Of a DNA stretch of 64,000 nucleotides, positions 1 through 64,000 are shown in pieces. The stretch is taken from NCBI GenBank assembly GCA_002069125.1, contig MVZN01000005.1, forward strand, positions 1 to 64,000, in the 5' to 3' direction. Position numbers and translations under genes: made by a program. Source of the stretch: Spirochaetes bacterium ADurb.BinA120. GTDB lineage: Bacteria; Spirochaetota; UBA4802; UBA5368. The notes beneath the pieces were generated by a model. It was not told where the DNA came from, searched no databases, and worked only from the letters and a program-made list of their open reading frames with translations. How positions within the stretch are numbered: position 1 is the first letter of the stretch; the number at the start of each line of letters is the position of its first letter.

Positions 1-1
1 A

Positions 2-814
2 CAGCTTGTTCGAAAACTATTTGCCGGGGATTTCCCGGGTTACCGCGGCTGCAACACGGAATATCACAATCTGGCGCACACCATGGACGCGTTGCTCGCT
101 TCGGCGCGCATCGTCGACGGGTTCAACATCCAGAATCCCCCTCTTCCGGCGAATCTCGTTTCGAACCTTTTGTGCGCAGCGCTTTTACACGATATCGGTT
201 ATATACAGGAATCCTGGGATACAGAGGGGACCGGCGCCAAATACACCGACACCCATGTGGAGCGCGGCGTGCTCTTCCTGGAAAGGAACCGCGACGCCTT
301 CGGTTTCGATGATGAGTCCATACGCGTCATCTCCAACATCATCCGGACCACCGAGTCCGGTATAGACCTGGACACCATTCCGTTCGCGTCAGAGACCGAG
401 CAGTACGCGGGGTGCATACTGGGCGCCGCGGACATTCTGGGACAGATGTCGGACCGCGCATATCTCGAGAAGCTGCTTTTCCTTTATTACGAATTCAGGG
501 AGGCGGGAATCGCCGGGTTTAATACGGAATTCGACCTTCTAAGAAAGACGGCGGAATTTTACCAGGTCACGAAGAAACGCCTGTCCGAGTCCTATCAGAA
601 CATCCACATCTATTCCCAGCACCACTTCAAGCACCGCCATGGAATCGACGCGAACCTGTACCTGGAGGCCATAGAGCGGCAAATCGCCTATCTCGAAAAG
701 ATAATAGAAGACGACACCTCCAACTTCCGCCACAAGCTTAAACGGGGTGCGTGGGTGCACGACTACCACGCGGGTGGCGACTCGCCGACTGGGATGCGCC
801 AGGGGCTGCGGTAA
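2..814 (+). CDS. HD-domain metal-dependent phosphohydrolase, 5' truncated by window edge
   Basis: The frame is open from base 2, so the gene begins before the window; the first internal ATG (83) is not the start. The motif YHNLAHT, then LLHDIGY about 45 residues later and a downstream Asp (AADILGQMSD), match the H...HD...D metal-binding pattern of the HD superfamily. Known members hydrolyse phosphoesters, including cyclic nucleotides and nucleotides; nothing here fixes the substrate. The C-terminal part is helical and charged with no second domain. It ends 26 bases from the 3' end of the convergent nrdJ gene. The family assignment is firm, the exact reaction is unknown. Confidence 0.8.
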   Translation, partial: QLVRKLFAGDFPGYRGCNTEYHNLAHTMDALLASARIVDGFNIQNPPLPANLVSNLLCAALLHDIGYIQESWDTEGTGAKYTDTHVERGVLFLERNRDAFGFDDESIRVISNIIRTTESGIDLDTIPFASETEQYAGCILGAADILGQMSDRAYLEKLLFLYYEFREAGIAGFNTEFDLLRKTAEFYQVTKKRLSESYQNIHIYSQHHFKHRHGIDANLYLEAIERQIAYLEKIIEDDTSNFRHKLKRGAWVHDYHAGGDSPTGMRQGLR

Positions 815-840
815 ACGACGAATCCGGCCGAGGCATCCCT

Positions 841-3153
841 TTAACCGCAGCGCGAGAAGCCGCACATCCGACAGACGGAGCAACCCGACTCGAACTCCAG
901 CGGTCCGTGGCAGTCAGGGCACACGCCCACCATCACAGCGTCCGAACCCTTGCCGTTGGTTTCGGCCGAGTTCTTCGCCGCCTCGCCCTGCTGGCCCTCG
1001 CGCGTATCCACTCCAAGGTGCCGCTCCAGGGCCTTGGCTATGGCGTCGGCGCACGAATAGATGCGGCCCCCCTTCTCCCAGGCCTGGTTCGGGCAGCGCA
1101 CCCCCTTAAGCTGCTTTATGATCTGGGCCGGCTCGATTCCGCAGCGAAGCGAAAGCGATATGAGGCGGCTTACCGCCTCCGTCTGGCTCGCGGCGCATCC
1201 CCCGCTTTTGCCCATGGTGGCGAACACCTCAAAGAGCCCCTCGTCGTCCTGATTGATCGTTACGTACAGCGCACCGCATCCGGTAGACATCTTGCGCGTG
1301 GAACCGTATGTAACCTCGCCGCGGGAGCGCGGCACCAGGCGGCCCGCCGCCTCGGCCCGGACCACGGGGCCCTCGCGCTTCACCTCGAGCACCTGATTCT
1401 CCCGCGAGCCGTCGCGATATACGGTAACCCCCTTGCATCCCATCGCGTAGGCCATCCGGTAGACCTTGTCTATATCGTCCACGGTGGCCTCGTTCGGAAA
1501 ATTGACCGTTTTCGAGACCGCGTTATCGACAAAACGCTGGAAGGCCGCCTGGATGCGCACGTGGGCCTCCGGCCTTATGTCGTGGGCCGTTACGAAGAGC
1601 CTCCGCACGTCCTCGGGCGCCTCCTCCATGTGCGCCACCGAGCCTTGGGAAGCGACGCGTTTCATAAGCTCCTCGGAATAAAATCCCCGCTCGCGGGCGG
1701 CCTTTTCAAACAGCGGGTTTATCTCCACGAGCGCGCTGTCGTCCATCACGTTTCGCACGAATGCGAGGGCGAAGATGGGCTCTATTCCGCTCGTGGTGTC
1801 GGCGATGATGCTGATGGTCCCGGTAGGCGCAATTGTAGTGGTCGTGGCATTGCGCAGCGGGGCTTCGTTTCGTTCGGCGAAATCCGAAAGATGAAAATTC
1901 GGAAAAGCGCCCCTTTCCGCGGCAAGGGCGCGCGAGGCCTTTTTGGACTCCTCCTGGATGGCCGACATTACGCCCTCGGCGATATCTATCGCCTCGTCGG
2001 AATCGTACGGAACCCCCAGCCTGATGAGCATATCGGCGAATCCCATTATGCCCAGGCCTATCTTCCGGTTGGCGAGCGTCATCTCCCGTATCTCCGGAAG
2101 CGGATATCTGTTGAGGTCGATAACGTTGTCGAGGAAGTGTACCGCGTCTCGCGTGAGGGCCGCGAGCTTGGTGTAGTCAATCGACGGCCGGTCCCCGTCG
2201 CTGGAGACGCATCGGGCCAGATTGATCGATCCCAGGTTGCACGATTCGTATGGAAGCAGGGGCTGTTCGCCGCAGGGATTAGTGCTCTCTATCATCCCCG
2301 CCTTTTTAAGGGGATTGGCGGCGTTGATGCGATCGATGAAAACGATGCCCGGCTCGCCGTTTTGCCAAGCCTTTCGTACGATTAGCTCGAAGACCGGCCT
2401 CGCACCAAGCCTCGCCACGACCCCGCCGTTGCGTGGATTGACGAGCTCGAACTCCCCGTCGGTATCGAGCGCTCTCATAAAGTCATCGGTCAGGGCGACC
2501 GAGCAGTTGAAGTTGGTAAGCTTTCCTCCGTCCTCCTTGGCCGAAATGAACTCGAGTATGTCCGGATGGTCGACGGCGAGGATGGCCATGTTTGCGCCGC
2601 GCCTGGTACCTCCCTGTTTAACGGTTTCGGTTGCTGCGTTGAAGATGTTCATAAACGAGACGGGCCCGCTCGAAACCCCGGCGGTCGAGCGCACCATGTC
2701 GTTCTTGGGCCTAAGGCGCGAGAACGAAAAGCCTGTGCCTCCGCCGCTTTTGTGGATTAGCGCCATGTTCTTGATGGCGTCGAAGATGCCCTCCATGGAA
2801 TCGCCGACCGGCAGGACGAAACAGGCGGCAAGCTGGCCCAGCGGCCTGCCGGCGTTCATGAGCGTGGGGCTGTTCGGGATGAACTCAAGCGAGGCCATCA
2901 TCTCGTAGAACCTTGTGGCTGTGGCGCTCACCTCCGCTGCGGACGCGCCGTAGCCGAAATCTGCGCCGGCGACGAACCTCGCTATGCGCCCGAACATGCC
3001 GGCGGCCGTTTCGGCCGGCCGCCCCTCTTCGTCCCTGGCGAGGTAACGCTTCTCGAGCACCACCGCCGCGTTATCCGAAAGGTCGGGGAGGAGCTTGGAG
3101 GATATGGCTATATCGTTCCAATCGGAGTCTGTTCTGTTCGTCGCGACGGACAC
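841..3153 (-). CDS. nrdJ: Adenosylcobalamin-dependent (class II) ribonucleoside reductase
   Basis: This 770-residue enzyme reduces ribonucleotides to deoxyribonucleotides using a thiyl radical made from coenzyme B12, so it works with or without oxygen. Visible motifs are NSPTLMNAG, the first redox cysteine in LAACFVLPV, the N-x-C-x-E radical site NPCGEQPLL, and ESCNLGSINLARC. The C-terminal 150 residues form a TSCPD-type domain (STGCGALYVT, KSGGCAASQ), ending in a six-cysteine zinc-ribbon-like tail (CPDCHGPLEF, CSVCRMCGFSRC). The start is GTG, six bases after GGAGG. No nrdAB or nrdDG is visible nearby. The gene stands alone behind a roughly 300-base leader and promoter region holding a strong hairpin. 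Confidence 0.95.
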   Translation of the reverse strand: MSVATNRTDSDWNDIAISSKLLPDLSDNAAVVLEKRYLARDEEGRPAETAAGMFGRIARFVAGADFGYGASAAEVSATATRFYEMMASLEFIPNSPTLMNAGRPLGQLAACFVLPVGDSMEGIFDAIKNMALIHKSGGGTGFSFSRLRPKNDMVRSTAGVSSGPVSFMNIFNAATETVKQGGTRRGANMAILAVDHPDILEFISAKEDGGKLTNFNCSVALTDDFMRALDTDGEFELVNPRNGGVVARLGARPVFELIVRKAWQNGEPGIVFIDRINAANPLKKAGMIESTNPCGEQPLLPYESCNLGSINLARCVSSDGDRPSIDYTKLAALTRDAVHFLDNVIDLNRYPLPEIREMTLANRKIGLGIMGFADMLIRLGVPYDSDEAIDIAEGVMSAIQEESKKASRALAAERGAFPNFHLSDFAERNEAPLRNATTTTIAPTGTISIIADTTSGIEPIFALAFVRNVMDDSALVEINPLFEKAARERGFYSEELMKRVASQGSVAHMEEAPEDVRRLFVTAHDIRPEAHVRIQAAFQRFVDNAVSKTVNFPNEATVDDIDKVYRMAYAMGCKGVTVYRDGSRENQVLEVKREGPVVRAEAAGRLVPRSRGEVTYGSTRKMSTGCGALYVTINQDDEGLFEVFATMGKSGGCAASQTEAVSRLISLSLRCGIEPAQIIKQLKGVRCPNQAWEKGGRIYSCADAIAKALERHLGVDTREGQQGEAAKNSAETNGKGSDAVMVGVCPDCHGPLEFESGCSVCRMCGFSRCG

Positions 3154-3271
3154 TGGCGACCTCCAAAGAAAAAATAGTATATGTCCGAAGGGGATTCGAC
3201 ACTAATTATGGCGGCCGGAGAACCCCCGAGAACGAAACCGCCGCGTATCATTCGGGCCCAAGCCGGCCCCT

Positions 3272-3308
3272 CCACGCCCTTAGTCGTTAGATGTGCGCAA
3301 GGGCGTGG
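3272..3308 (-). promoter_or_regulatory. Hairpin in the nrdJ leader
   Basis: A perfect 10-bp inverted repeat (CCACGCCCTT / AAGGGCGTGG) encloses a 17-base loop. It lies about 120 bases before the nrdJ start, inside the transcript expected from the promoter at 3338-3366. No T-run follows it. It may be a regulatory leader element or a terminator for transcripts coming from upstream. I see no B12-box of a cobalamin riboswitch. Confidence 0.4.
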
Positions 3309-3337
3309 ATTGTCTCGCCGTCGGGCTTTGCCTGTGC

Positions 3338-3366
3338 GCAATAAACCCCCGCCGCCGCGCTGTCAA
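3338..3366 (-). promoter_or_regulatory. Putative sigma-70 promoter of nrdJ
   Basis: On the minus strand TTGACA (3366-3361) is followed after 17 bases by TATTGC (3343-3338). The -35 is perfect and the -10 is weak. It points at nrdJ and would give a leader of about 175 bases. Together with the hairpin it accounts for the 307-base gap between nrdJ and the next gene; nothing else is seen in that gap. Confidence 0.4.
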
Positions 3367-3460
3367 ATATAATACACCGCGTCCTCAATGGCAACGCGTA
3401 AAACGGACCACATGAAGAAAACCGGGCCACCCTCTGGGCATAGGGACATAGCCGACCGAG

Positions 3461-4978
3461 TCAGTACCGCCGTAAGACGCCGAACATAGTGATCCTCCCG
3501 CCCTCGGGCTCATCCCTAATCCCCAGAAAGGGGGCAGGCGCTTCGTCCCAGCCGCCCGTCTCGCGATTATAGGTTTCGTATCCGCTTCGCATGAAGAAGG
3601 CCGAGGCTATGTCCGCAAGCTTAAGCGCTCCGAGCGCCCCCAATAAAAGGCCACCCCTGGCCTTTCCATCGAAATAATATGCGCTGGCGGCGCCGAGCGA
3701 CATCTCGGACAGAAAAAAGCCCCAGCCCGCAATCCTCTGCGCCTTGTAAAACTGGCCTCCTCCGGGGACGACGGCGGAGCAGAGCGCCGCGAAGGCGTTA
3801 CGGTCCTCGAAAAAGGGCGGCAGCGTCCCGGAGCGCGAAAACTGCACGGCGAGCTGGTCGAGGTAGGCCGCGCTCACCGTAAGGGGGGATGAGGCCCACA
3901 GAAAGATCTGCAGCCTCTGCATCTCGGGGGATTTGTCGGCATCGCGCTTCCATGGGAAAAAATGCGCCGAAAACCCCGTGGCAAGCGGCACCATCGAAAA
4001 CTGGAGGGCGAGGACCGACCCGGAAAGGGCAAGCCCTTGGGCGTCCGCCTTCGGGTCTTTGAATCCAAGATATCCGGTCGCCAGAAATGCGCCGTACACC
4101 GGCAGGCAGGCGTTGCCCCCGGGATTGACGATGCAGGCGCCTTCCAGATACCTCTTTCGCGGGTCGGAGTCCCGTATAAGCGCGGCGCCTGCGCCATATC
4201 GCGCCATCGTATTGTCGGAAATGCGCTTCTCATACAGGCGGGCAAGCGAGCGCACGTCCTGGTGGATAGGGATGGTGATCTTCGACCCGGCCGCGGGCAA
4301 GCCGGCCGTTGCCCGCGCCACCGACTCATATCGGCCACAGGATAGCACCTCGAGCTCGCCATGTCCCCGGAGCGGCCACCTGCCTTTGTCTAATCCATGC
4401 CATTGGCCCGCGCCCAGTATGAAGCACCCGTCTTCGAGCGGGGCAAGGACGGACGCCCGAACGGGCAAATCCCGATGCAGCATAACGGCGGCCAGCGCGA
4501 GCTTTTGCGGGATATTACCCATTATGCGGCTTTCAAACTCCGCCGTCCGCTTAAGACCCGCAAGCTCCTCCCGACGCGGCTCCGACCGCATCGTGGCGCG
4601 GTAGGCCTCCCCCATGCGCCGCAGCCCTATCACCAGATAGAGGTCCGCGTCGAGGCGGCGCGCCGCGGCCTCGTACGCATCGCCCGCCCGCTCCGCCCGC
4701 GCCCCCCCGAGGGCCCATCGCAGACGGTGCTCCTCCACCGGGACGAAGCGCCCGGAGCGGTCGAACGCCTCCCTGAGCACGGCCGCCGTCTCCGCCCCCA
4801 GCACTTCGAGCGCCGAATCCTCGGAGGGAAGCACGAATATCGCGACCCCTCCGGAGGGGGGATTCACCCGGATCTCGGCCGCATCGAGCGACGCCGCGGC
4901 CGCAAGCGTAACAAGCACCGCCATCGCGGCGCGCGTTACGGGGTTTCGCGAAAGGCGCGTATCGAGCGTCTTCATCAT
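3461..4978 (-). CDS. Secreted or envelope protein: TolB/CsgG-like N-terminal region plus DUF5683-like C-terminal membrane region
   Basis: The 505-residue protein has a signal peptide (VTRAAMAVLVTLAAAASLDA). Next comes an alpha/beta region of about 100 residues in which AVLREAFDRSGRF and DADLYLVIGL resemble the periplasmic FlgO/CsgG/TolB-type fold that detects or builds envelope complexes. The last 150 residues hold hydrophobic segments around PGGGQFYKAQRIAGWGFF, the glycine-rich PGxGQFYxGxxxxG signature seen in DUF5683-like proteins. Its ATG follows the TAG of the gene above without a gap, so the two are translationally coupled. The neighbour has the same build, which suggests an old duplication. 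Function is unknown; the fold comparison is mine and needs a profile search. Confidence 0.5.
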   Translation of the reverse strand: MMKTLDTRLSRNPVTRAAMAVLVTLAAAASLDAAEIRVNPPSGGVAIFVLPSEDSALEVLGAETAAVLREAFDRSGRFVPVEEHRLRWALGGARAERAGDAYEAAARRLDADLYLVIGLRRMGEAYRATMRSEPRREELAGLKRTAEFESRIMGNIPQKLALAAVMLHRDLPVRASVLAPLEDGCFILGAGQWHGLDKGRWPLRGHGELEVLSCGRYESVARATAGLPAAGSKITIPIHQDVRSLARLYEKRISDNTMARYGAGAALIRDSDPRKRYLEGACIVNPGGNACLPVYGAFLATGYLGFKDPKADAQGLALSGSVLALQFSMVPLATGFSAHFFPWKRDADKSPEMQRLQIFLWASSPLTVSAAYLDQLAVQFSRSGTLPPFFEDRNAFAALCSAVVPGGGQFYKAQRIAGWGFFLSEMSLGAASAYYFDGKARGGLLLGALGALKLADIASAFFMRSGYETYNRETGGWDEAPAPFLGIRDEPEGGRITMFGVLRRY

Positions 4979-6517
4979 CTAAAACCTGTAACTCATTCTA
5001 AGGGCCGGGGTAAAGCCAGCTTCATCGGGCAATAGCTCAGGCGCGACCGAAAAGCGCTCCTCGCTCACCCGTCCGGCCGAGATGGAATGCCCCAGGAGGA
5101 GGACATGCGCCACCTCGACAATCTTGAGCGCGCCGAGGGCGCCCAGATACAGGCGCAGGCGGCCCCTGTCGCCCCGTGAACGGCGGTATGAATCCGCCGC
5201 CTCGTCGTAGCGCCAGGAGTATGAATACTCGCGAAGCGCCGAGTAAACGAGCGCGTTGTTGAGATGAAAATACAGGTAGCCCCAGAGGCGATATCCCTTG
5301 TAGAAATGCCCTCCGCCCCCGGAGATGGCCGAGAGAAAGACCGCTGTCGGCTCGCCCCCCACCACCGGTTGTGCGCCCCGGTAAAGCGCCGCGTCTCCCA
5401 GATAGCGGTGAGCGAAGGCGTCCACAAAGAGGGGGGCGCCCCCGGCGCAGAGCATGTACAGGGCGAAGTTATAACGCGCGGACGTATCGCGCGGGACATC
5501 GCGCTTTTCGCGCCGGATTACGGCAGGCCTGCGTAAAAGCCCGTCAGCCTCGAGATAGAGCCAGGGAGCGGCGTTTGCGGCCCACAGGGAGAGCCCCTCG
5601 AAATCCCCGTAGCGATAATGGCCCAGCGGGGCCATAAGCGGCATCGACGCGCTCGCGGGAACGCAAAAGAGCGCGGCGAGAACCGCGTCCGAATACCCCG
5701 GGTCCGCAAAGACCATCTCCTCCTTGCGGGACCGGTGCAGTCGCGCGGCCCGCGCCGCTCCGTCGCCGAGGTCCGCAAGCACGTAATCGCCGGCCCTGGG
5801 CTTGGCCGGGGCCAGGGCCTTCACCCTGCCGTCGGAATCGATCCTCACCTTTCCAACGGCCTCGTCCGCCCGTATCGAATACTCCGACGATTCCGGGGTC
5901 TTCGGCCTGAACAGCTCGTATTCACCGGCCTTTCCTTTGAAGCGTACCGCAAGCCCGCCCCCGCCGTCGTCCGAGAGGAGAACCGGCACCCTGAACTCAG
6001 AAAGGACCCCCGCCACGGCGCGGATCGCGTGCTCTTCAGAGATAAGGCCAAGCTCCCTCGGCCCCAGGGCCTCCGCCCCCCGGGGCAGCCCGGCACTGTA
6101 ACGATACAGCATCTTCCCGAAATAAGGAGCGTCGACTCCGTACGCCCGCACCTCGAAGCCCAGCCCGCCCGCATGCTCCTCGAGCCTTAAGCCCAATAAG
6201 AGCGAGACCCCCGCCGAGCGGGCGAAGCCGAGCCGGCAGGACTCGGTATCGCACCCGAAGCGCGCGAGCTGGTCCGCAAGCAGCGCACGGTCTATCTGGT
6301 CGAACGCTCCGGACGAGCGCAGGGCCCCCTCCAGCGAACCGGCAAACGCCTCCGCCAGTTGGTATTCGCGGGGAGATTTCGCCTGGAAAGCCGCCACCGC
6401 GACGATGGGCTTTTCGGCAAAGGCCGGGCCGGCCGAGGCGAGGGACAAAAGAGCCGCGAATACAGCGGAAAACCGCATCCATTGGGCTTTGCTTTTCGAT
6501 TTCAACAAGGAAGGCAT
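4979..6517 (-). CDS. Secreted or envelope protein, architectural paralogue of the downstream gene
   Basis: A signal peptide (FSAVFAALLSLASAGPAFA) precedes a region with KPIVAVAAFQAKSP and GVSLLLGLRLEEH, again a FlgO/CsgG/TolB-like pattern. A variable middle follows, then a C-terminal hydrophobic part with AISGGGGHFYKGYRLWGYLY, matching the GGGQFYK segment of the next gene. I chose ATG 6517 because it gives a basic n-region (KSKSK) before the hydrophobic core. GTG 6559 and ATG 6478 are also possible, and none has a good ribosome binding site. The gene ends in TAG directly abutting the next ATG. Function is unknown; a two-protein envelope assembly is an inference. Confidence 0.5.
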   Translation of the reverse strand: MPSLLKSKSKAQWMRFSAVFAALLSLASAGPAFAEKPIVAVAAFQAKSPREYQLAEAFAGSLEGALRSSGAFDQIDRALLADQLARFGCDTESCRLGFARSAGVSLLLGLRLEEHAGGLGFEVRAYGVDAPYFGKMLYRYSAGLPRGAEALGPRELGLISEEHAIRAVAGVLSEFRVPVLLSDDGGGGLAVRFKGKAGEYELFRPKTPESSEYSIRADEAVGKVRIDSDGRVKALAPAKPRAGDYVLADLGDGAARAARLHRSRKEEMVFADPGYSDAVLAALFCVPASASMPLMAPLGHYRYGDFEGLSLWAANAAPWLYLEADGLLRRPAVIRREKRDVPRDTSARYNFALYMLCAGGAPLFVDAFAHRYLGDAALYRGAQPVVGGEPTAVFLSAISGGGGHFYKGYRLWGYLYFHLNNALVYSALREYSYSWRYDEAADSYRRSRGDRGRLRLYLGALGALKIVEVAHVLLLGHSISAGRVSEERFSVAPELLPDEAGFTPALRMSYRF

Positions 6518-6733
6518 GACCGCACGAATACTACCCGCGCTCGGCTCAAGCGCAAGCACTTTACCGCGAGTGGATCGTCCGGGGGGAGTGAATTAATATT
6601 AATGGAGTGTTTAAAAAACGCGAAGCGGTGTGATTCCCTTGATATTAATCCTGCTGGAATTTGTGTCTACGACACTTCTTATTTCCATGATAGTATGCCG
6701 CATGGACAATTTTTATAAGCCTGAAGCACGGCA

Positions 6734-7183
6734 TTACGCCTTTTCGCCAAGGGCCTCCAGGTCCGCGAGGTCCTTGTGGCGTCTCAGGGCCCTCTTGTTG
6801 GCTATCAGTTCCTCTTTGCCGAGATAGCGGACGTGAACGTCGCCGTACGTACCGGCGACGGCGTGTGTAGAGGCGTCTTCCCAGGAGACGCCGGTAATGG
6901 ATGTTATAATGTCGATTCTGACCGGCGGGAATCCAAGCTGGGTCACCTTGCCGGGACGTGAGAAATCTTCCAACGAGAAATTCATGAATCCGAAGCCGAA
7001 ATCATCCATGGCTTTCAGGATTTTTTCGGCGTTTGTTTTGTCGGGCTTAACAAGGATATCGAGGTCGCCCGTATACCTTGGGACGCCGTGGAAGGCGAGA
7101 GCATATCCGCCGACGATTACGAATTCCACGCTACGGGCGTTCAATAATTCGAGCAGTTCTTTGAAGTCTTTCTGCGTTTCCAT
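6734..7183 (-). CDS. Nucleotidyltransferase-fold protein (MNT/DUF6036-like)
   Basis: This 149-residue protein has the nucleotidyltransferase signature GGYALAFHG followed by the metal-binding D-x-D of RYTGDLDILV, and a third acidic strand at PVRIDIITSI. Proteins of this build transfer nucleotides or act as toxins or antitoxins (MNT and AbiEii families). It overlaps by 53 bases the end of a 66-residue gene just upstream on the same strand. That compact two-gene arrangement is typical of toxin-antitoxin-like pairs. No target can be read from the sequence. Confidence 0.7.
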   Translation of the reverse strand: METQKDFKELLELLNARSVEFVIVGGYALAFHGVPRYTGDLDILVKPDKTNAEKILKAMDDFGFGFMNFSLEDFSRPGKVTQLGFPPVRIDIITSITGVSWEDASTHAVAGTYGDVHVRYLGKEELIANKRALRRHKDLADLEALGEKA

Positions 7184-7331
7184 GGAATCGTCTGCGCAGG
7201 ATTTCTACGGCTTCAATACGCTCTTCCGGTGTGCGGCTAAGCCACCAGGCCAGATCGTCGGAAGGCGTAGTGTCATCGATGTTCCTTTTATGGGCTACTT
7301 TTTCCATTGCCGATTGTTCGATATGACGCAT
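7131..7331 (-). CDS. Small protein paired with the nucleotidyltransferase
   Basis: This 66-residue charged helical protein contains WWLSRTPEERIEAVEILRRR, a WLS-x-TPEERxxAVE-type motif that I recall in short genes directly upstream of such nucleotidyltransferases. Its 3' end overlaps the start of the next gene by 53 bases. ATG 7331 is used here; ATG 7307 is possible and neither has a clear ribosome binding site. An antitoxin or accessory role is inferred from context only. Confidence 0.55.
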   Translation of the reverse strand: MRHIEQSAMEKVAHKRNIDDTTPSDDLAWWLSRTPEERIEAVEILRRRFHGNAERLQRTARIIERP

Positions 7332-7538
7332 CCCTTTTGATAGATAGTATCATACTTGAAATGCGATGTCAATGATTATGATAATTGAATTCACATAACC
7401 TACGCGCCGAACGCCGAAATTTGGCTTTACGTTTCGGGCCATCATCCGTATTCTGGGCTCAATGGGGCCCGCATAAAACGCGGCGCAGCCTAAACAAGTG
7501 AAGATAACTCGAGGCGGCCTTTGGATTCAATCGTCACC

Positions 7539-8045
7539 ATGCGGCGTTTTACCTCCCCGGGGGATTTTCTGTCCCGCCTTATTGCCGTGTTCAGGGGGCC
7601 CTCGCTCATTTCGACACTGGCCGGAATCGACGGCCTTTTCCGCGAAAAGATACTGCTCACCGTAACGCTCGCCAACAACTGTCACACCTGAATGAACATC
7701 CACTCCGCCGTGGGCCGGAGGCTGGGGCTGAGCGAGGAGCGTATCGAGGAGCTCCTTCTGCTGGAACGCGAAAAGTTCGAATACCGGGAATGGCTTGCGC
7801 TTAGGTACGCGCAGGACCGCGCCTTCCTCGGGGGCGCCGAACCCGAGGGCCGGCACATCGAGGAGTATCGCCGGAACTACTCGAAGGAGGAACGGGCGCG
7901 TATCTCCAAGCTCGTAACGGCCATGCTGTTCGCAAACTACTGGAACAACACCTTCCGGCGAAAGGCGTGGAGGAAGGACAGGGAGGGGGCCGCCCTTTCC
8001 TGCCGCCTAAAAGACGAGCCGGATACGGACGGCGGATTCTCGTAA
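7539..8045 (+). CDS. AhpD/CMD-family selenoprotein (CxxU) read through an in-frame TGA
   Basis: Translation from ATG 7539 meets TGA at 7689-7691 and continues open to TAA at 8045, giving 168 residues. Around the TGA the protein reads ANNC-H-T-U-MNIHSA. The AhpD/carboxymuconolactone decarboxylase signature is E...CxxCxxxH, and here E36, C48, U51 and H55 fall exactly on it, with the TGA in place of the second cysteine. The text on both sides is well conserved for the family (GRRLGLSEERIEELL, FEYREWLALRYAQD, FANYWNN), so the gene is not decayed. A SECIS-like hairpin starts eight bases after the TGA. AhpD-like proteins are thiol peroxidase partners or disulfide reductants. selA, selB, selC and selD are in the same window. 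TTG 7521 is an alternative start. An internal ATG at 7692, directly after the TGA, misleads simple gene calling. Confidence 0.85.
7699..7726 (+). promoter_or_regulatory. SECIS-like hairpin of the AhpD-like selenoprotein
   Basis: TCCA + CTCCG pairs with CGGAG + TGGG across a two-base bulge (GC). The 8-base apical loop CCGTGGGC contains the GU that bacterial SelB usually recognises. The stem begins eight bases after the TGA, the usual distance for a bacterial SECIS lying inside the coding region. The pairing was done by eye. Confidence 0.65.
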
Positions 8046-8207
8046 GCACACCTCCGGCCTCTACTCGCTTCGCCGGAGGGCCCATCGGCGAAACATTATT
8101 TCGAATATAATTCTTTAATCGAAACTATGTTTTCTGTTTGCCAATTTATCGCCGCGCCATAGAATGGCCTCAACAATTGAAGGCCCCATGCGGCCGGGGA
8201 GGAAGGC

Positions 8208-10040
8208 ATGACTGAAGACCACGAAAAACAATTCAACGAAATGCTCGCCCGGGACCGTCATCTCGCCGCCATGGTGTATGACCGAATAAAGGCATACGGC
8301 GACGACACTGCCCTGCGCTACAAGCGCGACGGCTCCTGGCACGACATAACATGGAACGGGCTCGGCCGGCTTACGCGCTCCATATCGGGCGCGCTTCTCG
8401 GCATGGGGCTTAAGCCCGGCGAATCGGTCGGCATATTCTCGGGCAACAGGCCCGAATGGCACGTGGCGGACCTCGCCACGCTGGCCCTGCGCGGAGTTAC
8501 GGTACCGGTCTACGCGACCAACAGCGCGGCCGAGCTCGAATATATCGTGCGCGACGCCGGGATCTCGGTGCTCTTCGTGGGAAACCGAGATCAGTACGAA
8601 AAGGCCCTTTTGTGCATCAAGGACGGCTCGCCTTTAAAGCGCCTGATAGTCTTCGACCGTGATGTCAACGCCGACCGCAACCGCGGCGCGGTGAATTACG
8701 ACGAGCTCGTAAAACAGGGCCCCTCCAACGACGCGGAGCTCGACGCGCGCCTCTCCTCGGCATCGTACGACGACCTCGCCACCATCATATACACCTCCGG
8801 CACCACGGGAGACCCCAAGGGCGTCATGCTTACACACAAGAATTTCTTCGCCATGATTTACGCCACGGGACGCTACTACCGGCGCCCCTCCAGGGGCGAC
8901 CACTCGCTCTGCTTTTTGCCGCTATCCCACGTTTTCGAACGGGCCTGGAGCTATGGCGTATTTCAGTACGGCATGATTAACAGCTACTGCCCCGAACCCG
9001 GGCTCATCCAGGAATATTTCGCCGAGGCGCGCCCCATGTACATGACGAGCGTCCCGCGCCTCTGGGAGAAGATACACGCCACCATCCTCGAACGGCTGCA
9101 GACGGCTTCCGAAAACAAGAAAAAGCTCTTTAATTGGGCCGTCGAAACAGGCAAGCGCTACCGTTCTCTCCGCGACGCCAAATCCCCCGTGCCCATCGGC
9201 CTTTCCCTGCGGCATTTTTTTGCCGACCGCCTGGTGCTCGGCAAGCTCAGGGCGGTGGTTGGCGGGCGCCCGGTCTCGTACAACGTCGGAGGGGCGGCCT
9301 TCTCGGCCCAGATAAACGAATTTTTCAACGGAGTGGGCATAACCCTTTCGCAGGGCTACGGCCTTACGGAGGCCTTTCCAATTTCCGTATCGAGTCCCGA
9401 GATAGGAATTAAATACGGCGCCTGCGGAAGGATAGTCCCCCTTATGCAGGTGCGCATATCGGACGAGGGCGAAATCCAGGTAAAGGGCCCGGCGGTTATG
9501 GGCGGCTACTACAACAAGCCCGAGGCCACGGCGGACGTTTTCACCCCGGACGGCTGGTTTAGGACAGGGGACATAGGGCATGTCGATTCCGACGGCTATG
9601 TCCGCATTACCGAGCGCCTTAAGGACCTCATCATCACCTCGGGAGGCAAAAACATAGCCCCGCAGCAGATAGAGACCCTGGTAGGCGAGGACCTGTACAT
9701 CGAGCAGATAGCCGTTATAGGCGACGGACGCAACTACATCTGCGCGCTGGTCGTCCCATCGTTCGAAGCGCTCGCGCCTCATGCTAGATCCGAGGGCATC
9801 CCCTTTGAAAGGCCCGAAGAGCTTATCGGCAGGCCCGAGATAATCGATTTCTACCGGAAAAGGATCGACGAGCGAACCAAGGACCTGGGGCAGGTCGAGA
9901 AGATTAAAAGGTTTACCCTCATGGCAACGCCATTCTCCCAGGAAAACGGAGAGATCACTCCAACCATGAAAATAAAAAGAAAGGTGATTGAAAAGAAGTA
10001 CGGCGATATAATAGACGCCATGTACCGCGGCGGGGCCTGA
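8208..10040 (+). CDS. Long-chain acyl-CoA synthetase (AMP-forming)
   Basis: The 610-residue ligase activates fatty acids to acyl-CoA through an acyl-adenylate. The P-loop YTSGTTGDPKGVMLTHKN, GYGLTEAFP, DGWFRTGDIG and the FadD-type signature KDLIITSGGKNIAPQQIE are intact, as is the C-terminal catalytic lysine region (TPTMKIKRKVI). Length and motif spacing fit the FadD15-like bacterial long-chain class rather than acetyl-CoA synthetase. The start ATG follows GGGAGG. A TetR-type gene begins 26 bases later on the same strand and probably controls fatty-acid genes including this one. Confidence 0.93.
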   Translation: MTEDHEKQFNEMLARDRHLAAMVYDRIKAYGDDTALRYKRDGSWHDITWNGLGRLTRSISGALLGMGLKPGESVGIFSGNRPEWHVADLATLALRGVTVPVYATNSAAELEYIVRDAGISVLFVGNRDQYEKALLCIKDGSPLKRLIVFDRDVNADRNRGAVNYDELVKQGPSNDAELDARLSSASYDDLATIIYTSGTTGDPKGVMLTHKNFFAMIYATGRYYRRPSRGDHSLCFLPLSHVFERAWSYGVFQYGMINSYCPEPGLIQEYFAEARPMYMTSVPRLWEKIHATILERLQTASENKKKLFNWAVETGKRYRSLRDAKSPVPIGLSLRHFFADRLVLGKLRAVVGGRPVSYNVGGAAFSAQINEFFNGVGITLSQGYGLTEAFPISVSSPEIGIKYGACGRIVPLMQVRISDEGEIQVKGPAVMGGYYNKPEATADVFTPDGWFRTGDIGHVDSDGYVRITERLKDLIITSGGKNIAPQQIETLVGEDLYIEQIAVIGDGRNYICALVVPSFEALAPHARSEGIPFERPEELIGRPEIIDFYRKRIDERTKDLGQVEKIKRFTLMATPFSQENGEITPTMKIKRKVIEKKYGDIIDAMYRGGA

Positions 10041-10066
10041 TCGGCGCCGGCCGGCCGGATCGGAAG

Positions 10067-10735
10067 ATGAAGAAGAGGACAAGGAAAAACGAGGGCCCGG
10101 TGCAACACCCCGAGGCCGAGATCTCGGACAGGCTTAAGGAGAGGCTTTATCCGGTGGTGCTCGAACTCTTCTCGAAAAACGATTTCTACCGGGTGAATCT
10201 CCGCGAGATCTCCCGCGAGTCGGGCCTTTCCACCAGCACCATATACCGCTATTTCAGCTCCAAAGAGGAGCTACTCTTCACCATACTGAACGAAAAGCTT
10301 TCGGAGATACGCGAGCTCGTGCGCGTGCACATCCAGGGCCTGGAGAACACCAGGGAGATCCTCCGCAAGATCCTCTGGGTGACCATGGACTTCTACGACC
10401 GCAACCCCGGAGTCGCCATAACCTCCTTTATAACCGTTCCCATGCGCACCTGGATGCGCGAGGAGTCCTTCATCCGCAAGGAAGAGCGGCGCGTGTTGGC
10501 TGACATAGTGAAGGCGGCCCGCAGGCGCGCGGACATCGACCTCTCGCTCGAGGTGCGCGAGATCTTCGACATCTACTATATGATCTGCTACCGCGCCATT
10601 TACACCTGGTACTATCACGGAATGCGCTGGAGGCTCGTCGACACCATACCCGGCTACTTCGACCGAGTCTGGCGCATGCTCGCTCCGCCCGACGGACAGC
10701 GCAAGTCCCGCCGGGCCGGGGGCCGGCGCGGCTGA
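10067..10735 (+). CDS. TetR/AcrR-family transcriptional regulator
   Basis: The N-terminal helix-turn-helix LREISRESGLSTSTIYRYFSS is the standard TetR DNA-binding motif. The following 150 residues form the helical ligand-binding half and match nothing specific that I recognise. It is probably co-transcribed with the acyl-CoA synthetase, so an acyl-CoA or fatty-acid ligand is a reasonable inference (compare FadR/PsrA-type TetR proteins), but this is not shown. It ends three bases before the end of the convergent sppA-like gene. Confidence 0.88.
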   Translation: MKKRTRKNEGPVQHPEAEISDRLKERLYPVVLELFSKNDFYRVNLREISRESGLSTSTIYRYFSSKEELLFTILNEKLSEIRELVRVHIQGLENTREILRKILWVTMDFYDRNPGVAITSFITVPMRTWMREESFIRKEERRVLADIVKAARRRADIDLSLEVREIFDIYYMICYRAIYTWYYHGMRWRLVDTIPGYFDRVWRMLAPPDGQRKSRRAGGRRG

Positions 10736-10738
10736 GCG

Positions 10739-13225
10739 CTATTTTATCTCGATCCTGTACGGATACAGGAAGAGCCAGGACTCGCCGCCATGGTAGAGCC
10801 CCTGAAGCGCGCCCCTGATGGGCTCGAGCGCGGCGAGCGCTTCATCCGCCGAGGCGGAGCCGAGTATCTCGACGATGGAGCTTTTTCGCTCCGGAAGATG
10901 CATCACGCGGAATGAGCCGTCGATACCGGCCGCGCTTTTGGCGTATTCTATCGCCGCCGCAAGGCCGCCGATCGAATCGACCAGAGCGCGCTCCTTCGCG
11001 CGGCCTCCGGAGAAAACCCGCCCCTCGGCAATCGAGGGCATCTCTTCGAGCGGGATGGATCGTCCCCTGACAACCTTCTCGACAAACCCGCGATAGGTGA
11101 AGTCCACCGCCTTTCGCAAAAGCTCGCGCTCACGCGGCGAGAGCTTTCTGGATTCGTCGAAGATGTCGGCGAACTCGCTCATCTTTATGATGTCCTTGTT
11201 TATTCCCAGCCTTGCGTAAAGCCCTCCCAGGTCGAGCTTTCCCATCACCACGCCGATCGAGCCTGTGATGGTGCCCTCGCCGCCGAAGATTTTGTCCCCG
11301 GTACACGCTATGTAATAGCCGCCCGATGCCGCGATGTTCCCGAACGAAAAGACCACGGGCTTCCCGTATTTCTCCTTCATCTCCAGGAGCGCGCGCCACA
11401 TGAAGTCCGAGGCCGTCGCCGAGCCCCCGCCGGAGTTGACGCGGATGACCACCGCCCGCACCGAAGAGGACGAGAAGGCCCGCTCGAGCGCCTCCCGAAA
11501 CGCCCTGTCGCCGATTGCGTTCGGCCCGAGCAGGCCCGAACGGCGCTCCTCGCCCCTTACGATGGAACCGGAAACGTGCACCACGGCGATCACCGGGGCC
11601 GGACCCCATTCCTCGATCCGGCGCCTGCGCGCTATGTACTCCTCCAGCTTGACGGCCCTGTCGGCACCGCCTGTAAGCCTCTTCTCCAGCTCGTCGGGGT
11701 AGGCGATCGTATCTATGAACCGGGCCGCCCTGGCCTCCTCCGGCTCCAGGAAACCGCGCTCGAATAGCGCGTCGATCTCGGAGCGCGTAAGCCGCCTGTC
11801 CCTGCCTATATCGTCAAGAAACTGCCTGTTTAGATCGGACAAAAGCTGGGTCAGGTTCTCGCGGTGGGCCTCCGACATGCCCTCGCGCGTAAAGGGCTCG
11901 CTGAACGACTTGTATTTCCCCTTCGAGATCGACTCGAATCGGACACCCACTTTATCCATCAGGCCCTTGAAAAAATAGACCTCGGCGACGAGACCGGTTA
12001 TGGCGAACGGGCTGTTGGGCGCCATGCACACCTCGTCGGCCGCCGCGGCGAGATAATACTCCCTGTTGCCGACGGAGGCGAGCGCCGCGCAGACCTTTTT
12101 GCCGGAGGCCCTAAAGCGCTTAACGGCGGCGCGCGCCTCCTGTACCTGGGCGAAACCCAGGGGCATGGCGTCTATAACGAGCAGTACGGCGGAAACCGAA
12201 GGGTCGGCCGCGGCCTCGTCGAGCGCCGCAATCATGTCGTGAAACGAAGGAGGCCGCTCTCCGAGCATCCGCTCCTCCTCGATCTCGTTCATGCGCTCGG
12301 CGAAGCGTATAACAAGCACCCCGCTTGCCGGGGTGAGCGCGCCGCGATACCTGGCGCGGGTAAACCCTACTCCATAGGCCGAGGTGCGCGGCGAGCCGTG
12401 CGTGCCCGCGATATTGAAATAATCGAGTACGAGCGTGGAGCCCGCGGCTCCGCCGAAACCCAACGGAGCCAGGGCGCCGGCCGATATGTCACCGGAGGGC
12501 CTGGCCCCGGCGAATACCCGGATATCGTACGGGAGCCGAAGCTCCGCCGAGAAGAAGAGCCCGTCGCGATCGAATCGCCGGCCGTACCGCCGCTCGGCAT
12601 CGCATGAAAGCGACAAGACGTCGCCGAACGGGCGTACGGATACCGAACACACCTCGTGCGCGGGGACTTTTCTTCCGTCCGCCCTGGGCTCGTTCAGGTC
12701 GCGGGCCACGTAGCCCAGCGAGACGAATCGAGCGGGACGAAGCAGCGCCCCGGCCGTAAACGAGCGGTACCTTCCATGACCGTCGCCTGCGCCCACCGCG
12801 AAGGAATAGGACGCGCCGATTCCGAAAACGTTTCCGAATAAAAAGCCCTTGGTGATGCCGGCGATATCCATATGGGGCCCGTAGAAGTCCCCTGTGGCGG
12901 GGTCGTACGGCCGGTCCACGCGCAGGTAGGACAGGGCCAGTCCGGCCATCGAAACGGAGGCCAGATGATCGGAGCCTCCACCGCCCTCGTGGCGCAGAAG
13001 CCTGTAGGCAATAAACGGCGCAGCGCTGTCGTCGGCAAAGGCCGGATTGATAAAATGGGCGCCTGTAAGGTTCGCGTTCGCCGCGTGTCCGCCCATTCGC
13101 GCGGGGGCGAGCGGATCCAAAGCTGGAGAGGCGTGCACCTGATGCGCGCACGACAGCACGGCCGCAAGCGCGGCGAGCCTAAAGAACCCTGATGCCGATG
13201 ACCGTAATATCGTCATGTATCGCAC
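10739..13225 (-). CDS. SppA-type S49 peptidase with a fused N-terminal outer-membrane-barrel-like region
   Basis: The protein has 828 residues against about 620 for E. coli SppA. A signal peptide is followed by about 280 residues (30-310) rich in alternating beta segments and glycine (FINPAFADD, GVGFTRARYRG) that look like a PorV-type barrel. Two S49 domains follow. K439 in GKYKSFSEPF aligns with the catalytic Lys of SppA and S634 in NIAASGGYY with the nucleophile; their spacing of 195 is like E. coli's K209/S409. SppA normally degrades leftover signal peptides in the inner membrane. The GTG start has GGAAGG eight bases upstream and overlaps the phosphatase gene by 47 bases. The peptidase part is certain; the barrel reading is by eye. 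Confidence 0.85.
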   Translation of the reverse strand: MRYMTILRSSASGFFRLAALAAVLSCAHQVHASPALDPLAPARMGGHAANANLTGAHFINPAFADDSAAPFIAYRLLRHEGGGGSDHLASVSMAGLALSYLRVDRPYDPATGDFYGPHMDIAGITKGFLFGNVFGIGASYSFAVGAGDGHGRYRSFTAGALLRPARFVSLGYVARDLNEPRADGRKVPAHEVCSVSVRPFGDVLSLSCDAERRYGRRFDRDGLFFSAELRLPYDIRVFAGARPSGDISAGALAPLGFGGAAGSTLVLDYFNIAGTHGSPRTSAYGVGFTRARYRGALTPASGVLVIRFAERMNEIEEERMLGERPPSFHDMIAALDEAAADPSVSAVLLVIDAMPLGFAQVQEARAAVKRFRASGKKVCAALASVGNREYYLAAAADEVCMAPNSPFAITGLVAEVYFFKGLMDKVGVRFESISKGKYKSFSEPFTREGMSEAHRENLTQLLSDLNRQFLDDIGRDRRLTRSEIDALFERGFLEPEEARAARFIDTIAYPDELEKRLTGGADRAVKLEEYIARRRRIEEWGPAPVIAVVHVSGSIVRGEERRSGLLGPNAIGDRAFREALERAFSSSSVRAVVIRVNSGGGSATASDFMWRALLEMKEKYGKPVVFSFGNIAASGGYYIACTGDKIFGGEGTITGSIGVVMGKLDLGGLYARLGINKDIIKMSEFADIFDESRKLSPRERELLRKAVDFTYRGFVEKVVRGRSIPLEEMPSIAEGRVFSGGRAKERALVDSIGGLAAAIEYAKSAAGIDGSFRVMHLPERKSSIVEILGSASADEALAALEPIRGALQGLYHGGESWLFLYPYRIEIK

Positions 13226-15374
13226 CGCCGAAGCCTTCCGCCTTTTCCATAATCATTCGTATCTTCTCATCCATGCCCGCCTCCCTGGCGCGCGACACCA
13301 CCTCGAGAAGCGTGTTCTCGCAGAACTGCTCGCCGGTCCGCTCGTCGTACAGCTCCACGAGTCCGTCCGTGTATAGGACAAGCTCGTCCCCACGGGCCAG
13401 CGCGAAGCGCGATGATGAATATACCGCCTCCGGATCGGCCCCCAGGATCTTCGATCTACCCTCGAGGGTGGAAAGCTCCCTTTTCCCGGCCCTTATGAGC
13501 ACGGGCGCGCAGTGCCCCGCGTTTATGTACACCAGCTCGCGCGTCGCCTTGTCGTACACCCCCACAAAAAGCGTTATGAGATCCACCCCGTTGTAGCGCC
13601 TCGTGAGAAAATGGTTTACCTCCTCAACCGCCCGCTCTATGGTTTTCTTCTCCATCAGCATGGCGTTGATTATGCTGCTGGTCATCGAGAGGATCATGGA
13701 AGCGGAAAGGCCGTGGCCCGATACGTCGGCTATGACCAGCGCTGTGCGGTTTCGGTCGATGGTGATGAAGTCGTAGTAATCTCCGGTCACCTTGATATAG
13801 GGCCGGTTGTAATAATGGATGGACAGGCCCCGCTTCTCCGGCGCGCGCTCGGGGAAAAGCCGCTCTTGTATGGCGGAGGCGATGTCAAGCTCGCGCTCGA
13901 AGCTCCGCCGCGTGATATAATCGCTGAAGAGCCTGTCGTTCTCGATGAGCTGATGGAGCTGGAGCGAAACCGTCTGAAGATAGCCGACCTCCTCCCCGCC
14001 GAAGAACACTCCACCGGTCTTGTCCCCCGCAAGAAGCGCCCCCCTGACCTCACGTTCGCGTATAAGAGGCACCGCTATGAGGGCGTCCCGTTCGGCCATG
14101 AAACGGTGCACCCCGTCCTCGACCGCGTCGTTACGGATGAGCGTGTAACGCAGTATGGTCTCCGGGCTCTCCGTAAAGAACCGGAAGAGCGCGGACTCCC
14201 CCGCAAGCCGCTCCGCGAAGCGGGCCAATTCCGGCGGGAAACCGTCACGGCGGTCCTCGAACAGTATGAGGCGGGGCTGGGGAATGCCGGCCACCGACGA
14301 GACCTCCGAAAAGATCCGCTCCAGTTTGGCGGAAAGCTCCGTCGGCGAGGAGACCAATTCCGCGATCGTCTGGAGCGATTCGGCGTACCGGTCCCTCCCG
14401 CCGCCCAGGGCGGAGCGGAGCCGGTCATTCGCCATGAATCCGACATTCAGAAGAATTATCATGCCAAACGCGAATGCGGCCGAATGCATGAGCATCTTCG
14501 CGGAAAAGGCCGAGACGGTCATGAGATAATAGAGACCCGCGGCCCCGGCGATCGCGATTACGGCGTTGAGGGCGGTCATGGCGGCCCCCCTGGCCGCGCG
14601 AGGCGCCACGTTGAAGAAGTTGCTCTCCAGAAGTCTGTTGCCCACGAAGAGAGGCACGATTAGCATCAGCGCGGGGGAAAGCGCGCGCGGAACGTCCATG
14701 CGCGCGCATAATCGCAGCGCGAAGAGGAGCGCCGGCAGGAGAAAACCGAGGGCCATGCACGCCGTGATGGCCGCGTTCCGGCGGACAAGGTAGCCGTTTC
14801 GGGCCGTAAGGGTTGACACGGCGAGGCTTCCCGTAGCGAAGAACGAGCAGAGCACCAGATACGCCCCAAGCGCCCGCAGCACATAGGCGCCCTCGGGCCC
14901 GGAGGGTAGCGCAATCGAGGCGCACAATATGGCGGCGCCCGGAAGGAGCATTATCGCCGCCGCGGCCGAGCTGGTCTTCCTGTTGGTGAGATTGAATCCA
15001 ATGACCACTCCCGTGTAGCCAAGCAGAATTCCGCTCAAAACGAACAGGGGAATATACTCGCCGCGCGAATGAAGGTCGACGAGGGAAAAGCAATGAAGCG
15101 ACAGGGCCAGGCCGAACCACATGAAAAGCCGCACCAGCCTTCTGAACGGATGGATTATCCTGATAATGAACGCCCAGGCAAACTGTATATCGGCGCATGC
15201 TATCAAGAAAATTAGGAACCAGCGGCTGTCCTCGCCGGAGTACGGCCCCGAAAGCGCCGGAAGTACGGGCGCCGCCTGAAACGCGCCGGTAATTCCGAGC
15301 ACCTCCATCAGAAAGAACGCATTGAGAAGCGCGGCCCCCGTGAGCAGCGCCATGTTTGTAAGGCGCCTCCTCAT
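13179..15374 (-). CDS. Membrane-bound SpoIIE/RsbU-like PP2C serine phosphatase with GAF-like domain
   Basis: The 731-residue protein has about nine hydrophobic segments in residues 1-320, a GAF-like region (about 340-480, ELSAKLERIFSEVSS to GALLAGDKTGG) and a C-terminal SpoIIE phosphatase domain. The catalytic signatures are intact: GDYYDFITID, VIADVSGHGLSASM, YINAGHCAPVLI and LVLYTDGLVE. Such proteins dephosphorylate anti-sigma-factor antagonists in partner-switching pathways. The start overlaps the stop of the upstream gene by four bases (ATGA), and that upstream gene carries a degenerate copy of the same domain. No anti-sigma kinase or antagonist gene is adjacent. Confidence 0.9.
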   Translation of the reverse strand: MRRRLTNMALLTGAALLNAFFLMEVLGITGAFQAAPVLPALSGPYSGEDSRWFLIFLIACADIQFAWAFIIRIIHPFRRLVRLFMWFGLALSLHCFSLVDLHSRGEYIPLFVLSGILLGYTGVVIGFNLTNRKTSSAAAAIMLLPGAAILCASIALPSGPEGAYVLRALGAYLVLCSFFATGSLAVSTLTARNGYLVRRNAAITACMALGFLLPALLFALRLCARMDVPRALSPALMLIVPLFVGNRLLESNFFNVAPRAARGAAMTALNAVIAIAGAAGLYYLMTVSAFSAKMLMHSAAFAFGMIILLNVGFMANDRLRSALGGGRDRYAESLQTIAELVSSPTELSAKLERIFSEVSSVAGIPQPRLILFEDRRDGFPPELARFAERLAGESALFRFFTESPETILRYTLIRNDAVEDGVHRFMAERDALIAVPLIREREVRGALLAGDKTGGVFFGGEEVGYLQTVSLQLHQLIENDRLFSDYITRRSFERELDIASAIQERLFPERAPEKRGLSIHYYNRPYIKVTGDYYDFITIDRNRTALVIADVSGHGLSASMILSMTSSIINAMLMEKKTIERAVEEVNHFLTRRYNGVDLITLFVGVYDKATRELVYINAGHCAPVLIRAGKRELSTLEGRSKILGADPEAVYSSSRFALARGDELVLYTDGLVELYDERTGEQFCENTLLEVVSRAREAGMDEKIRMIMEKAEGFGGAIHDDITVIGIRVL

Positions 15375-16765
15375 CGGCCTTCCTCCATCCGCACCATAAC
15401 GAGCAGCCTGTCGCTCCCGCCCGCCCCGGCCCTCTCCGACAGGGAGCGCACCAGGGTGGAACGCAGTTTCAACAGAGGGAGTTCGCGGTTAAGCTCCATA
15501 ATCCCGGCGAAGTGTGCGGGGTCCCCCGATAGGGCCCGGTGATAGTCGTCGCAGCAGAGGAACATTATGTCACCCGGCTGCATTACAAGCGATTGCGTGA
15601 CGGAACGGCCCTGGCGGCGGTGCGGGAGCAGGCCCCTGCCGGGGCGGTATAGGAGGGGCGCCGGATATCCGAAACTGGAAAACACGAACTCCCCGCTCCT
15701 CCGCAGCGAGCCGTGTAGTATTACGAGGTCCTGGGCGTGGAGGCGCTTCGCCCTTATGATCCGCTTGAGGCGGGCCAGCACCCCTGCCGGCGAGAGGCCC
15801 AGGCGCGTGAAGCTTTGAAGCACCGACTGCACGCCGGGCATGAGTATGGACGTACCGGCGATATTGTCCCTGATCCTGTAGGCCGATACGCGTATTTCAT
15901 CCTCGACGGAGTCGTTTTCGAAAAGATCGTAGAATTCCCGGATCATGAGCGAGGCCGTTTCGTGGTGCACCCGGATCTCGAACCTTCCCATCACCCCTCC
16001 CGCGGACGGGAGGAATTTTTTCTGCACTTTGGCGGCCAGCTCGTATTCCTTCTCCAGCTCCTTTTTCCTGACGATCTCGCCGAAAAAGAAGCTGTTAACC
16101 GACAAAATGGCGATCTTCGAGGCGAATATCTTTAAAAGCCTTATCTCTCCCGGAGAGAGCCTTCTCCGCCGCCAGCCTGTAACGATGATCCCCAGGAACA
16201 TCCGATGGTAATAAATCGGGACAGCGACCTCGCCTCCAAGCCGGTCGAGCTCGGCTATAATGGAGTTTTCGAAATGAATCGACGGGTTCAGCTTGCTCCT
16301 GACGATTACGTCCTCGGACCCGCCGATCACCCTGAAGAGTATGTTGTCCTTCGCTATCCGCGCGTTTCTGATGATCTTGCGCCTCCGGTTCTTCTGGTAG
16401 AAGATGTTGAACTCGTCCCGGTCGTGGTAGTAGAAGATGAGCATGCCAGTCTCGACGCTGATCAGATCGAGTATCTGATCGAAGGTCGCGCGGAGCACCT
16501 CGTCGAACGATCCGATGCTTAATATGGAGTCGACCGTCTGGACGTACAGGTCGTTGTAGCGGATGGGGCTAATAAACGAGTCGATTATGGTGTGCAGATG
16601 GTTGGCCACCGGCAGGAGCGAGAAGATCACGACGAAGAAGAACACCGCCGAAAATGGTCCGCCCGGGCCGAGCGCCGACAGGGTGGACGCCAGCGCGATC
16701 AAGAGCGCGACGAAAAGCAGGTTTACCCCGTAGGTAAGGGCGATGTTCTTGGTCCTGTTCTTCAT
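15371..16765 (-). CDS. Membrane GAF protein with degenerate SpoIIE-like C-terminus
   Basis: The 464 residues comprise two N-terminal membrane helices (LLFVALLIALASTL, FFFVVIFSLLPVA), a GAF domain (about 80-230) and a linker (KKELEKEYELAAKVQKKFLP) that is the usual entry to a SpoIIE phosphatase domain. After that the metal-binding residues are gone: the GDYYDF position reads IREFYDLFE and the D-V-S-G-H-G position reads IRDNIAG. It is likely a catalytically dead partner or sensor of the intact phosphatase encoded next. Four-base overlaps on both sides (tmk stop, phosphatase start) place it in the same operon. Confidence 0.75.
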   Translation of the reverse strand: MKNRTKNIALTYGVNLLFVALLIALASTLSALGPGGPFSAVFFFVVIFSLLPVANHLHTIIDSFISPIRYNDLYVQTVDSILSIGSFDEVLRATFDQILDLISVETGMLIFYYHDRDEFNIFYQKNRRRKIIRNARIAKDNILFRVIGGSEDVIVRSKLNPSIHFENSIIAELDRLGGEVAVPIYYHRMFLGIIVTGWRRRRLSPGEIRLLKIFASKIAILSVNSFFFGEIVRKKELEKEYELAAKVQKKFLPSAGGVMGRFEIRVHHETASLMIREFYDLFENDSVEDEIRVSAYRIRDNIAGTSILMPGVQSVLQSFTRLGLSPAGVLARLKRIIRAKRLHAQDLVILHGSLRRSGEFVFSSFGYPAPLLYRPGRGLLPHRRQGRSVTQSLVMQPGDIMFLCCDDYHRALSGDPAHFAGIMELNRELPLLKLRSTLVRSLSERAGAGGSDRLLVMVRMEEGR

Positions 16766-17379
16766 TCCCCGAGGAGCGCGTCGATATCGCGCACAACGAT
16801 CTCGACGATGTCACGCACCGCCAGCCTTCCGTCCAGCACCAGGAAGCCCCGGTCCGCCATGGACAGGTATGCCTGGCGCACTGCCGAAAGGAACCTTTCA
16901 TTCTCGAAGGCGTCCCTTCCGCCCTCCGCGCCGTCGCGGCCGCGCACCCTGCGAAGGGCCTCCGCCGCGTCCAGGTCCACCAGGTAGACGCGGTCCGGCT
17001 CCGGGAAGCCCTTTCTCAGGTTCTCCCGGATGACATGGCCCGCATCGAGCCCCAGCGCCCCCTGGTAGGCCGCGTTCGAGTGGTAATAGCGGTCCATCAG
17101 CACGATCTTGCCGGCCTCCAGCGCGGGCCGGACGTTCGACGCCACATCATCCTCCCTGTCGCGCATGAAAAGAAGAAGCTGCTCTCCGGGCTCCGGCATG
17201 GAACCGGAGCGTATCATCTCCCTTATCCTTTTACCCCACGGACCGTCCGAGGGCTCTCTTAGCCCTATGGCCGGCAGTCCGGCTTCCAGGTAGTGGCGTT
17301 GGACCTCGCCGCAGATCGTGGTCTTCCCCGACCCGTCTATCCCCTCGAAAACCACAAAAAGCGGACGGGCTTCGCTCAT
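16762..17379 (-). CDS. tmk: Thymidylate kinase
   Basis: This kinase phosphorylates dTMP to dTDP. The P-loop FEGIDGSGKTT, substrate motif LREPSDGPWG, DR(Y) segment VLMDRYYHSNAAYQG and a LID region (RVRGRDGAEGGRDAFEN) all follow the family order, and 205 residues is normal length. Start ATG 17379 overlaps the TGA of pgi, and its own stop overlaps the following GAF gene, so it is inside the long minus-strand operon. Confidence 0.93.
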   Translation of the reverse strand: MSEARPLFVVFEGIDGSGKTTICGEVQRHYLEAGLPAIGLREPSDGPWGKRIREMIRSGSMPEPGEQLLLFMRDREDDVASNVRPALEAGKIVLMDRYYHSNAAYQGALGLDAGHVIRENLRKGFPEPDRVYLVDLDAAEALRRVRGRDGAEGGRDAFENERFLSAVRQAYLSMADRGFLVLDGRLAVRDIVEIVVRDIDALLGE

Positions 17380-18773
17380 AGGATGTATTCGTCCTTTTTG
17401 TTCGATCCGCGCTCGAACTGCTCCTTGAACCGTTCGAAGCCCGGACGATCGAGAAGCCCGAAGGTAAACTGCTTGCCCTGCTCCACAGCCGGCTGATCGT
17501 AGGGATTGATGCCGTAAAGGTATCCGGCATAGGCTGTCTGCATCTCCAGTAAAATTACAAGCTCGCCTATTATCCCCGCGTCGAGGCGCGGCAGGATGAT
17601 GGAGGCGTTCGGGCGCGAGGCCTCCTTAAGCACAAGCTCGGTCGCCGCCTCCTCGAAGCGGTTAAGCCCGCGCAGGCTTTTGCGCGATATATAATCCACC
17701 TCGCTCACGCCCGGATAGAAATCGGGAATCTCCACGTCGCAGCCGAAATCGCCCAGCTTGAGAAAGCTTATGACCTTGTCGTTGGGGCCCTCCAGGTAGA
17801 GCTGAAGCTGGGAATGCTGGTCTATCGTTCCGAGGGCCGGGACCGGCGTAAGACCCGAAATGACCGGGCGGCCCTCTATATCGCGGTTCTTGCCGAGGGA
17901 TTCGGCCCAAAGCTGGCGGTACCAGTCGGCTATCAGAAAGAGCTTCCTGGTGTAAGGCATGAGCACGTTTATGCGCTTCCCTTTGGAACGGTCGAACAGG
18001 TAGTGGAAGGAGGCCCCCAAAAGGGGCGCGTTCCGGTGAAGGTCCATTCCATAGTAGCGTTCGATCGCCGTGCGCGCCCCGGCGAGCATGGAGCCTATAT
18101 CGATCCCCATGAACGCGGCCGGGAGCAGGCCCACCGCCGAGAGAACGGAAAAGCGCCCGCCCACGTTTTGCGGGACCGGGAATGTAGCAAAGCCCTCTTC
18201 GATAGCGATTTTTCTCAGCACGCCCTTCTCGGGATCGGTTATAGCCACCACATGCTCGCGGTAATTTTTGCCGACCTTTTTCTTGAGCATCGAAAGGAGT
18301 ATGGCGAAATTGGCGTTGGTCTCGGTCGTGCCGCCGGACTTGGAGATTACGAGAAAAAGCGTCTCCCGAACGTCAATGACGTCCGCCGCGGCGATGATCT
18401 CGAACGGGTCGACGTTGTCGAAAAAATAAACCTTCATCCTCTTCCTGCGCCTTCTCTCGTCCAGCTCGTTTAGATAGAGGTGCGAAAGCGCGTTTCGAAG
18501 CGCCTGGGCGCCGAGGGCCGAGCCGCCGATCCCTATTACCGCGATAGCGGAAAATGCGCCGGCCGCCGACTTTCTGAATTTTTCGATGGAGCGCGCCACC
18601 GCATCGTCATAGGGTATCTCGAGAAAGCCAAGCTTCCCTTCCGCCTTCTCGCGCGCCATCCTGTTCAGGGCCTCGGCGGCCAGACCGCGAACGCCCTCCA
18701 GGTCCGACCGGGAAATGCCGTGCTCGGGGCCTATGGAGTCTTCCATAAAATTATTATAGTCGAATCGTATCAT
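17376..18773 (-). CDS. pgi: Glucose-6-phosphate isomerase
   Basis: The protein interconverts glucose-6-phosphate and fructose-6-phosphate. The signatures GIGGSALGAQALRNAL, LVISKSGGTTETNANF, the catalytic Glu-His region (LYLEGPNDKVISFL) and the C-terminal QPAVEQGKQFTFGLL are present. Its 465 residues match the short bacterial form. It overlaps tmk downstream and the EI24-type gene upstream by four bases each, showing coupled translation. Confidence 0.94.
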   Translation of the reverse strand: MIRFDYNNFMEDSIGPEHGISRSDLEGVRGLAAEALNRMAREKAEGKLGFLEIPYDDAVARSIEKFRKSAAGAFSAIAVIGIGGSALGAQALRNALSHLYLNELDERRRRKRMKVYFFDNVDPFEIIAAADVIDVRETLFLVISKSGGTTETNANFAILLSMLKKKVGKNYREHVVAITDPEKGVLRKIAIEEGFATFPVPQNVGGRFSVLSAVGLLPAAFMGIDIGSMLAGARTAIERYYGMDLHRNAPLLGASFHYLFDRSKGKRINVLMPYTRKLFLIADWYRQLWAESLGKNRDIEGRPVISGLTPVPALGTIDQHSQLQLYLEGPNDKVISFLKLGDFGCDVEIPDFYPGVSEVDYISRKSLRGLNRFEEAATELVLKEASRPNASIILPRLDAGIIGELVILLEMQTAYAGYLYGINPYDQPAVEQGKQFTFGLLDRPGFERFKEQFERGSNKKDEYIL

Positions 18774-19567
18774 TTCCTTTCCCTCCTCGAATTGCCGTCC
18801 AGGTTTGGCTCGATATGCTCCAGAAACAGCACCGTCGCGCCTGTCACGCCAAGGTTTAGGGCCAGGAATCCGAGAAGCGGCACAAAACTCAGCATCCAGA
18901 AGGCGAGGCCCACTCCCATGGTCATATAACGATAACGCCAGAGCAGGGCGAGCTTTTCCTTGAACGCGCGCCTGCGCCTCTCGAGCGCGAAATCGAAGAA
19001 ACCGAAACCGAAAAAAAACAGCGCGGAGCCGAGACTCAGCGCCGAGTAGGCTATTCCACCGGCCACCGGGACCAGGTTGAGCAACAGTATCGACGCGTTG
19101 AACACTGTGAGAATGGCCAGGAGCTTAAAGGTGTTCGCCGCGATCCTGTAAACGTCGCCCACCACCAGCCGGAGAGTCAGCGGCTCGTCGGGCCCGCGTC
19201 CCCGGAGGAGCTCCTCCACCCTGGCCGAAAGCGGGTCATTGAAAGGGGCGGTCACGATGCTCCCCGCGATCGAGTAAAAAAGCGCCAGGATGACCGTAAA
19301 GGCCGCAAGTAGAAAGGGCGTGGCCAGCCATCTTAGCAAGGACAGATACCAGGCGTCGCCCTGTGGGATGAGCGATGCGAGCGCCGGATAAAGCCACGTC
19401 CACGATATCCAGGCAAGCGACGACAGCAGAACGAGGTTCATGATGAACGGGATGATGAAATAGCGTTTGAGCCCCTTCCGGTCGAGGACAAGGCGAATGG
19501 CGCAAAAGGGCGCCATGAATCCGGCGCCGAAAAGCGCAATACCAGGTTTTTTAATGGTAGTATTCAT
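18770..19567 (-). CDS. EI24/CysZ-like membrane protein
   Basis: The 265-residue integral membrane protein has about five hydrophobic segments. The loop FYSIAGSIVTAPFNDPLSARVEELLRG is the hallmark of the EI24 family (CysZ sulfate permease in gammaproteobacteria, EI24 in eukaryotes). Late helices ALFFFGFGFFDFALERRRR and FWMLSFVPLLGFLALNLGV also fit. No sulfate-assimilation genes are near, so a transport substrate cannot be assigned. It is the first gene of the operon that continues through pgi, tmk and the phosphatases to sppA. Confidence 0.75.
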   Translation of the reverse strand: MNTTIKKPGIALFGAGFMAPFCAIRLVLDRKGLKRYFIIPFIMNLVLLSSLAWISWTWLYPALASLIPQGDAWYLSLLRWLATPFLLAAFTVILALFYSIAGSIVTAPFNDPLSARVEELLRGRGPDEPLTLRLVVGDVYRIAANTFKLLAILTVFNASILLLNLVPVAGGIAYSALSLGSALFFFGFGFFDFALERRRRAFKEKLALLWRYRYMTMGVGLAFWMLSFVPLLGFLALNLGVTGATVLFLEHIEPNLDGNSRRERK

Positions 19568-19727
19568 ATTCGGGTTTTATCCTGCCGCCCATCCGAAGAG
19601 TGGAACGGAATGATAAGCCCTGTTTTGCCGGATGTCAAACAAATTACGCTTGAATGAGGAATGGAACGCGGTTCCTTTTTGGCCTCTCGATACCGCCCTC
19701 GGAGGATTCCCAAATGAAAGGCCCGGC

Positions 19728-20729
19728 TCAATCCGGAAATGGACGGCCTTCCCTGCGGTCCACTGAAGGCGATTCGGCGCGCCGCAGGCGGTCCATAATG
19801 GCCCTTCCAAGCCCCTCCTGTGGCACTTTCTCGGCATAGATAAGCCCAAGCCCCAAGGAATCGAGCCTGTGCATACAGGAGAAAAGGCGCGCCGCGGCCT
19901 CACGAAGGTCCCCGGCAGGCGATAGCGTTTCTACGGCCGCGAAAGGCGCTTCGCCTGAAAACCCGCGAAACGAGAGGAGCCCCTCATTCCCCGTGAGGGG
20001 TCCTGCATCGGCGGCGCTCTTCACGATGCGTACAGGCGTGCTCGGCGAATAATGGGATGCCGTCTGCCCGGGGGCATTGGGCCTTGCGCGCGGACCGCTT
20101 GCGTCCGCCACCCGGCCTATGACCGCTTCAATCTCCTCGAGCGCAAGCCCTCCGGGCCTCAGGAGAAACGCGCCATCATCGTCGATTCTTAGGATCGTGG
20201 ACTCCAGCCCAACCGCGCATTCGCCGCCGTCGAGGATGAGGTCGACCGCGTCTCCAAGCTGGGACGCGACGTGGTCGGCGCGCGTGGGGCTGATATAGCC
20301 AAAGGGATTTGCGCTTGGCGCGGCTATGGGCCGTCCGCTTCGGGCTATGAGCTCTATGGCCACCGGGTGGGCGGGCATTCGGACCGCCACCGTGGGAAGC
20401 CCCGCCGTCACGATGTCGGGGACGAGCTCGCTTTTGTCGAATACGAGCGTGAGGGGGCCCGGCCAGAACCTGTCCATAAGCGCACGCGCCGGCGGCGGAA
20501 TGCTTTTTACCAGGCCTTCGAGCCCGCCTCTGTCGGCCAAATGTACTATTAGCGGATCAAAGGAAGGGCGGTTTTTTGCCTCGAAGACGCGCGCACAGGC
20601 GGCCGAGTTCAGTGCATCCGCACCGAGCCCGTAGACCGTTTCAGTCGGGAAGGCGACAATCCCCCCGGAGCGAATGATTAGTGCCGCTCGTTCTATTGAA
20701 GCCGCGTCCGCCTTTAATAGGGGCGCCAT
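19728..20729 (-). CDS. L-threonylcarbamoyladenylate synthase (Sua5 type)
   Basis: This enzyme makes threonylcarbamoyl-AMP for the universal t6A37 tRNA modification. The YrdC fold is clear: RSGGIVAFPTETVYGLGADA, VFEAKNRPSFDPLIVHL, PGPLTLVF and GRPIAAPSANPFGYISPT. About 100 extra C-terminal residues form the Sua5 domain, linked by PGQTASHYSPSTPV, so it is Sua5 rather than short TsaC. I start at ATG 20729, which has GGGGGAG six bases upstream; the longer frame to 20843 adds an atypical N-terminus. It is divergent from the glycosyltransferase gene. Confidence 0.92.
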   Translation of the reverse strand: MAPLLKADAASIERAALIIRSGGIVAFPTETVYGLGADALNSAACARVFEAKNRPSFDPLIVHLADRGGLEGLVKSIPPPARALMDRFWPGPLTLVFDKSELVPDIVTAGLPTVAVRMPAHPVAIELIARSGRPIAAPSANPFGYISPTRADHVASQLGDAVDLILDGGECAVGLESTILRIDDDGAFLLRPGGLALEEIEAVIGRVADASGPRARPNAPGQTASHYSPSTPVRIVKSAADAGPLTGNEGLLSFRGFSGEAPFAAVETLSPAGDLREAAARLFSCMHRLDSLGLGLIYAEKVPQEGLGRAIMDRLRRAESPSVDRREGRPFPD

Positions 20730-20805
20730 AGGGTCTCCCCCGCTATACGTATAATAATGGACAAAAATATCCCCCTTTGCGATATACACCAGAGGGATAC
20801 AGAGC

Positions 20806-21912
20806 GTGAAAACAATCAAATCAAATCGTACGCCAATGAACAAAAATAAGGCAAGGATACTCTTTCTCTCGTACGTCTATCCGCCCAAAACGATAGGCGG
20901 AATACAGACCTATATGCGCGACCTGACTACGCACGTCGCGGCCCAAAACCCCGATACATATACGCTAATAAATCCCGGCGGTTACGCCTTTTTAGCCCTG
21001 TTCATCCCCTATTCCATTTTTAAGGCAATGAGGCTCATCCGCCGCCATGGCATCACGCACCTTCATGTTGCAAGCGGCCCCCACTGCTTTCAGGCCCTGC
21101 TCCTAAAAAAACTCACCGGGGTAAAGGCCACCATCACCATTCACGGCCTCGACATAATGATAGAAACCCTGTGGCTCGACAGGCTCATTGCCGCCACGAC
21201 CCGAAGGCTCGACCGGGTCTTCTGCGTAAGCAATGCCACAAAGCGCGAGTGCGTGCGTCGGGGCGTGCCGGAGGCAAAATGCGCCGTTATATTCAACGGC
21301 GTCGACCCGGACATCTTTCCTCTACACAGACCGCGCACCGAGCTTCGCAAGGAGCTTTCGGGCCGGCTCGACATACCGCTCGCCAGGCGAAAGCTTCTTC
21401 TTTCCAACGGCAGGCTGGTGAAGCGCAAGGGGGTGGAGTGGTTCATCCGCTCCGTTTTGCCCCTGCTTGGAAAGGACGCCCTCTTTCTGGTTTCGGGCGA
21501 CGGGCCGGAGCGCGATGCCGTCGCCAGGGCCGCCGCCGAAAGCGGTCATTCCGAAAAGCTTCTGCTCCTCGGCAGGACCAGCGACGAGTTGCTGCGGCTC
21601 CTGTATAACACGGCCGATTACTTCATCATGCCCAACATAGCCGAGCCCGGAGATATGGAGGGCTTCGGCCTGGTAATCCTCGAGGCGGCCTCCTGTGGAA
21701 CGGGCGTAATCGCCTCGGACATTGAGGGCATAAGCGACGCCGTGGTCCACGGCATTACAGGCTGGCTCGTTCCGGAGCGGAACGCTGATGCCTTTGCCCG
21801 GCACATAGCAAAAAGGCCGCTTCCGCCCGAAAAGGTCGCCGGAGAGGTCCGAAAACGCTACGACTGGCGCGTCATCGCCTCGCAATATATAGAGGGGATG
21901 CTCGATGCGTAG
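20806..21912 (+). CDS. Family GT4 glycosyltransferase
   Basis: The 368-residue GT-B fold enzyme has the N-terminal acceptor side SYVYPPKTIGGIQTYMRDL and the C-terminal nucleotide-sugar site GDGPERDAV and MEGFGLVILEAASCGTGVIAS, which includes the E-x7-E-type motif of GT4. It probably transfers a sugar to a lipid or surface polysaccharide; donor and acceptor are unknown. The start is GTG 20806 behind AGAGGG, or ATG 20836. It stands alone, without other polysaccharide genes. Confidence 0.88.
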   Translation: MKTIKSNRTPMNKNKARILFLSYVYPPKTIGGIQTYMRDLTTHVAAQNPDTYTLINPGGYAFLALFIPYSIFKAMRLIRRHGITHLHVASGPHCFQALLLKKLTGVKATITIHGLDIMIETLWLDRLIAATTRRLDRVFCVSNATKRECVRRGVPEAKCAVIFNGVDPDIFPLHRPRTELRKELSGRLDIPLARRKLLLSNGRLVKRKGVEWFIRSVLPLLGKDALFLVSGDGPERDAVARAAAESGHSEKLLLLGRTSDELLRLLYNTADYFIMPNIAEPGDMEGFGLVILEAASCGTGVIASDIEGISDAVVHGITGWLVPERNADAFARHIAKRPLPPEKVAGEVRKRYDWRVIASQYIEGMLDA

Positions 21913-22011
21913 TGTAACACACATGGTGCTTCTGCTGATTCATAGGCCACACCATAAGGCCGGCCTTGTTAGGAACTTCCATGGAAGAGAAATATCAAAT
22001 AGAGCAATAAG

Positions 22012-22497
22012 ATGAAAAAGACTGTTTATATCCTGTTTCCACTTTTCTGTGCCATATTACTATACTCCAATAAGGCGTCCGCTTCGGGCGATTTCGGCCT
22101 GGGCTTTGTGCTCGGCAGTCCGTCCGGATTTACCGCCAAATATTTTCTAAATCGAGAAAATGCCATCGCAGGAGGGATTGGAGACGCGGCGGGCCACGGC
22201 CTCTATCTCTATGCCGACTACCTAATTCACTTTCGAGGAATACTGCCGGCCCGCGAAGTCTCGTTCTTTTTGGGTGGCGGCGGCGCATTCCATAACTACC
22301 ACCGCGACCGTTCGGCAAAAACCTGGGGCGGCGATAAAAACGAAAAGCAACTCGAGGGCCGCATGCCCTTCGGCATAAATTATGTCTTCGAGCCAATTCC
22401 GATAGAGGTGTTCCTGGAGATAGTCCCCGCTCTCGAGATCATCCCCGATGTCGATTTTCACCTGCGTGCAGGAATCGGCGCGCGCTACTATTTCTGA
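22012..22497 (+). CDS. Small outer-membrane beta-barrel protein (DUF3996-like)
   Basis: A signal peptide (KKTVYILFPLFCAILLYSNKASA) is followed by about 135 residues of alternating beta strands ending in aromatic ARYYF, the usual C-terminal strand of outer-membrane barrels. The start FGLGFVLGSPSGFTAKYFLN resembles the eight-stranded barrel family DUF3996 known from Borrelia and other spirochaetes. Function is unknown; proteins of this size are often structural or ligand-binding. Confidence 0.65.
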   Translation: MKKTVYILFPLFCAILLYSNKASASGDFGLGFVLGSPSGFTAKYFLNRENAIAGGIGDAAGHGLYLYADYLIHFRGILPAREVSFFLGGGGAFHNYHRDRSAKTWGGDKNEKQLEGRMPFGINYVFEPIPIEVFLEIVPALEIIPDVDFHLRAGIGARYYF

Positions 22498-22510
22498 GGA
22501 TGCGAGAGAA

Positions 22511-23116
22511 GTGCGGCTCTTGCTTGTCCGTCACGGCGAAACGGCCTGGAACCGCGAAAAGCGCGTGCAGGGCTCGAGCGACATACCCCTTTCCGATAAC
22601 GGAATTCGCCAGGCCGAGCTTCTGGCCTCGAGCCTGGCGGACGAGAAGATCGATATCGTAGTGACAAGCCCCCTCCGCCGCGCGGTACAAACCGCGTCCA
22701 TCATAAATGAAAGGCTCAAGGCGCCCCTCGTGGCCGATGAAGACCTGAAAGAGCTCGACCAGGGAGACTTCGAAGGGATGGGCTTTATGGAGTTAATGAA
22801 CATCCACAGCGATTTTTTAAAGAGCTGGGCCGCCGACCCGGCCTCGGTAAGCATGCCCGGCGGCGAATCGCTTCCGGCCCTTCAGGAACGCGCCTGGCGC
22901 GCCGTTATGCGAATCGAGGCCTCTTATAAAAACGCGCTCGTAGTATCCCATTATTTTGCCATAACGGCGATACTGTGCAGGGCGGTCGGCATGCCTCTCT
23001 CCGATTTCCGCAAGATACGGCTGGAGAACACATCGAAGACGATCATAGAGGCCGAGGGCGACGGCTATGTAGCGCTCGTTATCAACGATACGGCGCATCT
23101 AAAAATAGCGCATTAG
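22511..23116 (+). CDS. Histidine phosphatase (phosphoglycerate-mutase-like)
   Basis: The core motif LLLVRHGETAWNREKRVQG holds the phosphorylated histidine, and SPLRRAVQTA, LKELDQGDFEG and VVSHYFAI supply the other catalytic residues of the RHG superfamily. Members include alpha-ribazole phosphatase CobC and broad phosphatases; the substrate is not clear. I choose GTG 22511 (GAGAGA just upstream), 14 bases after the barrel gene's stop, since the longer frame from 22448 overlaps that gene. About 201 residues. Confidence 0.85.
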   Translation: MRLLLVRHGETAWNREKRVQGSSDIPLSDNGIRQAELLASSLADEKIDIVVTSPLRRAVQTASIINERLKAPLVADEDLKELDQGDFEGMGFMELMNIHSDFLKSWAADPASVSMPGGESLPALQERAWRAVMRIEASYKNALVVSHYFAITAILCRAVGMPLSDFRKIRLENTSKTIIEAEGDGYVALVINDTAHLKIAH

Positions 23117-23156
23117 ACTCTTTCCGGCCCGGCACACTGAGCTTGTGAGGTTACAT

Positions 23157-24623
23157 ATGATCGACACGGCATCCCTCGTCACCTTTATTCTGTACCTCAT
23201 CATGTTGATGGCCATAGGCGTATATTTCTATAGGACCACCGCCAGCCTCGAGGACTATCTTCTGGGCGGCAGGGGCCTCGGCCGCTGGGTCACCGCCTTC
23301 TCGGCACAGGCAAGCGACATGAGCGGCTGGCTCATGATGGGTCTTCCGGGAGCCGTCTATCTCGGCGGTATGCCGGCCGCATGGATCGCTATCGGACTTT
23401 TTATTGGAACGGCGCTTAACTGGAGGATGGTCGCGGCCCGATTGAGGGTATACACCCAGATGACCGGCTCGCTTACCCTGGCCTCTTTCTTCGAGGAGCG
23501 TTTCGGCGACCCGTCCGGTCTGCTTCGCAACATCACGGCCATTATAACCCTCATCTTCTTCACCATCTACGCCTCCTCGGGTCTCGTCGCGTCCGGGAAG
23601 CTTTTCGAATCGATGTTTCATATCGACTACTCGACTGCCGTCGTCCTTGGCGGCGCCATCATCATCACCTATACCTTTCTCGGCGGGTTCCTGGCTGTGT
23701 GCTATACGGACCTCCTTCAGGGCGCCCTGATGGTGATCGCCATCGTAGTGGTGCCAATCGTCGGGTGTTATGCCGCGGGCGGCCCTGCCGCCATAACATC
23801 GGCAATGACGTCCCGTGGAACCCCTGCCGGGCTCCTGCCGGAGGGCGGGCCGGGCATGCTCGCCATCATCTCGGCGGCGGCCTGGGGATTGGGCTATTTC
23901 GGGCAGCCACACATTCTTGTCCGCTTTATGGGCATCCGCTCCGGAGCCGAGGTGCCGGGGGCCATGGCAATCGCGCTGGTCTGGGTAGCCGTGTCGCTCG
24001 CCGGGGCCATCACCGTCGGGCTTATAGGCATACCGCTTTTCGAGGGGCTTACGGGCGGTGAAGAAGAGAAGGTGTTCCTGCTAATGATCGATTCCGCTCT
24101 TGCCCCATGGGCCAGGGGAGTCATGCTCGCGGCGGTGCTCTCCGCCATAATGTCCACGATCGATTCGCAGCTTCTGGTATCCTCGTCCACCCTTACCGAG
24201 GATTTCTACAAGAAGGCGATTCGGCCCGATGCAACCGAGCGCGAGATGATATTCGTCGGTCGCGCATCCGTAATCGCCATCTCCGCCATAGCGCTCCTCC
24301 TGGCGCTAAAGCCCGGCAGCACCATACTGGGACTCGTGGCATACGCATGGGCCGGCTTCGGGGCTGCCTTTGGGCCTGTGGTGCTCGCCGCGCTCTTCTC
24401 GCGGGGCACCGGCTGGAGAGCGGCGCTGGCAGGAATGGTAAGCGGAACCATAGTGCTCGTGATATGGAGAAGCCTGGGCCTGGGAGAGATCATCTACGAG
24501 ATCGTCCCGGGCTTCGCGGCAAATTTGTTGACGATGATGATCGTGAACAGGTTCAATCCGGGCGCAGCCGAGCCGGTCGGGCGCTTGTTCGACGAGGTGG
24601 AAAAAACTGTAAGCTCGTTATAA
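23157..24623 (+). CDS. putP: Sodium/proline symporter, PutP type
   Basis: This transporter imports proline with sodium. It has about 13 hydrophobic segments in 488 residues. Signatures of the sodium:solute symporter family in the PutP branch are SLEDYLLGGRGLGRWVTAFSA, QASDMSGWLMMGLPG, GGFLAVCYTDLLQG and STIDSQLLVSSSTLTEDFYK. ATG 23157 is chosen because GAGG lies at the right distance; GTG 23145 would include that site. No proline catabolism gene is adjacent. Confidence 0.9.
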   Translation: MIDTASLVTFILYLIMLMAIGVYFYRTTASLEDYLLGGRGLGRWVTAFSAQASDMSGWLMMGLPGAVYLGGMPAAWIAIGLFIGTALNWRMVAARLRVYTQMTGSLTLASFFEERFGDPSGLLRNITAIITLIFFTIYASSGLVASGKLFESMFHIDYSTAVVLGGAIIITYTFLGGFLAVCYTDLLQGALMVIAIVVVPIVGCYAAGGPAAITSAMTSRGTPAGLLPEGGPGMLAIISAAAWGLGYFGQPHILVRFMGIRSGAEVPGAMAIALVWVAVSLAGAITVGLIGIPLFEGLTGGEEEKVFLLMIDSALAPWARGVMLAAVLSAIMSTIDSQLLVSSSTLTEDFYKKAIRPDATEREMIFVGRASVIAISAIALLLALKPGSTILGLVAYAWAGFGAAFGPVVLAALFSRGTGWRAALAGMVSGTIVLVIWRSLGLGEIIYEIVPGFAANLLTMMIVNRFNPGAAEPVGRLFDEVEKTVSSL

Positions 24624-24674
24624 TCTTGTTATCCCTGAGGGGCGTAAGATATCCACGGTAACTCCAAAACCCAC

Positions 24675-24884
24675 AACCGCCTTTCCTCGTGACCCTTCGT
24701 GGATCTTCCCAAAAAAACTCACTTCTCACCTTAAGCTCAACGAATTAATCCACGAAGTTACACGAAGACACACGAAGTTTGTCTCAACACATATTTATAC
24801 TTTTTGAAAAATCATAAAACCAAATCTGAAAAACACTAACCGCCTTTCTTCGTGGCCCTTCGTGGATCTACCGAAAAAGCTCAC
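24675..24884. repeat. Pair of imperfect direct repeats with TTCGTGG-type motifs
   Basis: Two copies of about 45 bases occur at 24675-24725 and 24838-24884, both beginning AACCGCCTTTC and containing CCCTTCGTGGATCT, then CTCACT. Between them, CCACGAAG and ACACGAAG words occur in the opposite sense, so the block can fold back on itself. The surrounding sequence is more AT-rich than the genes. Intergenic repeats with TTCGTG words are scattered in many genomes; this may be one, or a relic of a small transposon. Confidence 0.55.
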
Positions 24885-27208
24885 TCTCCCCTCTTCTCCT
24901 TCCCCTGTATATATCCCCAGCGCTCCAGAAGCCTGTTTACGTCCCGTGACAGATATTTTTCCTTTTGCACCCCTCTAAGGCCTCCCTCGAGCTGATCGTG
25001 CCAGTAACGTACGCCCGGCCCGGCCATTGCCTTAAGTTCCGGAGCCGGCTCACCACGCGCCAAACCCACATCCCCTTTGATCCTATAGGCCCCTCCGTTA
25101 TGCGCGAAAGCAGGCAGAAGATATCGGCCCGCAAGCAAACGCCCGCCGCCATGCACAGAGAGCGAGAGATTCGCCTCCGCCGGAATCGTCTGGAATCGGA
25201 TGCGCCCGCCGGGGGGAAGCGAAAAATCGAGCGCCTTTCTTCCTGCTTTTCGAACCAGAGCGGAACCGGCCGATGACGGTAGAGCCTCCACATCATAGAA
25301 GAAACCCTCCTCGACCCAAAGCCGGCCACTCATCTGTTTTCCCCCTGCCTCTATAAACCGGTCCGGCTGTTTAAACCTCTCTTTATAAAGAAGTTTCTTC
25401 ATTCGCCGAACATCGTCCGGCCGCTCATATAAAACATTTCTTTGCTCGTTTGGATCAGCCTTCAAATCATATAGCTCGGCATACTCCTTAACCACATCGC
25501 CTCCCCAGTGAAACGGGCGGATTCCAAATCCGTAAAAGCGCTCAGCGTATTTAAACCCACCGGCGCGCACGGAGTACATCATCCTCCCCTCGCTGTACAC
25601 CGGCCGCTCGCCCCGCTCCTTCCCGTCCAGAATGGGCAGGATGGAGCTCCCCTTAAAGGCCGACTCCCCGTCCAGCCCAATCAAGTCGAGGATGGTGGGC
25701 GCTATATCCATGTTTCGAACCTGCGTGTCCACCCTTGCCCCCCTGTATCTCGACCCGGCCCGGGGCTTTATTATTAACGGCACGCGGAGCTCCTCGTCGT
25801 ACTGAGTCTGCCCGTGCGAGAAGCGCGCCCGCACATCCGTGTAGGGGCTTGTCTCCTTATCGGGGCTGAAAATCTCACCGTGGTCAGCCGTAAGCACTAT
25901 TATGGTGTTCTCGTAAAGTTTCAGACGCTTAAGCGCGTTTACAAGCCTTCCCAAATAATCGTCGGTATAGGCGACCTCGCCCAAATACGCCCTGAACCAG
26001 GGATGCATGGATGGAAATTTTTTTCTTAACGGCCCGAGGTACTCGGGCGGGGGGATGTACGCGTTATGCGGAGCATTGTAGTTTACAAATAGAAAAAATC
26101 GGCGCGAGGCGTTTCTCTCCAGCCACTCCACCGCCTCTGCCGTGATGTCCACCGTGTCCTCCACCGGCGACTGATACTCGGAGACCTCGTCGAAATTAAG
26201 ATCCACCCCTATGCCTGTGTATTCGATGATAAAGGCGTTGTTTCCAATTGAGCGGGTAATGTATCCCTTATCCTTTAAAATGCTCGTTATGAGACGAGTG
26301 CCGCTTTTCCGGTAAAAGCACTCCTTCTCCTCGTCGCTTACCGGCGGGTAGAAGATGTTTACCCCGGTATGCGACGCCAACACGCCCGAAAGCATACAGA
26401 TGGTCGAGGGCCTGGTCCAGTTGGAGACCACGAAATGCTTAGAGCAGGCTATTCCATCACGGGCCAGGGAGTCCATGGCCGGAGTGATTCCGTAGCGCTT
26501 CTCGATCGAGTCCACCGCATCGGCCCTCAGCGAATCCACGGAGATGAAGACCACGTTCGGCAAAGAGGAACCGGAGCCGCGCTTAAAGATTCTCGGGTTG
26601 GCGACAAATACATGGCTCAAGCGCGCCGATCGGCCTAAAAGTTTCATTTCTACCGAGGCGCCGTCGAGTTTCACTCCCTTCAGAGATATCGAATATTCCC
26701 TCCAGCCGCGCCCCGGGATCCCTCTCTTATCGGTTTTAAACACCTCCCGGCGCCTGTCTCCTCGGATTATCGATATGCTGAAAACACATTGCCGCTCAAT
26801 CCCTCCAAGGCCGCCCAGCGAAAAGCCAAGCGTTTCCCCGCGCGTCTTCGCCTCCAGAGGTACAGTTATTCGGCAGGGCGATGAATCCGTGGCCCCTAAA
26901 TAAATCGAGCGGCGAGCGTTCTGGAACATCTTGCTTTTATCTATATCGAAGCCCGCCTTAACAAGACGCGGCGAGTCGGGTCCGTATGGATTGCGGTACA
27001 GTTTTTCGTAGCGTAAAAGATCCGTGTACTTGGCGGCAAAGCCGTCGTCCTCCACAAGTGCGGCCCCGAAGAGGTCGATGAGATCGACGGCAAGCTCCTC
27101 CCTGTCCGACCGGCCACAGGCAAAGCAGCCTGCGCCAAGAAGCGCGCACAACGTCAGAACAGCGAGATATCTCCGCGGCATGGAAGCTTTTAAGGAGCGC
27201 GTCTTCAA
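24881..27208 (-). CDS. Sulfatase/phosphotransferase-fold putative lipoprotein
   Basis: The 775-residue protein begins at TTG 27208, seven bases after GGAGGG, with a signal sequence ending LLGAGC that may be a lipobox. About 180 unassigned beta-rich residues precede the alkaline-phosphatase-superfamily domain: NVVFISVDSLRADAVD (metal site), NWTRPSTICMLSG, LTADHGEIF and FSHGQTQYDEELRVPL. In classical sulfatases the nucleophile lies in C/S-x-P-x-R and is turned into formylglycine. Here the position reads TRPST, so the enzyme is not a standard FGly sulfatase. It may use Thr as in LtaS-like or phosphoethanolamine transferases. It stands alone; the substrate is unknown. Confidence 0.8.
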   Translation of the reverse strand: MKTRSLKASMPRRYLAVLTLCALLGAGCFACGRSDREELAVDLIDLFGAALVEDDGFAAKYTDLLRYEKLYRNPYGPDSPRLVKAGFDIDKSKMFQNARRSIYLGATDSSPCRITVPLEAKTRGETLGFSLGGLGGIERQCVFSISIIRGDRRREVFKTDKRGIPGRGWREYSISLKGVKLDGASVEMKLLGRSARLSHVFVANPRIFKRGSGSSLPNVVFISVDSLRADAVDSIEKRYGITPAMDSLARDGIACSKHFVVSNWTRPSTICMLSGVLASHTGVNIFYPPVSDEEKECFYRKSGTRLITSILKDKGYITRSIGNNAFIIEYTGIGVDLNFDEVSEYQSPVEDTVDITAEAVEWLERNASRRFFLFVNYNAPHNAYIPPPEYLGPLRKKFPSMHPWFRAYLGEVAYTDDYLGRLVNALKRLKLYENTIIVLTADHGEIFSPDKETSPYTDVRARFSHGQTQYDEELRVPLIIKPRAGSRYRGARVDTQVRNMDIAPTILDLIGLDGESAFKGSSILPILDGKERGERPVYSEGRMMYSVRAGGFKYAERFYGFGIRPFHWGGDVVKEYAELYDLKADPNEQRNVLYERPDDVRRMKKLLYKERFKQPDRFIEAGGKQMSGRLWVEEGFFYDVEALPSSAGSALVRKAGRKALDFSLPPGGRIRFQTIPAEANLSLSVHGGGRLLAGRYLLPAFAHNGGAYRIKGDVGLARGEPAPELKAMAGPGVRYWHDQLEGGLRGVQKEKYLSRDVNRLLERWGYIQGKEKRGE

Positions 27209-27465
27209 GCGATGTCCCTCCGGTACCGGCTAAAATCGGCAGTCATTGTACATCTGCTCTTTTTTACGGATACAAAAAAATTTCAGATCCAAAGAGAGAG
27301 GCCAATTCGCCGAAAATCGATGAATTCCGATACGGCCAGGACGCAGGGCCTCGCCCCAATTCGGAGGGCCTTAAAAAAGTATTGCATTTGATTTCCACTC
27401 GTCCGACTATGTGGCCCATGGGGCCATTTGCTTAAGGCGCCCCGCCGGAAGAAGGAGACCACTCG

Positions 27466-27765
27466 ATGAGCACCATGGACGAAAAACAGATACTGCGTGT
27501 AGCCAGGCTTGCGCGGCTCGACCTTAGCGAACAGGAGATGTCCGAATACGCCCGTCAGCTTAACGACATCCTGGCCTATGTGCGTAAAATCGAAGAAATG
27601 GAGACCGCAAACGTCCGGCCCACGGACCATATAGTCGACCTGCACAATGTGTTCAGGGAAGACCGCGTTCAAAGCTCCCCGGGCGCCGAAGCCCTCAGGG
27701 CAATAGCGCCCCGCTTCGAAGACGGACACGTGGTGGTTCCGATAATAATCGAGGGGCAGGAATGA
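27466..27765 (+). CDS. gatC: Aspartyl/glutamyl-tRNA amidotransferase subunit C
   Basis: This small subunit stabilises GatA and GatB when Asn-tRNA or Gln-tRNA is made by transamidation. The N-terminal VARLARLDLSEQEM, the middle QLNDILAYVRKIEEM and the C-terminal PRFEDGHVVVPIII are typical, and 99 residues is normal. AAGGAG sits at the right distance before ATG 27466. gatA and gatB are not in this window. The stop overlaps the start of thpR by four bases. Confidence 0.93.
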   Translation: MSTMDEKQILRVARLARLDLSEQEMSEYARQLNDILAYVRKIEEMETANVRPTDHIVDLHNVFREDRVQSSPGAEALRAIAPRFEDGHVVVPIIIEGQE

Positions 27766-28322
27766 CGCGCCTTTTCATCGGGCTTCCCATTGACGACGCT
27801 CTCCGCGCGACGCTCCGCCCGATTTACGAGTTCCTGTCCGGCAACGCGCACCTGCTCAAGGCGGTCCCCCCGGAGAATTACCATATCACGGTAAAATTTC
27901 TCGGCGAATGCGATGGAAACGTGGCCAACGCCATAGAGAGCACCTTTTTCGAGATTCCGGTCCCGGAGTCGGAGATTTCATATACGCTGTCGGGGATGGG
28001 GGCGTTTCCGGACATCAGAAAACCCGCGGTAATATGGGCCGGCCTCAATGCCGACAGCGACGTTATGGCCCGATTATATAAAAATGTGGAGCGGTTCACG
28101 GCCAACTTTCGGTTCAAGGAAGAGAAGCGCGCCTTCGTCCCTCATCTCACCCTCGCCCGGCTTAAAAGCGGCAGGAGGATAACCGGCGATCTATTAAAAT
28201 ACATGGAGAAAAACAGGGACACCGTATATGGCGAATCGGCATTCACCGGCCTTACGCTTTACTCCTCCAGGCTGACGCCCGACGGGGCCGTACACACGGC
28301 GCTCAAGACGATTTCTTTCTGA
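27762..28322 (+). CDS. thpR: RNA 2',3'-cyclic phosphodiesterase (2H family)
   Basis: Two H-x-T motifs, YHITVKFLGE and FVPHLTLARLK, about 90 residues apart, define the 2H phosphoesterases. The N-terminus TRLFIGLPIDD and 186-residue length match the LigT/ThpR branch, which opens 2',3'-cyclic phosphates on RNA. It is coupled to gatC by an ATGA overlap; the physiological link is unclear. Confidence 0.9.
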   Translation: MTRLFIGLPIDDALRATLRPIYEFLSGNAHLLKAVPPENYHITVKFLGECDGNVANAIESTFFEIPVPESEISYTLSGMGAFPDIRKPAVIWAGLNADSDVMARLYKNVERFTANFRFKEEKRAFVPHLTLARLKSGRRITGDLLKYMEKNRDTVYGESAFTGLTLYSSRLTPDGAVHTALKTISF

Positions 28323-28373
28323 ACGCCGGCCTCTCATGGGTAGTGAACCTATACTTATAATCCCTTGGGGGTG

Positions 28374-28757
28374 ATGATGGCCGAATGCGGTCGATGCGGG
28401 CGCTGTTGTCAGGACGTGCGACTGGCCGAGTCGCCCGATATGCTCGAGAGGGCCTACCTCTACTGGAAAAAATCCCCTTCCATCGAGCCCTCGTTCTCGG
28501 AGATATATCTTATATACCCCATGCTTCGCTTTGTCCGGGAGGAACCCGGAGAAGACCTGCCGTATCACTACACGTGCGTGCATTACCGCCTGGACGATGC
28601 CGGACTTCCTTCGTGCGGCATCCATCCCATACGCCCCAGGATGTGCCGCGATTTTCCTTATTACGAGGATGCGAAGCATCTCGACCGCGAGGGCCCTGTC
28701 AGCCCCTACGAGGGCTGCGCCTACAATCAGCCCGACGCGGAACCGGAATCATCTTGA
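28374..28757 (+). CDS. YkgJ-family cysteine-cluster protein
   Basis: The N-terminal ECGRCGRCCQ, with later cysteines in HYTCVHYRL, CGIHPIRPRMCRDFPYY and YEGCAY, is the zinc- or iron-chelating pattern of the UPF0153/YkgJ family. The family is widespread and poorly understood; some members affect metal handling or protein modification. The start is ATG 28374 or 28377, both behind GGGGGTG; 28365 is only a TTG. It lies between thpR and the sulfur-carrier gene on the same strand. Confidence 0.8.
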   Translation: MMAECGRCGRCCQDVRLAESPDMLERAYLYWKKSPSIEPSFSEIYLIYPMLRFVREEPGEDLPYHYTCVHYRLDDAGLPSCGIHPIRPRMCRDFPYYEDAKHLDREGPVSPYEGCAYNQPDAEPESS

Positions 28758-28848
28758 CTTTGGTACAAGACGGCGGTACCCTCGTTCGAGAAAAAAGCGG
28801 CGGGACACGACGGTCCGTAAAACGCGCCCTGTAAAAGGAGATTGAGCG

Positions 28849-29118
28849 ATGCTCTTTGGAAAACGCCCAAAGGCCGCCGTAACGATCAAGCTTTTTTCCG
28901 GCATCAACCGGGACATCGGCCTTACAGACTACGATCCCTCCCGCGGGATCCAACTTGAGGTCCGCGAGGGCACACGCCTTAAAAAAGCCCTAAAGGGTCT
29001 GGGCATGAAGAAGCTCATGCAAAACGCCTATTTTCGAAACGGCGAGCGTGCCGGCCTCTGGACACGGCTACGGGACGGCGACGAGATCTCCTGCATCAAG
29101 CCCTCCGCGGGCGGCTGA
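28849..29118 (+). CDS. MoaD/ThiS-like ubiquitin-fold sulfur carrier
   Basis: The 89-residue protein ends in KPSAGG, the Gly-Gly terminus that is adenylated and thiocarboxylated in MoaD, ThiS, TtuB and Urm1. The preceding RNGERAGLWTRLRDGDEISC matches the last strands of the fold (loop N-G, then D-G-D). Which pathway it serves is open: molybdopterin (moeA lies at 39 kb, but moaA/moaE/moeB are not seen) or tRNA thiolation. Its 3' end overlaps by 23 bases the end of the convergent TtcA-like gene, a possible thiolation partner. Confidence 0.75.
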   Translation: MLFGKRPKAAVTIKLFSGINRDIGLTDYDPSRGIQLEVREGTRLKKALKGLGMKKLMQNAYFRNGERAGLWTRLRDGDEISCIKPSAGG

Positions 29119-29875
29119 TTCGTCCGCCGCCCGCGCTACCCTCCCCCGGCTCAAGCGGCAGATACTCCATGTCAATATTTCCCATCGAGCGGAAGATGTT
29201 CGTCCTGGCGTCCGGATTCATGCGCTCCAACTCGTCGATCACCCTCCTCACCCCGGCCCGCCTGGACTTTTCGCTCCATGGGCACTCCATGCCCGCAGTC
29301 GGAAACCCGATCAAGCGCGCGTAATCCCGAACCTCGCGCTTGGCCAGAAGACCCAGCGGGCGGATGATGTCGAACTCGCCGCCGAACATGGAGAGCCTCA
29401 GCGGCATCGTGGTGAGCCTTGCGTTAAAGGTCATGTTCAAAATGAGGGTTTCGAGGATATCGTCCAGATGATGCCCGAAGGCGAGGCGCGAAAAGCCCCC
29501 CTCCCGCATGAGGCCGAAGAGGGCCTTCCTCCTGTGCCAGGAGCAATAAAAACATCTGGAGTCGGGATTCGAAAAATCGATTCCCCCCGAGACCGCGCGC
29601 ACCACAAACTCCACACCCCTTTCCCGGCAGAACTCCTCCATGACCCCGGCATCCGCGTACCCCTCCAGCCCCTCGACAAGGATGTGGGCCGCTGTAACGG
29701 AATAGGATATAGGGATCCGCGCGCGCCGCTCCGTAACGGCGTCGAGAAGGGCCAGGGAATCCAGGCCGCCTGAAAGTGCGACAAGGACACGATCCCCATT
29801 CCCTATCATGGCGTAACGGTTGATGGCCTTTCCGACCATCCTCCGCAGGGCCTTTATGCGATATTCCGATTTCAT
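29096..29875 (-). CDS. TtcA/TtuA-like PP-loop tRNA thiolase
   Basis: The 259-residue ATP pyrophosphatase has the PP-loop ALSGGLDSLALLD and a catalytic CxxC (SRCFYCSWHRRKALF), with LAFGHHLDDILETLILNM downstream. This is the TtcA layout: ATP activation of a tRNA base, then thiolation using an iron-sulfur cluster bound by cysteines. TtcA makes 2-thiocytidine-32; the related TtuA/Ncs6 enzymes use a sulfur carrier to make 2-thiouridine. A third conserved cysteine (GMECPWSEK) may complete a cluster. The gene is convergent with the MoaD-like gene and divergent from cheY. Confidence 0.85.
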   Translation of the reverse strand: MKSEYRIKALRRMVGKAINRYAMIGNGDRVLVALSGGLDSLALLDAVTERRARIPISYSVTAAHILVEGLEGYADAGVMEEFCRERGVEFVVRAVSGGIDFSNPDSRCFYCSWHRRKALFGLMREGGFSRLAFGHHLDDILETLILNMTFNARLTTMPLRLSMFGGEFDIIRPLGLLAKREVRDYARLIGFPTAGMECPWSEKSRRAGVRRVIDELERMNPDARTNIFRSMGNIDMEYLPLEPGEGSAGGGRISRPRRA

Positions 29876-29903
29876 ATTATTTCAGCGGAATCTCGTAAAA
29901 TAA

Positions 29904-29919
29904 TTGTGCCATCGCACAA
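29904..29919. promoter_or_regulatory. 16-bp palindrome in a divergent promoter region
   Basis: TTGTGC CATC GCACAA is a perfect 6-4-6 inverted repeat, 28 bases upstream of the TtcA-like start. It lies between that gene and cheY, which point apart. Its size and place suit an operator, but no factor can be named. Confidence 0.3.
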
Positions 29920-30101
29920 CCTAATGTAGAATAAGCACTTGAAAAATACAGGCCTATTTTTACTATTATACAGCTATTTTGTCCCCGGCGCGCAAAACAC
30001 AATTTTTCGAAGCCTTTAGGGCGCGCTCATGGCAAGCACCGAGTCCGGCGGCGGACCCGCCCGTGGATTCGAGCAGCCGGACAGGGATAGGGAACGGGTG
30101 T

Positions 30102-30458
30102 ATGGCACGAGCACTGATAGTAGACGACTCCAAGTTCATGCGCAGGATTATACGCGAAACCCTCGAGGAGGGCGGCCATATAATCCTTGCCGAGGCCGAC
30201 AACGGCATCGACGGCATAGAACAATATAAAAAGCTCAAACCCGATTTTGTCACCATGGACATAACGATGACCGGCAAGGACGGCATCCAGGCGGTATCCG
30301 ACATACAGGCGATGGATCCAGGCGCTAAAATCATCATCATATCCGCCATGAGCGAAAACACCCTCAAGCTTAACGACAAGGAGCTCCGCGCGACCGCGTT
30401 TCTCACAAAGCCGTTTGAAAAGTTCGAACTCCTGGAAACCATCAAAAAAATTCTATGA
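30102..30458 (+). CDS. cheY: CheY-like single-domain response regulator
   Basis: The 118-residue receiver has ALIVDDSKFMRR (acidic pocket), phospho-acceptor Asp in DFVTMDITMTGKDG, switch Ser/Thr in IIIISAMS and the conserved Lys in FLTKPF. No output domain is present, so it acts by protein contact, as in motility control. ATG 30102 is used; the longer frame from 29979 has no receiver homology. Its stop overlaps the start of the next gene (ATGA), so it is coupled to a cyclic-nucleotide-binding protein. Confidence 0.9.
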   Translation: MARALIVDDSKFMRRIIRETLEEGGHIILAEADNGIDGIEQYKKLKPDFVTMDITMTGKDGIQAVSDIQAMDPGAKIIIISAMSENTLKLNDKELRATAFLTKPFEKFELLETIKKIL

Positions 30459-31519
30459 GCCCGCGGAACTTCATAAGGCTGTACACCATCGCCTCGCCCG
30501 CTCAATCGGCGTTTTTATTGAATGCTGGAAGGGTATATTTCTTCGTCTCCAATACCGACAAATACGCGCTCAAGGGAAACAACCTGATCATAGGCGCATC
30601 CGAGCTTATCCTCAACAACCTGCTCGACATGAAGCTCGGCCGACTCGAGACGGCACTCTGCGACCCCGATTCCAGGGTAAAAAAAATCCCAGGGGAGACC
30701 TTTCTGTCTTCGCTCGATACCCACTCCGTAGCGCTAAATGTCTCCATGGTCATCGCCCAGCAGGTCGTTTTGACCAACCAGATCATCAATACGAACATCG
30801 AGTGCGTACAGGGGGACGAAAAGAGGATAAAAGAGACCTCAATCGAATACTACCGAATCGTCGCCCGGCTTCGTGAGGAATATGACAAACGCCGCCTTCC
30901 CTGGCTGAAGGCCCTCACCGAAAAGTTCGAGACCACCCTGATCTGCAAGCGGGGGGAGGCCTTAGGCCGGACAGCCGCCCCGACAAAGATAACCACGCCG
31001 CTTGCGGACACGGAAACCACGCTCGAGTTGCCCAAGGACGCCATAATATGCGAGGAGGGCAGCATTGGCGACGAGATGTATATCCTTCAGGCCGGCACCG
31101 TGGACGTGCTGATCAACGACACGCGTGTAACCTCGATCTCCGACCGGGGTTACGTCTTCGGGGAGATAGCGCTGCTCCTTGGCGAAAAGCGTTCGGCCAC
31201 GCTCAAGGCGAAAAGCGACGTGCTGCTCACGAGGCTTCGAAAAAGCGACCTTAAAAACATGGCGGAATCCAGAAACAGCGTCCTGCGCGCCCTCCTTACC
31301 TCCCTGGCCCAGAAGCATTATCACAACATCGAGAAGATCAAGGCCATAGGCGCAATGCTTATCGAGAAGGACCTCTCCGCCGGCCCGGGCGAGAAGAGCA
31401 GGCAGGCGCAGGAGGTTCAGCGCGCGCAAAACGACCTCCTTTCGCTTAAAAAGGAGGTCTCGCAAGTGTACACGGCGGGAAAGGCGGAGTTCCTGGCGGA
31501 ACTTGTGGACGGCTTTTAG
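30455..31519 (+). CDS. Cyclic-nucleotide-binding-domain protein with a degenerate first domain
   Basis: The 354 residues hold a clear CNB domain at about 195-280: EEGSIGDEMYILQAGTVDVL, then the phosphate-binding cassette FGEIALLLGEKRSATLKA with its Arg. The first 80 residues (FLLNAGRVYFFVSN) look like a second CNB domain that has lost the cassette. There is no DNA-binding domain, so it is not a Crp-type regulator. A charged helical C-terminus follows. It is translated from an ATGA overlap with cheY, suggesting a link between a second messenger and chemotaxis-type signalling. Ligand is unknown. Confidence 0.8.
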   Translation: MSPRNFIRLYTIASPAQSAFLLNAGRVYFFVSNTDKYALKGNNLIIGASELILNNLLDMKLGRLETALCDPDSRVKKIPGETFLSSLDTHSVALNVSMVIAQQVVLTNQIINTNIECVQGDEKRIKETSIEYYRIVARLREEYDKRRLPWLKALTEKFETTLICKRGEALGRTAAPTKITTPLADTETTLELPKDAIICEEGSIGDEMYILQAGTVDVLINDTRVTSISDRGYVFGEIALLLGEKRSATLKAKSDVLLTRLRKSDLKNMAESRNSVLRALLTSLAQKHYHNIEKIKAIGAMLIEKDLSAGPGEKSRQAQEVQRAQNDLLSLKKEVSQVYTAGKAEFLAELVDGF

Positions 31520-32055
31520 TCCTCCACGTCCGAAGACACCAGCTCCCCCTTCTTCAGCGATTTCAACCACGAGAGTTCGGCCTTCAAGTGGTTTTCCAGA
31601 TACGTGAATACGTGGATGTGGGATTTATCCTCGGGTAGCTTCGTTTCCTCTTCGACCTTCTCCTTTATCGCCGCAAGCTTTTCCTTGACCGCCTCCATCC
31701 TGTCCTCTATGAAGGCCTCTTTTTGCTCGGGCTGGAGCGAGTTGTAGAACATCAGCACTATGTCGATGTCGAAATGGATCATCGTATGGTCAAAATACTG
31801 TTTAAGCATCTTCTTATAGTATTTTCTTCCAGCCGGCATGATCTGGTAGATGTAGCGCTCGGGATTCCCGCCCTCCTTTTCGGTGCCCACCCGCTTTACC
31901 CAGCCGTTGTCCACCGCTTTTTTGATGGCGTAATAGATTGACCCGAACTTTATATCGACATAGTCCTCGAGCCGCTCGACAATCTTCTTTTTGATTTCGT
32001 AGCCGTACAGGTTGTCCTCCATCAGAAGACCCAAAATCGTTATTTCTATTTTCAT
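31516..32055 (-). CDS. PadR-family transcriptional regulator
   Basis: The winged helix LMEDNLYGYEIKKKIVERL ... DIKFGSIYYAIKKAVDNGWV is the PadR signature (LYGYEI, GSIYYAL-type). A long coiled-coil C-terminus (EAVKEKLAAIKEKVEEE) provides dimerisation. It converges with the CNB gene with a four-base overlap. The 190-base region upstream is very AT-rich, with several A/T inverted repeats, and probably holds its promoter and operator. Confidence 0.9.
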   Translation of the reverse strand: MKIEITILGLLMEDNLYGYEIKKKIVERLEDYVDIKFGSIYYAIKKAVDNGWVKRVGTEKEGGNPERYIYQIMPAGRKYYKKMLKQYFDHTMIHFDIDIVLMFYNSLQPEQKEAFIEDRMEAVKEKLAAIKEKVEEETKLPEDKSHIHVFTYLENHLKAELSWLKSLKKGELVSSDVED

Positions 32056-32225
32056 ATCAACCTCTCAGATATTAAAGATACTAAAATTTAAGCCATTGAT
32101 TTATTATATACATGAACAGGGCGATTCCGGCAATGATTTATTCCATGATATTACAATAAAATTTGAGTATTATATACTATTTTTTATAATAAAATGCAAT
32201 GGGGTTTACTATCTTAAATACCTTT

Positions 32226-32249
32226 AAAAAAGAGCCGGCCGGCGCTTTT
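32226..32249 (-). terminator. Rho-independent terminator after ruvA
   Basis: On the minus strand AAAAG-GCC pairs with GGC-CTTTT across a single mismatch and a GGCC loop, then runs into further T residues. It overlaps the ruvA stop and closes the yebC-ruvC-ruvA operon. Confidence 0.55.
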
Positions 32250-32833
32250 CAGGGGGAGATGCTTCGCAGGGCGGCCTTTACCAGCGGTTCTATCCCCATG
32301 GATGGATCTTTTTTTAAGAGTTCATCCACGGCCCTTGCGGCCCTTCCCTCGTCAAAACCGAGCGCAGCAAGGGCCTCTATCGCCTCTCCTCGGGCCGACT
32401 GCCGACCCCCCCCGTCCGGAGAAAGGCCCTCCAGGTGCTTGAGCCGCCTGGACAGCTCGAAAACGAGCTTCTCGCCCTTGCTGCGCCCCACACCCGGCAC
32501 CTTTAAAAGAGGCGTAATGTCTTCCTCCCGAACTGCCCGCAGGAGTTCCTCGATCGTTATTCCGGAGAGGATCGAAAGCGCCATCGACGGGCCTATGCCG
32601 GGGACTCCGAGAAGCACCCTGAAAAGGTCGCGCTCGCGCTGAGTAAAAAAGCCGAAAAGTCGAAACTGGTCCTCCCTGTGATAGGTATGGACAAACAGGA
32701 CGGCTTCACGATGGCCGACAAGCGGTTCGTAGGTCGAAAGGGGAATGCTCAGACGGTAGCCGACTCCACCCACGTCCACGATGGCCTCCGTCGGCCTTAG
32801 TTCATCTATCGTTCCCCTGATTCTCGCTATCAT
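32249..32833 (-). CDS. ruvA: Holliday junction DNA helicase subunit RuvA
   Basis: RuvA binds the four-way junction and loads RuvB. MIARIRGTIDEL and VDVGGVGYRLSIP form the N-terminal OB domain. The two helix-hairpin-helix motifs are LLGVPGIGPSMAL and LLKVPGVGRSKGEKL. The C-terminal RuvB-contacting domain (ALAALGFDEGRAARAV) is present. 194 residues. ruvB is not in the window. ATGA overlap with ruvC upstream. Confidence 0.95.
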   Translation of the reverse strand: MIARIRGTIDELRPTEAIVDVGGVGYRLSIPLSTYEPLVGHREAVLFVHTYHREDQFRLFGFFTQRERDLFRVLLGVPGIGPSMALSILSGITIEELLRAVREEDITPLLKVPGVGRSKGEKLVFELSRRLKHLEGLSPDGGGRQSARGEAIEALAALGFDEGRAARAVDELLKKDPSMGIEPLVKAALRSISP

Positions 32834-33330
32834 CGAGGCCCCATTCCCCCGATGGCGGCAGCCGCGGCTGATGACGAAGCCAGATAGTGACAGGTGGCGA
32901 CCGCAAGGGCGTCGGCGGCATCGTCGGGAGAGGGCGGTTTCTTCATCCCGTAGAGCTTCCCGGTCATAATCTGCATCTGGCGTTTGGTGGACTTACCGCA
33001 CCCGGTAAGCGAGCGCTTTACCTGAAGCGGGGTGTACTCGGCGCATGGAAGGCCTTTCTTGGCGGCGCAGAGCAGCACCACTCCGATGCATTTGCCCACA
33101 TCCATGGCGGTCGTGGCGTTTTTCGAAAAATACAGGCGCTCCATCGCGAGCACGGCGGGGGCGAATCGGTCGAGGATGGCCTCAATCTCCCTGTATATAG
33201 CCAGCAGCCTTTCCTGGAAGTCGCCGCCCGGCCCCGTAACGATCGCCCCGCATCCGGCCAGCTTGAACCCGTCGTCGATGACGGCCCAGCCGAGCTTTCC
33301 GAAACCGGGGTCGATCCCGAGAATCCTCAC
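32830..33330 (-). CDS. ruvC: Holliday junction resolvase RuvC
   Basis: RuvC cuts Holliday junctions symmetrically. The catalytic acids are in GIDPGFGKLGWAV (Asp), AMERLYFSKN (Glu) and PDDAADALAVATCH (two Asp). 166 residues is normal. It overlaps ruvA and yebC by four bases each. Confidence 0.95.
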   Translation of the reverse strand: MRILGIDPGFGKLGWAVIDDGFKLAGCGAIVTGPGGDFQERLLAIYREIEAILDRFAPAVLAMERLYFSKNATTAMDVGKCIGVVLLCAAKKGLPCAEYTPLQVKRSLTGCGKSTKRQMQIMTGKLYGMKKPPSPDDAADALAVATCHYLASSSAAAAAIGGMGPR

Positions 33331-34082
33331 CTTCCCTCGCCTATTCTCGTCATTATGGCGTCGGGGATCTCATAATTGGAATAAACGTTCTGAACGTCGT
33401 CCTGGTCTTCGAGCTGCTCGATCAGCCTGAGACACTGCTCGGCCTTTTTTTCGTCGAGCGGGATGGTGTTCTGCGGGATGAAGGTGATCTCATGGAGCAC
33501 CAGCCTGTATTGTTTCGCCTGCATAAGGTCGTTCACCTGCGCAAAGCCCTCGGGCGGGGTAATGATTACGATATTGCCGTCTTCGGTCCTCACGTCGTCC
33601 ACCTCGAGGTCGAGAACGAGCTCCATAATCTCGTCCTCGCCCGCCTGGCCGCCCTCAATGATAACCATGCCCTTGCGGTCGAACATGTATGAAACGCAAC
33701 CCGTCTCTCCGAGGTTTCCTCCATTACGCGAGAACAGGGCCCGTATCTCGGGAGTGGTCCGCTTCTTGTTGTCCGTAAGGCAGTGTACCATTATAGCGAC
33801 TCCGCCGGGGCCGTACCCCTCGTAGGCGATCTCCTCGTAGACCACGCCCTCCAGCGTGCCGGTCCCCTTCTTTATCGCGCGCTCTATATTGTCGGCGGGC
33901 ATGTTGTTTTCCCTGGCCTTCATGACTGCCGTGCGAAGGCGCGGATTCGCGTTGATGTCCTCGCCGCCCATTCTCGCCGCGACGGTAATCTCCCGAATTA
34001 TCTTGGTAAAAAGCGCCCCCCTTTTGGAGTCGGTCGAGGCCTTCTTCCTTTTAATTGTGGCCCATTTGGAGTGTCCTGACAT
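33327..34082 (-). CDS. yebC: YebC/PmpR-family protein (TACO1-like)
   Basis: MSGHSKWATIKRKKASTD and RGALFTKIIREITVAAR are the family's N-terminal signature, and 251 residues is the usual length. Family members were called transcription regulators; some (TACO1, YebC2) act on translation of proline-rich stretches. The gene heads the common yebC-ruvC-ruvA operon. Confidence 0.94.
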   Translation of the reverse strand: MSGHSKWATIKRKKASTDSKRGALFTKIIREITVAARMGGEDINANPRLRTAVMKARENNMPADNIERAIKKGTGTLEGVVYEEIAYEGYGPGGVAIMVHCLTDNKKRTTPEIRALFSRNGGNLGETGCVSYMFDRKGMVIIEGGQAGEDEIMELVLDLEVDDVRTEDGNIVIITPPEGFAQVNDLMQAKQYRLVLHEITFIPQNTIPLDEKKAEQCLRLIEQLEDQDDVQNVYSNYEIPDAIMTRIGEGR

Positions 34083-34128
34083 ACGCTACCTCGGTCTTTT
34101 TTCAACCCTGTGGTTCTGATAGAGTTTC

Positions 34129-35454
34129 TCAATAACCCCTGCTAATTTTCAACTGTATTTTTACCATGCGGTCGCGCGCCCCGGACGGATCGTAGTCGAA
34201 AGCGATGCACTCCCTGTAATACCGCATTGCCTCCTGTGGTTTCCCCAGCCGCTCGTAACATTCCGCCATGTTCCAGCGGACCCTTCCGGCGTTAAGCTTG
34301 GAATACGAATAAAGCCCCTCCTTTCGCTCTGTCCGGAGCCTGCTCTCCTCCTCCATTAGAAACTCGTATCGATTATATGTATCGAAGTCCGGTTTTTTAA
34401 AAAGCGAGGATTTGACGCCGCGTATGTCGGAGGCGAGCTTCTCGATCTCGCGGTCCTTTTCCTCAAGCCGCTTTTTAATCCTGTCCTGATAAACGATCGT
34501 TCGGCCGTACAGGTCCGCGGCCTTCTCGAACTCCAGGTCCTTCATGGCCATATCGGCCGAGTATTCGTAGGCCTTCGATCTTCTGAAAATATCGCCCTCC
34601 GGCAGAAGCTCCAGCGCGCGCGACAGGCTGGCCCGCGCCAGGCCCCAGTCACCGGTGCGCTTGAAGGCGAGGTGTCCAAGCGCGAAATGGATGTGGCCGT
34701 CATCCGGTTTTGCCGCCAGGTATTCCCGGTAGAACCGAGCCGTTTCAAGATAGTTGCCTATATCCTCGTTCAGGTTCGCGATCAATAGATAAAGCCCCGG
34801 CTCCTCCAGGCCTTCGCCCTTCCAGCGGACATAGCGCTCCAGGTGAAAGATGGCCTTTTTTCTGTCGGCGGTGCGGTAAAGGGCAATCCCCAGCCTGCGC
34901 GAGTGCTCCCTATTCTCCGGGTTGAGCGCGTAGGCCGCCTCCAGGGCCCGGGCATATGCTCCGGCGTCCCCCCGACCACGGAAAACGTCGGCGATCTCCG
35001 AGAGAATGACATCGTCCTTCCCAGGTTCCGGCTCCTTGAACCTCAGGCACTGACCGTAATGATTGAGCGAGTCGTCGAGACGCCCGAGGCGAAAGAGGCA
35101 TCGCGCGGCGCCGAGATGGAGATTGTGGAGCTCGATGTTGTTTTCTATGAAAAAGCCCTCCGCGGTCCTGTTTCGGTACAGATCGTTGATGTTGATCCGC
35201 TCCTCGAGCCTTTTAGCCGTGATAAAATCAGCGGGTATGCGCCTGTTATCGACTCTTTCATCGTATATAGCGAGCAGCCGTTTGCGTATGACCTCGTAGG
35301 CGCCCGCATAGTCGCCCCGCGAATAGAGCCCCGCGTAATCCGGCGGGGCCGCGCGCGTTACGGCAAGCGGCGCGATGAATAAAAATACCGCTGAAACCGC
35401 CGAAACGACCGCCATGCTTCCCGCAAAGGCCTTCGTTCTAATTTTTCCGTCCAT
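34129..35454 (-). CDS. Exported tetratricopeptide-repeat protein
   Basis: An N-terminal signal or anchor (AVVSAVSAVFLFIAPLAVTRA) leads to repeated helix pairs of TPR type, for example AARCLFRLGRLDDSLNHYGQ, DDGHIHFALGHLAFKRT and AECYERLGKPQEAMRYYREC. A coiled-coil stretch (IKKRLEEKDREIEKLASDI) lies near residue 340. TPR arrays hold protein complexes together; no partner can be inferred. It ends 46 bases before yebC and may be the first gene of that operon. Confidence 0.8.
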   Translation of the reverse strand: MDGKIRTKAFAGSMAVVSAVSAVFLFIAPLAVTRAAPPDYAGLYSRGDYAGAYEVIRKRLLAIYDERVDNRRIPADFITAKRLEERININDLYRNRTAEGFFIENNIELHNLHLGAARCLFRLGRLDDSLNHYGQCLRFKEPEPGKDDVILSEIADVFRGRGDAGAYARALEAAYALNPENREHSRRLGIALYRTADRKKAIFHLERYVRWKGEGLEEPGLYLLIANLNEDIGNYLETARFYREYLAAKPDDGHIHFALGHLAFKRTGDWGLARASLSRALELLPEGDIFRRSKAYEYSADMAMKDLEFEKAADLYGRTIVYQDRIKKRLEEKDREIEKLASDIRGVKSSLFKKPDFDTYNRYEFLMEEESRLRTERKEGLYSYSKLNAGRVRWNMAECYERLGKPQEAMRYYRECIAFDYDPSGARDRMVKIQLKISRGY

Positions 35455-35617
35455 GACCGTACATCCGCTCCAATGCGTATATCTCTGTTATCGGCCCCGC
35501 CATCCGTTGGCTTGACAGCGGTGCGGCCGACTCGAAACCCGCATTTGTTGTATTACCCCGGAGCCCCTGTGAGAATAAAAAAATTTTTCCCCCGGGGAAA
35601 AAAACATTCAAATTTCA

Positions 35618-35646
35618 TTGACAAACACAGGGGGGTACGGTTAATT
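35618..35646 (+). promoter_or_regulatory. Putative promoter of the 5S rRNA gene
   Basis: TTGACA (35618-35623), a 17-base spacer and TTAATT (35641-35646) form a sigma-70-like promoter about 28 bases before the mature 5S end. The region just upstream is A/T-rich (including an A-run near 35600), as for an UP element. A perfect -35 supports independent transcription of 5S. Confidence 0.55.
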
Positions 35647-35673
35647 GCTTTCATTACCGAGAGCAACAATTCT

Positions 35674-35787
<114 letters not shown>

Positions 35788-35810
35788 GGTTGCAATCATA
35801 TGATATCGCG

Positions 35811-35830
35811 AGGACACCTTAGGGTGTCCT
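35811..35830 (+). terminator. Terminator of the 5S gene
   Basis: AGGACACC and GGTGTCCT form a perfect 8-bp stem with a four-base loop, 23 bases after 5S, followed by CCATTATTTC. The T-run is weak but the stem is clear. Confidence 0.6.
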
Positions 35831-35884
35831 CCATTATTTCCAGCCGCCGCTGCCGTTCCCGCTGAATTAAACATAACCCAAAGA

Positions 35885-36200
35885 GCATGAACCCTTATGG
35901 GCGCCATCAAACGGGAAGTGCCTTATGGAAACCTGTAATAATCAGGTTTTCCCGCCCGCCGAAGGCGGGCCGGGAAAAACTAAGTCCTGAGCATGTCGGT
36001 AGTTACGATTCATTGGAACTTCAAAAATTTAATTTTTAAAGGTTCCCTTATTTTAAAAGGGCTTATGGGAGTGAAGCTTTTTCTTTGTGTTAAAATAACC
36101 TCCAGGCATGTTGCTTGCAGGTTTATCATCCTCCCGCAAGCGGGGCAAGCCCCAGTGGGGATGCTTGTTTCAAGTCAGCCCCCTTGAAATTTACGCCTAA
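35885..36200. other. Hairpin-dense intergenic region after 5S rRNA
   Basis: No credible gene lies between 5S and the lipoprotein gene. The stretch holds successive inverted repeats: AACCTG/CAGGTT (35930-35948); TTTTCCCG-CCCGCC paired with GGCGGG-C-CGGGAAAA (35947-35978, 14 bp with one bulge); and a hairpin at 36015-36046 with GGAACTT and AAAAATT arms. A CAAG-CCCC/GGGG-CTTG fold follows near 36150. It could be a small structured RNA, a processed rRNA trailer or a repeat cluster. The 64-codon frame at 35993 has no coding character. Confidence 0.4.
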
Positions 36201-36210
36201 TACGGCGGAA

Positions 36211-36237
36211 GGCGGGTGATTATTTCACCCGCCTTCT
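36211..36237. terminator. Bidirectional terminator-like hairpin
   Basis: AAGGCGGGTGA and TCACCCGCCTT form a perfect 11-bp stem with a TTATT loop. On the plus strand CTATTT follows. It lies 37 bases after the stop of the minus-strand lipoprotein gene and so may end transcripts from both sides. Confidence 0.55.
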
Positions 36238-36273
36238 ATTTGATATCATATACGTCTGAAACTGAACCGCTTC

Positions 36274-36723
36274 TTACTTCGTCGCGCCGCCCTCTACGCT
36301 CGAGCGCAGGCCCTTGCGTTCGATCTGGTACACGATTTCGCAGTTATCGTCTTTATCATACGTGGACCGAACGATCGTTCCGCCCTTCACTACGCCGCTG
36401 AACTCCTTGGCCACCGCGATTCCGGTGGAGGCATAGTCAGCCGCGCCCGCGGCGCCCTCGAGACGCGCACCAACAAATTTCTCGATGATCCTCTTCTCGG
36501 CCATAATAAGGGCCGCTTCCTTGGCGGTTCCCTGGCGCTGGATCTTGTTGGTAAGGCCGGGTTTCGGAACTCCGACGGCGGTTACCCTGAAGATGTCCGG
36601 GGTCACCCATCCCTCGGTGATGAATGTATCGCCCTTAACCTGTCCACCCATCGACTGACCGCCGCATGCGGTAAAAGCGATACCGACAGCCAGAATCAGG
36701 GCCAACGTTACAACCTTTTTCAT
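36274..36723 (-). CDS. LPP20-like putative lipoprotein
   Basis: ATG 36723 has AAGGAGG at ideal spacing; the upstream extension to 36810 is spurious. The 149-residue product starts MKKVVTLALILAVGIAFTAC, a lipoprotein signal with Phe at -3. The body has GTAKEAALIMAEKRIIEKFV and a C-terminal strand CEIVYQIERKGLR, the helix-strand pattern of LPP20/FlgT-N-like domains. Such proteins sit at the outer membrane; their function is mostly unknown. The strong ribosome site suggests high expression. Confidence 0.7.
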   Translation of the reverse strand: MKKVVTLALILAVGIAFTACGGQSMGGQVKGDTFITEGWVTPDIFRVTAVGVPKPGLTNKIQRQGTAKEAALIMAEKRIIEKFVGARLEGAAGAADYASTGIAVAKEFSGVVKGGTIVRSTYDKDDNCEIVYQIERKGLRSSVEGGATK

Positions 36724-36967
36724 AGAAAATCCTCCTTGGAATTTTAAGGGGTCTCCCCCAATTTGATTTTTATTATTCTTGTGCGGGTCAACGAACTTGC
36801 CGCAACTCAAACGCGGCGTTCATTGCCCCTAATATTAATAGCGTTACAGGCCAAAGTCAATAGAAAAACCAACATTTTCGTTCGGCCTGATTTTTTTTAA
36901 AAATAAACAATAATAATTATTTGTTCTAAAGTGTTCTAAAAGCGGTCGCCCGCGGCCCATAGGCCAT

Positions 36968-37501
36968 TCAATCGTCCCCCAGCTCGCTGAGCAGCGCCAT
37001 CTCCAGAAGCACACACAGTATGGCCAGGTTAAGGAGCAGCCAGATGAATCCAAGCTCCTTGGTCGTCGCCCACACATACATGAGCGCGGCCCCGTTGCCG
37101 GAGCCAAAACCTATCAGCATAAGCCCCGCGTACCGGACGATAAAATTTGCGACATCGTCGCGGTAGTACTCGCTGGCCTCTACTCGTGCGCTGGCAAACC
37201 GTTCGCGTACGATCGGCAGCACCAGATAGAGTATCACGAAAAGCGCGCACGAGTTGAAGAATAGGTTATTGGCCATAAAGGGAAACGCGACGCCCAATAG
37301 CGCCGCCGCCAGGAACACGAGGAGAAAACGTCCCGGGGAGTACCTGTCGGCGAGCTTCCCAAGGGAGCCGGTTATAAATGGAAGAACGCTCGTGATCTCC
37401 TCCCGGGTATAGACGTCCTTGCTCGATATGAGTGTCACGTAATAGCCGACCGAAAGAAGAAAGAGCACGAAAACGACAAAGACCATTAGAAGGTACAGCA
37501 T
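36968..37501 (-). CDS. Integral membrane protein of unknown function
   Basis: ATG 37501 is preceded by GGAGGG at eight bases. The 177 residues form about five hydrophobic segments (YLLMVFVVFVLFLLSVGYYV, FLLVFLAAALLGVAFPFMA, SCALFVILYLVLPIV, YAGLMLIGFGSGNGAALMYV, FIWLLLNLAILCVLLEMALL). I do not recognise the family. It follows purN on the same strand after 76 bases and may be the last gene of that operon. Confidence 0.65.
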   Translation of the reverse strand: MLYLLMVFVVFVLFLLSVGYYVTLISSKDVYTREEITSVLPFITGSLGKLADRYSPGRFLLVFLAAALLGVAFPFMANNLFFNSCALFVILYLVLPIVRERFASARVEASEYYRDDVANFIVRYAGLMLIGFGSGNGAALMYVWATTKELGFIWLLLNLAILCVLLEMALLSELGDD

Positions 37502-37577
37502 TCCGCATCCCTCCGAGCGCGAGATGTCCAACCGGCGGATATTATGCCACCCGGGCCCCGCTCGTAGCAAGAATATT

Positions 37578-38189
37578 TTATCGCTTTATTATCACCTTCC
37601 TTCCGCGCATCGAAAGGCGCCCCTCGCAGAAAAGCCGCACAGACTCCGGGAGGATGACATGCTCCTCGCGGAGTATCCGGGCGGAGAGGCTTTCGACGCT
37701 GTCCTCCGGAAGGACCGGCACCGCGGCCTGGATGATGATGGGACCCGTATCCACGCCCTCATCGATGAAATGGGTGGTGCATCCGCTCATCTTCACGCCG
37801 TACTCCAGCGCCTGTTTCTGGGCGTTTACACCCGGAAAGGCCGGGAGCAGCGCCGGATGCACATTCACGATCGCGTTTTTAAACTCCCTGATGATGTAGG
37901 GCGTGAGGATCCTCATATATCCGGCCGCCACCACAAGGTCGGTCCCGTGCTTCCTGAGGAGCCCCACTATGGCCTCCTCGTGTGATCTTCGGTCCGCAAA
38001 GGGCTTCGGATCGACGAAATAGGATTTAATCCCGAATTCATCCGCTATCGCGAAAGCGCCCGCCCCTTTTTTGTCACAAATCAAAATTCCGGGGTTCGCC
38101 CGAATATGGCCGTCGCGAATCCTCTCCATCACCGCCCTGAAGTTGGATCCCCTGCCCGATGCCAGAAACGATACCACCTTTTTCTTCAT
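37578..38189 (-). CDS. purN: Phosphoribosylglycinamide formyltransferase
   Basis: PurN formylates GAR in purine synthesis with 10-formyl-THF. VVSFLASGRGSNFRAVM, VVAAGYMRILTPYII, the catalytic NVHPALLPAFPG and GCTTHFIDEGVDTGPII are all present. I start at ATG 38189 (MKKKVVSFL), the usual start of the family. The longer form from 38243 overlaps the upstream stop and has no better ribosome site. 203 residues. Confidence 0.94.
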   Translation of the reverse strand: MKKKVVSFLASGRGSNFRAVMERIRDGHIRANPGILICDKKGAGAFAIADEFGIKSYFVDPKPFADRRSHEEAIVGLLRKHGTDLVVAAGYMRILTPYIIREFKNAIVNVHPALLPAFPGVNAQKQALEYGVKMSGCTTHFIDEGVDTGPIIIQAAVPVLPEDSVESLSARILREEHVILPESVRLFCEGRLSMRGRKVIIKR

Positions 38190-38239
38190 TCGATAACCAG
38201 CTCCCTTTAAATCGCTCCGCGCGCCCGCAGGCTTCACGG

Positions 38240-39235
38240 TCATATCATAAGCCCCCTTATCGCGCCGTCCTCGGCCGGCACGCCCGCCGGGACCTCCCCC
38301 TGGCGGACCCCCCTCCTGAAAAGCGTCAGCGGATCGCCCGATCCCGACGGCCTGCCGTAGCGGGCCGCCACCGACGCGATAAAACGGATATCATCGTCCC
38401 CGAGCCCGCCGCACGCGAATACCACCGGCCCCTTGAACAGCGGGACCAACAGGGCGTCCGCGCCGGAGCCGTACTTCTCCAACTCGGCGTTCTCCGTCTC
38501 GTTTCGGCCCACAATGAGCTTTAGGTCCTCCCGGACTCGAAGGTGCCTTCCAAGCGAAAGAAGATAGACGTCGGTCATGTCGAAATCGGGAACTCGCTCC
38601 AGGAGGTCGCGCACCCTGCGGGCTATCTGCACATCGGTAAACAGACAGCCCCCCGCGGGAGAGGCGTACTCGACGATACCCATCCTGCGCGCGAGGTCCA
38701 TCTGCGCAAAGCGGCCGCGCCCGCTGATGCCCATCAGGCGTTCGCGGTCCACCAACCCCTCGCGTTCGGGAATGGTGGGAGGTAGAAGCCTCGCCGAGAG
38801 AGGCCTTAGGAGCCGCCCCTTAAGGCCCGACTGGGTCTCGATGTGTCTCATCATGTGCTTCGTCTGGGACATCGGGCGCTGGCCGACAACCTCGCCCGTA
38901 GCCACGAAGTCGGCCCCCTCCGACTCCATGAGCTCCCCGGCCTTTCGTATAAAATAGATCTTGCAATCGATGCATGGATTGCTCCGTTTTCCATATCCGT
39001 GCGGTGGGTTCCTTACCATCTCCATGTATTCCCTTCCCAGGCGGAAGAAGCGGAGGGGGATGCCGTTGTCACGCGCGTAAGCGGCCTGGGGGCTCTCCTC
39101 TGGACGGTAATCGGGGGCGGCGAACGGAAGGACGAACATGATCCCCTCAACTTCCACGCCCTGCTCCATTAGCAGCCTTCCGGCCAGAAGGCTGTCGAGC
39201 CCCCCCGAATACAGGAGGATGCCCCGGGGCGCCAT
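38240..39235 (-). CDS. ThiI/MnmA-like PP-loop tRNA thiolation enzyme
   Basis: The N-terminal PP-loop ILLYSGGLDSLLAGRLL and the later SNPCIDCKIYFIRKAGELM and FVATGEVVGQRPMSQ match a bacterial group usually annotated as a thiouridylase or ThiI-like protein. A second cysteine in GGCLFTD could pair with the CxxC to carry sulfur. The C-terminal 130 residues (LGRHLRVREDLKLIVGRNE) are a separate domain. The ATG at 39235 begins two bases after the moeA stop. The target base is not certain (s4U8 or s2U34). Confidence 0.75.
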   Translation of the reverse strand: MAPRGILLYSGGLDSLLAGRLLMEQGVEVEGIMFVLPFAAPDYRPEESPQAAYARDNGIPLRFFRLGREYMEMVRNPPHGYGKRSNPCIDCKIYFIRKAGELMESEGADFVATGEVVGQRPMSQTKHMMRHIETQSGLKGRLLRPLSARLLPPTIPEREGLVDRERLMGISGRGRFAQMDLARRMGIVEYASPAGGCLFTDVQIARRVRDLLERVPDFDMTDVYLLSLGRHLRVREDLKLIVGRNETENAELEKYGSGADALLVPLFKGPVVFACGGLGDDDIRFIASVAARYGRPSGSGDPLTLFRRGVRQGEVPAGVPAEDGAIRGLMI

Positions 39236-39237
39236 CG

Positions 39238-40488
39238 TCAGACCTCTTCGTGTTCTATAAGCTGCACGAGCACCGCCTCCCCGGCGCGAACGACGCCCAC
39301 ATCCTCCGGAATGATGATGAGGCAATTCGCGTCGCTCATGGACCTCAGGATACCGGAACCCTGGGGGCCCGTAGACGACACCGCAAACAGGCCGTTCTTC
39401 AGGCTGAAAACGCCCCGGATAAAATGCGTGCGTCCGGTCTTCTTTCTAATCTCCTCGGTCAGGGTCGCGCGCACAAGCGGCTTGTCGATGCGAAGCGCTC
39501 CCGTCATGCGAAGGAGCGCCGGTCGGACGAACTGAAGAAAGGACACCATTGTCGAAACCGGGTTCCCGGGAAGGCCGAAGAAGAGCGTTTTGCCGCGCCT
39601 TCCGAAAACGCACGGCTTGCCGGGCTTCATGCGTATCGTATCTATCATTATCCCGACTCCGAGCCCGGCCAGGGCATCCGATACGAAATCGTACCGGCCC
39701 ATGGAGACGCCCCCGGTGGTCACCACCACGTCGGACTCCATTGCCTCCTCCAGAATAGCCGTCGTCGCCTCCCTATTATCGGGAGCAATTCCCATATAGC
39801 GGGGTATCCCCCCGTATTTGACAATCTCCGAGTACAGCGTATACGCGTTGCTGTTTCGGATCTGGCCGTTTTTAAGCTCCGCGCCAAGGTCTACGATCTC
39901 GTCTCCGGTGGACAGTATTGCCACCTCGGGCCTTCGGGATACCGGCACGAAGGTGCTGTTTAGAGAGGCAAGAAGGCCCATCTCGGCCGAGCCGAGGCGC
40001 ACGCCCTTTGACAGGGCGATATCGCCTTTCCGCAAATCCTCTCCCGCACGCCTTATGTTCTCGCCGGGAGGGAAGCCGCGAAAAATCAGTACATGGCCAT
40101 CGCCCTCGGCCGTATCCTCGAACTGCGCCACGGAATCGGCTCCATGCGGCACGGGAGCCCCCGTCATTATGCGCACCGCGCGCCCGGGCGCGACATCGGG
40201 AAGCGTCACGGCATGTCCGGCCTTTATCTCTCCGCACACCGCAAGCCGTACGGGCCTTTCCCTCGACGCGCCCTCCGTGTCCGAGGCCACAATCGCGTAT
40301 CCGTCCATCGCCGAATTGTCCACTGCGGGTATATTGACGCCGGAAATGATATCTCGGGAAAGCACCCTGCCCGGCGCGTCGAAGAGCGGGACCATCTCCG
40401 AGGAAAGGGAAGGGGTGTGCGAGAGAATGATCTCTTTCGCTTCCTCGACCGAAACCATTGAGGTTTTGCCTGCCATCATGTTTTCCAT
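39238..40488 (-). CDS. moeA: Molybdopterin molybdotransferase
   Basis: MoeA inserts molybdate into adenylylated molybdopterin. Signatures are PAVDNSAMDGYAIV, GRAVRIMTGAPVPHGADSV, LSTGDEIVDLG, VVTTGGVSMGRYD and FGLPGNPVSTMVSF. At 416 residues it has all four domains. The true start may be ATG 40479 or 40476; all overlap the end of the sigma-factor gene. A MoaD-like protein is encoded 10 kb away. Confidence 0.93.
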   Translation of the reverse strand: MENMMAGKTSMVSVEEAKEIILSHTPSLSSEMVPLFDAPGRVLSRDIISGVNIPAVDNSAMDGYAIVASDTEGASRERPVRLAVCGEIKAGHAVTLPDVAPGRAVRIMTGAPVPHGADSVAQFEDTAEGDGHVLIFRGFPPGENIRRAGEDLRKGDIALSKGVRLGSAEMGLLASLNSTFVPVSRRPEVAILSTGDEIVDLGAELKNGQIRNSNAYTLYSEIVKYGGIPRYMGIAPDNREATTAILEEAMESDVVVTTGGVSMGRYDFVSDALAGLGVGIMIDTIRMKPGKPCVFGRRGKTLFFGLPGNPVSTMVSFLQFVRPALLRMTGALRIDKPLVRATLTEEIRKKTGRTHFIRGVFSLKNGLFAVSSTGPQGSGILRSMSDANCLIIIPEDVGVVRAGEAVLVQLIEHEEV

Positions 40489-41060
40489 TCCCTTGTCAGC
40501 GGGCTTCGAGCCGCGACCCTCCAGTCGCCGATCCGCCTTTCCAGTTTTGCGCGCAGTATTCCCATGGCCTCCCGCTCTATCCTTGACACATGGTATTTGG
40601 ACAGGCTGGTTTCGCGAACGACATCCACCAGGTTCATGTCCTCCATGCCCCTCTTTACGATGACCTCCCGGCTCCTCTCCGGGAGCTCGTTTAGGGTGTC
40701 CCTCAGCGTGGAGATCACCTCCCCCTCGATATAAACGCTCTCCACATCCCGGTAGAACCGTTCGTTAAGGCAGACATCCTGAAACACTATATCATCAAAA
40801 CGGGCATTCTGCCGTAATTTTTTGCGCAGGAGGTCATAGGCCATGTTCCTCGCCATTTTAAAAAGAAAAAAACCGGTCTCGTCCATGGAGATATCGAATA
40901 CGATGCGGCGTTCGAATATTTTGAGGAATAGATCGTGCACCAGCTCCTGGGCCGTATCCTCGTCCCCTATGATCCGTGAGACATACCGCAGCAGCCTGGC
41001 GGCGTAAGTCTCGTAGTATCCGGTAAATATCCTGTCGAATTCGATGTCCTGGTATTCCAT
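40476..41060 (-). CDS. ECF-type RNA polymerase sigma factor
   Basis: Region 2 (EDTAQELVHDLFLKIFERR, FFLFKMARNMAYDLLRKK) and region 4 (LPERSREVIVKRGMEDMNLV, SLSKYHVSRIEREAMGILRA) lie in 194 residues with no region 3, which defines an ECF sigma. No anti-sigma gene is adjacent; the neighbours are a sodium symporter upstream and moeA downstream, overlapping by 13 bases. Its regulon is unknown. Confidence 0.88.
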   Translation of the reverse strand: MEYQDIEFDRIFTGYYETYAARLLRYVSRIIGDEDTAQELVHDLFLKIFERRIVFDISMDETGFFLFKMARNMAYDLLRKKLRQNARFDDIVFQDVCLNERFYRDVESVYIEGEVISTLRDTLNELPERSREVIVKRGMEDMNLVDVVRETSLSKYHVSRIEREAMGILRAKLERRIGDWRVAARSPLTREWKT

Positions 41061-41093
41061 TTCTATAAAATCCGGCGTGTTTATTTGCGGGCT

Positions 41094-42848
41094 TCAGGCG
41101 GGATGGTCCCGGCCTTTCCTCAGGCGCCGGGCCATAAACGCGAAAAGACAGGCGGCCGCCCCCGCCAGGGCCAGGCCCGCGCCGTAATCTCCGAAGACGA
41201 TGTTCCCTATCGCGAAGAGGGCGATATATATGAGAAGAATTCCGATCAGCCAGTTTAGAGCAAGCCCGGCGAGCGATTCACCGGCGGCGCTCATCCCCTC
41301 CGCCTCCCTGATCCGCCTCCAGCCCGGTCCGCCCGGATAAACCCTGCGGTAGAACGCGGCGAGGGTCTTGGGATCGGTCGGCCTGGTAAGAAACGTAGCC
41401 GCCAGCCAGACGACGGTGGTAAGCGCGACTATGAAAAACAGGCTCTCCGGGAAGGCCATCCCGAACGCAAAGTGCGCGAGGGCGAAACCCGCAAACGGCG
41501 CGAGCATCGCCGTTATCTCGGACCAGGCGTTGACGCGCCACCAGTACCAGCGAAGAATCAGGACCAGGCCAAGGCCCGCCCCGCACTCGATGATGAAGGC
41601 CCACGCCCCCGAGATCGAATCTATCACCAGCACGAGAAGGCTCGAGATCACCATGAGGGCCAGGGTGGCCAGGCGCGAGACCGTTACATAGTGCCGTTCC
41701 CCGGCATCGCGGACGATAAACCTCCGGTACAGGTCGTTGATCAGATACGAGCTTCCCCAGTTGAGGTGCGTCGAGATGGTCGACATATAGGCCGCCAGGA
41801 AGGCCGCCACCACAAGCCCGAGGAGCCCCGGCGGCAGGCAGTCCCTCATCGCAAGGACAAAACCGGTCTTTTTTTCGGCCAGAGGCAGGTCCGGATAGAG
41901 CACAAGGCTCGCCAGGGCGACAACGATCCACGGCCACGGGCGTAGCGCGTAATGCGCGATACTGAACCACAGGGCCGCAAGGAGCGAATGGCGCTCGTCG
42001 CGCGCCGCCATCATCTTCTGCGCGACGTATCCCCCTCCGCCCGGTTCCGCGCCGGGATACCAGGAGGCCCACCACTGCACGGCCATGTGCGCGAGAAAGG
42101 CGCTGAAGGAAACCGCCATGATCCCCTGCGCGGCATAGCCCCCCGCAGAACCTATCCCCGGGAAGAAGGAAAACACCCGCGGTGGAAGCGAAGCCTTAAG
42201 TCCCGCCACCCCTCCCACCTCGGGAAGGCCGAGGACCTTTACGGCCAGCACTATGCAGCCGGTCATGGCGATGATGAACTGGAAGAAGTCGGTGACGGCG
42301 ACCCCCCATTGCCCCGCGACCGCCGAGTAGACGCCCACCAGGAGCATGCAGGCCATGACGGCATAGAGCATAAAGGAACGGTCCACCGCGAAAATGACGC
42401 CGAGGATTTCCGCCAGCGCGACGTTCACCCAGCCCATTATAACGCAGTTCATAAAGACGCCCAAATACACCGCCTTGAATCCGCGCAGAAAGGCGGCCGG
42501 GGCGCCGGAATAGCGCATCTCGATGAATTCGACGTCGGTCATTATTCCGGCGCGGCGCCAGAGCTTCGCGAAGAAAAATACGGTGAGAACGCTCCCGGCC
42601 ACCATGTTCCACCAGAGCCAGTTGCCGGCGATCCCCTTGCCCGCCACAAGCTCCGTAACCGCGAGCGGCGTATCCGCGGCGAATGTAGTGGCGACCATCG
42701 CCGTTCCGGCAATCCACCATGGCAGCCGGCGGCCCGACAGGAAGAACTCCTCGGTATTCCGCCCCGCGCGGCGGGAATAGTAAAGGCATATCGCGAGGCT
42801 TACGGCAAAATACAGGAGGATGATCGCATTATCGAGCGCATGAAGCAT
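41094..42848 (-). CDS. Sodium:solute symporter family transporter
   Basis: The 584-residue protein has about 13-14 hydrophobic segments. RNTEEFFLSGRRLPWWIAG, ATTFAADTPLAVTELVAG and YMSTISTHLNWGSSYLINDL belong to the SSS family, in a branch close to the large transporters of unknown substrate rather than PutP. It starts 20 bases after the CheX-like gene and ends 33 bases before the sigma gene, so it is probably co-transcribed with them. Confidence 0.85.
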   Translation of the reverse strand: MLHALDNAIILLYFAVSLAICLYYSRRAGRNTEEFFLSGRRLPWWIAGTAMVATTFAADTPLAVTELVAGKGIAGNWLWWNMVAGSVLTVFFFAKLWRRAGIMTDVEFIEMRYSGAPAAFLRGFKAVYLGVFMNCVIMGWVNVALAEILGVIFAVDRSFMLYAVMACMLLVGVYSAVAGQWGVAVTDFFQFIIAMTGCIVLAVKVLGLPEVGGVAGLKASLPPRVFSFFPGIGSAGGYAAQGIMAVSFSAFLAHMAVQWWASWYPGAEPGGGGYVAQKMMAARDERHSLLAALWFSIAHYALRPWPWIVVALASLVLYPDLPLAEKKTGFVLAMRDCLPPGLLGLVVAAFLAAYMSTISTHLNWGSSYLINDLYRRFIVRDAGERHYVTVSRLATLALMVISSLLVLVIDSISGAWAFIIECGAGLGLVLILRWYWWRVNAWSEITAMLAPFAGFALAHFAFGMAFPESLFFIVALTTVVWLAATFLTRPTDPKTLAAFYRRVYPGGPGWRRIREAEGMSAAGESLAGLALNWLIGILLIYIALFAIGNIVFGDYGAGLALAGAAACLFAFMARRLRKGRDHPA

Positions 42849-42868
42849 CTTTGCGGTTCTCTGTCACG

Positions 42869-43327
42869 CTATTTGTTTTCCTTATAGTAAAGATCAACAT
42901 CGAAGCCGCCGAAGGAGGATTTGAACGACAGGTTTATGTTTTCGTAAAAGGTCTTGAGTGCAATCGGGTCCTCCTCCACCTCCGGAGGGGAGAGACGGAT
43001 CTCGTGATTGAGAAACTGCATCTGATTGGCGAAGGTGCCCGAGATAAGGTTGGCGAGCTCGCCGGCCACGTCGTTGTAATACTTTCTCAGCGCCCGGGGA
43101 TTGTCGTTCTGAATCATCTGTCTGGTTATGAGCCCGAGGGTTTTTTTGGGCAGATTGATTATCAGCTCGCCCGAGATGGTCCCCTCTATCTCAATAGCGA
43201 CCTTTCGGTCCACCTCCGTGGACTGGGCCTCGTATACCTCCTCTATCGAGTGATCGTTGAGGAAGTTCTTGAAGATGTGGTCGACCGACCTGACGATAAA
43301 TCGGGAGTAGCGTTCGTAATTGCTCAT
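42869..43327 (-). CDS. CheX/CheC-like phosphatase domain protein
   Basis: The motif AGELANLISG holds the E-x-x-N catalytic pair of CheX/CheC/FliY phosphatases, which dephosphorylate CheY-P. The upstream KVAIEIEGTISGELIINLPK and a helix-strand repeat complete the fold; 152 residues. ATG 43327 (MSNYERYSRF) has AAGG nearby; the frame from 43357 adds ten residues. CheX is the usual CheY phosphatase in spirochaetes, and a CheY is encoded at 30.1 kb. Confidence 0.75.
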   Translation of the reverse strand: MSNYERYSRFIVRSVDHIFKNFLNDHSIEEVYEAQSTEVDRKVAIEIEGTISGELIINLPKKTLGLITRQMIQNDNPRALRKYYNDVAGELANLISGTFANQMQFLNHEIRLSPPEVEEDPIALKTFYENINLSFKSSFGGFDVDLYYKENK

Positions 43328-43462
43328 AGCCTTGCCGGGCGCGTGCCCTTTACACACAGGGATGTTTCGATTTTCGATGTCTTTAAAAAACGCGGCGCGG
43401 GATGCCCGGGACGCGCGGCAATCCTCATCCCATAAACATCAATTTGCAAGTACTTTACATGC

Positions 43463-43485
43463 CCCCGGCCTTTTTTTGGCCGGGG
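43463..43485. other. Perfect hairpin with a T7 loop
   Basis: CCCCGGCC TTTTTTT GGCCGGGG is an 8-bp all-GC stem with a seven-T loop in the gap upstream of the CheX-like gene. No T-run follows on either strand, so it is not a standard terminator. Confidence 0.4.
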
Positions 43486-43639
43486 ATACCGGCCAGCCGT
43501 GCCGGACGTGGCGCGAGAAGCGGACAAACCTGCCAATTAAGCTATTTTTGACCGGTTAAAATTTTATTATGAATATTCAGTAATGATCGGACATCGACGA
43601 ACAACAATTACAGCCGGTCATTCAGGCTGAATATCCGGC

Positions 43640-43930
43640 CGCACTTATCAACAGGGCACGGTAAATCCACATTTTACCGATTTTGTCGTTGCCGGCCCCC
43701 TCCGGACGCCTAAACCCGGCAAACGACTGCCGCAAAAATTTTAAAAAAAGCTATTGCCGCGAAATCCCTGATATTTCCAGGGGTTGGACGGCAGCGGGTT
43801 AATTTATTTCAGTTTGTCGCAAAATGAACCGCGTTCATCGTTTTTCAATTAATTTTTCTGAAATTAATTTAGTAAATTAATAATTTTCGGGGATGGAATT
43901 GTGGATAATGTGGATAAGTTTGTGGATAAC
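43640..43930. other. Candidate replication origin: DnaA-box cluster next to an AT-rich tract
   Basis: Three exact DnaA boxes (TGTGGATAA, the complement of TTATCCACA) lie at 43900-43908, 43909-43917 and 43921-43929. The first two abut and the third is three bases on. A near box TTATCAACA is at 43645-43653 and a weaker AAATCCACA at 43663-43671. Just left of the triple is an AT-rich tract (43838-43888) with a perfect 9-bp repeat AATTAATTT/AAATTAATT, like a duplex-unwinding element. The 786-base gap is the longest in the window. dnaA, dnaN and gyrB are not adjacent, and genes on both sides run on the minus strand, so gene orientation gives no support. Confidence 0.5.
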
Positions 43931-44050
43931 CAGGCGGTCGGCAGGAAAGGCTATAATGCCCAGATTAATTATAGCATAATAAAAATCCTATAAATGTCCT
44001 GGCGGTTGTTGTATGGCGAAACTCCGGGGAATCCCACAGGGGGCCTGGTT

Positions 44051-44101
44051 CCGCCCGAACACACGGGGCGCCAAGCCCGTCGCGGGCCTCACTTCGGGCG
44101 G
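44051..44101. other. Nested hairpin downstream of coaX
   Basis: CCGCCCGAA pairs with TTCGGGCGG (9 bp) and encloses a second stem GCCCG-TCG-CGGGC. It sits 13 bases after the coaX stop and probably ends that transcript, separating it from the DnaA-box region. No long T-run is present. Confidence 0.4.
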
Positions 44102-44113
44102 GCCCCGTTCATT

Positions 44114-44890
44114 TCATTTAATCCCGGCGTTAAGGTCGTAGATGAGGCGGATCCCCTTCATGGTCAGCATGGGGTCCATCACCACCTCCCCCGCCAGTGC
44201 GGGGCCCAGCACGGAGGCCGAATCGCCTCCGGTGAGTACGATCACGAAACGCTTGCCGTATTCCGCGCAGATCCTTTCAATCATCCCATCTACGAGCGAC
44301 ACCCAGCCGTAAAAGAAGCCGGATTTCAGCGCGTCTATGGTGTTTCGGGCTATCAGCCCCCCGGGCCTTTCGAAGGGGACTCTGGGGAGCTGTGACGCGG
44401 CCGAGGCGAGCGCGTCTATCGTCACCCCTATGCCCGGGCCTATAATGCCGCCGTCGTAAAGGCCGTCGGCGTGTAAAACGCAGTATGTAATCGCGGTCCC
44501 AACGTCCACGATAACGCAGTCCCTGGCGTACTCCCGGAAGGCCGCCTCGGCGTTCACGATGCGGTCGGCCCCAAGGCGCGAGGGATCGTCATAGCGGATC
44601 CGGATGCCAAGTCGGGAGCGGTGGCCGATCTCCAGGGCCTCGCTGCCGAAATAGCGAGCGGCCATCTCGTGATAGGCCCGGTTGAGCTCCGGAACCACGC
44701 TGGCAAAGGCAATCCCATCAACCGCGTCCGTGCCATGGTGAAGCAGGAACTGCCGCACAAGCGCCCCCAGCTCGTCCGCCGACGCCTTGCGGGCGGTCCT
44801 GTAGCGATACACGTCGCGTGGAAGCGTTTCCGTGCCGGTATAGAGCCCGAGCACGGTGTTGCTGTTTCCGATGTTGAAACCCAGTATCAT
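44114..44890 (-). CDS. coaX: Type III pantothenate kinase
   Basis: CoaX phosphorylates pantothenate, the first step to coenzyme A. ILGFNIGNSNTVLGLY is the phosphate motif, with Asn where many homologues have Asp (DxGNT). GADRIVNAEAAF, VIVDVGTAITYCVL and FVIVLTGGDSASV complete the ASKHA fold; 258 residues. It follows the HEAT-repeat gene after 18 bases. Confidence 0.92.
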   Translation of the reverse strand: MILGFNIGNSNTVLGLYTGTETLPRDVYRYRTARKASADELGALVRQFLLHHGTDAVDGIAFASVVPELNRAYHEMAARYFGSEALEIGHRSRLGIRIRYDDPSRLGADRIVNAEAAFREYARDCVIVDVGTAITYCVLHADGLYDGGIIGPGIGVTIDALASAASQLPRVPFERPGGLIARNTIDALKSGFFYGWVSLVDGMIERICAEYGKRFVIVLTGGDSASVLGPALAGEVVMDPMLTMKGIRLIYDLNAGIK

Positions 44891-44908
44891 TTCGTCCGCC
44901 GGCGCGGC

Positions 44909-45937
44909 TTATTTCATCTGGGCGGCCCTGTCCAGGCGGGTTTTAAGGCTGTAGTAGGCCGCTTTGGCCTCATCGCGCACGTTGTGGTTCTTGTCGCTCA
45001 TCGCCTTCTCCACTCCGGCGAGCGCCTCGTAATCGAAGATCTTTTCGAGCGCCTTTACGGCCTCAAGACGGACGTCGTAATAGGGGTCGTCGAGGAGTTT
45101 CACCACGGCGCCAACGCCGGTTTTTTCCCTCAAAAGCCCGATCGCCCTGGCCGCCTCTATGCGGACGTTCTTGTATTCGTCCGAGCACGCCTTTTTTATA
45201 AGCGGGACCCCCTCGCGGATCTTTAGCTGGCCCATCTGGCGGATCGTCTCGCGGCGCGTGAACTCCCCCTCGGTCATGCGTTTGACCAGAAGCATAAAGG
45301 GCGCGTCGTTAAGGGCCGCCTTCGCCTTTTCCGTTCCCATGCGGACCAGTGCGTCCTGGGCCGCCTTGCGGACCTCGAGGTGGTTGTCCACCAGCGCCCC
45401 TATAAGCGGGTAGATGGCCGACTCGTCGCCTATCTCGCCGAGGGAGCGCGCACACTGCAGGCGCATCTGGTAGGCGCGGTCCTCCAGGCCCTCCACGAGG
45501 TGCTTCAGCGAGTTGACGTCGCGGATCGACCCCATGGTCTTGACCGCCTCGAGGCGCACCATGGGCTTTTTATCGTTAAGGGCGAGGAAGAGGATCTTGG
45601 AGATTTCGAGGTCGGTGGTGGCCCCGCGGTCAGCGAGAAGGCGAAGCGCCTCGATCTTGTCGCGCTGGGAGCCGGAGATGATGATGGCCCGCAGGTTCTC
45701 GGTTATGCCGGGCTCCCCCAGCTCGCCGAACTTTAGGGTAGCCACGGCGCGCACCCTCGGATCGGGATCGTCGAGCATCTTGCGGATCTCGACGAGCACC
45801 GCCTCGTCCCTGTTGCGGGCAAGGGCCAGAAAGGCCTGCAGGCGTATCTCGGGTTTCCGATATTTTAGAAGTTTCAGCAGGCCCCCGGTGTCGTTCTTCT
45901 CCACAAGCCTGTCGATGTTCGGTGAAAAGATTCCCAT
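44909..45937 (-). CDS. HEAT-repeat protein
   Basis: The protein is almost wholly made of helical repeats of about 31 residues with the VRxxA-type pattern: PDPRVRAVATLKFGELG, KKPMVRLEAVKTMGSI, EVRKAAQDALVRMG, YDVRLEAVKALEKI and HNVRDEAKAAYYSLK. There is no signal peptide. Such solenoids are protein-binding scaffolds. ATG 45937 is preferred to 45943. It is probably co-transcribed with coaX. Confidence 0.88.
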   Translation of the reverse strand: MGIFSPNIDRLVEKNDTGGLLKLLKYRKPEIRLQAFLALARNRDEAVLVEIRKMLDDPDPRVRAVATLKFGELGEPGITENLRAIIISGSQRDKIEALRLLADRGATTDLEISKILFLALNDKKPMVRLEAVKTMGSIRDVNSLKHLVEGLEDRAYQMRLQCARSLGEIGDESAIYPLIGALVDNHLEVRKAAQDALVRMGTEKAKAALNDAPFMLLVKRMTEGEFTRRETIRQMGQLKIREGVPLIKKACSDEYKNVRIEAARAIGLLREKTGVGAVVKLLDDPYYDVRLEAVKALEKIFDYEALAGVEKAMSDKNHNVRDEAKAAYYSLKTRLDRAAQMK

Positions 45938-46098
45938 GTTCACGCACCATACCCTTGGATCTTCGGTCCTGCCACGGGGTCGAGGCCTTCACAATACGAC
46001 AAAATGGGAACGAAAGTCAATAATATATTCGACCGGCAATAATTAATTATCTGTCAGTCCGGATTTCGCATGAGCCGGCCCGCGGGCGCAAGGGCCGC

Positions 46099-47937
46099 TC
46101 AGGCCTTCATCCGGAAGTCGCCGATGCGCTTTATGAGCCCGTCGCCCTCCATCCTGTTCAGGAGGGGGATGATGAATTTCCTGGAGAGGGCGGTAACGTC
46201 CTTGGCCTCGGGGATGCTTATCTTGTCCCTTCCGTCGAAGAGCGCCATGACCCTTTTCTTCAGTTCGTCGTACACCTCGCGATGGAGGACGATATTGCCG
46301 TCCAGGCTAACGGCAAACCCCAGCCGGATAAGGTCGCCAAGGTGCCGCTTCTCGGCCTCGTCCGAGGTCTTGTCGAGCTCGGCCCCCTCGATGGAACGCG
46401 CGCGCAGCCCGTCGAGCGCCGCCCTCTTCTCGTCCGGGAGGGCCTCCACGGTGATGGAGTCCCCTCCAAAAAAGCGGCCGTCCTTTTCAATAATGCGGTG
46501 CTGACTCATTACGGAGGGCATTAGCACCCTGCAAAGCTCGAGGTCCCGTCCGGTCATGTCGGCTATTTCACGCAGGTTGGGACCGAGCGAGCCGGTAACG
46601 GCCCCGGCAATCGCGGAAATCGTCCCGGCGTGGTAATCGGCGTCGAGCAGGAAGTCCCCGGCCTTCACAACGGCTTTCCGCTCCATGAGAGTCTGGATGA
46701 CTTTTTCTATCGCGCGCTCGTTCTCGGGGAACATGGAGACGATCCGGGGCCACGGCACGGACCGCAGCACCGCGACGATATAGCGGATATACTCCTCCCG
46801 GGTGTAGCCGGAAAACAGCGAAAGGTGCGCGCGGACCATCCTCCGGCCCCCCGCCGAGCGGTAATCGGGTAAAAGCACCTCTCCGCCCCCGATTATACGG
46901 AAGCCTCCCGGATGCGTCACGATAAAGCGCTGCCCTGGATAGAAGTACCATGGAGAGTCGAAGCGGACGCGCAACACCCTTTCCTCGTCGTCGCGGTCCT
47001 CGTCATCGAGCAGGATGAGCTTCCCTTTTAGCGCGGTGGTCCCGATGAGCATCTCGATCCCCGTGTTGTTCTTAATCGCGCTGTTCTTTAGCTCGCCCCT
47101 GCGCTCGAGGAGCCTTATGCGCACCACCACGTCCGACGAGCGCGTAAAAAAATTCCTGCCTGTTACTATATCGCCCCGGCCGATCTCCTCGACGCCCACT
47201 CCGGACAGGTTTAGGGCGGTCCTCTGGGACGGCACACCCTCCCCGATCTCGGCGTGGTGGCTTTCAATTTTTTTCACCCGTACCTCTCGCTCGAGCGGAA
47301 GCAGGATGACCGGCTCGTCCTCGTTGAACCTCCCGTTTTTAAGCGTCCCCGTAACGATGGTGCCGTATCCCCTGGAGGCGAACACACGGTCGACGAAGAG
47401 ATAGGGTTTCTGGGAGTCCGTCGCCTTGTCGAGCCTTCTGAGGTTAGAGAGAATCGCCTCCCTTAGCTCCGGGACGCCCTCTCCGGTCCTGGCCGAGACG
47501 CGCACGATATCGCATCCGGCGTAACGCGTATCCCGCAGGCGCTCCTCGACCTCCGCGGTGACGAAGGAGATCATCTCCTCGTCCGCCGCGTCGATCTTGT
47601 TGAGGGCCACGACGATTCGCTCCACCCCGAGAAGCAAGAGCACGCGGAAATGGTCCTCGGTCTGGCGCATCCAGCCGTCGTCAACGGCCACGACCAGTAT
47701 GGCAAGGTCCACCCCCCAGGCACCCACCACCATATTGCGGATAAAACGCTCGTGGCCCGGGACATCTATTATGCTGACCTTGCCGAACTTCGGATACTCG
47801 ATGCTCGTAAAGCCGATATCGATAGTCATCGCGCGCGCCTTCTCCTCGGGGAGCCGGTCGCAGTCGTCGCCCGTAAGCGCACGGATGAGGCTGGTCTTGC
47901 CGTGATCTATGTGCCCCGAGGTCCCAACGATGTACAT
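46099..47937 (-). CDS. selB: Selenocysteine-specific elongation factor SelB
   Basis: SelB brings Sec-tRNA to UGA codons marked by a SECIS. The GTPase motifs are GTSGHIDHGKTSLIRALTG, the SelB-type DIGFTSIEYP, DVPGHERFIRNMV and ALNKIDAAD. EF-Tu-like domains 2 and 3 follow, then about 220 residues of winged-helix repeats at the C-terminus (AKDVTALSRKFIIPLLNRME) that bind the SECIS. 612 residues is normal. ATG overlaps the TGA of selA by one base. Confidence 0.96.
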   Translation of the reverse strand: MYIVGTSGHIDHGKTSLIRALTGDDCDRLPEEKARAMTIDIGFTSIEYPKFGKVSIIDVPGHERFIRNMVVGAWGVDLAILVVAVDDGWMRQTEDHFRVLLLLGVERIVVALNKIDAADEEMISFVTAEVEERLRDTRYAGCDIVRVSARTGEGVPELREAILSNLRRLDKATDSQKPYLFVDRVFASRGYGTIVTGTLKNGRFNEDEPVILLPLEREVRVKKIESHHAEIGEGVPSQRTALNLSGVGVEEIGRGDIVTGRNFFTRSSDVVVRIRLLERRGELKNSAIKNNTGIEMLIGTTALKGKLILLDDEDRDDEERVLRVRFDSPWYFYPGQRFIVTHPGGFRIIGGGEVLLPDYRSAGGRRMVRAHLSLFSGYTREEYIRYIVAVLRSVPWPRIVSMFPENERAIEKVIQTLMERKAVVKAGDFLLDADYHAGTISAIAGAVTGSLGPNLREIADMTGRDLELCRVLMPSVMSQHRIIEKDGRFFGGDSITVEALPDEKRAALDGLRARSIEGAELDKTSDEAEKRHLGDLIRLGFAVSLDGNIVLHREVYDELKKRVMALFDGRDKISIPEAKDVTALSRKFIIPLLNRMEGDGLIKRIGDFRMKA

Positions 47938-49316
47938 CAGTCGCCTCCGGCCAGCACCCTGTCTATGGACGCCGCGAGGACGGCGATATCGTCCGGAAAG
48001 ACCGTCCGAAGATCGAGCGTGTACCGGTCATCGAGAATATATCCCACCACCGGGACCTCCTCGTCGATAAATCGCGAGTAAAGCTCGGCCGCGCTCATGC
48101 CTGGCACGTCTATGCACACGCCGGCGCTCGCTATCTCACGGGTGGGGAGGGACCCGCCGCCGTAGGCGCTGCGTAGCGCGACCCGGTTTACGCGGTCTCT
48201 CTTTTCGGGGTTTTTCACCGCACGCAGCAGCCTTGCCGCCGCGCGCTCGATTTCGCGCACTTCCCGGCCGATAATCCCCCACAGCGCGAGCGATCCGGCC
48301 ACGCCGTTGGCGTATCGGAGCAGGGTCTCTTGAAGTATGAAGTAGGTGATCTTGTCCACGCGGAGCATGCGCATTAGCGGGTTCTTTCTGAGCGCCGAGA
48401 CGAGGTCCTTCCTGCCCACGATGATCCCCGCCTGGCATGCGCCGAGCAGCTTGTCGCCGCTGAAACAGACCAGGTCGGCCCCCTGGGAGAGCTCGAAGGC
48501 GACAGTCGGCTCGAAATCGTCTCCTGCGTATCCGTCGCGAAGCAGGTTGCCGCTTCCAAGGTCGCGCACCAGTAGAAGCCCGTCGCGCTTCAGCGCGGCC
48601 AGCTCCCTTAGAGAGGGCGAGGAGGCGAAGCCCTCCAGCGCGAAATTGGATCGGTGCGCCGAGAAGAGCATGGCGGTCCTTTCGCCGATGGCGCGGCGGT
48701 AGTCGTCGAGCTCCGTGATGTTGGTGGTCCCGACCTCAACGAGGCGCGCGCCCGACTGTTCCATGATGTCCGGTATGCGAAACCCTCCGCCGATCTGAAT
48801 GAGCTCGCCTCGCGAGACTACGACCTCCCGGCCCGCGCCGAACTCATTCAGAATGAGAAAAACGCTGGACGCGTTGTTGTTTACTATGAGCGCGTCCTCC
48901 GCCCCGGCAAGCCCGCATAAAAGCTCCTCGGCGTAGCCCCCGCGCCTGCCCCGGCGGCGCTCCGGCAGGAAGAGCTCCAGATTGCAATAGCCCCCGAGTT
49001 CCGACGCGAGTTTTTCGAGGATCTCGCGCGCGACAGGGGCGCGGCCCAGATTGGTATGGATGATGACGCCCGTGGCGTTGATGACGCGCTGAAGTTTTTC
49101 ACGACGCTTGAGGGCCAGGCGCCGGCCAATGTCCGCCCGTATGTCCTCCCGGGAGGGCGCGCCGCCGTCCCGTATCACCGCGCGGAAGGAGTCTATCGCC
49201 TCGCGTATAACGGACACGGCCGCGGGCCGGCCCAGCTCGGCGACATGCTCCGCCGCCTCCGCGAGAAGGGTTTCCACCTGTGGAATCGATCTGTAGAGGT
49301 TCCCGGTCTTTTCCAT
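47937..49316 (-). CDS. selA: L-seryl-tRNA(Sec) selenium transferase
   Basis: SelA turns Ser-tRNA(Sec) into Sec-tRNA(Sec) with PLP and selenophosphate. The PLP lysine is in CFSGDKLLGACQAGIIVGR; RVINATGVIIHTNLGRAP, VNNNASSVFLIL and VEVGTTNITELDDY are family hallmarks. I start at ATG 49316, giving 459 residues. The longer frame to 49445 runs across the tRNA-Sec gene and must be wrong. It lies 15 bases after selC and overlaps selB. Confidence 0.95.
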   Translation of the reverse strand: MEKTGNLYRSIPQVETLLAEAAEHVAELGRPAAVSVIREAIDSFRAVIRDGGAPSREDIRADIGRRLALKRREKLQRVINATGVIIHTNLGRAPVAREILEKLASELGGYCNLELFLPERRRGRRGGYAEELLCGLAGAEDALIVNNNASSVFLILNEFGAGREVVVSRGELIQIGGGFRIPDIMEQSGARLVEVGTTNITELDDYRRAIGERTAMLFSAHRSNFALEGFASSPSLRELAALKRDGLLLVRDLGSGNLLRDGYAGDDFEPTVAFELSQGADLVCFSGDKLLGACQAGIIVGRKDLVSALRKNPLMRMLRVDKITYFILQETLLRYANGVAGSLALWGIIGREVREIERAAARLLRAVKNPEKRDRVNRVALRSAYGGGSLPTREIASAGVCIDVPGMSAAELYSRFIDEEVPVVGYILDDRYTLDLRTVFPDDIAVLAASIDRVLAGGD

Positions 49317-49331
49317 GGAGACACAGCCATG

Positions 49332-49421
49332 CGGAAGGGGCAGGAATCGAACCTGCCGCTGCAATAAATTGCAGCCTACGGTTTTGAAGACCGCGGGGGC
49401 CACCGGACCCCATCCTCTTCC
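49332..49421 (-). tRNA. selC: tRNA-Sec, anticodon TCA
   Basis: On the minus strand the 90-base sequence begins GGAAGAGGATGGGGTCCGG and has the anticodon arm CGGTCTTCAAAACCG (anticodon TCA). A long variable arm (GGCTGCAATTTATTGCAGC) follows, then a T-arm GCAGGTTCGATTCCTGC and a 3' end CCCTTCCG with G at the discriminator. The acceptor arm has one A-C mismatch. CCA is not encoded. It sits between selD and selA on the same strand. Confidence 0.95.
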
Positions 49422-49494
49422 GGGTAAAGCGGCGACAAAGGCCATTTCTTTGTAGGCGGGGGCTCCGGCGGTGTCAATGATTTTTATACGGGGA

Positions 49495-50562
49495 TCAAAG
49501 CAGTCGGATTGCGGGTTGCTGTGAGCGCGTGACCGCGCCTATGCGGACGGCCGCCTTCACGCCGCGCCTGTGGAGCTCCTCCACAAGGCCTTCCGATTCG
49601 GCCGCGGGCAGCGCTACGAGGAGCCCTCCGGAGGTCTGGGGATCGAAGGCAATGTCGGCAAGCTCACGCCTGACATTCGGATCGATCGCGCAGAGGGGGC
49701 CTACATGATCGCGGTTACGGTACAGGCCGCCGGGCACAAAGCCCAGCGCCGCGCCCTCCACGGCGCCCGGAAGCAGGGGGAGCCTCGCGGCCTCGATGCT
49801 CACCTCGAGGCCGTCGTCCGCGAGCATCTCCCGCAGATGGCCCATCAGCCCGAAACCGGTGATGTCCGTGCAGGCATGCACCTCGAAGCCCTCCAGGACC
49901 GCCGCGGCATCGCGATTCAGCGTTCTCATGGTTTCGATAAACGGGGCAAGCGCGGCGGAATCGGACTCTCCGGCCTTAAGCGCGGTCCCTATTATCCCGG
50001 TTCCCAGCGGCTTCGTAAGCACCAGCGCGTCACCATCCTTAAGCCCGCGGTTCTTCAGCACCCTGTCGGGGTGACAGATGCCCGTTACAGCGACGCCATA
50101 TTTAAGCTCGTCGTCCTCCACGCTGTGTCCGCCCAGAAGCTGTACGCCCGCCTCTTTCAACACATTCAGACCGCCCTCAAGAATGCGTCCCAGTACATTT
50201 AGGCTGAAAACTCCAGTCGGGAAACATACGATATTCATGGCGGTGATGGGACGTCCCCCCATGGCGTAGACATCGGACAGGCCGTTGGCGACGGCGATCT
50301 GGCCGAAAACAAAGGGATCGTCCACGATGGGCGTGAAGAAATCCACCGTATTGATAAGCGCGATATCGTCGGTCAGACGGTATACGCCGGCATCGTCGCT
50401 GTTCTCCATGCCCACGATCACCCGATCGTCATAGGGGATGGAAAGGCGCCGCATCACCTGGGCCAGCTCCGCCGGCCCGATCTTGGAGGCTCAGCCGGCG
50501 CCCTTGACCGATTCGGTGAGGCGCCGCGCGTCGAGTTTCCCTGTGCCGCATGAATTTTCCAT
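49495..50562 (-). CDS. selD: Selenide, water dikinase containing selenocysteine (TGA at 50491-50493)
   Basis: SelD makes selenophosphate from selenide and ATP. The frame from ATG 50562 reads KGAG-U-ASKIGP across TGA 50493-50491; this aligns with GAGUGCKISP of Sec-type SelD (GCGCK in Cys forms), so U24 is the active site. The rest is intact: DDAGVYRLTDD, DVYAMGGRPITAMNIV, LLGGHSVEDDELKYG, LTKPLGTGI and DITGFGLMGHL. At 355 residues the length is normal (E. coli 347). Without read-through, the predicted gene begins at GTG 50457 and lacks the catalytic residue. ATG 50568 is an alternative start. A stable hairpin follows the TGA. It is followed by selC, selA and selB. Confidence 0.93.
50460..50478 (-). 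promoter_or_regulatory. SECIS-like hairpin in selD
   Basis: On the minus strand GGGCCGG pairs with CTGGCCC (7 bp, one G-U) around the loop CGGAG, starting 12 bases after the TGA. Position and stability suit a bacterial SECIS. The loop lacks the GU seen in the AhpD hairpin, so the exact SelB contact is uncertain. Confidence 0.5.
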
Positions 50563-50622
50563 GCGCATATGCTATGGTCCGTACGATCTATTGCAAGGAT
50601 TTTACTGGCAGGGGCCGGCCGA

Positions 50623-51756
50623 TTAATAGGTAAAGTAATCGAACGGCTCGGCGAGATTTTCGATGAGCCGCTGGTCCTGCAGGTTCTTTAAGAGCCTGCG
50701 GAGCCGCTCGTTCTCCGGGTCGCGTTCGAGCATCTGCCTGACAAGCGCCAAACCCTCCCGGTAACGCTTCAGCTCGCGGAGGCACTCCACGATTGAAAGC
50801 TTTATCTCTGGATAATCGGGATTGAGGGCGTCGGCCTTCCTGTAGAATTCGAGCGCGCCCTCAAACTCGCCATAGGAGTGATGGATGCGGGCAAGGTCGA
50901 GAGCCGCCTCGAAGAAGTCCGGCTTAATCTTAAGCGCCTTCTTCAGGCTGGCCAGCGCCATGCTCCCATTTTCCAGGTTGAAGTAGGACATTCCGGTATA
51001 GTAATGCGTGGTGTGCGATTCGGCCCGGAACTCCACGGCCTTGGCCATGTACTCGATCGCGCGCTCGTACTGCTGGGTCTGATAGGCCAGCACTCCGAGC
51101 CGGTGGTAGGCCCTTCCGAAGTTGGCCTTGTATTTTATGGCATTTTCAAGATGCACGCGGGCGTTTGCTGTATCGCCGATCTCGAAATACAGGCTGCCTA
51201 TATTGTACTGCAAAAACGGGTTGTACGGGTTTACCTCGAGCGCCTTTCGGAAGTGCGCCAGCGCGAAGTGGTACTTGTTCAGCCTGCAGTACAGCGCCCC
51301 CAGGCTGTTCCTGGCCCTGGCGTAGTCGGGGGCGATCTCGATGGCCTTTAAAAAGCTCTCCACGGCCCGCCTGTACTCGCCTGCTTCATTCAGCACAAGG
51401 CCCATATAATAATGGTACTCGCGGTCGCCATCGGTCCTGTATTTCCCGGCGATATCGCGCAGCAGCCTGTCCATCTCGGCGGTCCGCCCAAGAAGATGGG
51501 CACGGCGCACCCTGGCCATGTCGATGTCTCGCTGAAATTCCAGCATAAGCTCCCCGTCCGGCCGGCCTCCGTGGGAGGCGTCCTTTTCGGCCGCCTCCGC
51601 GGGGTCCTTTCGCTCCACAGCGGCGGATGGGGCCTGCTTTACCGTATGCGTTTTTCGCGCAAGGGCGGCGCCGCTGGCGGCAAGAAGTATGACCACCGCA
51701 ATAAGCGCGCGCCCGACGGGCAAGGCGGTTCTATTGGTTGGCAAGTCCGATGTCAT
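50623..51756 (-). CDS. Membrane-anchored or exported TPR protein
   Basis: After a hydrophobic N-terminus (RALIAVVILLAASGAALA), about eight TPRs cover residues 100-350, for example GLVLNEAGEYRRAVESFLKA, NSLGALYCRLNKYHFALAHF and YEFAKAVEFRA-like helices, ending RLLKNLQDQRLIENLAEPFD. No enzyme domain is present. It lies upstream of selD on the same strand (gap about 60 bases) and may share its transcript, but a role in selenium metabolism is not implied. Confidence 0.8.
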   Translation of the reverse strand: MTSDLPTNRTALPVGRALIAVVILLAASGAALARKTHTVKQAPSAAVERKDPAEAAEKDASHGGRPDGELMLEFQRDIDMARVRRAHLLGRTAEMDRLLRDIAGKYRTDGDREYHYYMGLVLNEAGEYRRAVESFLKAIEIAPDYARARNSLGALYCRLNKYHFALAHFRKALEVNPYNPFLQYNIGSLYFEIGDTANARVHLENAIKYKANFGRAYHRLGVLAYQTQQYERAIEYMAKAVEFRAESHTTHYYTGMSYFNLENGSMALASLKKALKIKPDFFEAALDLARIHHSYGEFEGALEFYRKADALNPDYPEIKLSIVECLRELKRYREGLALVRQMLERDPENERLRRLLKNLQDQRLIENLAEPFDYFTY

Positions 51757-51838
51757 CGGGTCGAACTCCCCCAGAAATAGATTATTAAACGAAAGGGAAT
51801 GGATACCGTACGAGTATCACGGGGCCAAGCCGGTTACA

Positions 51839-51881
51839 GGACCACCGCGCGCGGGATGCCGGCCCACGCGCGTGATGGTCC
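51839..51881 (-). terminator. Terminator-like hairpin after the thiolase gene
   Basis: GGACCA-C-CGCGCG pairs with CGCGCG-TGA-TGGTCC around a GC-rich loop, starting seven bases after the thiolase stop on the minus strand. A clear T-run is missing, so termination may be inefficient. Confidence 0.4.
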
Positions 51882-51887
51882 AAGAGC

Positions 51888-53069
51888 CTACATCTCCACG
51901 GTAATGGCCGCCCCCTGGCCCCCGCCGATACACAGCGTCGCGATTCCCTTTTTCGCGCCGTGTTTCCTCATCGCATACAAGAGGGTTGTCAGGATACGCG
52001 CGCCCGAGGCGCCTATCGGATGGCCCAGCGCTATGGCCCCGCCGTTAACGTTCACCTTCGCGGTGTCCCATCCCAACTCCCTGTTTACGACTATAGCCTG
52101 CGAGGCAAAGGCCTCATTGGCCTCGATCAGATCGAGGTCCGCTGCCTTCCAGCCGGCCTTTTCCAGCGCCTTTCGGCTGGCGGGAATCGGTCCGGTCCCC
52201 ATTATCGCCGGCTCGACACCCGCGGACGCATAGGATACGACCCTGGCCAGCGGCTTCAGCCCGAGCGAGTTCGCTTTTCCCAGTGACATGACGACAAGGG
52301 CCGCCGCCCCGTCGTTGATTCCCGAGGCGTTGCCGGCGGTAACTACGCCGTCCTTTTTAAATGCGGGCTTCAGCCTCGAGAGCGCCTCGAGGGTTGCGCC
52401 AAAACGGGGATGCTCGTCGGTGTCGAATATGGTCACCCCCTTTTTGCCTGAAATTTCCACCGGCACAATCTCGTCCTTGAAGCTTCCGGACTTGATGGCG
52501 TCTTCCGCCTTGCGCTGGCTTTCGAGGGCGAACGCGTCGAGCTCCTCCCGGGAAAGCTTCCATCTCTCCGCCACGTTCTCGGCGGTTATGCCCATATGGT
52601 ACTGGTTAAAGGCGTCCCAAAGTCCGTCCTTTATCATGGTGTCTGTAAGATTCGAATCGCCCATGCGGTAGCCCCAGCGGGCGCCAGGCAACGCATACGG
52701 CGCCGCGCTCATGTTCTCTATTCCACCGGCCACGATTATGTCCGCGTCACCCGCTTTTATCATCTGCGCTGCAAGGGAAACCGAACGAAGCCCCGAGGCG
52801 CAGACCTTGTTGACCGTCATCGCCGGGACCTCCTGGGGAATGCCCGCATGGATGAGGACCTGGCGCGCCGTGTTCTGGCCCAGCCCGGCCTGGAGAACGT
52901 TTCCGAGAATCACGTTCTCCACCTGTGACACCCCGATGCCGGCGCGCTTTATGGCCTCTTTGACCACTACAACGCCGAGCTGAACCGCCGGCACGTCCTT
53001 AAGCGAACCGGCGAATGTCCCCACAGGGGTGCGCACCGCCGATACGATGACCACTTCTCTCATACTCAC
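51888..53069 (-). CDS. Acetyl-CoA acetyltransferase (thiolase)
   Basis: The 393-residue enzyme condenses or cleaves acetoacetyl-CoA. The acyl-accepting Cys is in [14 protein letters not shown], the His in [17 protein letters not shown] and the second Cys in TLCIGGGQG, with [11 protein letters not shown] typical of AtoB/ThlA biosynthetic thiolases. It is monocistronic, with no beta-oxidation genes adjacent; the acyl-CoA synthetase at 8.2 kb is the nearest related function. Confidence 0.94.
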
Positions 53070-53217
53070 CTCTCAATTGTTGAATGCTGAACGGCTGTAT
53101 TTCGATTGTTTTTCCGCCACGGCGCCGAATCCCCCGCCAGAAAAACCGGAAAGCCGGCGCCGTGATTCAGAATCCCGGTTCGGCCGTGTTTGTAAAGCAT
53201 ATTTAAAGGCCGCCCGC

Positions 53218-54324
53218 TTAAAGGAGAGGCGGATCGTACCCCGTAGACATCAGGTAAGCCGACAGGGACGAGTCGGACCCGTCGGAGCGCGCCCAGTCCC
53301 CTCCGGCCATGCGCTCCATCGCCGTCACGATGTCCTCGCCCAGATACTCCACCAGGCGCGATGCCCGCTCGAACAGCCCGGCAGGTATGCGGTCGAGCAG
53401 TCTGATGAAATCGCGAAAACTCTCCTCGCCTCCGAGATGGCGCCGCAGGGCATCGCGCCTCAATAGATCGAGCACGCGGGAGAGCGATTCGAATATCCGC
53501 GATTTCATCGATACGCCGTCGAGGTCGTGCCGAAGGAGCTCCCTCAGTGAGGCCAGGAGCGCTCCGCAGTCATCGGGCCCCTCCATACGCCTCGCCGCAA
53601 ACTCGATCTCGAGGGCCCGAAACAGCAGCACGCAGCCGGTCGCCGGACCCGCATCGGGAAGGCCCTTTACGTGCCTTATGAGCGAAGCGAAATCCTGTTC
53701 ATCGGATTCGCCCAGCATGCTCCAGCCGTTGATACGGCCGTAATCGTTCATGTGAAGGCCGATGAGCGCGAGCACGCGCAGATCGGTATCGTATTTTCCC
53801 CTCGCTATCTCGTACAGAAATCCGACCAGGTCCTCGGATTCGAACGACACCATGGCGTGCAGGATGGGGAAGCGCAGATGGGGCTCCTCGAAAAACTCCG
53901 ACATGAGCGTGGCGACGAGGTCGGTCAGGGAATAATGGCTTATGATGAGCGCGTCGTCGGCCGTGATTACGCGGAAATTGAGCTTCTTCCGGTATGAGTC
54001 CAGACCCTCGCACAGGGACAGGAAAATCTTCAGCCTTTTGTATAGATCGTCGAGAATATACTCCTCCACCTTTCCGCCCCTGGCCTCTCCGTTTTCATCC
54101 ATCTCGAAGACGATCTGATCCAGAAGCTCGACAAAGGCCGAGGATACGGGGTCGGGGGTTTGGAGTATCTCGCCGTCAGGCCGCGGTCCGATAGCGTCGA
54201 GAACGCGTGACGCGACCTCTTCCAGCGCCAATCTGGGGGAACCGCCGTCTGTCCTCTCCAGGCATGAAAGGACGATTTCTCCCAGGGTATGGAGGCTCAT
54301 CGTTTCTTTTTTCTTGTTTCCCAT
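53218..54324 (-). CDS. Helical protein of unknown function
   Basis: The product of about 368 residues starts at ATG 54324 (MGNKKKETM), eight bases after AAAGGG; the frame extends to 54429 without support. It is acidic and helical, with no signal peptide or membrane segment. SFESEDLVGFLYEIARGK and VLALIGLHMNDYG suggest irregular HEAT-like repeats, but I cannot assign a family. It follows the thiolase region but with a 148-base gap. Confidence 0.6.
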   Translation of the reverse strand: MGNKKKETMSLHTLGEIVLSCLERTDGGSPRLALEEVASRVLDAIGPRPDGEILQTPDPVSSAFVELLDQIVFEMDENGEARGGKVEEYILDDLYKRLKIFLSLCEGLDSYRKKLNFRVITADDALIISHYSLTDLVATLMSEFFEEPHLRFPILHAMVSFESEDLVGFLYEIARGKYDTDLRVLALIGLHMNDYGRINGWSMLGESDEQDFASLIRHVKGLPDAGPATGCVLLFRALEIEFAARRMEGPDDCGALLASLRELLRHDLDGVSMKSRIFESLSRVLDLLRRDALRRHLGGEESFRDFIRLLDRIPAGLFERASRLVEYLGEDIVTAMERMAGGDWARSDGSDSSLSAYLMSTGYDPPLL

Positions 54325-54440
54325 GCCGTCGCCCTTTCCGCGCTTAATACATAAGCGGATGGCACACTTCCAAGTAATTGGAAAAAACAATGCGCGGTAT
54401 GTCGACAGTTTTTCAGCTCCCGACGCCAATAATAGCAGGA

Positions 54441-54489
54441 GCCCGTCGTTTTTTTAGGTAAAAAAACGACGGGCGGGCTTGTCCCGTCG
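54441..54489. promoter_or_regulatory. Perfect 15-bp hairpin with a competing alternative stem
   Basis: GCCCGTCGTTTTTTT (54441-54455) pairs with AAAAAAACGACGGGC (54460-54474) around AGGT. The 3' arm CGACGGG (54467-54473) can instead pair with CCCGTCG at 54483-54489, so two mutually exclusive hairpins are possible, as in attenuators. It lies between the divergent genes starting at 54324 and 54657. The T-run inside the stem also resembles a terminator read on either strand. Confidence 0.4.
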
Positions 54490-54656
54490 AGGCATTACAG
54501 GTGGGCCGATACAGGGATGAGTGAGCAGGAGGAATTCCCAGGGGCTCAAAACGCTTGACACCTTTATCATCTCCTTCCTATGGTCTCATTCCTCGCAAAG
54601 AGGCCCACATGAGCGGGGCCGCCGCCGGGACCGATCGAAAGGCCAAGGAGATTCAG

Positions 54657-54800
54657 ATGAAAATCATCATTATAGCGGGATTGATTATATCGACGGCCGC
54701 GATAATCTATTCAGCCGTGTCCAGGAGGGCGCTCGGCAGGGTAGCCACGCTGGAGTCGGGAAGCTGGGAGGAGGTGTGGCGGGAACGGCTTAAAAAGTGA
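54657..54800 (+). CDS. Small single-pass membrane protein (47 residues)
   Basis: ATG 54657 has AAGGAG six bases upstream, one of the best ribosome sites in the window. The product is one hydrophobic helix (MKIIIIAGLIISTAAIIYSA) followed by a short charged tail (SRRALGRVATLESGSWEEVW, then RERLKK). The longer frame beginning 54555 or 54609 lacks such a site. Its end overlaps the convergent CPBP protease gene by 11 bases. Function is unknown. Confidence 0.6.
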   Translation: MKIIIIAGLIISTAAIIYSAVSRRALGRVATLESGSWEEVWRERLKK

Positions 54801-55425
54801 GCAGCCCCGCCAGGGCCACCAGCACACTGCGCAAGACCGCCGCCAGAACCACCGACGCGGTGCGCAGGTAGACATATCCAAAATACAACCCAGCAATAAA
54901 AAAGACGGCGAAGGTCCACCAGCCTCCCGCCATTCCAAAAAAAAGCGCGAATATCAGCGAAGCGCAGACGAAACCCATGGTCCTCCCCATCAAGTGCGCC
55001 AGGTGGTACTGTAAAAATCCCCGAAAAAACACCTCCTCGAAGGGTATCACGATAAGGAGCAGGACCACAATAGGCTCCCCGCCCGAAAGCGGCGTCGAGG
55101 CTCGATAAAAGCCGTAAAGAAGCGCACCCTTCTTTACGCGGGCAAGCAGGAAGAGCGCCGCGACCAGCGCCGCGAAAAAGCCCGCAAGGACTCCCATCTC
55201 CCGTCTTTTCGCTGGAATGACGAACAGGCGGGCCGATGCCAGAAGGTTTTTATCAAAAAAAAGCGTTACGAGCGTTAGGAGCACCATAAACAGGGCATAC
55301 TGATAGATGAAACTGAAATTAGCGTGATGGAGGGAGTAATACCCGCCGGCGAATAGAAAAAGAACGGGAATGAATTTGCCAAGCGGCGGCCGGGGGGCCG
55401 GATATACATTCCCCAGGTTCCTCAT
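54790..55425 (-). CDS. CPBP-family intramembrane metalloprotease
   Basis: The 211-residue protein has about six hydrophobic segments, with the catalytic EE-x3-R motif IPFEEVFFRGFLQYHLAHL and the later FALFFG...F helix of the CPBP (CAAX/Abi) family. Members cut prenylated or other membrane proteins, or act in bacteriocin immunity. The conserved His of the fourth motif is not obvious, so activity is not certain. It is monocistronic. Confidence 0.75.
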   Translation of the reverse strand: MRNLGNVYPAPRPPLGKFIPVLFLFAGGYYSLHHANFSFIYQYALFMVLLTLVTLFFDKNLLASARLFVIPAKRREMGVLAGFFAALVAALFLLARVKKGALLYGFYRASTPLSGGEPIVVLLLIVIPFEEVFFRGFLQYHLAHLMGRTMGFVCASLIFALFFGMAGGWWTFAVFFIAGLYFGYVYLRTASVVLAAVLRSVLVALAGLLTF

Positions 55426-55565
55426 ACCTCAGCCATTACAGCATTCCTTCCCCGTGGTCAAGAAAATTATCGTCCGCCCCCCGAACGCGGAAAAAAAACG
55501 ATTCCCCCGAAAAAGTTTTAACACTCCGCCATCCCCAAGCGTTTCTCATCAGGGGAGGTTCGAAC

Positions 55566-56591
55566 ATGATACGGCATTCCATGGCGCTCTTTGCGTTGCT
55601 CGCCCTTTGTCCGGGCGGGCTACGTGCGGGCGCCCTTCTCATAAACGAGGTCGCCTGCAATGTGGCGGGTAGCGACTGGGTCGAGCTCCTCTACGTGGAC
55701 GAGGAGGAGACATACATCGACATCGCCCCGCTCTTCGTCACCATGTATTACGGCGCGAACGAATGCCTCGGCACGGAGCCGATTACGCTCTGGTCGGTGG
55801 ATCGACCCGAAACCCGCTACGACGATCGCTTCGCGGTGGTGCATCTCACGCGGCCCGGAATGGCGGACGAGACCGACGCCACCGGTGACACCAACGGGAA
55901 CGGGATCCGCGACGTCTATTGCAACAATTACGTCAGCAGCCTCTGGAACACCGACTGCGTTGTCGCTATCGACACCGACGACGAACCCGCAAACGGGGGG
56001 ATGATTGATTTCATAGCCTACTCCAACCGCGACGGCACGCTGAACTCGTCCATAGGCTCGTACACCAGAAGCGCCATCCTCGCCGGTCAGTGGCGCGCCG
56101 TGGCGGGGGACGAGGGCCAGGCCTGCATGATCGACATAGGCCCCGGAGGGATTGCGGCGCATCAGTCGATCGCCCGCAAGGGGACCGGGGACAGCAACGG
56201 CCTGGAGGACTTTTTCGTTACATCGGTGCAAACCCCGGGGCGGGAGAACGTCTTCTCGGGTGATTTTACCGGAGGCAGGCGACTTTTCCGCACGCTTAAA
56301 AAGACCTCGGTTGTGCGAACTGGCGCCGAGCCACGGCCCTGCATAGATGTATTCGTATACGAGCCCTGCAACCTGCGCTTCAGGGTGTTCTCTCCGCTCG
56401 GCAGGCTCGTCTACGAATCGCCCCTGTATCGCGATATATATCCGGGGCCTTTTTCCATTGCCTGGGACGGGCGCGGCCGAGGGCGGCGGGCCCCCATGGG
56501 GCTGCACATAGGCCTGATCGAGGCGACCGCGCCCTCCCTCAAACGGACCGACTCGGAACGCATCTTCATCATACCGGTCAACGGCCGATGA
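55566..56591 (+). CDS. Secreted lamin-tail-domain protein with FlgD-Ig-like C-terminus
   Basis: GGGGAGG lies eight bases before ATG 55566. A signal peptide (SMALFALLALCPGGLRAG) leads to GALLINEVACNVAGSDWVEL, the start of a lamin-tail domain (LTD), a beta-sandwich found in secreted and DNA-related proteins. It covers about residues 24-190 and includes DATGDTNGNGIRD, a Ca-binding-like loop. The last 80 residues (CNLRFRVFSPLGRLVYES to GLHIGLIEA) resemble the FlgD-Ig fold used for secretion or assembly at the cell surface. The TGA overlaps the next ATG by four bases. Function is not assigned. Confidence 0.7.
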   Translation: MIRHSMALFALLALCPGGLRAGALLINEVACNVAGSDWVELLYVDEEETYIDIAPLFVTMYYGANECLGTEPITLWSVDRPETRYDDRFAVVHLTRPGMADETDATGDTNGNGIRDVYCNNYVSSLWNTDCVVAIDTDDEPANGGMIDFIAYSNRDGTLNSSIGSYTRSAILAGQWRAVAGDEGQACMIDIGPGGIAAHQSIARKGTGDSNGLEDFFVTSVQTPGRENVFSGDFTGGRRLFRTLKKTSVVRTGAEPRPCIDVFVYEPCNLRFRVFSPLGRLVYESPLYRDIYPGPFSIAWDGRGRGRRAPMGLHIGLIEATAPSLKRTDSERIFIIPVNGR

Positions 56592-57907
56592 GCTCCCTTT
56601 TTATCATTTTTCTGGTTTCGGCCCATATGCCCTCGGCGTTCGAATACCGGGAAAACACGCCTGCGGCCCTGTTTCCATTCGTCCGCGCGGTGGTTGAAAC
56701 CGGACCCGGAACCATCACCGGCAATCCCGCCGGATTCGCTTTGTACGACATGTATTATTTCGGCGCCGAATACGCGCAGCCCTACTCTATTAAGGGGCTT
56801 GACTCCGCTTCGGGGCGCGCCGGGTACTCAAAGGGCGGAACCGGCGTACAGGCCGCCTACTCATTCTATGGGATCGACGAGTACGGCGAGCGGAGCGTCG
56901 CCATAGGGGCGGGACGGCTGTTCCACCCGCGTCTGGCGGCGGGGCTTACGGCCTACAGGCACGAGCTCCATATTGCTGCGGACGACTATTCCATGCGGCG
57001 TTCGTTTGTGGACTGCGGCGCGGCCGTAATCGCCATGCCCTTCGACTGGCTGAGGGCCGGTTTTATCTATGAGAACATGCGCGCGGCGTACGAAAAAAAC
57101 CATGACCTGGCAATGCCGGTCTGGAGCACGGGCCTTTCCTTGTCGCCGGCAAGGGGGCTTTCGCTTGCGTGGAACCTCACGCGTGAGCACTACGGCCCGA
57201 TCAACAGCCTCGTTATCTCGGCAAACCCGCTTCCCCGCCTCGGGCTAAGGGCAGGCTACGCCCGCGAGACCTCCAGCTTCGCCGGAGCCCTCGTCTTTTC
57301 CCTGGGGCGTGTCGTACTCTCCTACGGCATCCGCCAGCACGCCTATCTGGGGCCGACACACATGGTATCGCTGACCGCCATTTCATCGCCGGTGACATTG
57401 GAGGAGATCCGTTACGAGACCCTCCGTTCGAGGCGGGTCGTCCGCCCTCCGGTGCGCAGGATCGACATCAACTCCTGCGGAATCGAGGAGCTGGAGGAGA
57501 TACCGGTGCTTGGGGAGGATATTCCGGGGAGGATCATCCGGTACAGGGAGATGATAGGCCCGGTTTCGCATCACGCCCTGCGTCAGATCGGTATGGAGGA
57601 GCGCGAGATAACTGAACTCATGGACTACATAGAGGGTCTGGCCGGGGATCCGGCCCTTGCCGGGCGCGGACAGCGGGACCGTCCCGCCGGGCGCGCCGCT
57701 TCCACCTCCAGGCCGTTCGCCTCGCAGGAAAAGAGAAAGGAGCTCTTTTCCAGATTGCTCCGGCGCGGCGTGCCCGCCTCCATGGCCCTTAAAATCGCCG
57801 ACAGGGCAAGAGAGCTTGGGCGGGAGGAGCTGATAAGGGAAGTATCCTCCAAAAAGGACATCCCAGAACACCTCAAAAAGTCGATTATCGCCGCATGTTC
57901 CGAATAG
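56588..57907 (+). CDS. Outer-membrane-barrel-like protein with helix-hairpin-helix (ComEA-like) region
   Basis: A short signal (SSLFIIFLVSAHMPSA) is followed by about 260 residues of PorV/PorQ-type barrel (TITGNPAGFALYDMYYFGAE, LRAGFIYENM, FSLGRVVLSYGIRQHAYLG). Residues about 291-340 hold IDINSCGIEELEEIPVLGED and IPGRIIRYREMIGP, the double helix-hairpin-helix pattern of ComEA. A basic helical C-terminus ends in KKDIPEHLKKSIIAA. ComEA-type HhH binds DNA non-specifically; in a barrel protein it suggests DNA contact at the envelope, or simply a reused structural unit. Coupled to both neighbours (4 and 13 bases of overlap). Confidence 0.75.
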   Translation: MSSLFIIFLVSAHMPSAFEYRENTPAALFPFVRAVVETGPGTITGNPAGFALYDMYYFGAEYAQPYSIKGLDSASGRAGYSKGGTGVQAAYSFYGIDEYGERSVAIGAGRLFHPRLAAGLTAYRHELHIAADDYSMRRSFVDCGAAVIAMPFDWLRAGFIYENMRAAYEKNHDLAMPVWSTGLSLSPARGLSLAWNLTREHYGPINSLVISANPLPRLGLRAGYARETSSFAGALVFSLGRVVLSYGIRQHAYLGPTHMVSLTAISSPVTLEEIRYETLRSRRVVRPPVRRIDINSCGIEELEEIPVLGEDIPGRIIRYREMIGPVSHHALRQIGMEEREITELMDYIEGLAGDPALAGRGQRDRPAGRAASTSRPFASQEKRKELFSRLLRRGVPASMALKIADRARELGREELIREVSSKKDIPEHLKKSIIAACSE

Positions 57908-59493
57908 CCCTGCTCTTGGCGCTCGGACTCGGCCAGACGCCCCCCGCCGGCGAAGGTCCCGGGCTGTATTTAAGAGGCGAGTATCGCGAGGACGCGCGCG
58001 ACTACGAAAGCTCGGTCGGACGATTCTACCGCCTCGCTTCGAGCCTGCTTCTAAGCGAGAAAAGCTCCCTGAATCTCACACTGGTGCGCAATGCCGACGA
58101 AAGAGAAAGCCACACATGGAGCCTGGTCCTGGCGGATGCCTGCCCCGGGCTCTACCTTCTGGCGGGCAATTTTTCGGCGGGATTCGGGAGCGGCCTTGTC
58201 TTGGGGAAACCCCAGGTCTATACGCCCGACATTTTTTCGTCGCGTCCCATGAGCGACGACCGGGCCATCTTCTCTCCGGTAAAAAGCGGCAACCCCGCCT
58301 TTGCCTTCAACGGCGTGGCGGCGTCGTACGGGGCCGGCTTCGAATCGCTTAACCTAACCCTTCACTCCTTCTATTCGGTCGCACGCAGGTACATCAGGGA
58401 GGAGGATTATTTTTCGTCCGGGACCCGTTCCTCCCTTTCCACCGTTCTGGGCTCGATCGAACGCGATTCCGCCCACAGCGAGCCGGCGGATGTCCGCACC
58501 GTCGGGATGATGATCTCCCTTGTGGCCCGGGGCCTCTTTTTAGTCGAGCCGTACTTCGTATACGCTGACCTGGCCTCCGCGGACGGTAAAAGCATCGAAT
58601 GGGGCAGGGAGAAGCTCGATGGGAGCGATATGGCGATTCGCGACTCCATTGGGGCCGGCGCCGTGCTTCGATATCGCGACGAACGGATCGACATATTCGT
58701 CGATTACGCCCGGAGCTCGACCGGAAAGTCGCGCGAGGGCGGGGATGATTACCGCGCCGCGGGCGAGGGGGTTCTCGGCGGGGCCAGGTTTTCGCATCCG
58801 GTGCTGTCGCTATCCGCCGCGTTCAAACGCTCGTCCACGGGATTTTACGCGCCCTACCAGTCCACCATAGGGGAGAGCCATCCGGAGATGGCGAGCTTCC
58901 TCGAAACCGAGGTGCGCCCGATGAGGGGAATAGCGGCCGGGGCCAACTTCTCCGCGCAGGAAAAACTTCTGCCGGCGAGTGTCGACCGGGAGCGGGTCTA
59001 TACCACGCGCGAGAGGTATTATATCCGGTATTCCGGCGGTCTTATAAAATTGGCCAAACTACGGTTTCGTAGATACGAAAAGACCGGCCGGGGCGTCTCG
59101 AGCCGCGCGGACCAGGCGGAGCTTTCCATGCGCGCGCGCATCTTCGAGTTTCTGGACGGTGAGGCCTCGGTCGCCGGACAGAGAAGCTTTCCGGGCGGAC
59201 AGGCCCTGTTGACGAGATCAGGGCTGATCGTTAGGGCCGGCGCCTCTGCTGAGCTTTCGCTGCAGTACGCCCGCGTAAATATCGATGGAGGCGAGCGCAT
59301 TTACAGCGTCATGTCTCCAATGTCGAATTCGAGCATTCCGGGACTATTTCTCGACCGCCCATCGAACGTGCTGGTCGCCCGGCTCGTTGCCCGGAGGAAG
59401 GGCCTCCACCTGGCCGGGCGTTTTTTCAGGCAATGGTCGAGCGGGGGCTGCGCGCACAGGCGGATGGAGTTCTCCGCGTCGGGAAGCTTCTGA
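57895..59493 (+). CDS. Large outer-membrane beta-barrel protein
   Basis: After a signal peptide (FRIALLLALGLGQTPPAG), about 510 residues alternate in the aromatic-rich strand pattern of an outer-membrane barrel (DYESSVGRFYRLASSLLLSE, LYLLAGNFSAGFGSGLVLG, GRFFRQWSSGGC), ending in MEFSASGSF with terminal Phe, the usual recognition residue for the barrel assembly machinery. The strand spacing suggests 16 or more strands. It starts 13 bases before the end of the HhH-barrel gene, so the two proteins are made together. Confidence 0.7.
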   Translation: MFRIALLLALGLGQTPPAGEGPGLYLRGEYREDARDYESSVGRFYRLASSLLLSEKSSLNLTLVRNADERESHTWSLVLADACPGLYLLAGNFSAGFGSGLVLGKPQVYTPDIFSSRPMSDDRAIFSPVKSGNPAFAFNGVAASYGAGFESLNLTLHSFYSVARRYIREEDYFSSGTRSSLSTVLGSIERDSAHSEPADVRTVGMMISLVARGLFLVEPYFVYADLASADGKSIEWGREKLDGSDMAIRDSIGAGAVLRYRDERIDIFVDYARSSTGKSREGGDDYRAAGEGVLGGARFSHPVLSLSAAFKRSSTGFYAPYQSTIGESHPEMASFLETEVRPMRGIAAGANFSAQEKLLPASVDRERVYTTRERYYIRYSGGLIKLAKLRFRRYEKTGRGVSSRADQAELSMRARIFEFLDGEASVAGQRSFPGGQALLTRSGLIVRAGASAELSLQYARVNIDGGERIYSVMSPMSNSSIPGLFLDRPSNVLVARLVARRKGLHLAGRFFRQWSSGGCAHRRMEFSASGSF

Positions 59494-59517
59494 GCGGAGA
59501 GCGCCCCTGGATGGCCG

Positions 59518-59949
59518 TCAGCGGCGCAGCATCGTCGGATAGACCATGACTATCCATGCGCCGGAGCTCAATTTCAGTTCGGCCCCAAGCTCCTCCCGTG
59601 ATCCGTCGAGGTAGACGATATCGCATCGCACGAAGGCGTATTCCCCGCTTATCCTTTCATCCCTCGGAAGCACCCTTCCTACCGTCCTGTTGCGGGTCAG
59701 CTTCTTCCAGAAATCCCGCTTTCCGGCCGGGCTCCAGTCGTCCGTACCGGCGGCCCGCAGGTTCTCGTCGAAATCCGCCACCAGCGTATAGGCCACAAGC
59801 CGGGCAAGATCTTCCTCCCCGCCGCGATTCGCGATATCTATAACCCGGACGAGCGCGGCGGCAGGCCCATCACCGCACGGATGGCCGGGCTGCCGTGCGC
59901 ACGAGGCGGCGACAAGTACAATCAGGGCGAGTATTGTATTGAATCGCAT
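59518..59949 (-). CDS. Small putative lipoprotein, NTF2-like
   Basis: From ATG 59949 (GGGGA close upstream) the 143 residues begin MRFNTILALIVLVAASC, a lipoprotein-like signal with Cys at the end of the hydrophobic stretch. The body, LAAYTLVADFDEN-like helix, EYAFVRCDIVYLDGSREELG and WIVMVYPTMLRR, is a short alpha/beta domain that could be NTF2/DUF4878-like. Family not certain. The frame upstream to 60096 is not supported. Confidence 0.5.
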   Translation of the reverse strand: MRFNTILALIVLVAASCARQPGHPCGDGPAAALVRVIDIANRGGEEDLARLVAYTLVADFDENLRAAGTDDWSPAGKRDFWKKLTRNRTVGRVLPRDERISGEYAFVRCDIVYLDGSREELGAELKLSSGAWIVMVYPTMLRR

Positions 59950-60096
59950 TCCCCACGCATATACCCGGTCGCCGCGCGGGTCAAGCGCTTTCGCGGCCCG
60001 GGCAGGCCGGTCGAATTCACTTGACATGGCCCAGCCGCGCCGGATAGCATCGCCCAAACGCGAAAGGCGCACCTCAAACAGGGGGTTTCCCATCAC

Positions 60097-61161
60097 ATGA
60101 AAAAGCCGGCCCTTGTCCTGTCATTACTGCTGATAGCTCCGGCCGTCTCCCTGCGCGGAGAGCAACCGCCCGGCGGCATCTCGCTCCTTTTCTGCGGCGA
60201 CGTGATGCTGGACTGGGGTATCCGCGAAATCGTCGAGAGGGAGGGATACGGCTTCCCGCTGCGGCGCATACGCGGCTTTCTGTCCGGATTCGATTACCGT
60301 TTTTTCAACCTGGAGTGCACCATATCCGACGAGGGCGAGCCGCACGTCGACAAGAAATATGTCTTCAACGTACCGTCGTCCATGATTCGAGTTCTGTCCG
60401 ACGGCGGCTTCGACGGGGCGATGCTCGCCAACAACCACATGTCCGATTACGGAAATATCGCCCTGCTCGGAACCATCTCCAACCTCAATTCCGCCGGCAT
60501 CCACACGGCCGGCGCGGGCATAGACGCCGAAACCGCGTCCCTGCCCGTTCTCGTGAAGCGCGGGGGGATTTCGGTCGCCGTGTTCTCGTTCACCAACCTG
60601 GGTTACCACGATGCCTATGCCGCGCCTAACTCACCCGGCATAGCGCGCGGTTCTTTGGACTCCATTCGCCGCTCGATCGAGCGTTTCCGCGGATTTACCG
60701 ATTTCACCGTGGTCAACATCCACTGGGGCGACGAATACACCAACTACCCGTCGGACGGCCAGATCGAGCTAGGGCGCACCCTGATCGACGCCGGGGCCGA
60801 CGCCGTCATCGGGCACCACTCACACGTATACCAGGGGGTGGAGGTTTACCGCGGCAAGCCCATAGTCTATTCGATCGGCAATTTTCTATTCGGATCGATA
60901 AACGAGGACATACGCGACAACATCGTCGTAGCGCTCGATTTTGTCGATCGCGGGCTCGTTTCGCTGCGCGTATTCGCGATCAGCGGCAATACGGCCTCGC
61001 ATCCGTTTCAGCCGGCACGGCTTACCGGCAAGGAGGCCGGAAGCGTACTGTCCCATGTGCTGGAGATATCGCGCCCGCTTAAATCCGACTTTTCCGGAAA
61101 GGCCGTAATGACCGATTCGGCCCTCGTCTATCGCTTCGACTCCCCCGGAGAAAAGCCCTAA
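60097..61161 (+). CDS. CapA-family poly-gamma-glutamate-type metallophosphatase
   Basis: A signal peptide (KPALVLSLLLIAPAVSLRG) precedes the CapA/PGA_cap domain: LLFCGDVMLDWGI, FFNLECTISDEG, ANNHMSDYG, IHWGDEY, GADAVIGHHSHVYQGVEVY and YSIGNFLFG. These calcineurin-like motifs carry the metal ligands. CapA is part of PGA capsule machinery in Bacillus, but many lone secreted homologues exist. No capBCE genes are near, so the substrate is open. 354 residues. Confidence 0.88.
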   Translation: MKKPALVLSLLLIAPAVSLRGEQPPGGISLLFCGDVMLDWGIREIVEREGYGFPLRRIRGFLSGFDYRFFNLECTISDEGEPHVDKKYVFNVPSSMIRVLSDGGFDGAMLANNHMSDYGNIALLGTISNLNSAGIHTAGAGIDAETASLPVLVKRGGISVAVFSFTNLGYHDAYAAPNSPGIARGSLDSIRRSIERFRGFTDFTVVNIHWGDEYTNYPSDGQIELGRTLIDAGADAVIGHHSHVYQGVEVYRGKPIVYSIGNFLFGSINEDIRDNIVVALDFVDRGLVSLRVFAISGNTASHPFQPARLTGKEAGSVLSHVLEISRPLKSDFSGKAVMTDSALVYRFDSPGEKP

Positions 61162-61173
61162 GCGCCGTCCTTC

Positions 61174-62118
61174 TCAATCCTCGAGGAGCGCCCGTATAAC
61201 CTGTTCGGCCCCCTCGGCGCAAACCTCGACGTTGTATCCCCCCTCCAGGAAGGCGATAAGCCGGTCCTGCGAATGGCGCTCCGCCACGCCCTTAAGCATC
61301 CTCGTAAAGCGATAATACATATCGCCGGTCAGATTGATGGATGAGAGCGGGTCATCGCGATGCGCGTCGAACCCGGCGGAGATGAGCACGACCTCGGGCC
61401 TGAAGCGCTCGAGCTCGGGTATGACCATCTCGTTGAAGGCCTGCAGATAATGGCTGTTGCCGCTTCCGGCTTTTACCGGGATATTGAGGGTATAGCCCAT
61501 CCCCTGGCCGAATCCGATATCGCTTTCGGCCCCGGTCCCAGGATAGTAGGGGTACTGGTGGAGGCTGATGTAATATACCGAAGGGTCGTCCTGAAAAGCG
61601 TCCTGGGTCCCGTTGCCGTGATGAACGTCCCAATCCACTATCGCGATACGCGCCATACCGTGTTCCGTCTGGATATAGCGCGCGGCTATCGCGACATTGT
61701 TGAAGAAGCAGAAGCCTCCCGCCTTGCGGTTTTCGGCGTGGTGACCCGGGGGCCGCACCGCGCAGAAGCCGTTCGTCGCCCTGCCGCTCATCACCTCGTC
61801 GCACATGTTGAGGCAGCCCCCCACCGCCGAAAGCGCCACGTGATACGTACGTGCGCACACGGTATTGTCGACCGAGTCGAAGTATTCGTCCCCCGACTCG
61901 ACCCCGCGCCTGACCCGCTCCACATAGTCCCTGCTGTGTATCAGTTCGAGGTGGCGCTCTTCGGCCTCCCGAACGGGCACGCGTATGAGCTTTTCCAGGT
62001 ATCCGCCGGACTCGAGCCTTTGCAGCATGGTGCGCAGCCTCTCCGCGCGTTCCGGATGCCCCTCTCCGGTATCATGCTCGAGAAAAACATCGTCGTACAG
62101 AAAGGCCGTCTTCATCAT
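61174..62118 (-). CDS. Histone-deacetylase-family (class II-like) amidohydrolase
   Basis: The arginase/deacetylase fold has GHPERAERLRTM, RPPGHHAENRKAGGFCFFNN, zinc-binding IVDWDVHHGNGTQDAF and ISAGFDAHRDDPLSS, and the terminal EGGYNVEVCAEGAEQ. Bacterial members are acetoin-utilisation AcuC-like or polyamine deacetylases; the one-domain 314-residue form does not fix the substrate. It converges with the CapA gene, 12 bases apart. Confidence 0.92.
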   Translation of the reverse strand: MMKTAFLYDDVFLEHDTGEGHPERAERLRTMLQRLESGGYLEKLIRVPVREAEERHLELIHSRDYVERVRRGVESGDEYFDSVDNTVCARTYHVALSAVGGCLNMCDEVMSGRATNGFCAVRPPGHHAENRKAGGFCFFNNVAIAARYIQTEHGMARIAIVDWDVHHGNGTQDAFQDDPSVYYISLHQYPYYPGTGAESDIGFGQGMGYTLNIPVKAGSGNSHYLQAFNEMVIPELERFRPEVVLISAGFDAHRDDPLSSINLTGDMYYRFTRMLKGVAERHSQDRLIAFLEGGYNVEVCAEGAEQVIRALLED

Positions 62119-62362
62119 GGCAACCCCCGTGAGTTCGCATCAAAACATTGAACATCATGCCACAATTATGGTTATATTATTATAAATATCTCCTTTTCGT
62201 GCAAGTAATAAATCGGACCGAATCGGCCCCCGGCGGCGTCCCCGGGCGGTCGTTTCCGGCCCCGTCGGGGCGAGAGCCCACACCCGGCGGGCTGGAGGGC
62301 CGGGTTAAACTGTTTGACAAAAAGGGCCTATATGCCGACAATCCCCCCTTTGGTGGAAAGGG

Positions 62363-62803
62363 ATGACGACCGTACGACTGCGGACAACCTTGAGCGGCTC
62401 GCCCGCTGAAACCTTCAGGCGTTTCGAGAGCGTCTTTGCGCTTTCGGAAATAAAGAAAGAGCTTCGGCTTGCCAGAATAGCGAGGAGCGAGGCGGGCCTT
62501 GAGATAGTCGACGCGCGGCTTCGGCTGCCCTTTTTTCTAAGGCCGGCCGCGCGACTAACATACAGCACCATCCCCGGCGCCTCCGCCGAGCTTAAGCAGA
62601 TCAGGGGGCCCATGGCGGAATACCGATGGACGTATTCGTTCAGTGAGATCGGAGGAATAACCCGGCTCGACGCGGAGGCGGTTGTAAGGCCGCCCCTCGG
62701 GCCGCTCGGATTTCTTTTAGCGCTTATATTCGCGCCCGGCGTAAAGCGCATGCTGCGCCGTGAACTCAAGCTACTGGAGAGGCTCTCCGCGACACGACAA
62801 TGA
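62363..62803 (+). CDS. SRPBCC-fold protein (polyketide-cyclase-like)
   Basis: The 146 residues begin with RLRTTLSGSPAETFRRFESV and continue through WTYSFSEIGGITRLDAEAVV to a C-terminal amphipathic helix (GVKRMLRRELKLLERLSA). That is the ligand-binding START/SRPBCC order. No ligand is known. Its TGA overlaps the ATG of the helicase by four bases. Confidence 0.65.
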   Translation: MTTVRLRTTLSGSPAETFRRFESVFALSEIKKELRLARIARSEAGLEIVDARLRLPFFLRPAARLTYSTIPGASAELKQIRGPMAEYRWTYSFSEIGGITRLDAEAVVRPPLGPLGFLLALIFAPGVKRMLRRELKLLERLSATRQ

Positions 62804-64000
62804 CCATAAACAGGCCCGTCATCGTTCAAAGCGACAACACCATCCTTCTCGAAGTGGACAATCCCGAATTCGAGAACGCGCGCGATGCCATATCGCCCTT
62901 CGCCGAACTCGAAAAAAGTCCCGAGCACATCCACACATATCGGGTAACGCCGCTTTCCCTGTGGAACGCGGCCTCGTCCGGCCTGAACACTGAGTCCATC
63001 GTCGGGGCCCTCGAACAATATTCCCGCTACGACATCCCCGAGATCGTCCTTACCACTGTGGCCGAGCAGATGCGCAGATACGGCCTGATCCGGCTGGTCC
63101 GACGGGAAGGCCGGATGCTGCTCGTTTCCTCGGACGCCCTGCTATTAAACGAGATCGTGCGCGACCGCAAGATCCAGTCGTTCATAACCGCTCCGGTCGA
63201 CGAACATACCGTCGAAATCAAGGCCGACCTGCGAGGGCACATCAAGCAGGCGCTGATCAAGCTTGGCTTTCCCGTCGAGGACACGGCCGGATACGAGGAC
63301 GGCGACCCGCTCGTTTTCAATCTTCGCTCTACGGCCCTATCGGGAAATCCGTTCGTCATCCGCGACTATCAGCGAAGCGCCGTCAACGCCTACTACCGCG
63401 GAGGCGGCCCCGAGGGAGGAAGCGGGGTGGTGGTGCTGCCGTGCGGCGCGGGGAAGACCATGGTGGGGATCGGGGCGATGGCCCTGCTCCAAACCGAAAC
63501 GCTCATCCTGGTGACGAACACCGTGGCCATCCGCCAGTGGCGCGAGGAACTATTGGACAAGACCGACATCCCCCCCGGCATGATAGGCGAATTCTCCGGC
63601 GAAAAGAAGGAGGTGATGCCCGTCACGGTGGCCACCTACAACATTCTCACATATCGCAGGAAGAAAAACCAGGACTTTCTGCACTTCGACCTGTTCCGCT
63701 CGAAAAACTGGGGGCTTATAATATACGACGAGGTGCACCTGCTCCCGGCGCCGGTATTTCGCATGACATCCGAGATCCAGTCCAAGCGCAGGCTCGGACT
63801 CACGGCCACGCTGATCCGCGAGGACGGGATGGAGGCCGACGTGTTCAGTCTCATCGGCCCGAAAAAATACGACATCCCCTGGAAGATCCTGGAAAAATCC
63901 AACTGGATCGCGGAGGCCGTCTGCACCGAAGTGCGCATAGAGCTCCCGGAGCACCTGCGGTACCAGTATTCCATTGCGAAGGACCGAGAGAAATTCCGCA
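62800..64000 (+). CDS. XPB/ERCC3-like superfamily-2 DNA helicase, 3' truncated by window edge
   Basis: The frame from ATG 62800 stays open to the end of the window (400 residues so far). An N-terminal region of about 190 residues (damage-recognition-like domain, including LRGHIKQALIKLGFPVEDTA) precedes motif Q/I (VIRDYQRSAVNAYYRGG, LPCGAGKTMVG), motif II IIYDEVHLLPAPVF and motif III LTATLIREDG, with the RED segment characteristic of XPB. XPB opens DNA during nucleotide-excision repair. Bacterial XPB occurs in spirochaetes and actinobacteria, which supports the taxon guess. Start is fixed by the ATGA overlap. Confidence 0.92.
   Translation, partial: MTINRPVIVQSDNTILLEVDNPEFENARDAISPFAELEKSPEHIHTYRVTPLSLWNAASSGLNTESIVGALEQYSRYDIPEIVLTTVAEQMRRYGLIRLVRREGRMLLVSSDALLLNEIVRDRKIQSFITAPVDEHTVEIKADLRGHIKQALIKLGFPVEDTAGYEDGDPLVFNLRSTALSGNPFVIRDYQRSAVNAYYRGGGPEGGSGVVVLPCGAGKTMVGIGAMALLQTETLILVTNTVAIRQWREELLDKTDIPPGMIGEFSGEKKEVMPVTVATYNILTYRRKKNQDFLHFDLFRSKNWGLIIYDEVHLLPAPVFRMTSEIQSKRRLGLTATLIREDGMEADVFSLIGPKKYDIPWKILEKSNWIAEAVCTEVRIELPEHLRYQYSIAKDREKFR

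Follow-up and report, generated by a model that had tools for sequence, protein, structure and literature searches.

A predicted AhpD/CMD-like selenoprotein with a CxxU active site from one order of spirochaetes

The window, a 64,000-nucleotide stretch of spirochaete DNA, contains a forward-strand reading frame (7539–8045) that closes with TAA and includes a single in-frame TGA at 7689–7691, codon 51 of the frame. This locus raises the question of whether the TGA is a stop or is read as selenocysteine (Sec) in the active site of an AhpD/CMD-like protein. The program-made list of open reading frames (ORFs) starts at ATG 7692 and gives only the 117 residues downstream of the TGA, because an ATG adjoins it; the part with E36 and C48 is missing, and the sequence-only reading had rightly remarked that simple ORF calling loses the active-site half. 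The elements of the predicted gene are as follows:

7521–8045, + strand: predicted AhpD/CMD-like selenoprotein gene; 174 codons and a stop codon counted from TTG 7521, 168 codons from ATG 7539
7689–7691, + strand: predicted Sec codon TGA; TGA at this column in 16/16 orthologues, Cys in distant CxxC paralogues
7644–7703, + strand: active-site segment E36...C48-H-T-U51-M-N-I-H55, with the predicted pattern E-x11-C-x2-U-x3-H (numbering from ATG 7539)

The N-termini of orthologues read MDSIVTMRRF or similar and, where inspected (L003), the ATG of such a start is preceded by a Shine–Dalgarno-like GGGAGG. The 5′ end in the window reads TTG GAT TCA ATC GTC ACC ATG. Since the N-termini of the relatives match this stretch, TTG 7521 is probably the start, rather than ATG 7539, with a predicted product of 174 aa. 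The frame and TGA position given earlier for a 168-residue product stand, but the length probably does not.

The read-through product matches the Pfam CMD domain (PF02627) with 29.6 bits, above the curated cut-off of 23, which places it in the CMD/AhpD superfamily, and the ahpD_dom model TIGR00778 with 29.3 bits (cut-off 27.8). The domain match extends across the TGA, covering residues 30–74. The model of true AhpD, TIGR00777, gave 13.3 bits, far below its cut-off of 191.95.

A search of 59 related genomes yielded 16 orthologues, the window's own included, and a search with a profile across 393 genomes from the phylum recovered the same 16. They belong to four families, all within one spirochaete order, and the relatives are 40–80% identical; the confinement to one order holds within the phylum, other phyla having been covered by the close-relative scan only. 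No relative was found in the plasmid and viral collections searched. One same-genus relative (L028) bears the name ‘Spirochaetes bacterium’ and stems from a sludge digester assembly. Every orthologue (16/16) has exactly one in-frame TGA, at an identical column, which is far beyond chance; E36, C48, position 51 and H55 are likewise invariant in all 16. No Cys orthologue was found among the 393 genomes; the closest matches with Cys are remote CxxC paralogues, at E values of 1e-18 or weaker, which lack the TGA. These paralogues carry Cys at the TGA column, as had been expected if the Sec reading were right, and together with the orthologues they confirm that the TGA falls exactly at the second Cys of the family CxxCxxxH motif. 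A UGA at a redox position that is Cys in homologues, as in bacterial selenoproteins, is thus found here. In a phylogenetic tree with an arbitrary root, the 16 Sec members lie on one side of a branch with support of 85/99, with no Cys member among them; the Cys row L043, a wrongly extracted poly-Lys segment on a long branch, falls outside the Sec group.

Within the genus, third codon positions are the ones that change most often, upstream as well as downstream of the TGA, which indicates purifying selection on both sides. This is in keeping with the earlier statement that both flanks are conserved. A lone in-frame stop, in a draft genome that is fragmented, could point to a pseudogene, or to a sequencing or assembly error; however, the TGA is shared by 16 different species genomes and the sequence downstream of it is under purifying selection. 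A sequencing error at 7689–7691, which the sequence-only reading had named as a possible refutation along with an absence of homologues spanning the TGA, is excluded because 15 other genomes share the TGA, and the decayed-gene or error explanation as a whole has a negligible probability.

The TGA could also be a true stop, with the downstream ATG opening a second cistron, so that two short proteins would be made. This is in keeping with the 117-aa ORF listed from that ATG and with the ATG that follows the TGA directly in the window and nine further orthologues. These ten members have Met immediately downstream of Sec, and L011–L016 have Val or Ile. The last six, however, have GTA (L011 and L012) or ATC or ATT (L013–L016) after the TGA, which are not usual starts, and still keep the conserved downstream protein, so a restart is not a general explanation; the TGA–ATG juxtaposition that misleads gene callers is therefore incidental. 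Two cistrons would, in addition, break up the active site, with C48 in one product and H55 in the other, and this arrangement is very improbable.

A genome-wide reassignment of TGA to another amino acid is extremely unlikely, and no observation favoured it. TGA terminates 15 of the 29 long ORFs of the window and 111 TGG codons occur in those 29 ORFs, from which the genetic code is taken to be standard; several orthologues themselves terminate with TGA, and relatives have Cys at the TGA column.

Reading the TGA as Sec requires the corresponding machinery, which the sequence-only reading had placed in the same window; the models identify all four components there, as is characteristic of bacteria with selenoproteins:

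46099–47937, − strand: SelB, Sec-specific elongation factor (TIGR00475, 296 bits, cut-off 242)
47937–49297, − strand: SelA, Sec synthase (TIGR00474, 479 bits); start approximate
49331–49422, − strand: tRNA-Sec, anticodon TCA (ARAGORN; Rfam RF01852, 76 bits)
49495–50562, − strand: SelD (TIGR00476), itself a predicted selenoprotein (KGAGUASKI) with TGA at 50491–50493

The genes selD, tRNA-Sec, selA and selB are tightly clustered on a single strand. The ORF listed for SelA, 47937–49445 (−), is matched by the model from residue 51 and its first part overlies the tRNA gene; since the SelA model starts 50 residues into this ORF, tRNA-Sec lies directly upstream of selA. The ORF list also cuts SelD short, giving its start as GTG 50457, downstream of the TGA. 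Read-through of this TGA raises the TIGR00476 score from 346 bits (model positions 34–308) to 373.5 bits (1–308) and completes the N-terminus of the model, with a possible start at ATG 50562 (−); the window thus has a second gene for which Sec use is predicted. SelB is present in all 16 genomes with the orthologue, spread over two contigs in one and as a partial gene in another. Members of the order with a SelB search below the cut-off (for example, G009, G014, G016 and G018) have no CxxU copy.

In the published model of the bacterial SECIS (bSECIS), the upper stem has 4–16 bp, the loop has 3–9 nt with a G in its first two positions, the distance from UGA to loop is 16–37 nt and the minimum free energy is −7.5 kcal/mol or lower (PMC13188914). 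A candidate hairpin in the window fits this model:

7703–7720, + strand: candidate bacterial SECIS hairpin CUCCGCC-GUG-GG(C)CGGAG; loop GUG, 18 nt after the UGA, −7.7 kcal/mol

The earlier claim that a SECIS-like hairpin follows the TGA stands as regards this fit and the family signal described below, but in the window gene alone the hairpin does not surpass random synonymous codings (z −0.25), and the 81-nt stretch of the window is not more stable than its dinucleotide shuffles. Taken jointly, the 16 genes show post-UGA folding with z of −4.2 (+1 to +42) and −3.7 (+10 to +38) relative to synonymous recodings, and none of 2000 synonymous shuffles is as low. The 16-gene z is optimistic through relatedness, and the more cautious value, obtained with eight deep branches only, is about −2.3. 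Five slid control positions in the same genes have no excess of stability (z −0.4 to +1.6), and the same stretch in the Cys paralogues gives z +0.9. The bSECIS constraints are passed by 15/16 orthologues versus 1/11 Cys paralogues, a contrast that is partly one of G+C content, the rule being easily passed by G+C-rich sequences. In a fixed-register covariation comparison of the base pairing, the arms have bulges and the loop is shifted by 2 nt in two members. No match to the post-UGA stretch was found in Rfam at a permissive threshold. The support for a SECIS rests on the family of 16 and not on the single hairpin of the window; this family-level signal also answers the objection, foreseen at the outset, that close relatives might lack a conserved stem.

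Genome comparison shows coding across the TGA, a UGA kept at the catalytic column, the presence of the machinery and unusually stable folding just after the UGA. The gene almost certainly encodes a selenoprotein, with Sec predicted at the second residue of the CxxC motif.

The product would be a small thiol peroxidase or disulfide reductase of the AhpD/CMD superfamily with the site C48-x-x-U51. The UGA would be recoded by SelB carrying Sec-tRNA-Sec, assisted by the hairpin in the next 40 nt of the mRNA, and Sec would thus actually be inserted. H55 and E36 would activate the Sec selenolate by way of an AhpD-type relay; the selenolate would then reduce a peroxide or disulfide, forming a selenenylsulfide with C48, and a thiol or dithiol donor of the cell would regenerate it. 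Sec as the peroxide-reacting residue, the substrate and the reductant are all presumptive. The invariant residues have the superfamily relay pattern E-x11-C-x2-C(U)-x3-H, with a spacing equal to that of the AhpD-like proton relay. The relay residues are Glu36, Cys48, Tyr50, Cys51 and His55 in Pseudomonas aeruginosa PA0269, which has weak peroxidase activity, and Glu118, Cys130, His132, Cys133 and His137 in Mycobacterium tuberculosis AhpD (PMC3141380). The spacing in both is identical to that of the spirochaete protein; both, however, have Cys in place of Sec, and the His132/Tyr50 position is occupied in the spirochaete protein by a small residue (T, A or G). An AlphaFold model from two sequences has a pLDDT of 47 and was left aside. 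Structure matches in the PDB are mostly uncharacterised proteins; the second-best is PA0269 (2o4d), and the matches include Bmp8, which has been named a debrominase.

Peroxidase activity of the product appears rather probable. Recoding could be right and the enzyme still be something other than a peroxidase, namely a disulfide or selenenylsulfide reductase, a dehalogenase or another CMD-superfamily enzyme. The functional variety of CMD members, the character of the PDB matches, Bmp8 included, and the missing His132/Tyr50 relay residue are consistent with this, whereas the invariant E-C-C(U)-H relay and the weak peroxidase activity of PA0269 speak against it; such a function is a serious possibility, at somewhat less than even chances.

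Clustering of neighbours by similarity found no gene conserved beside the selenoprotein gene across families. A domain scan of the window's own neighbours revealed no peroxiredoxin, and neither AhpC nor any other redox partner could be recognised adjoining the gene. The selenoprotein gene appears to stand alone, without an operon partner. The large adjacent ORFs 3461–4978 (−) and 4979–6559 (−) have no Pfam match; their relatives lie near the selenoprotein gene in same-genus and same-family genomes.

AhpD-like and CMD-like selenoproteins with a CxxU motif have been described since 2005 (PMC1088965, PMC2398784) and also appear in a 2026 review (PMC13188914); a 2006 survey names no AhpD-like protein among the selenoproteins of Treponema denticola (PMC1794560). 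The families from the Sargasso Sea and GOS data (PMC1088965, PMC2398784) share the superfamily Pfam02627/COG2128 with the spirochaete protein and likewise have CxxU, with Sec second in the redox motif and a bacterial SECIS after the UGA. Compared by description, they differ in having many Cys homologues, whereas none was found for the spirochaete subfamily, which occurs in one order. Among curated families with a CMD-type site, NF053654 (YciW-related (seleno)protein) is matched at E ≤ 0.01 by 16/16 members and NF041047 (GSU3128 family (seleno)protein) by 14/16; the window protein reaches 34 bits where the cut-off is 310 and 19 bits where it is 110, respectively, and is related to both families without being a member. 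The curated NCBIfam selenoprotein models miss the subfamily, so that database copies are probably mis-annotated.

CxxU selenoproteins of the AhpD/CMD type are thus already known, and the spirochaete subfamily is new and apparently Sec-only. Tentatively, it may represent an obligate-Sec branch that stands alone, lacking both AhpC as partner and the relay His/Tyr, with Sec throughout one spirochaete order, and it might possibly be a selenium peroxidase that is self-sufficient and acts on its own substrate. The predicted family adds a clean selenoprotein subfamily to the phylum, from a gene of which ordinary ORF calling leaves only the C-terminal part.
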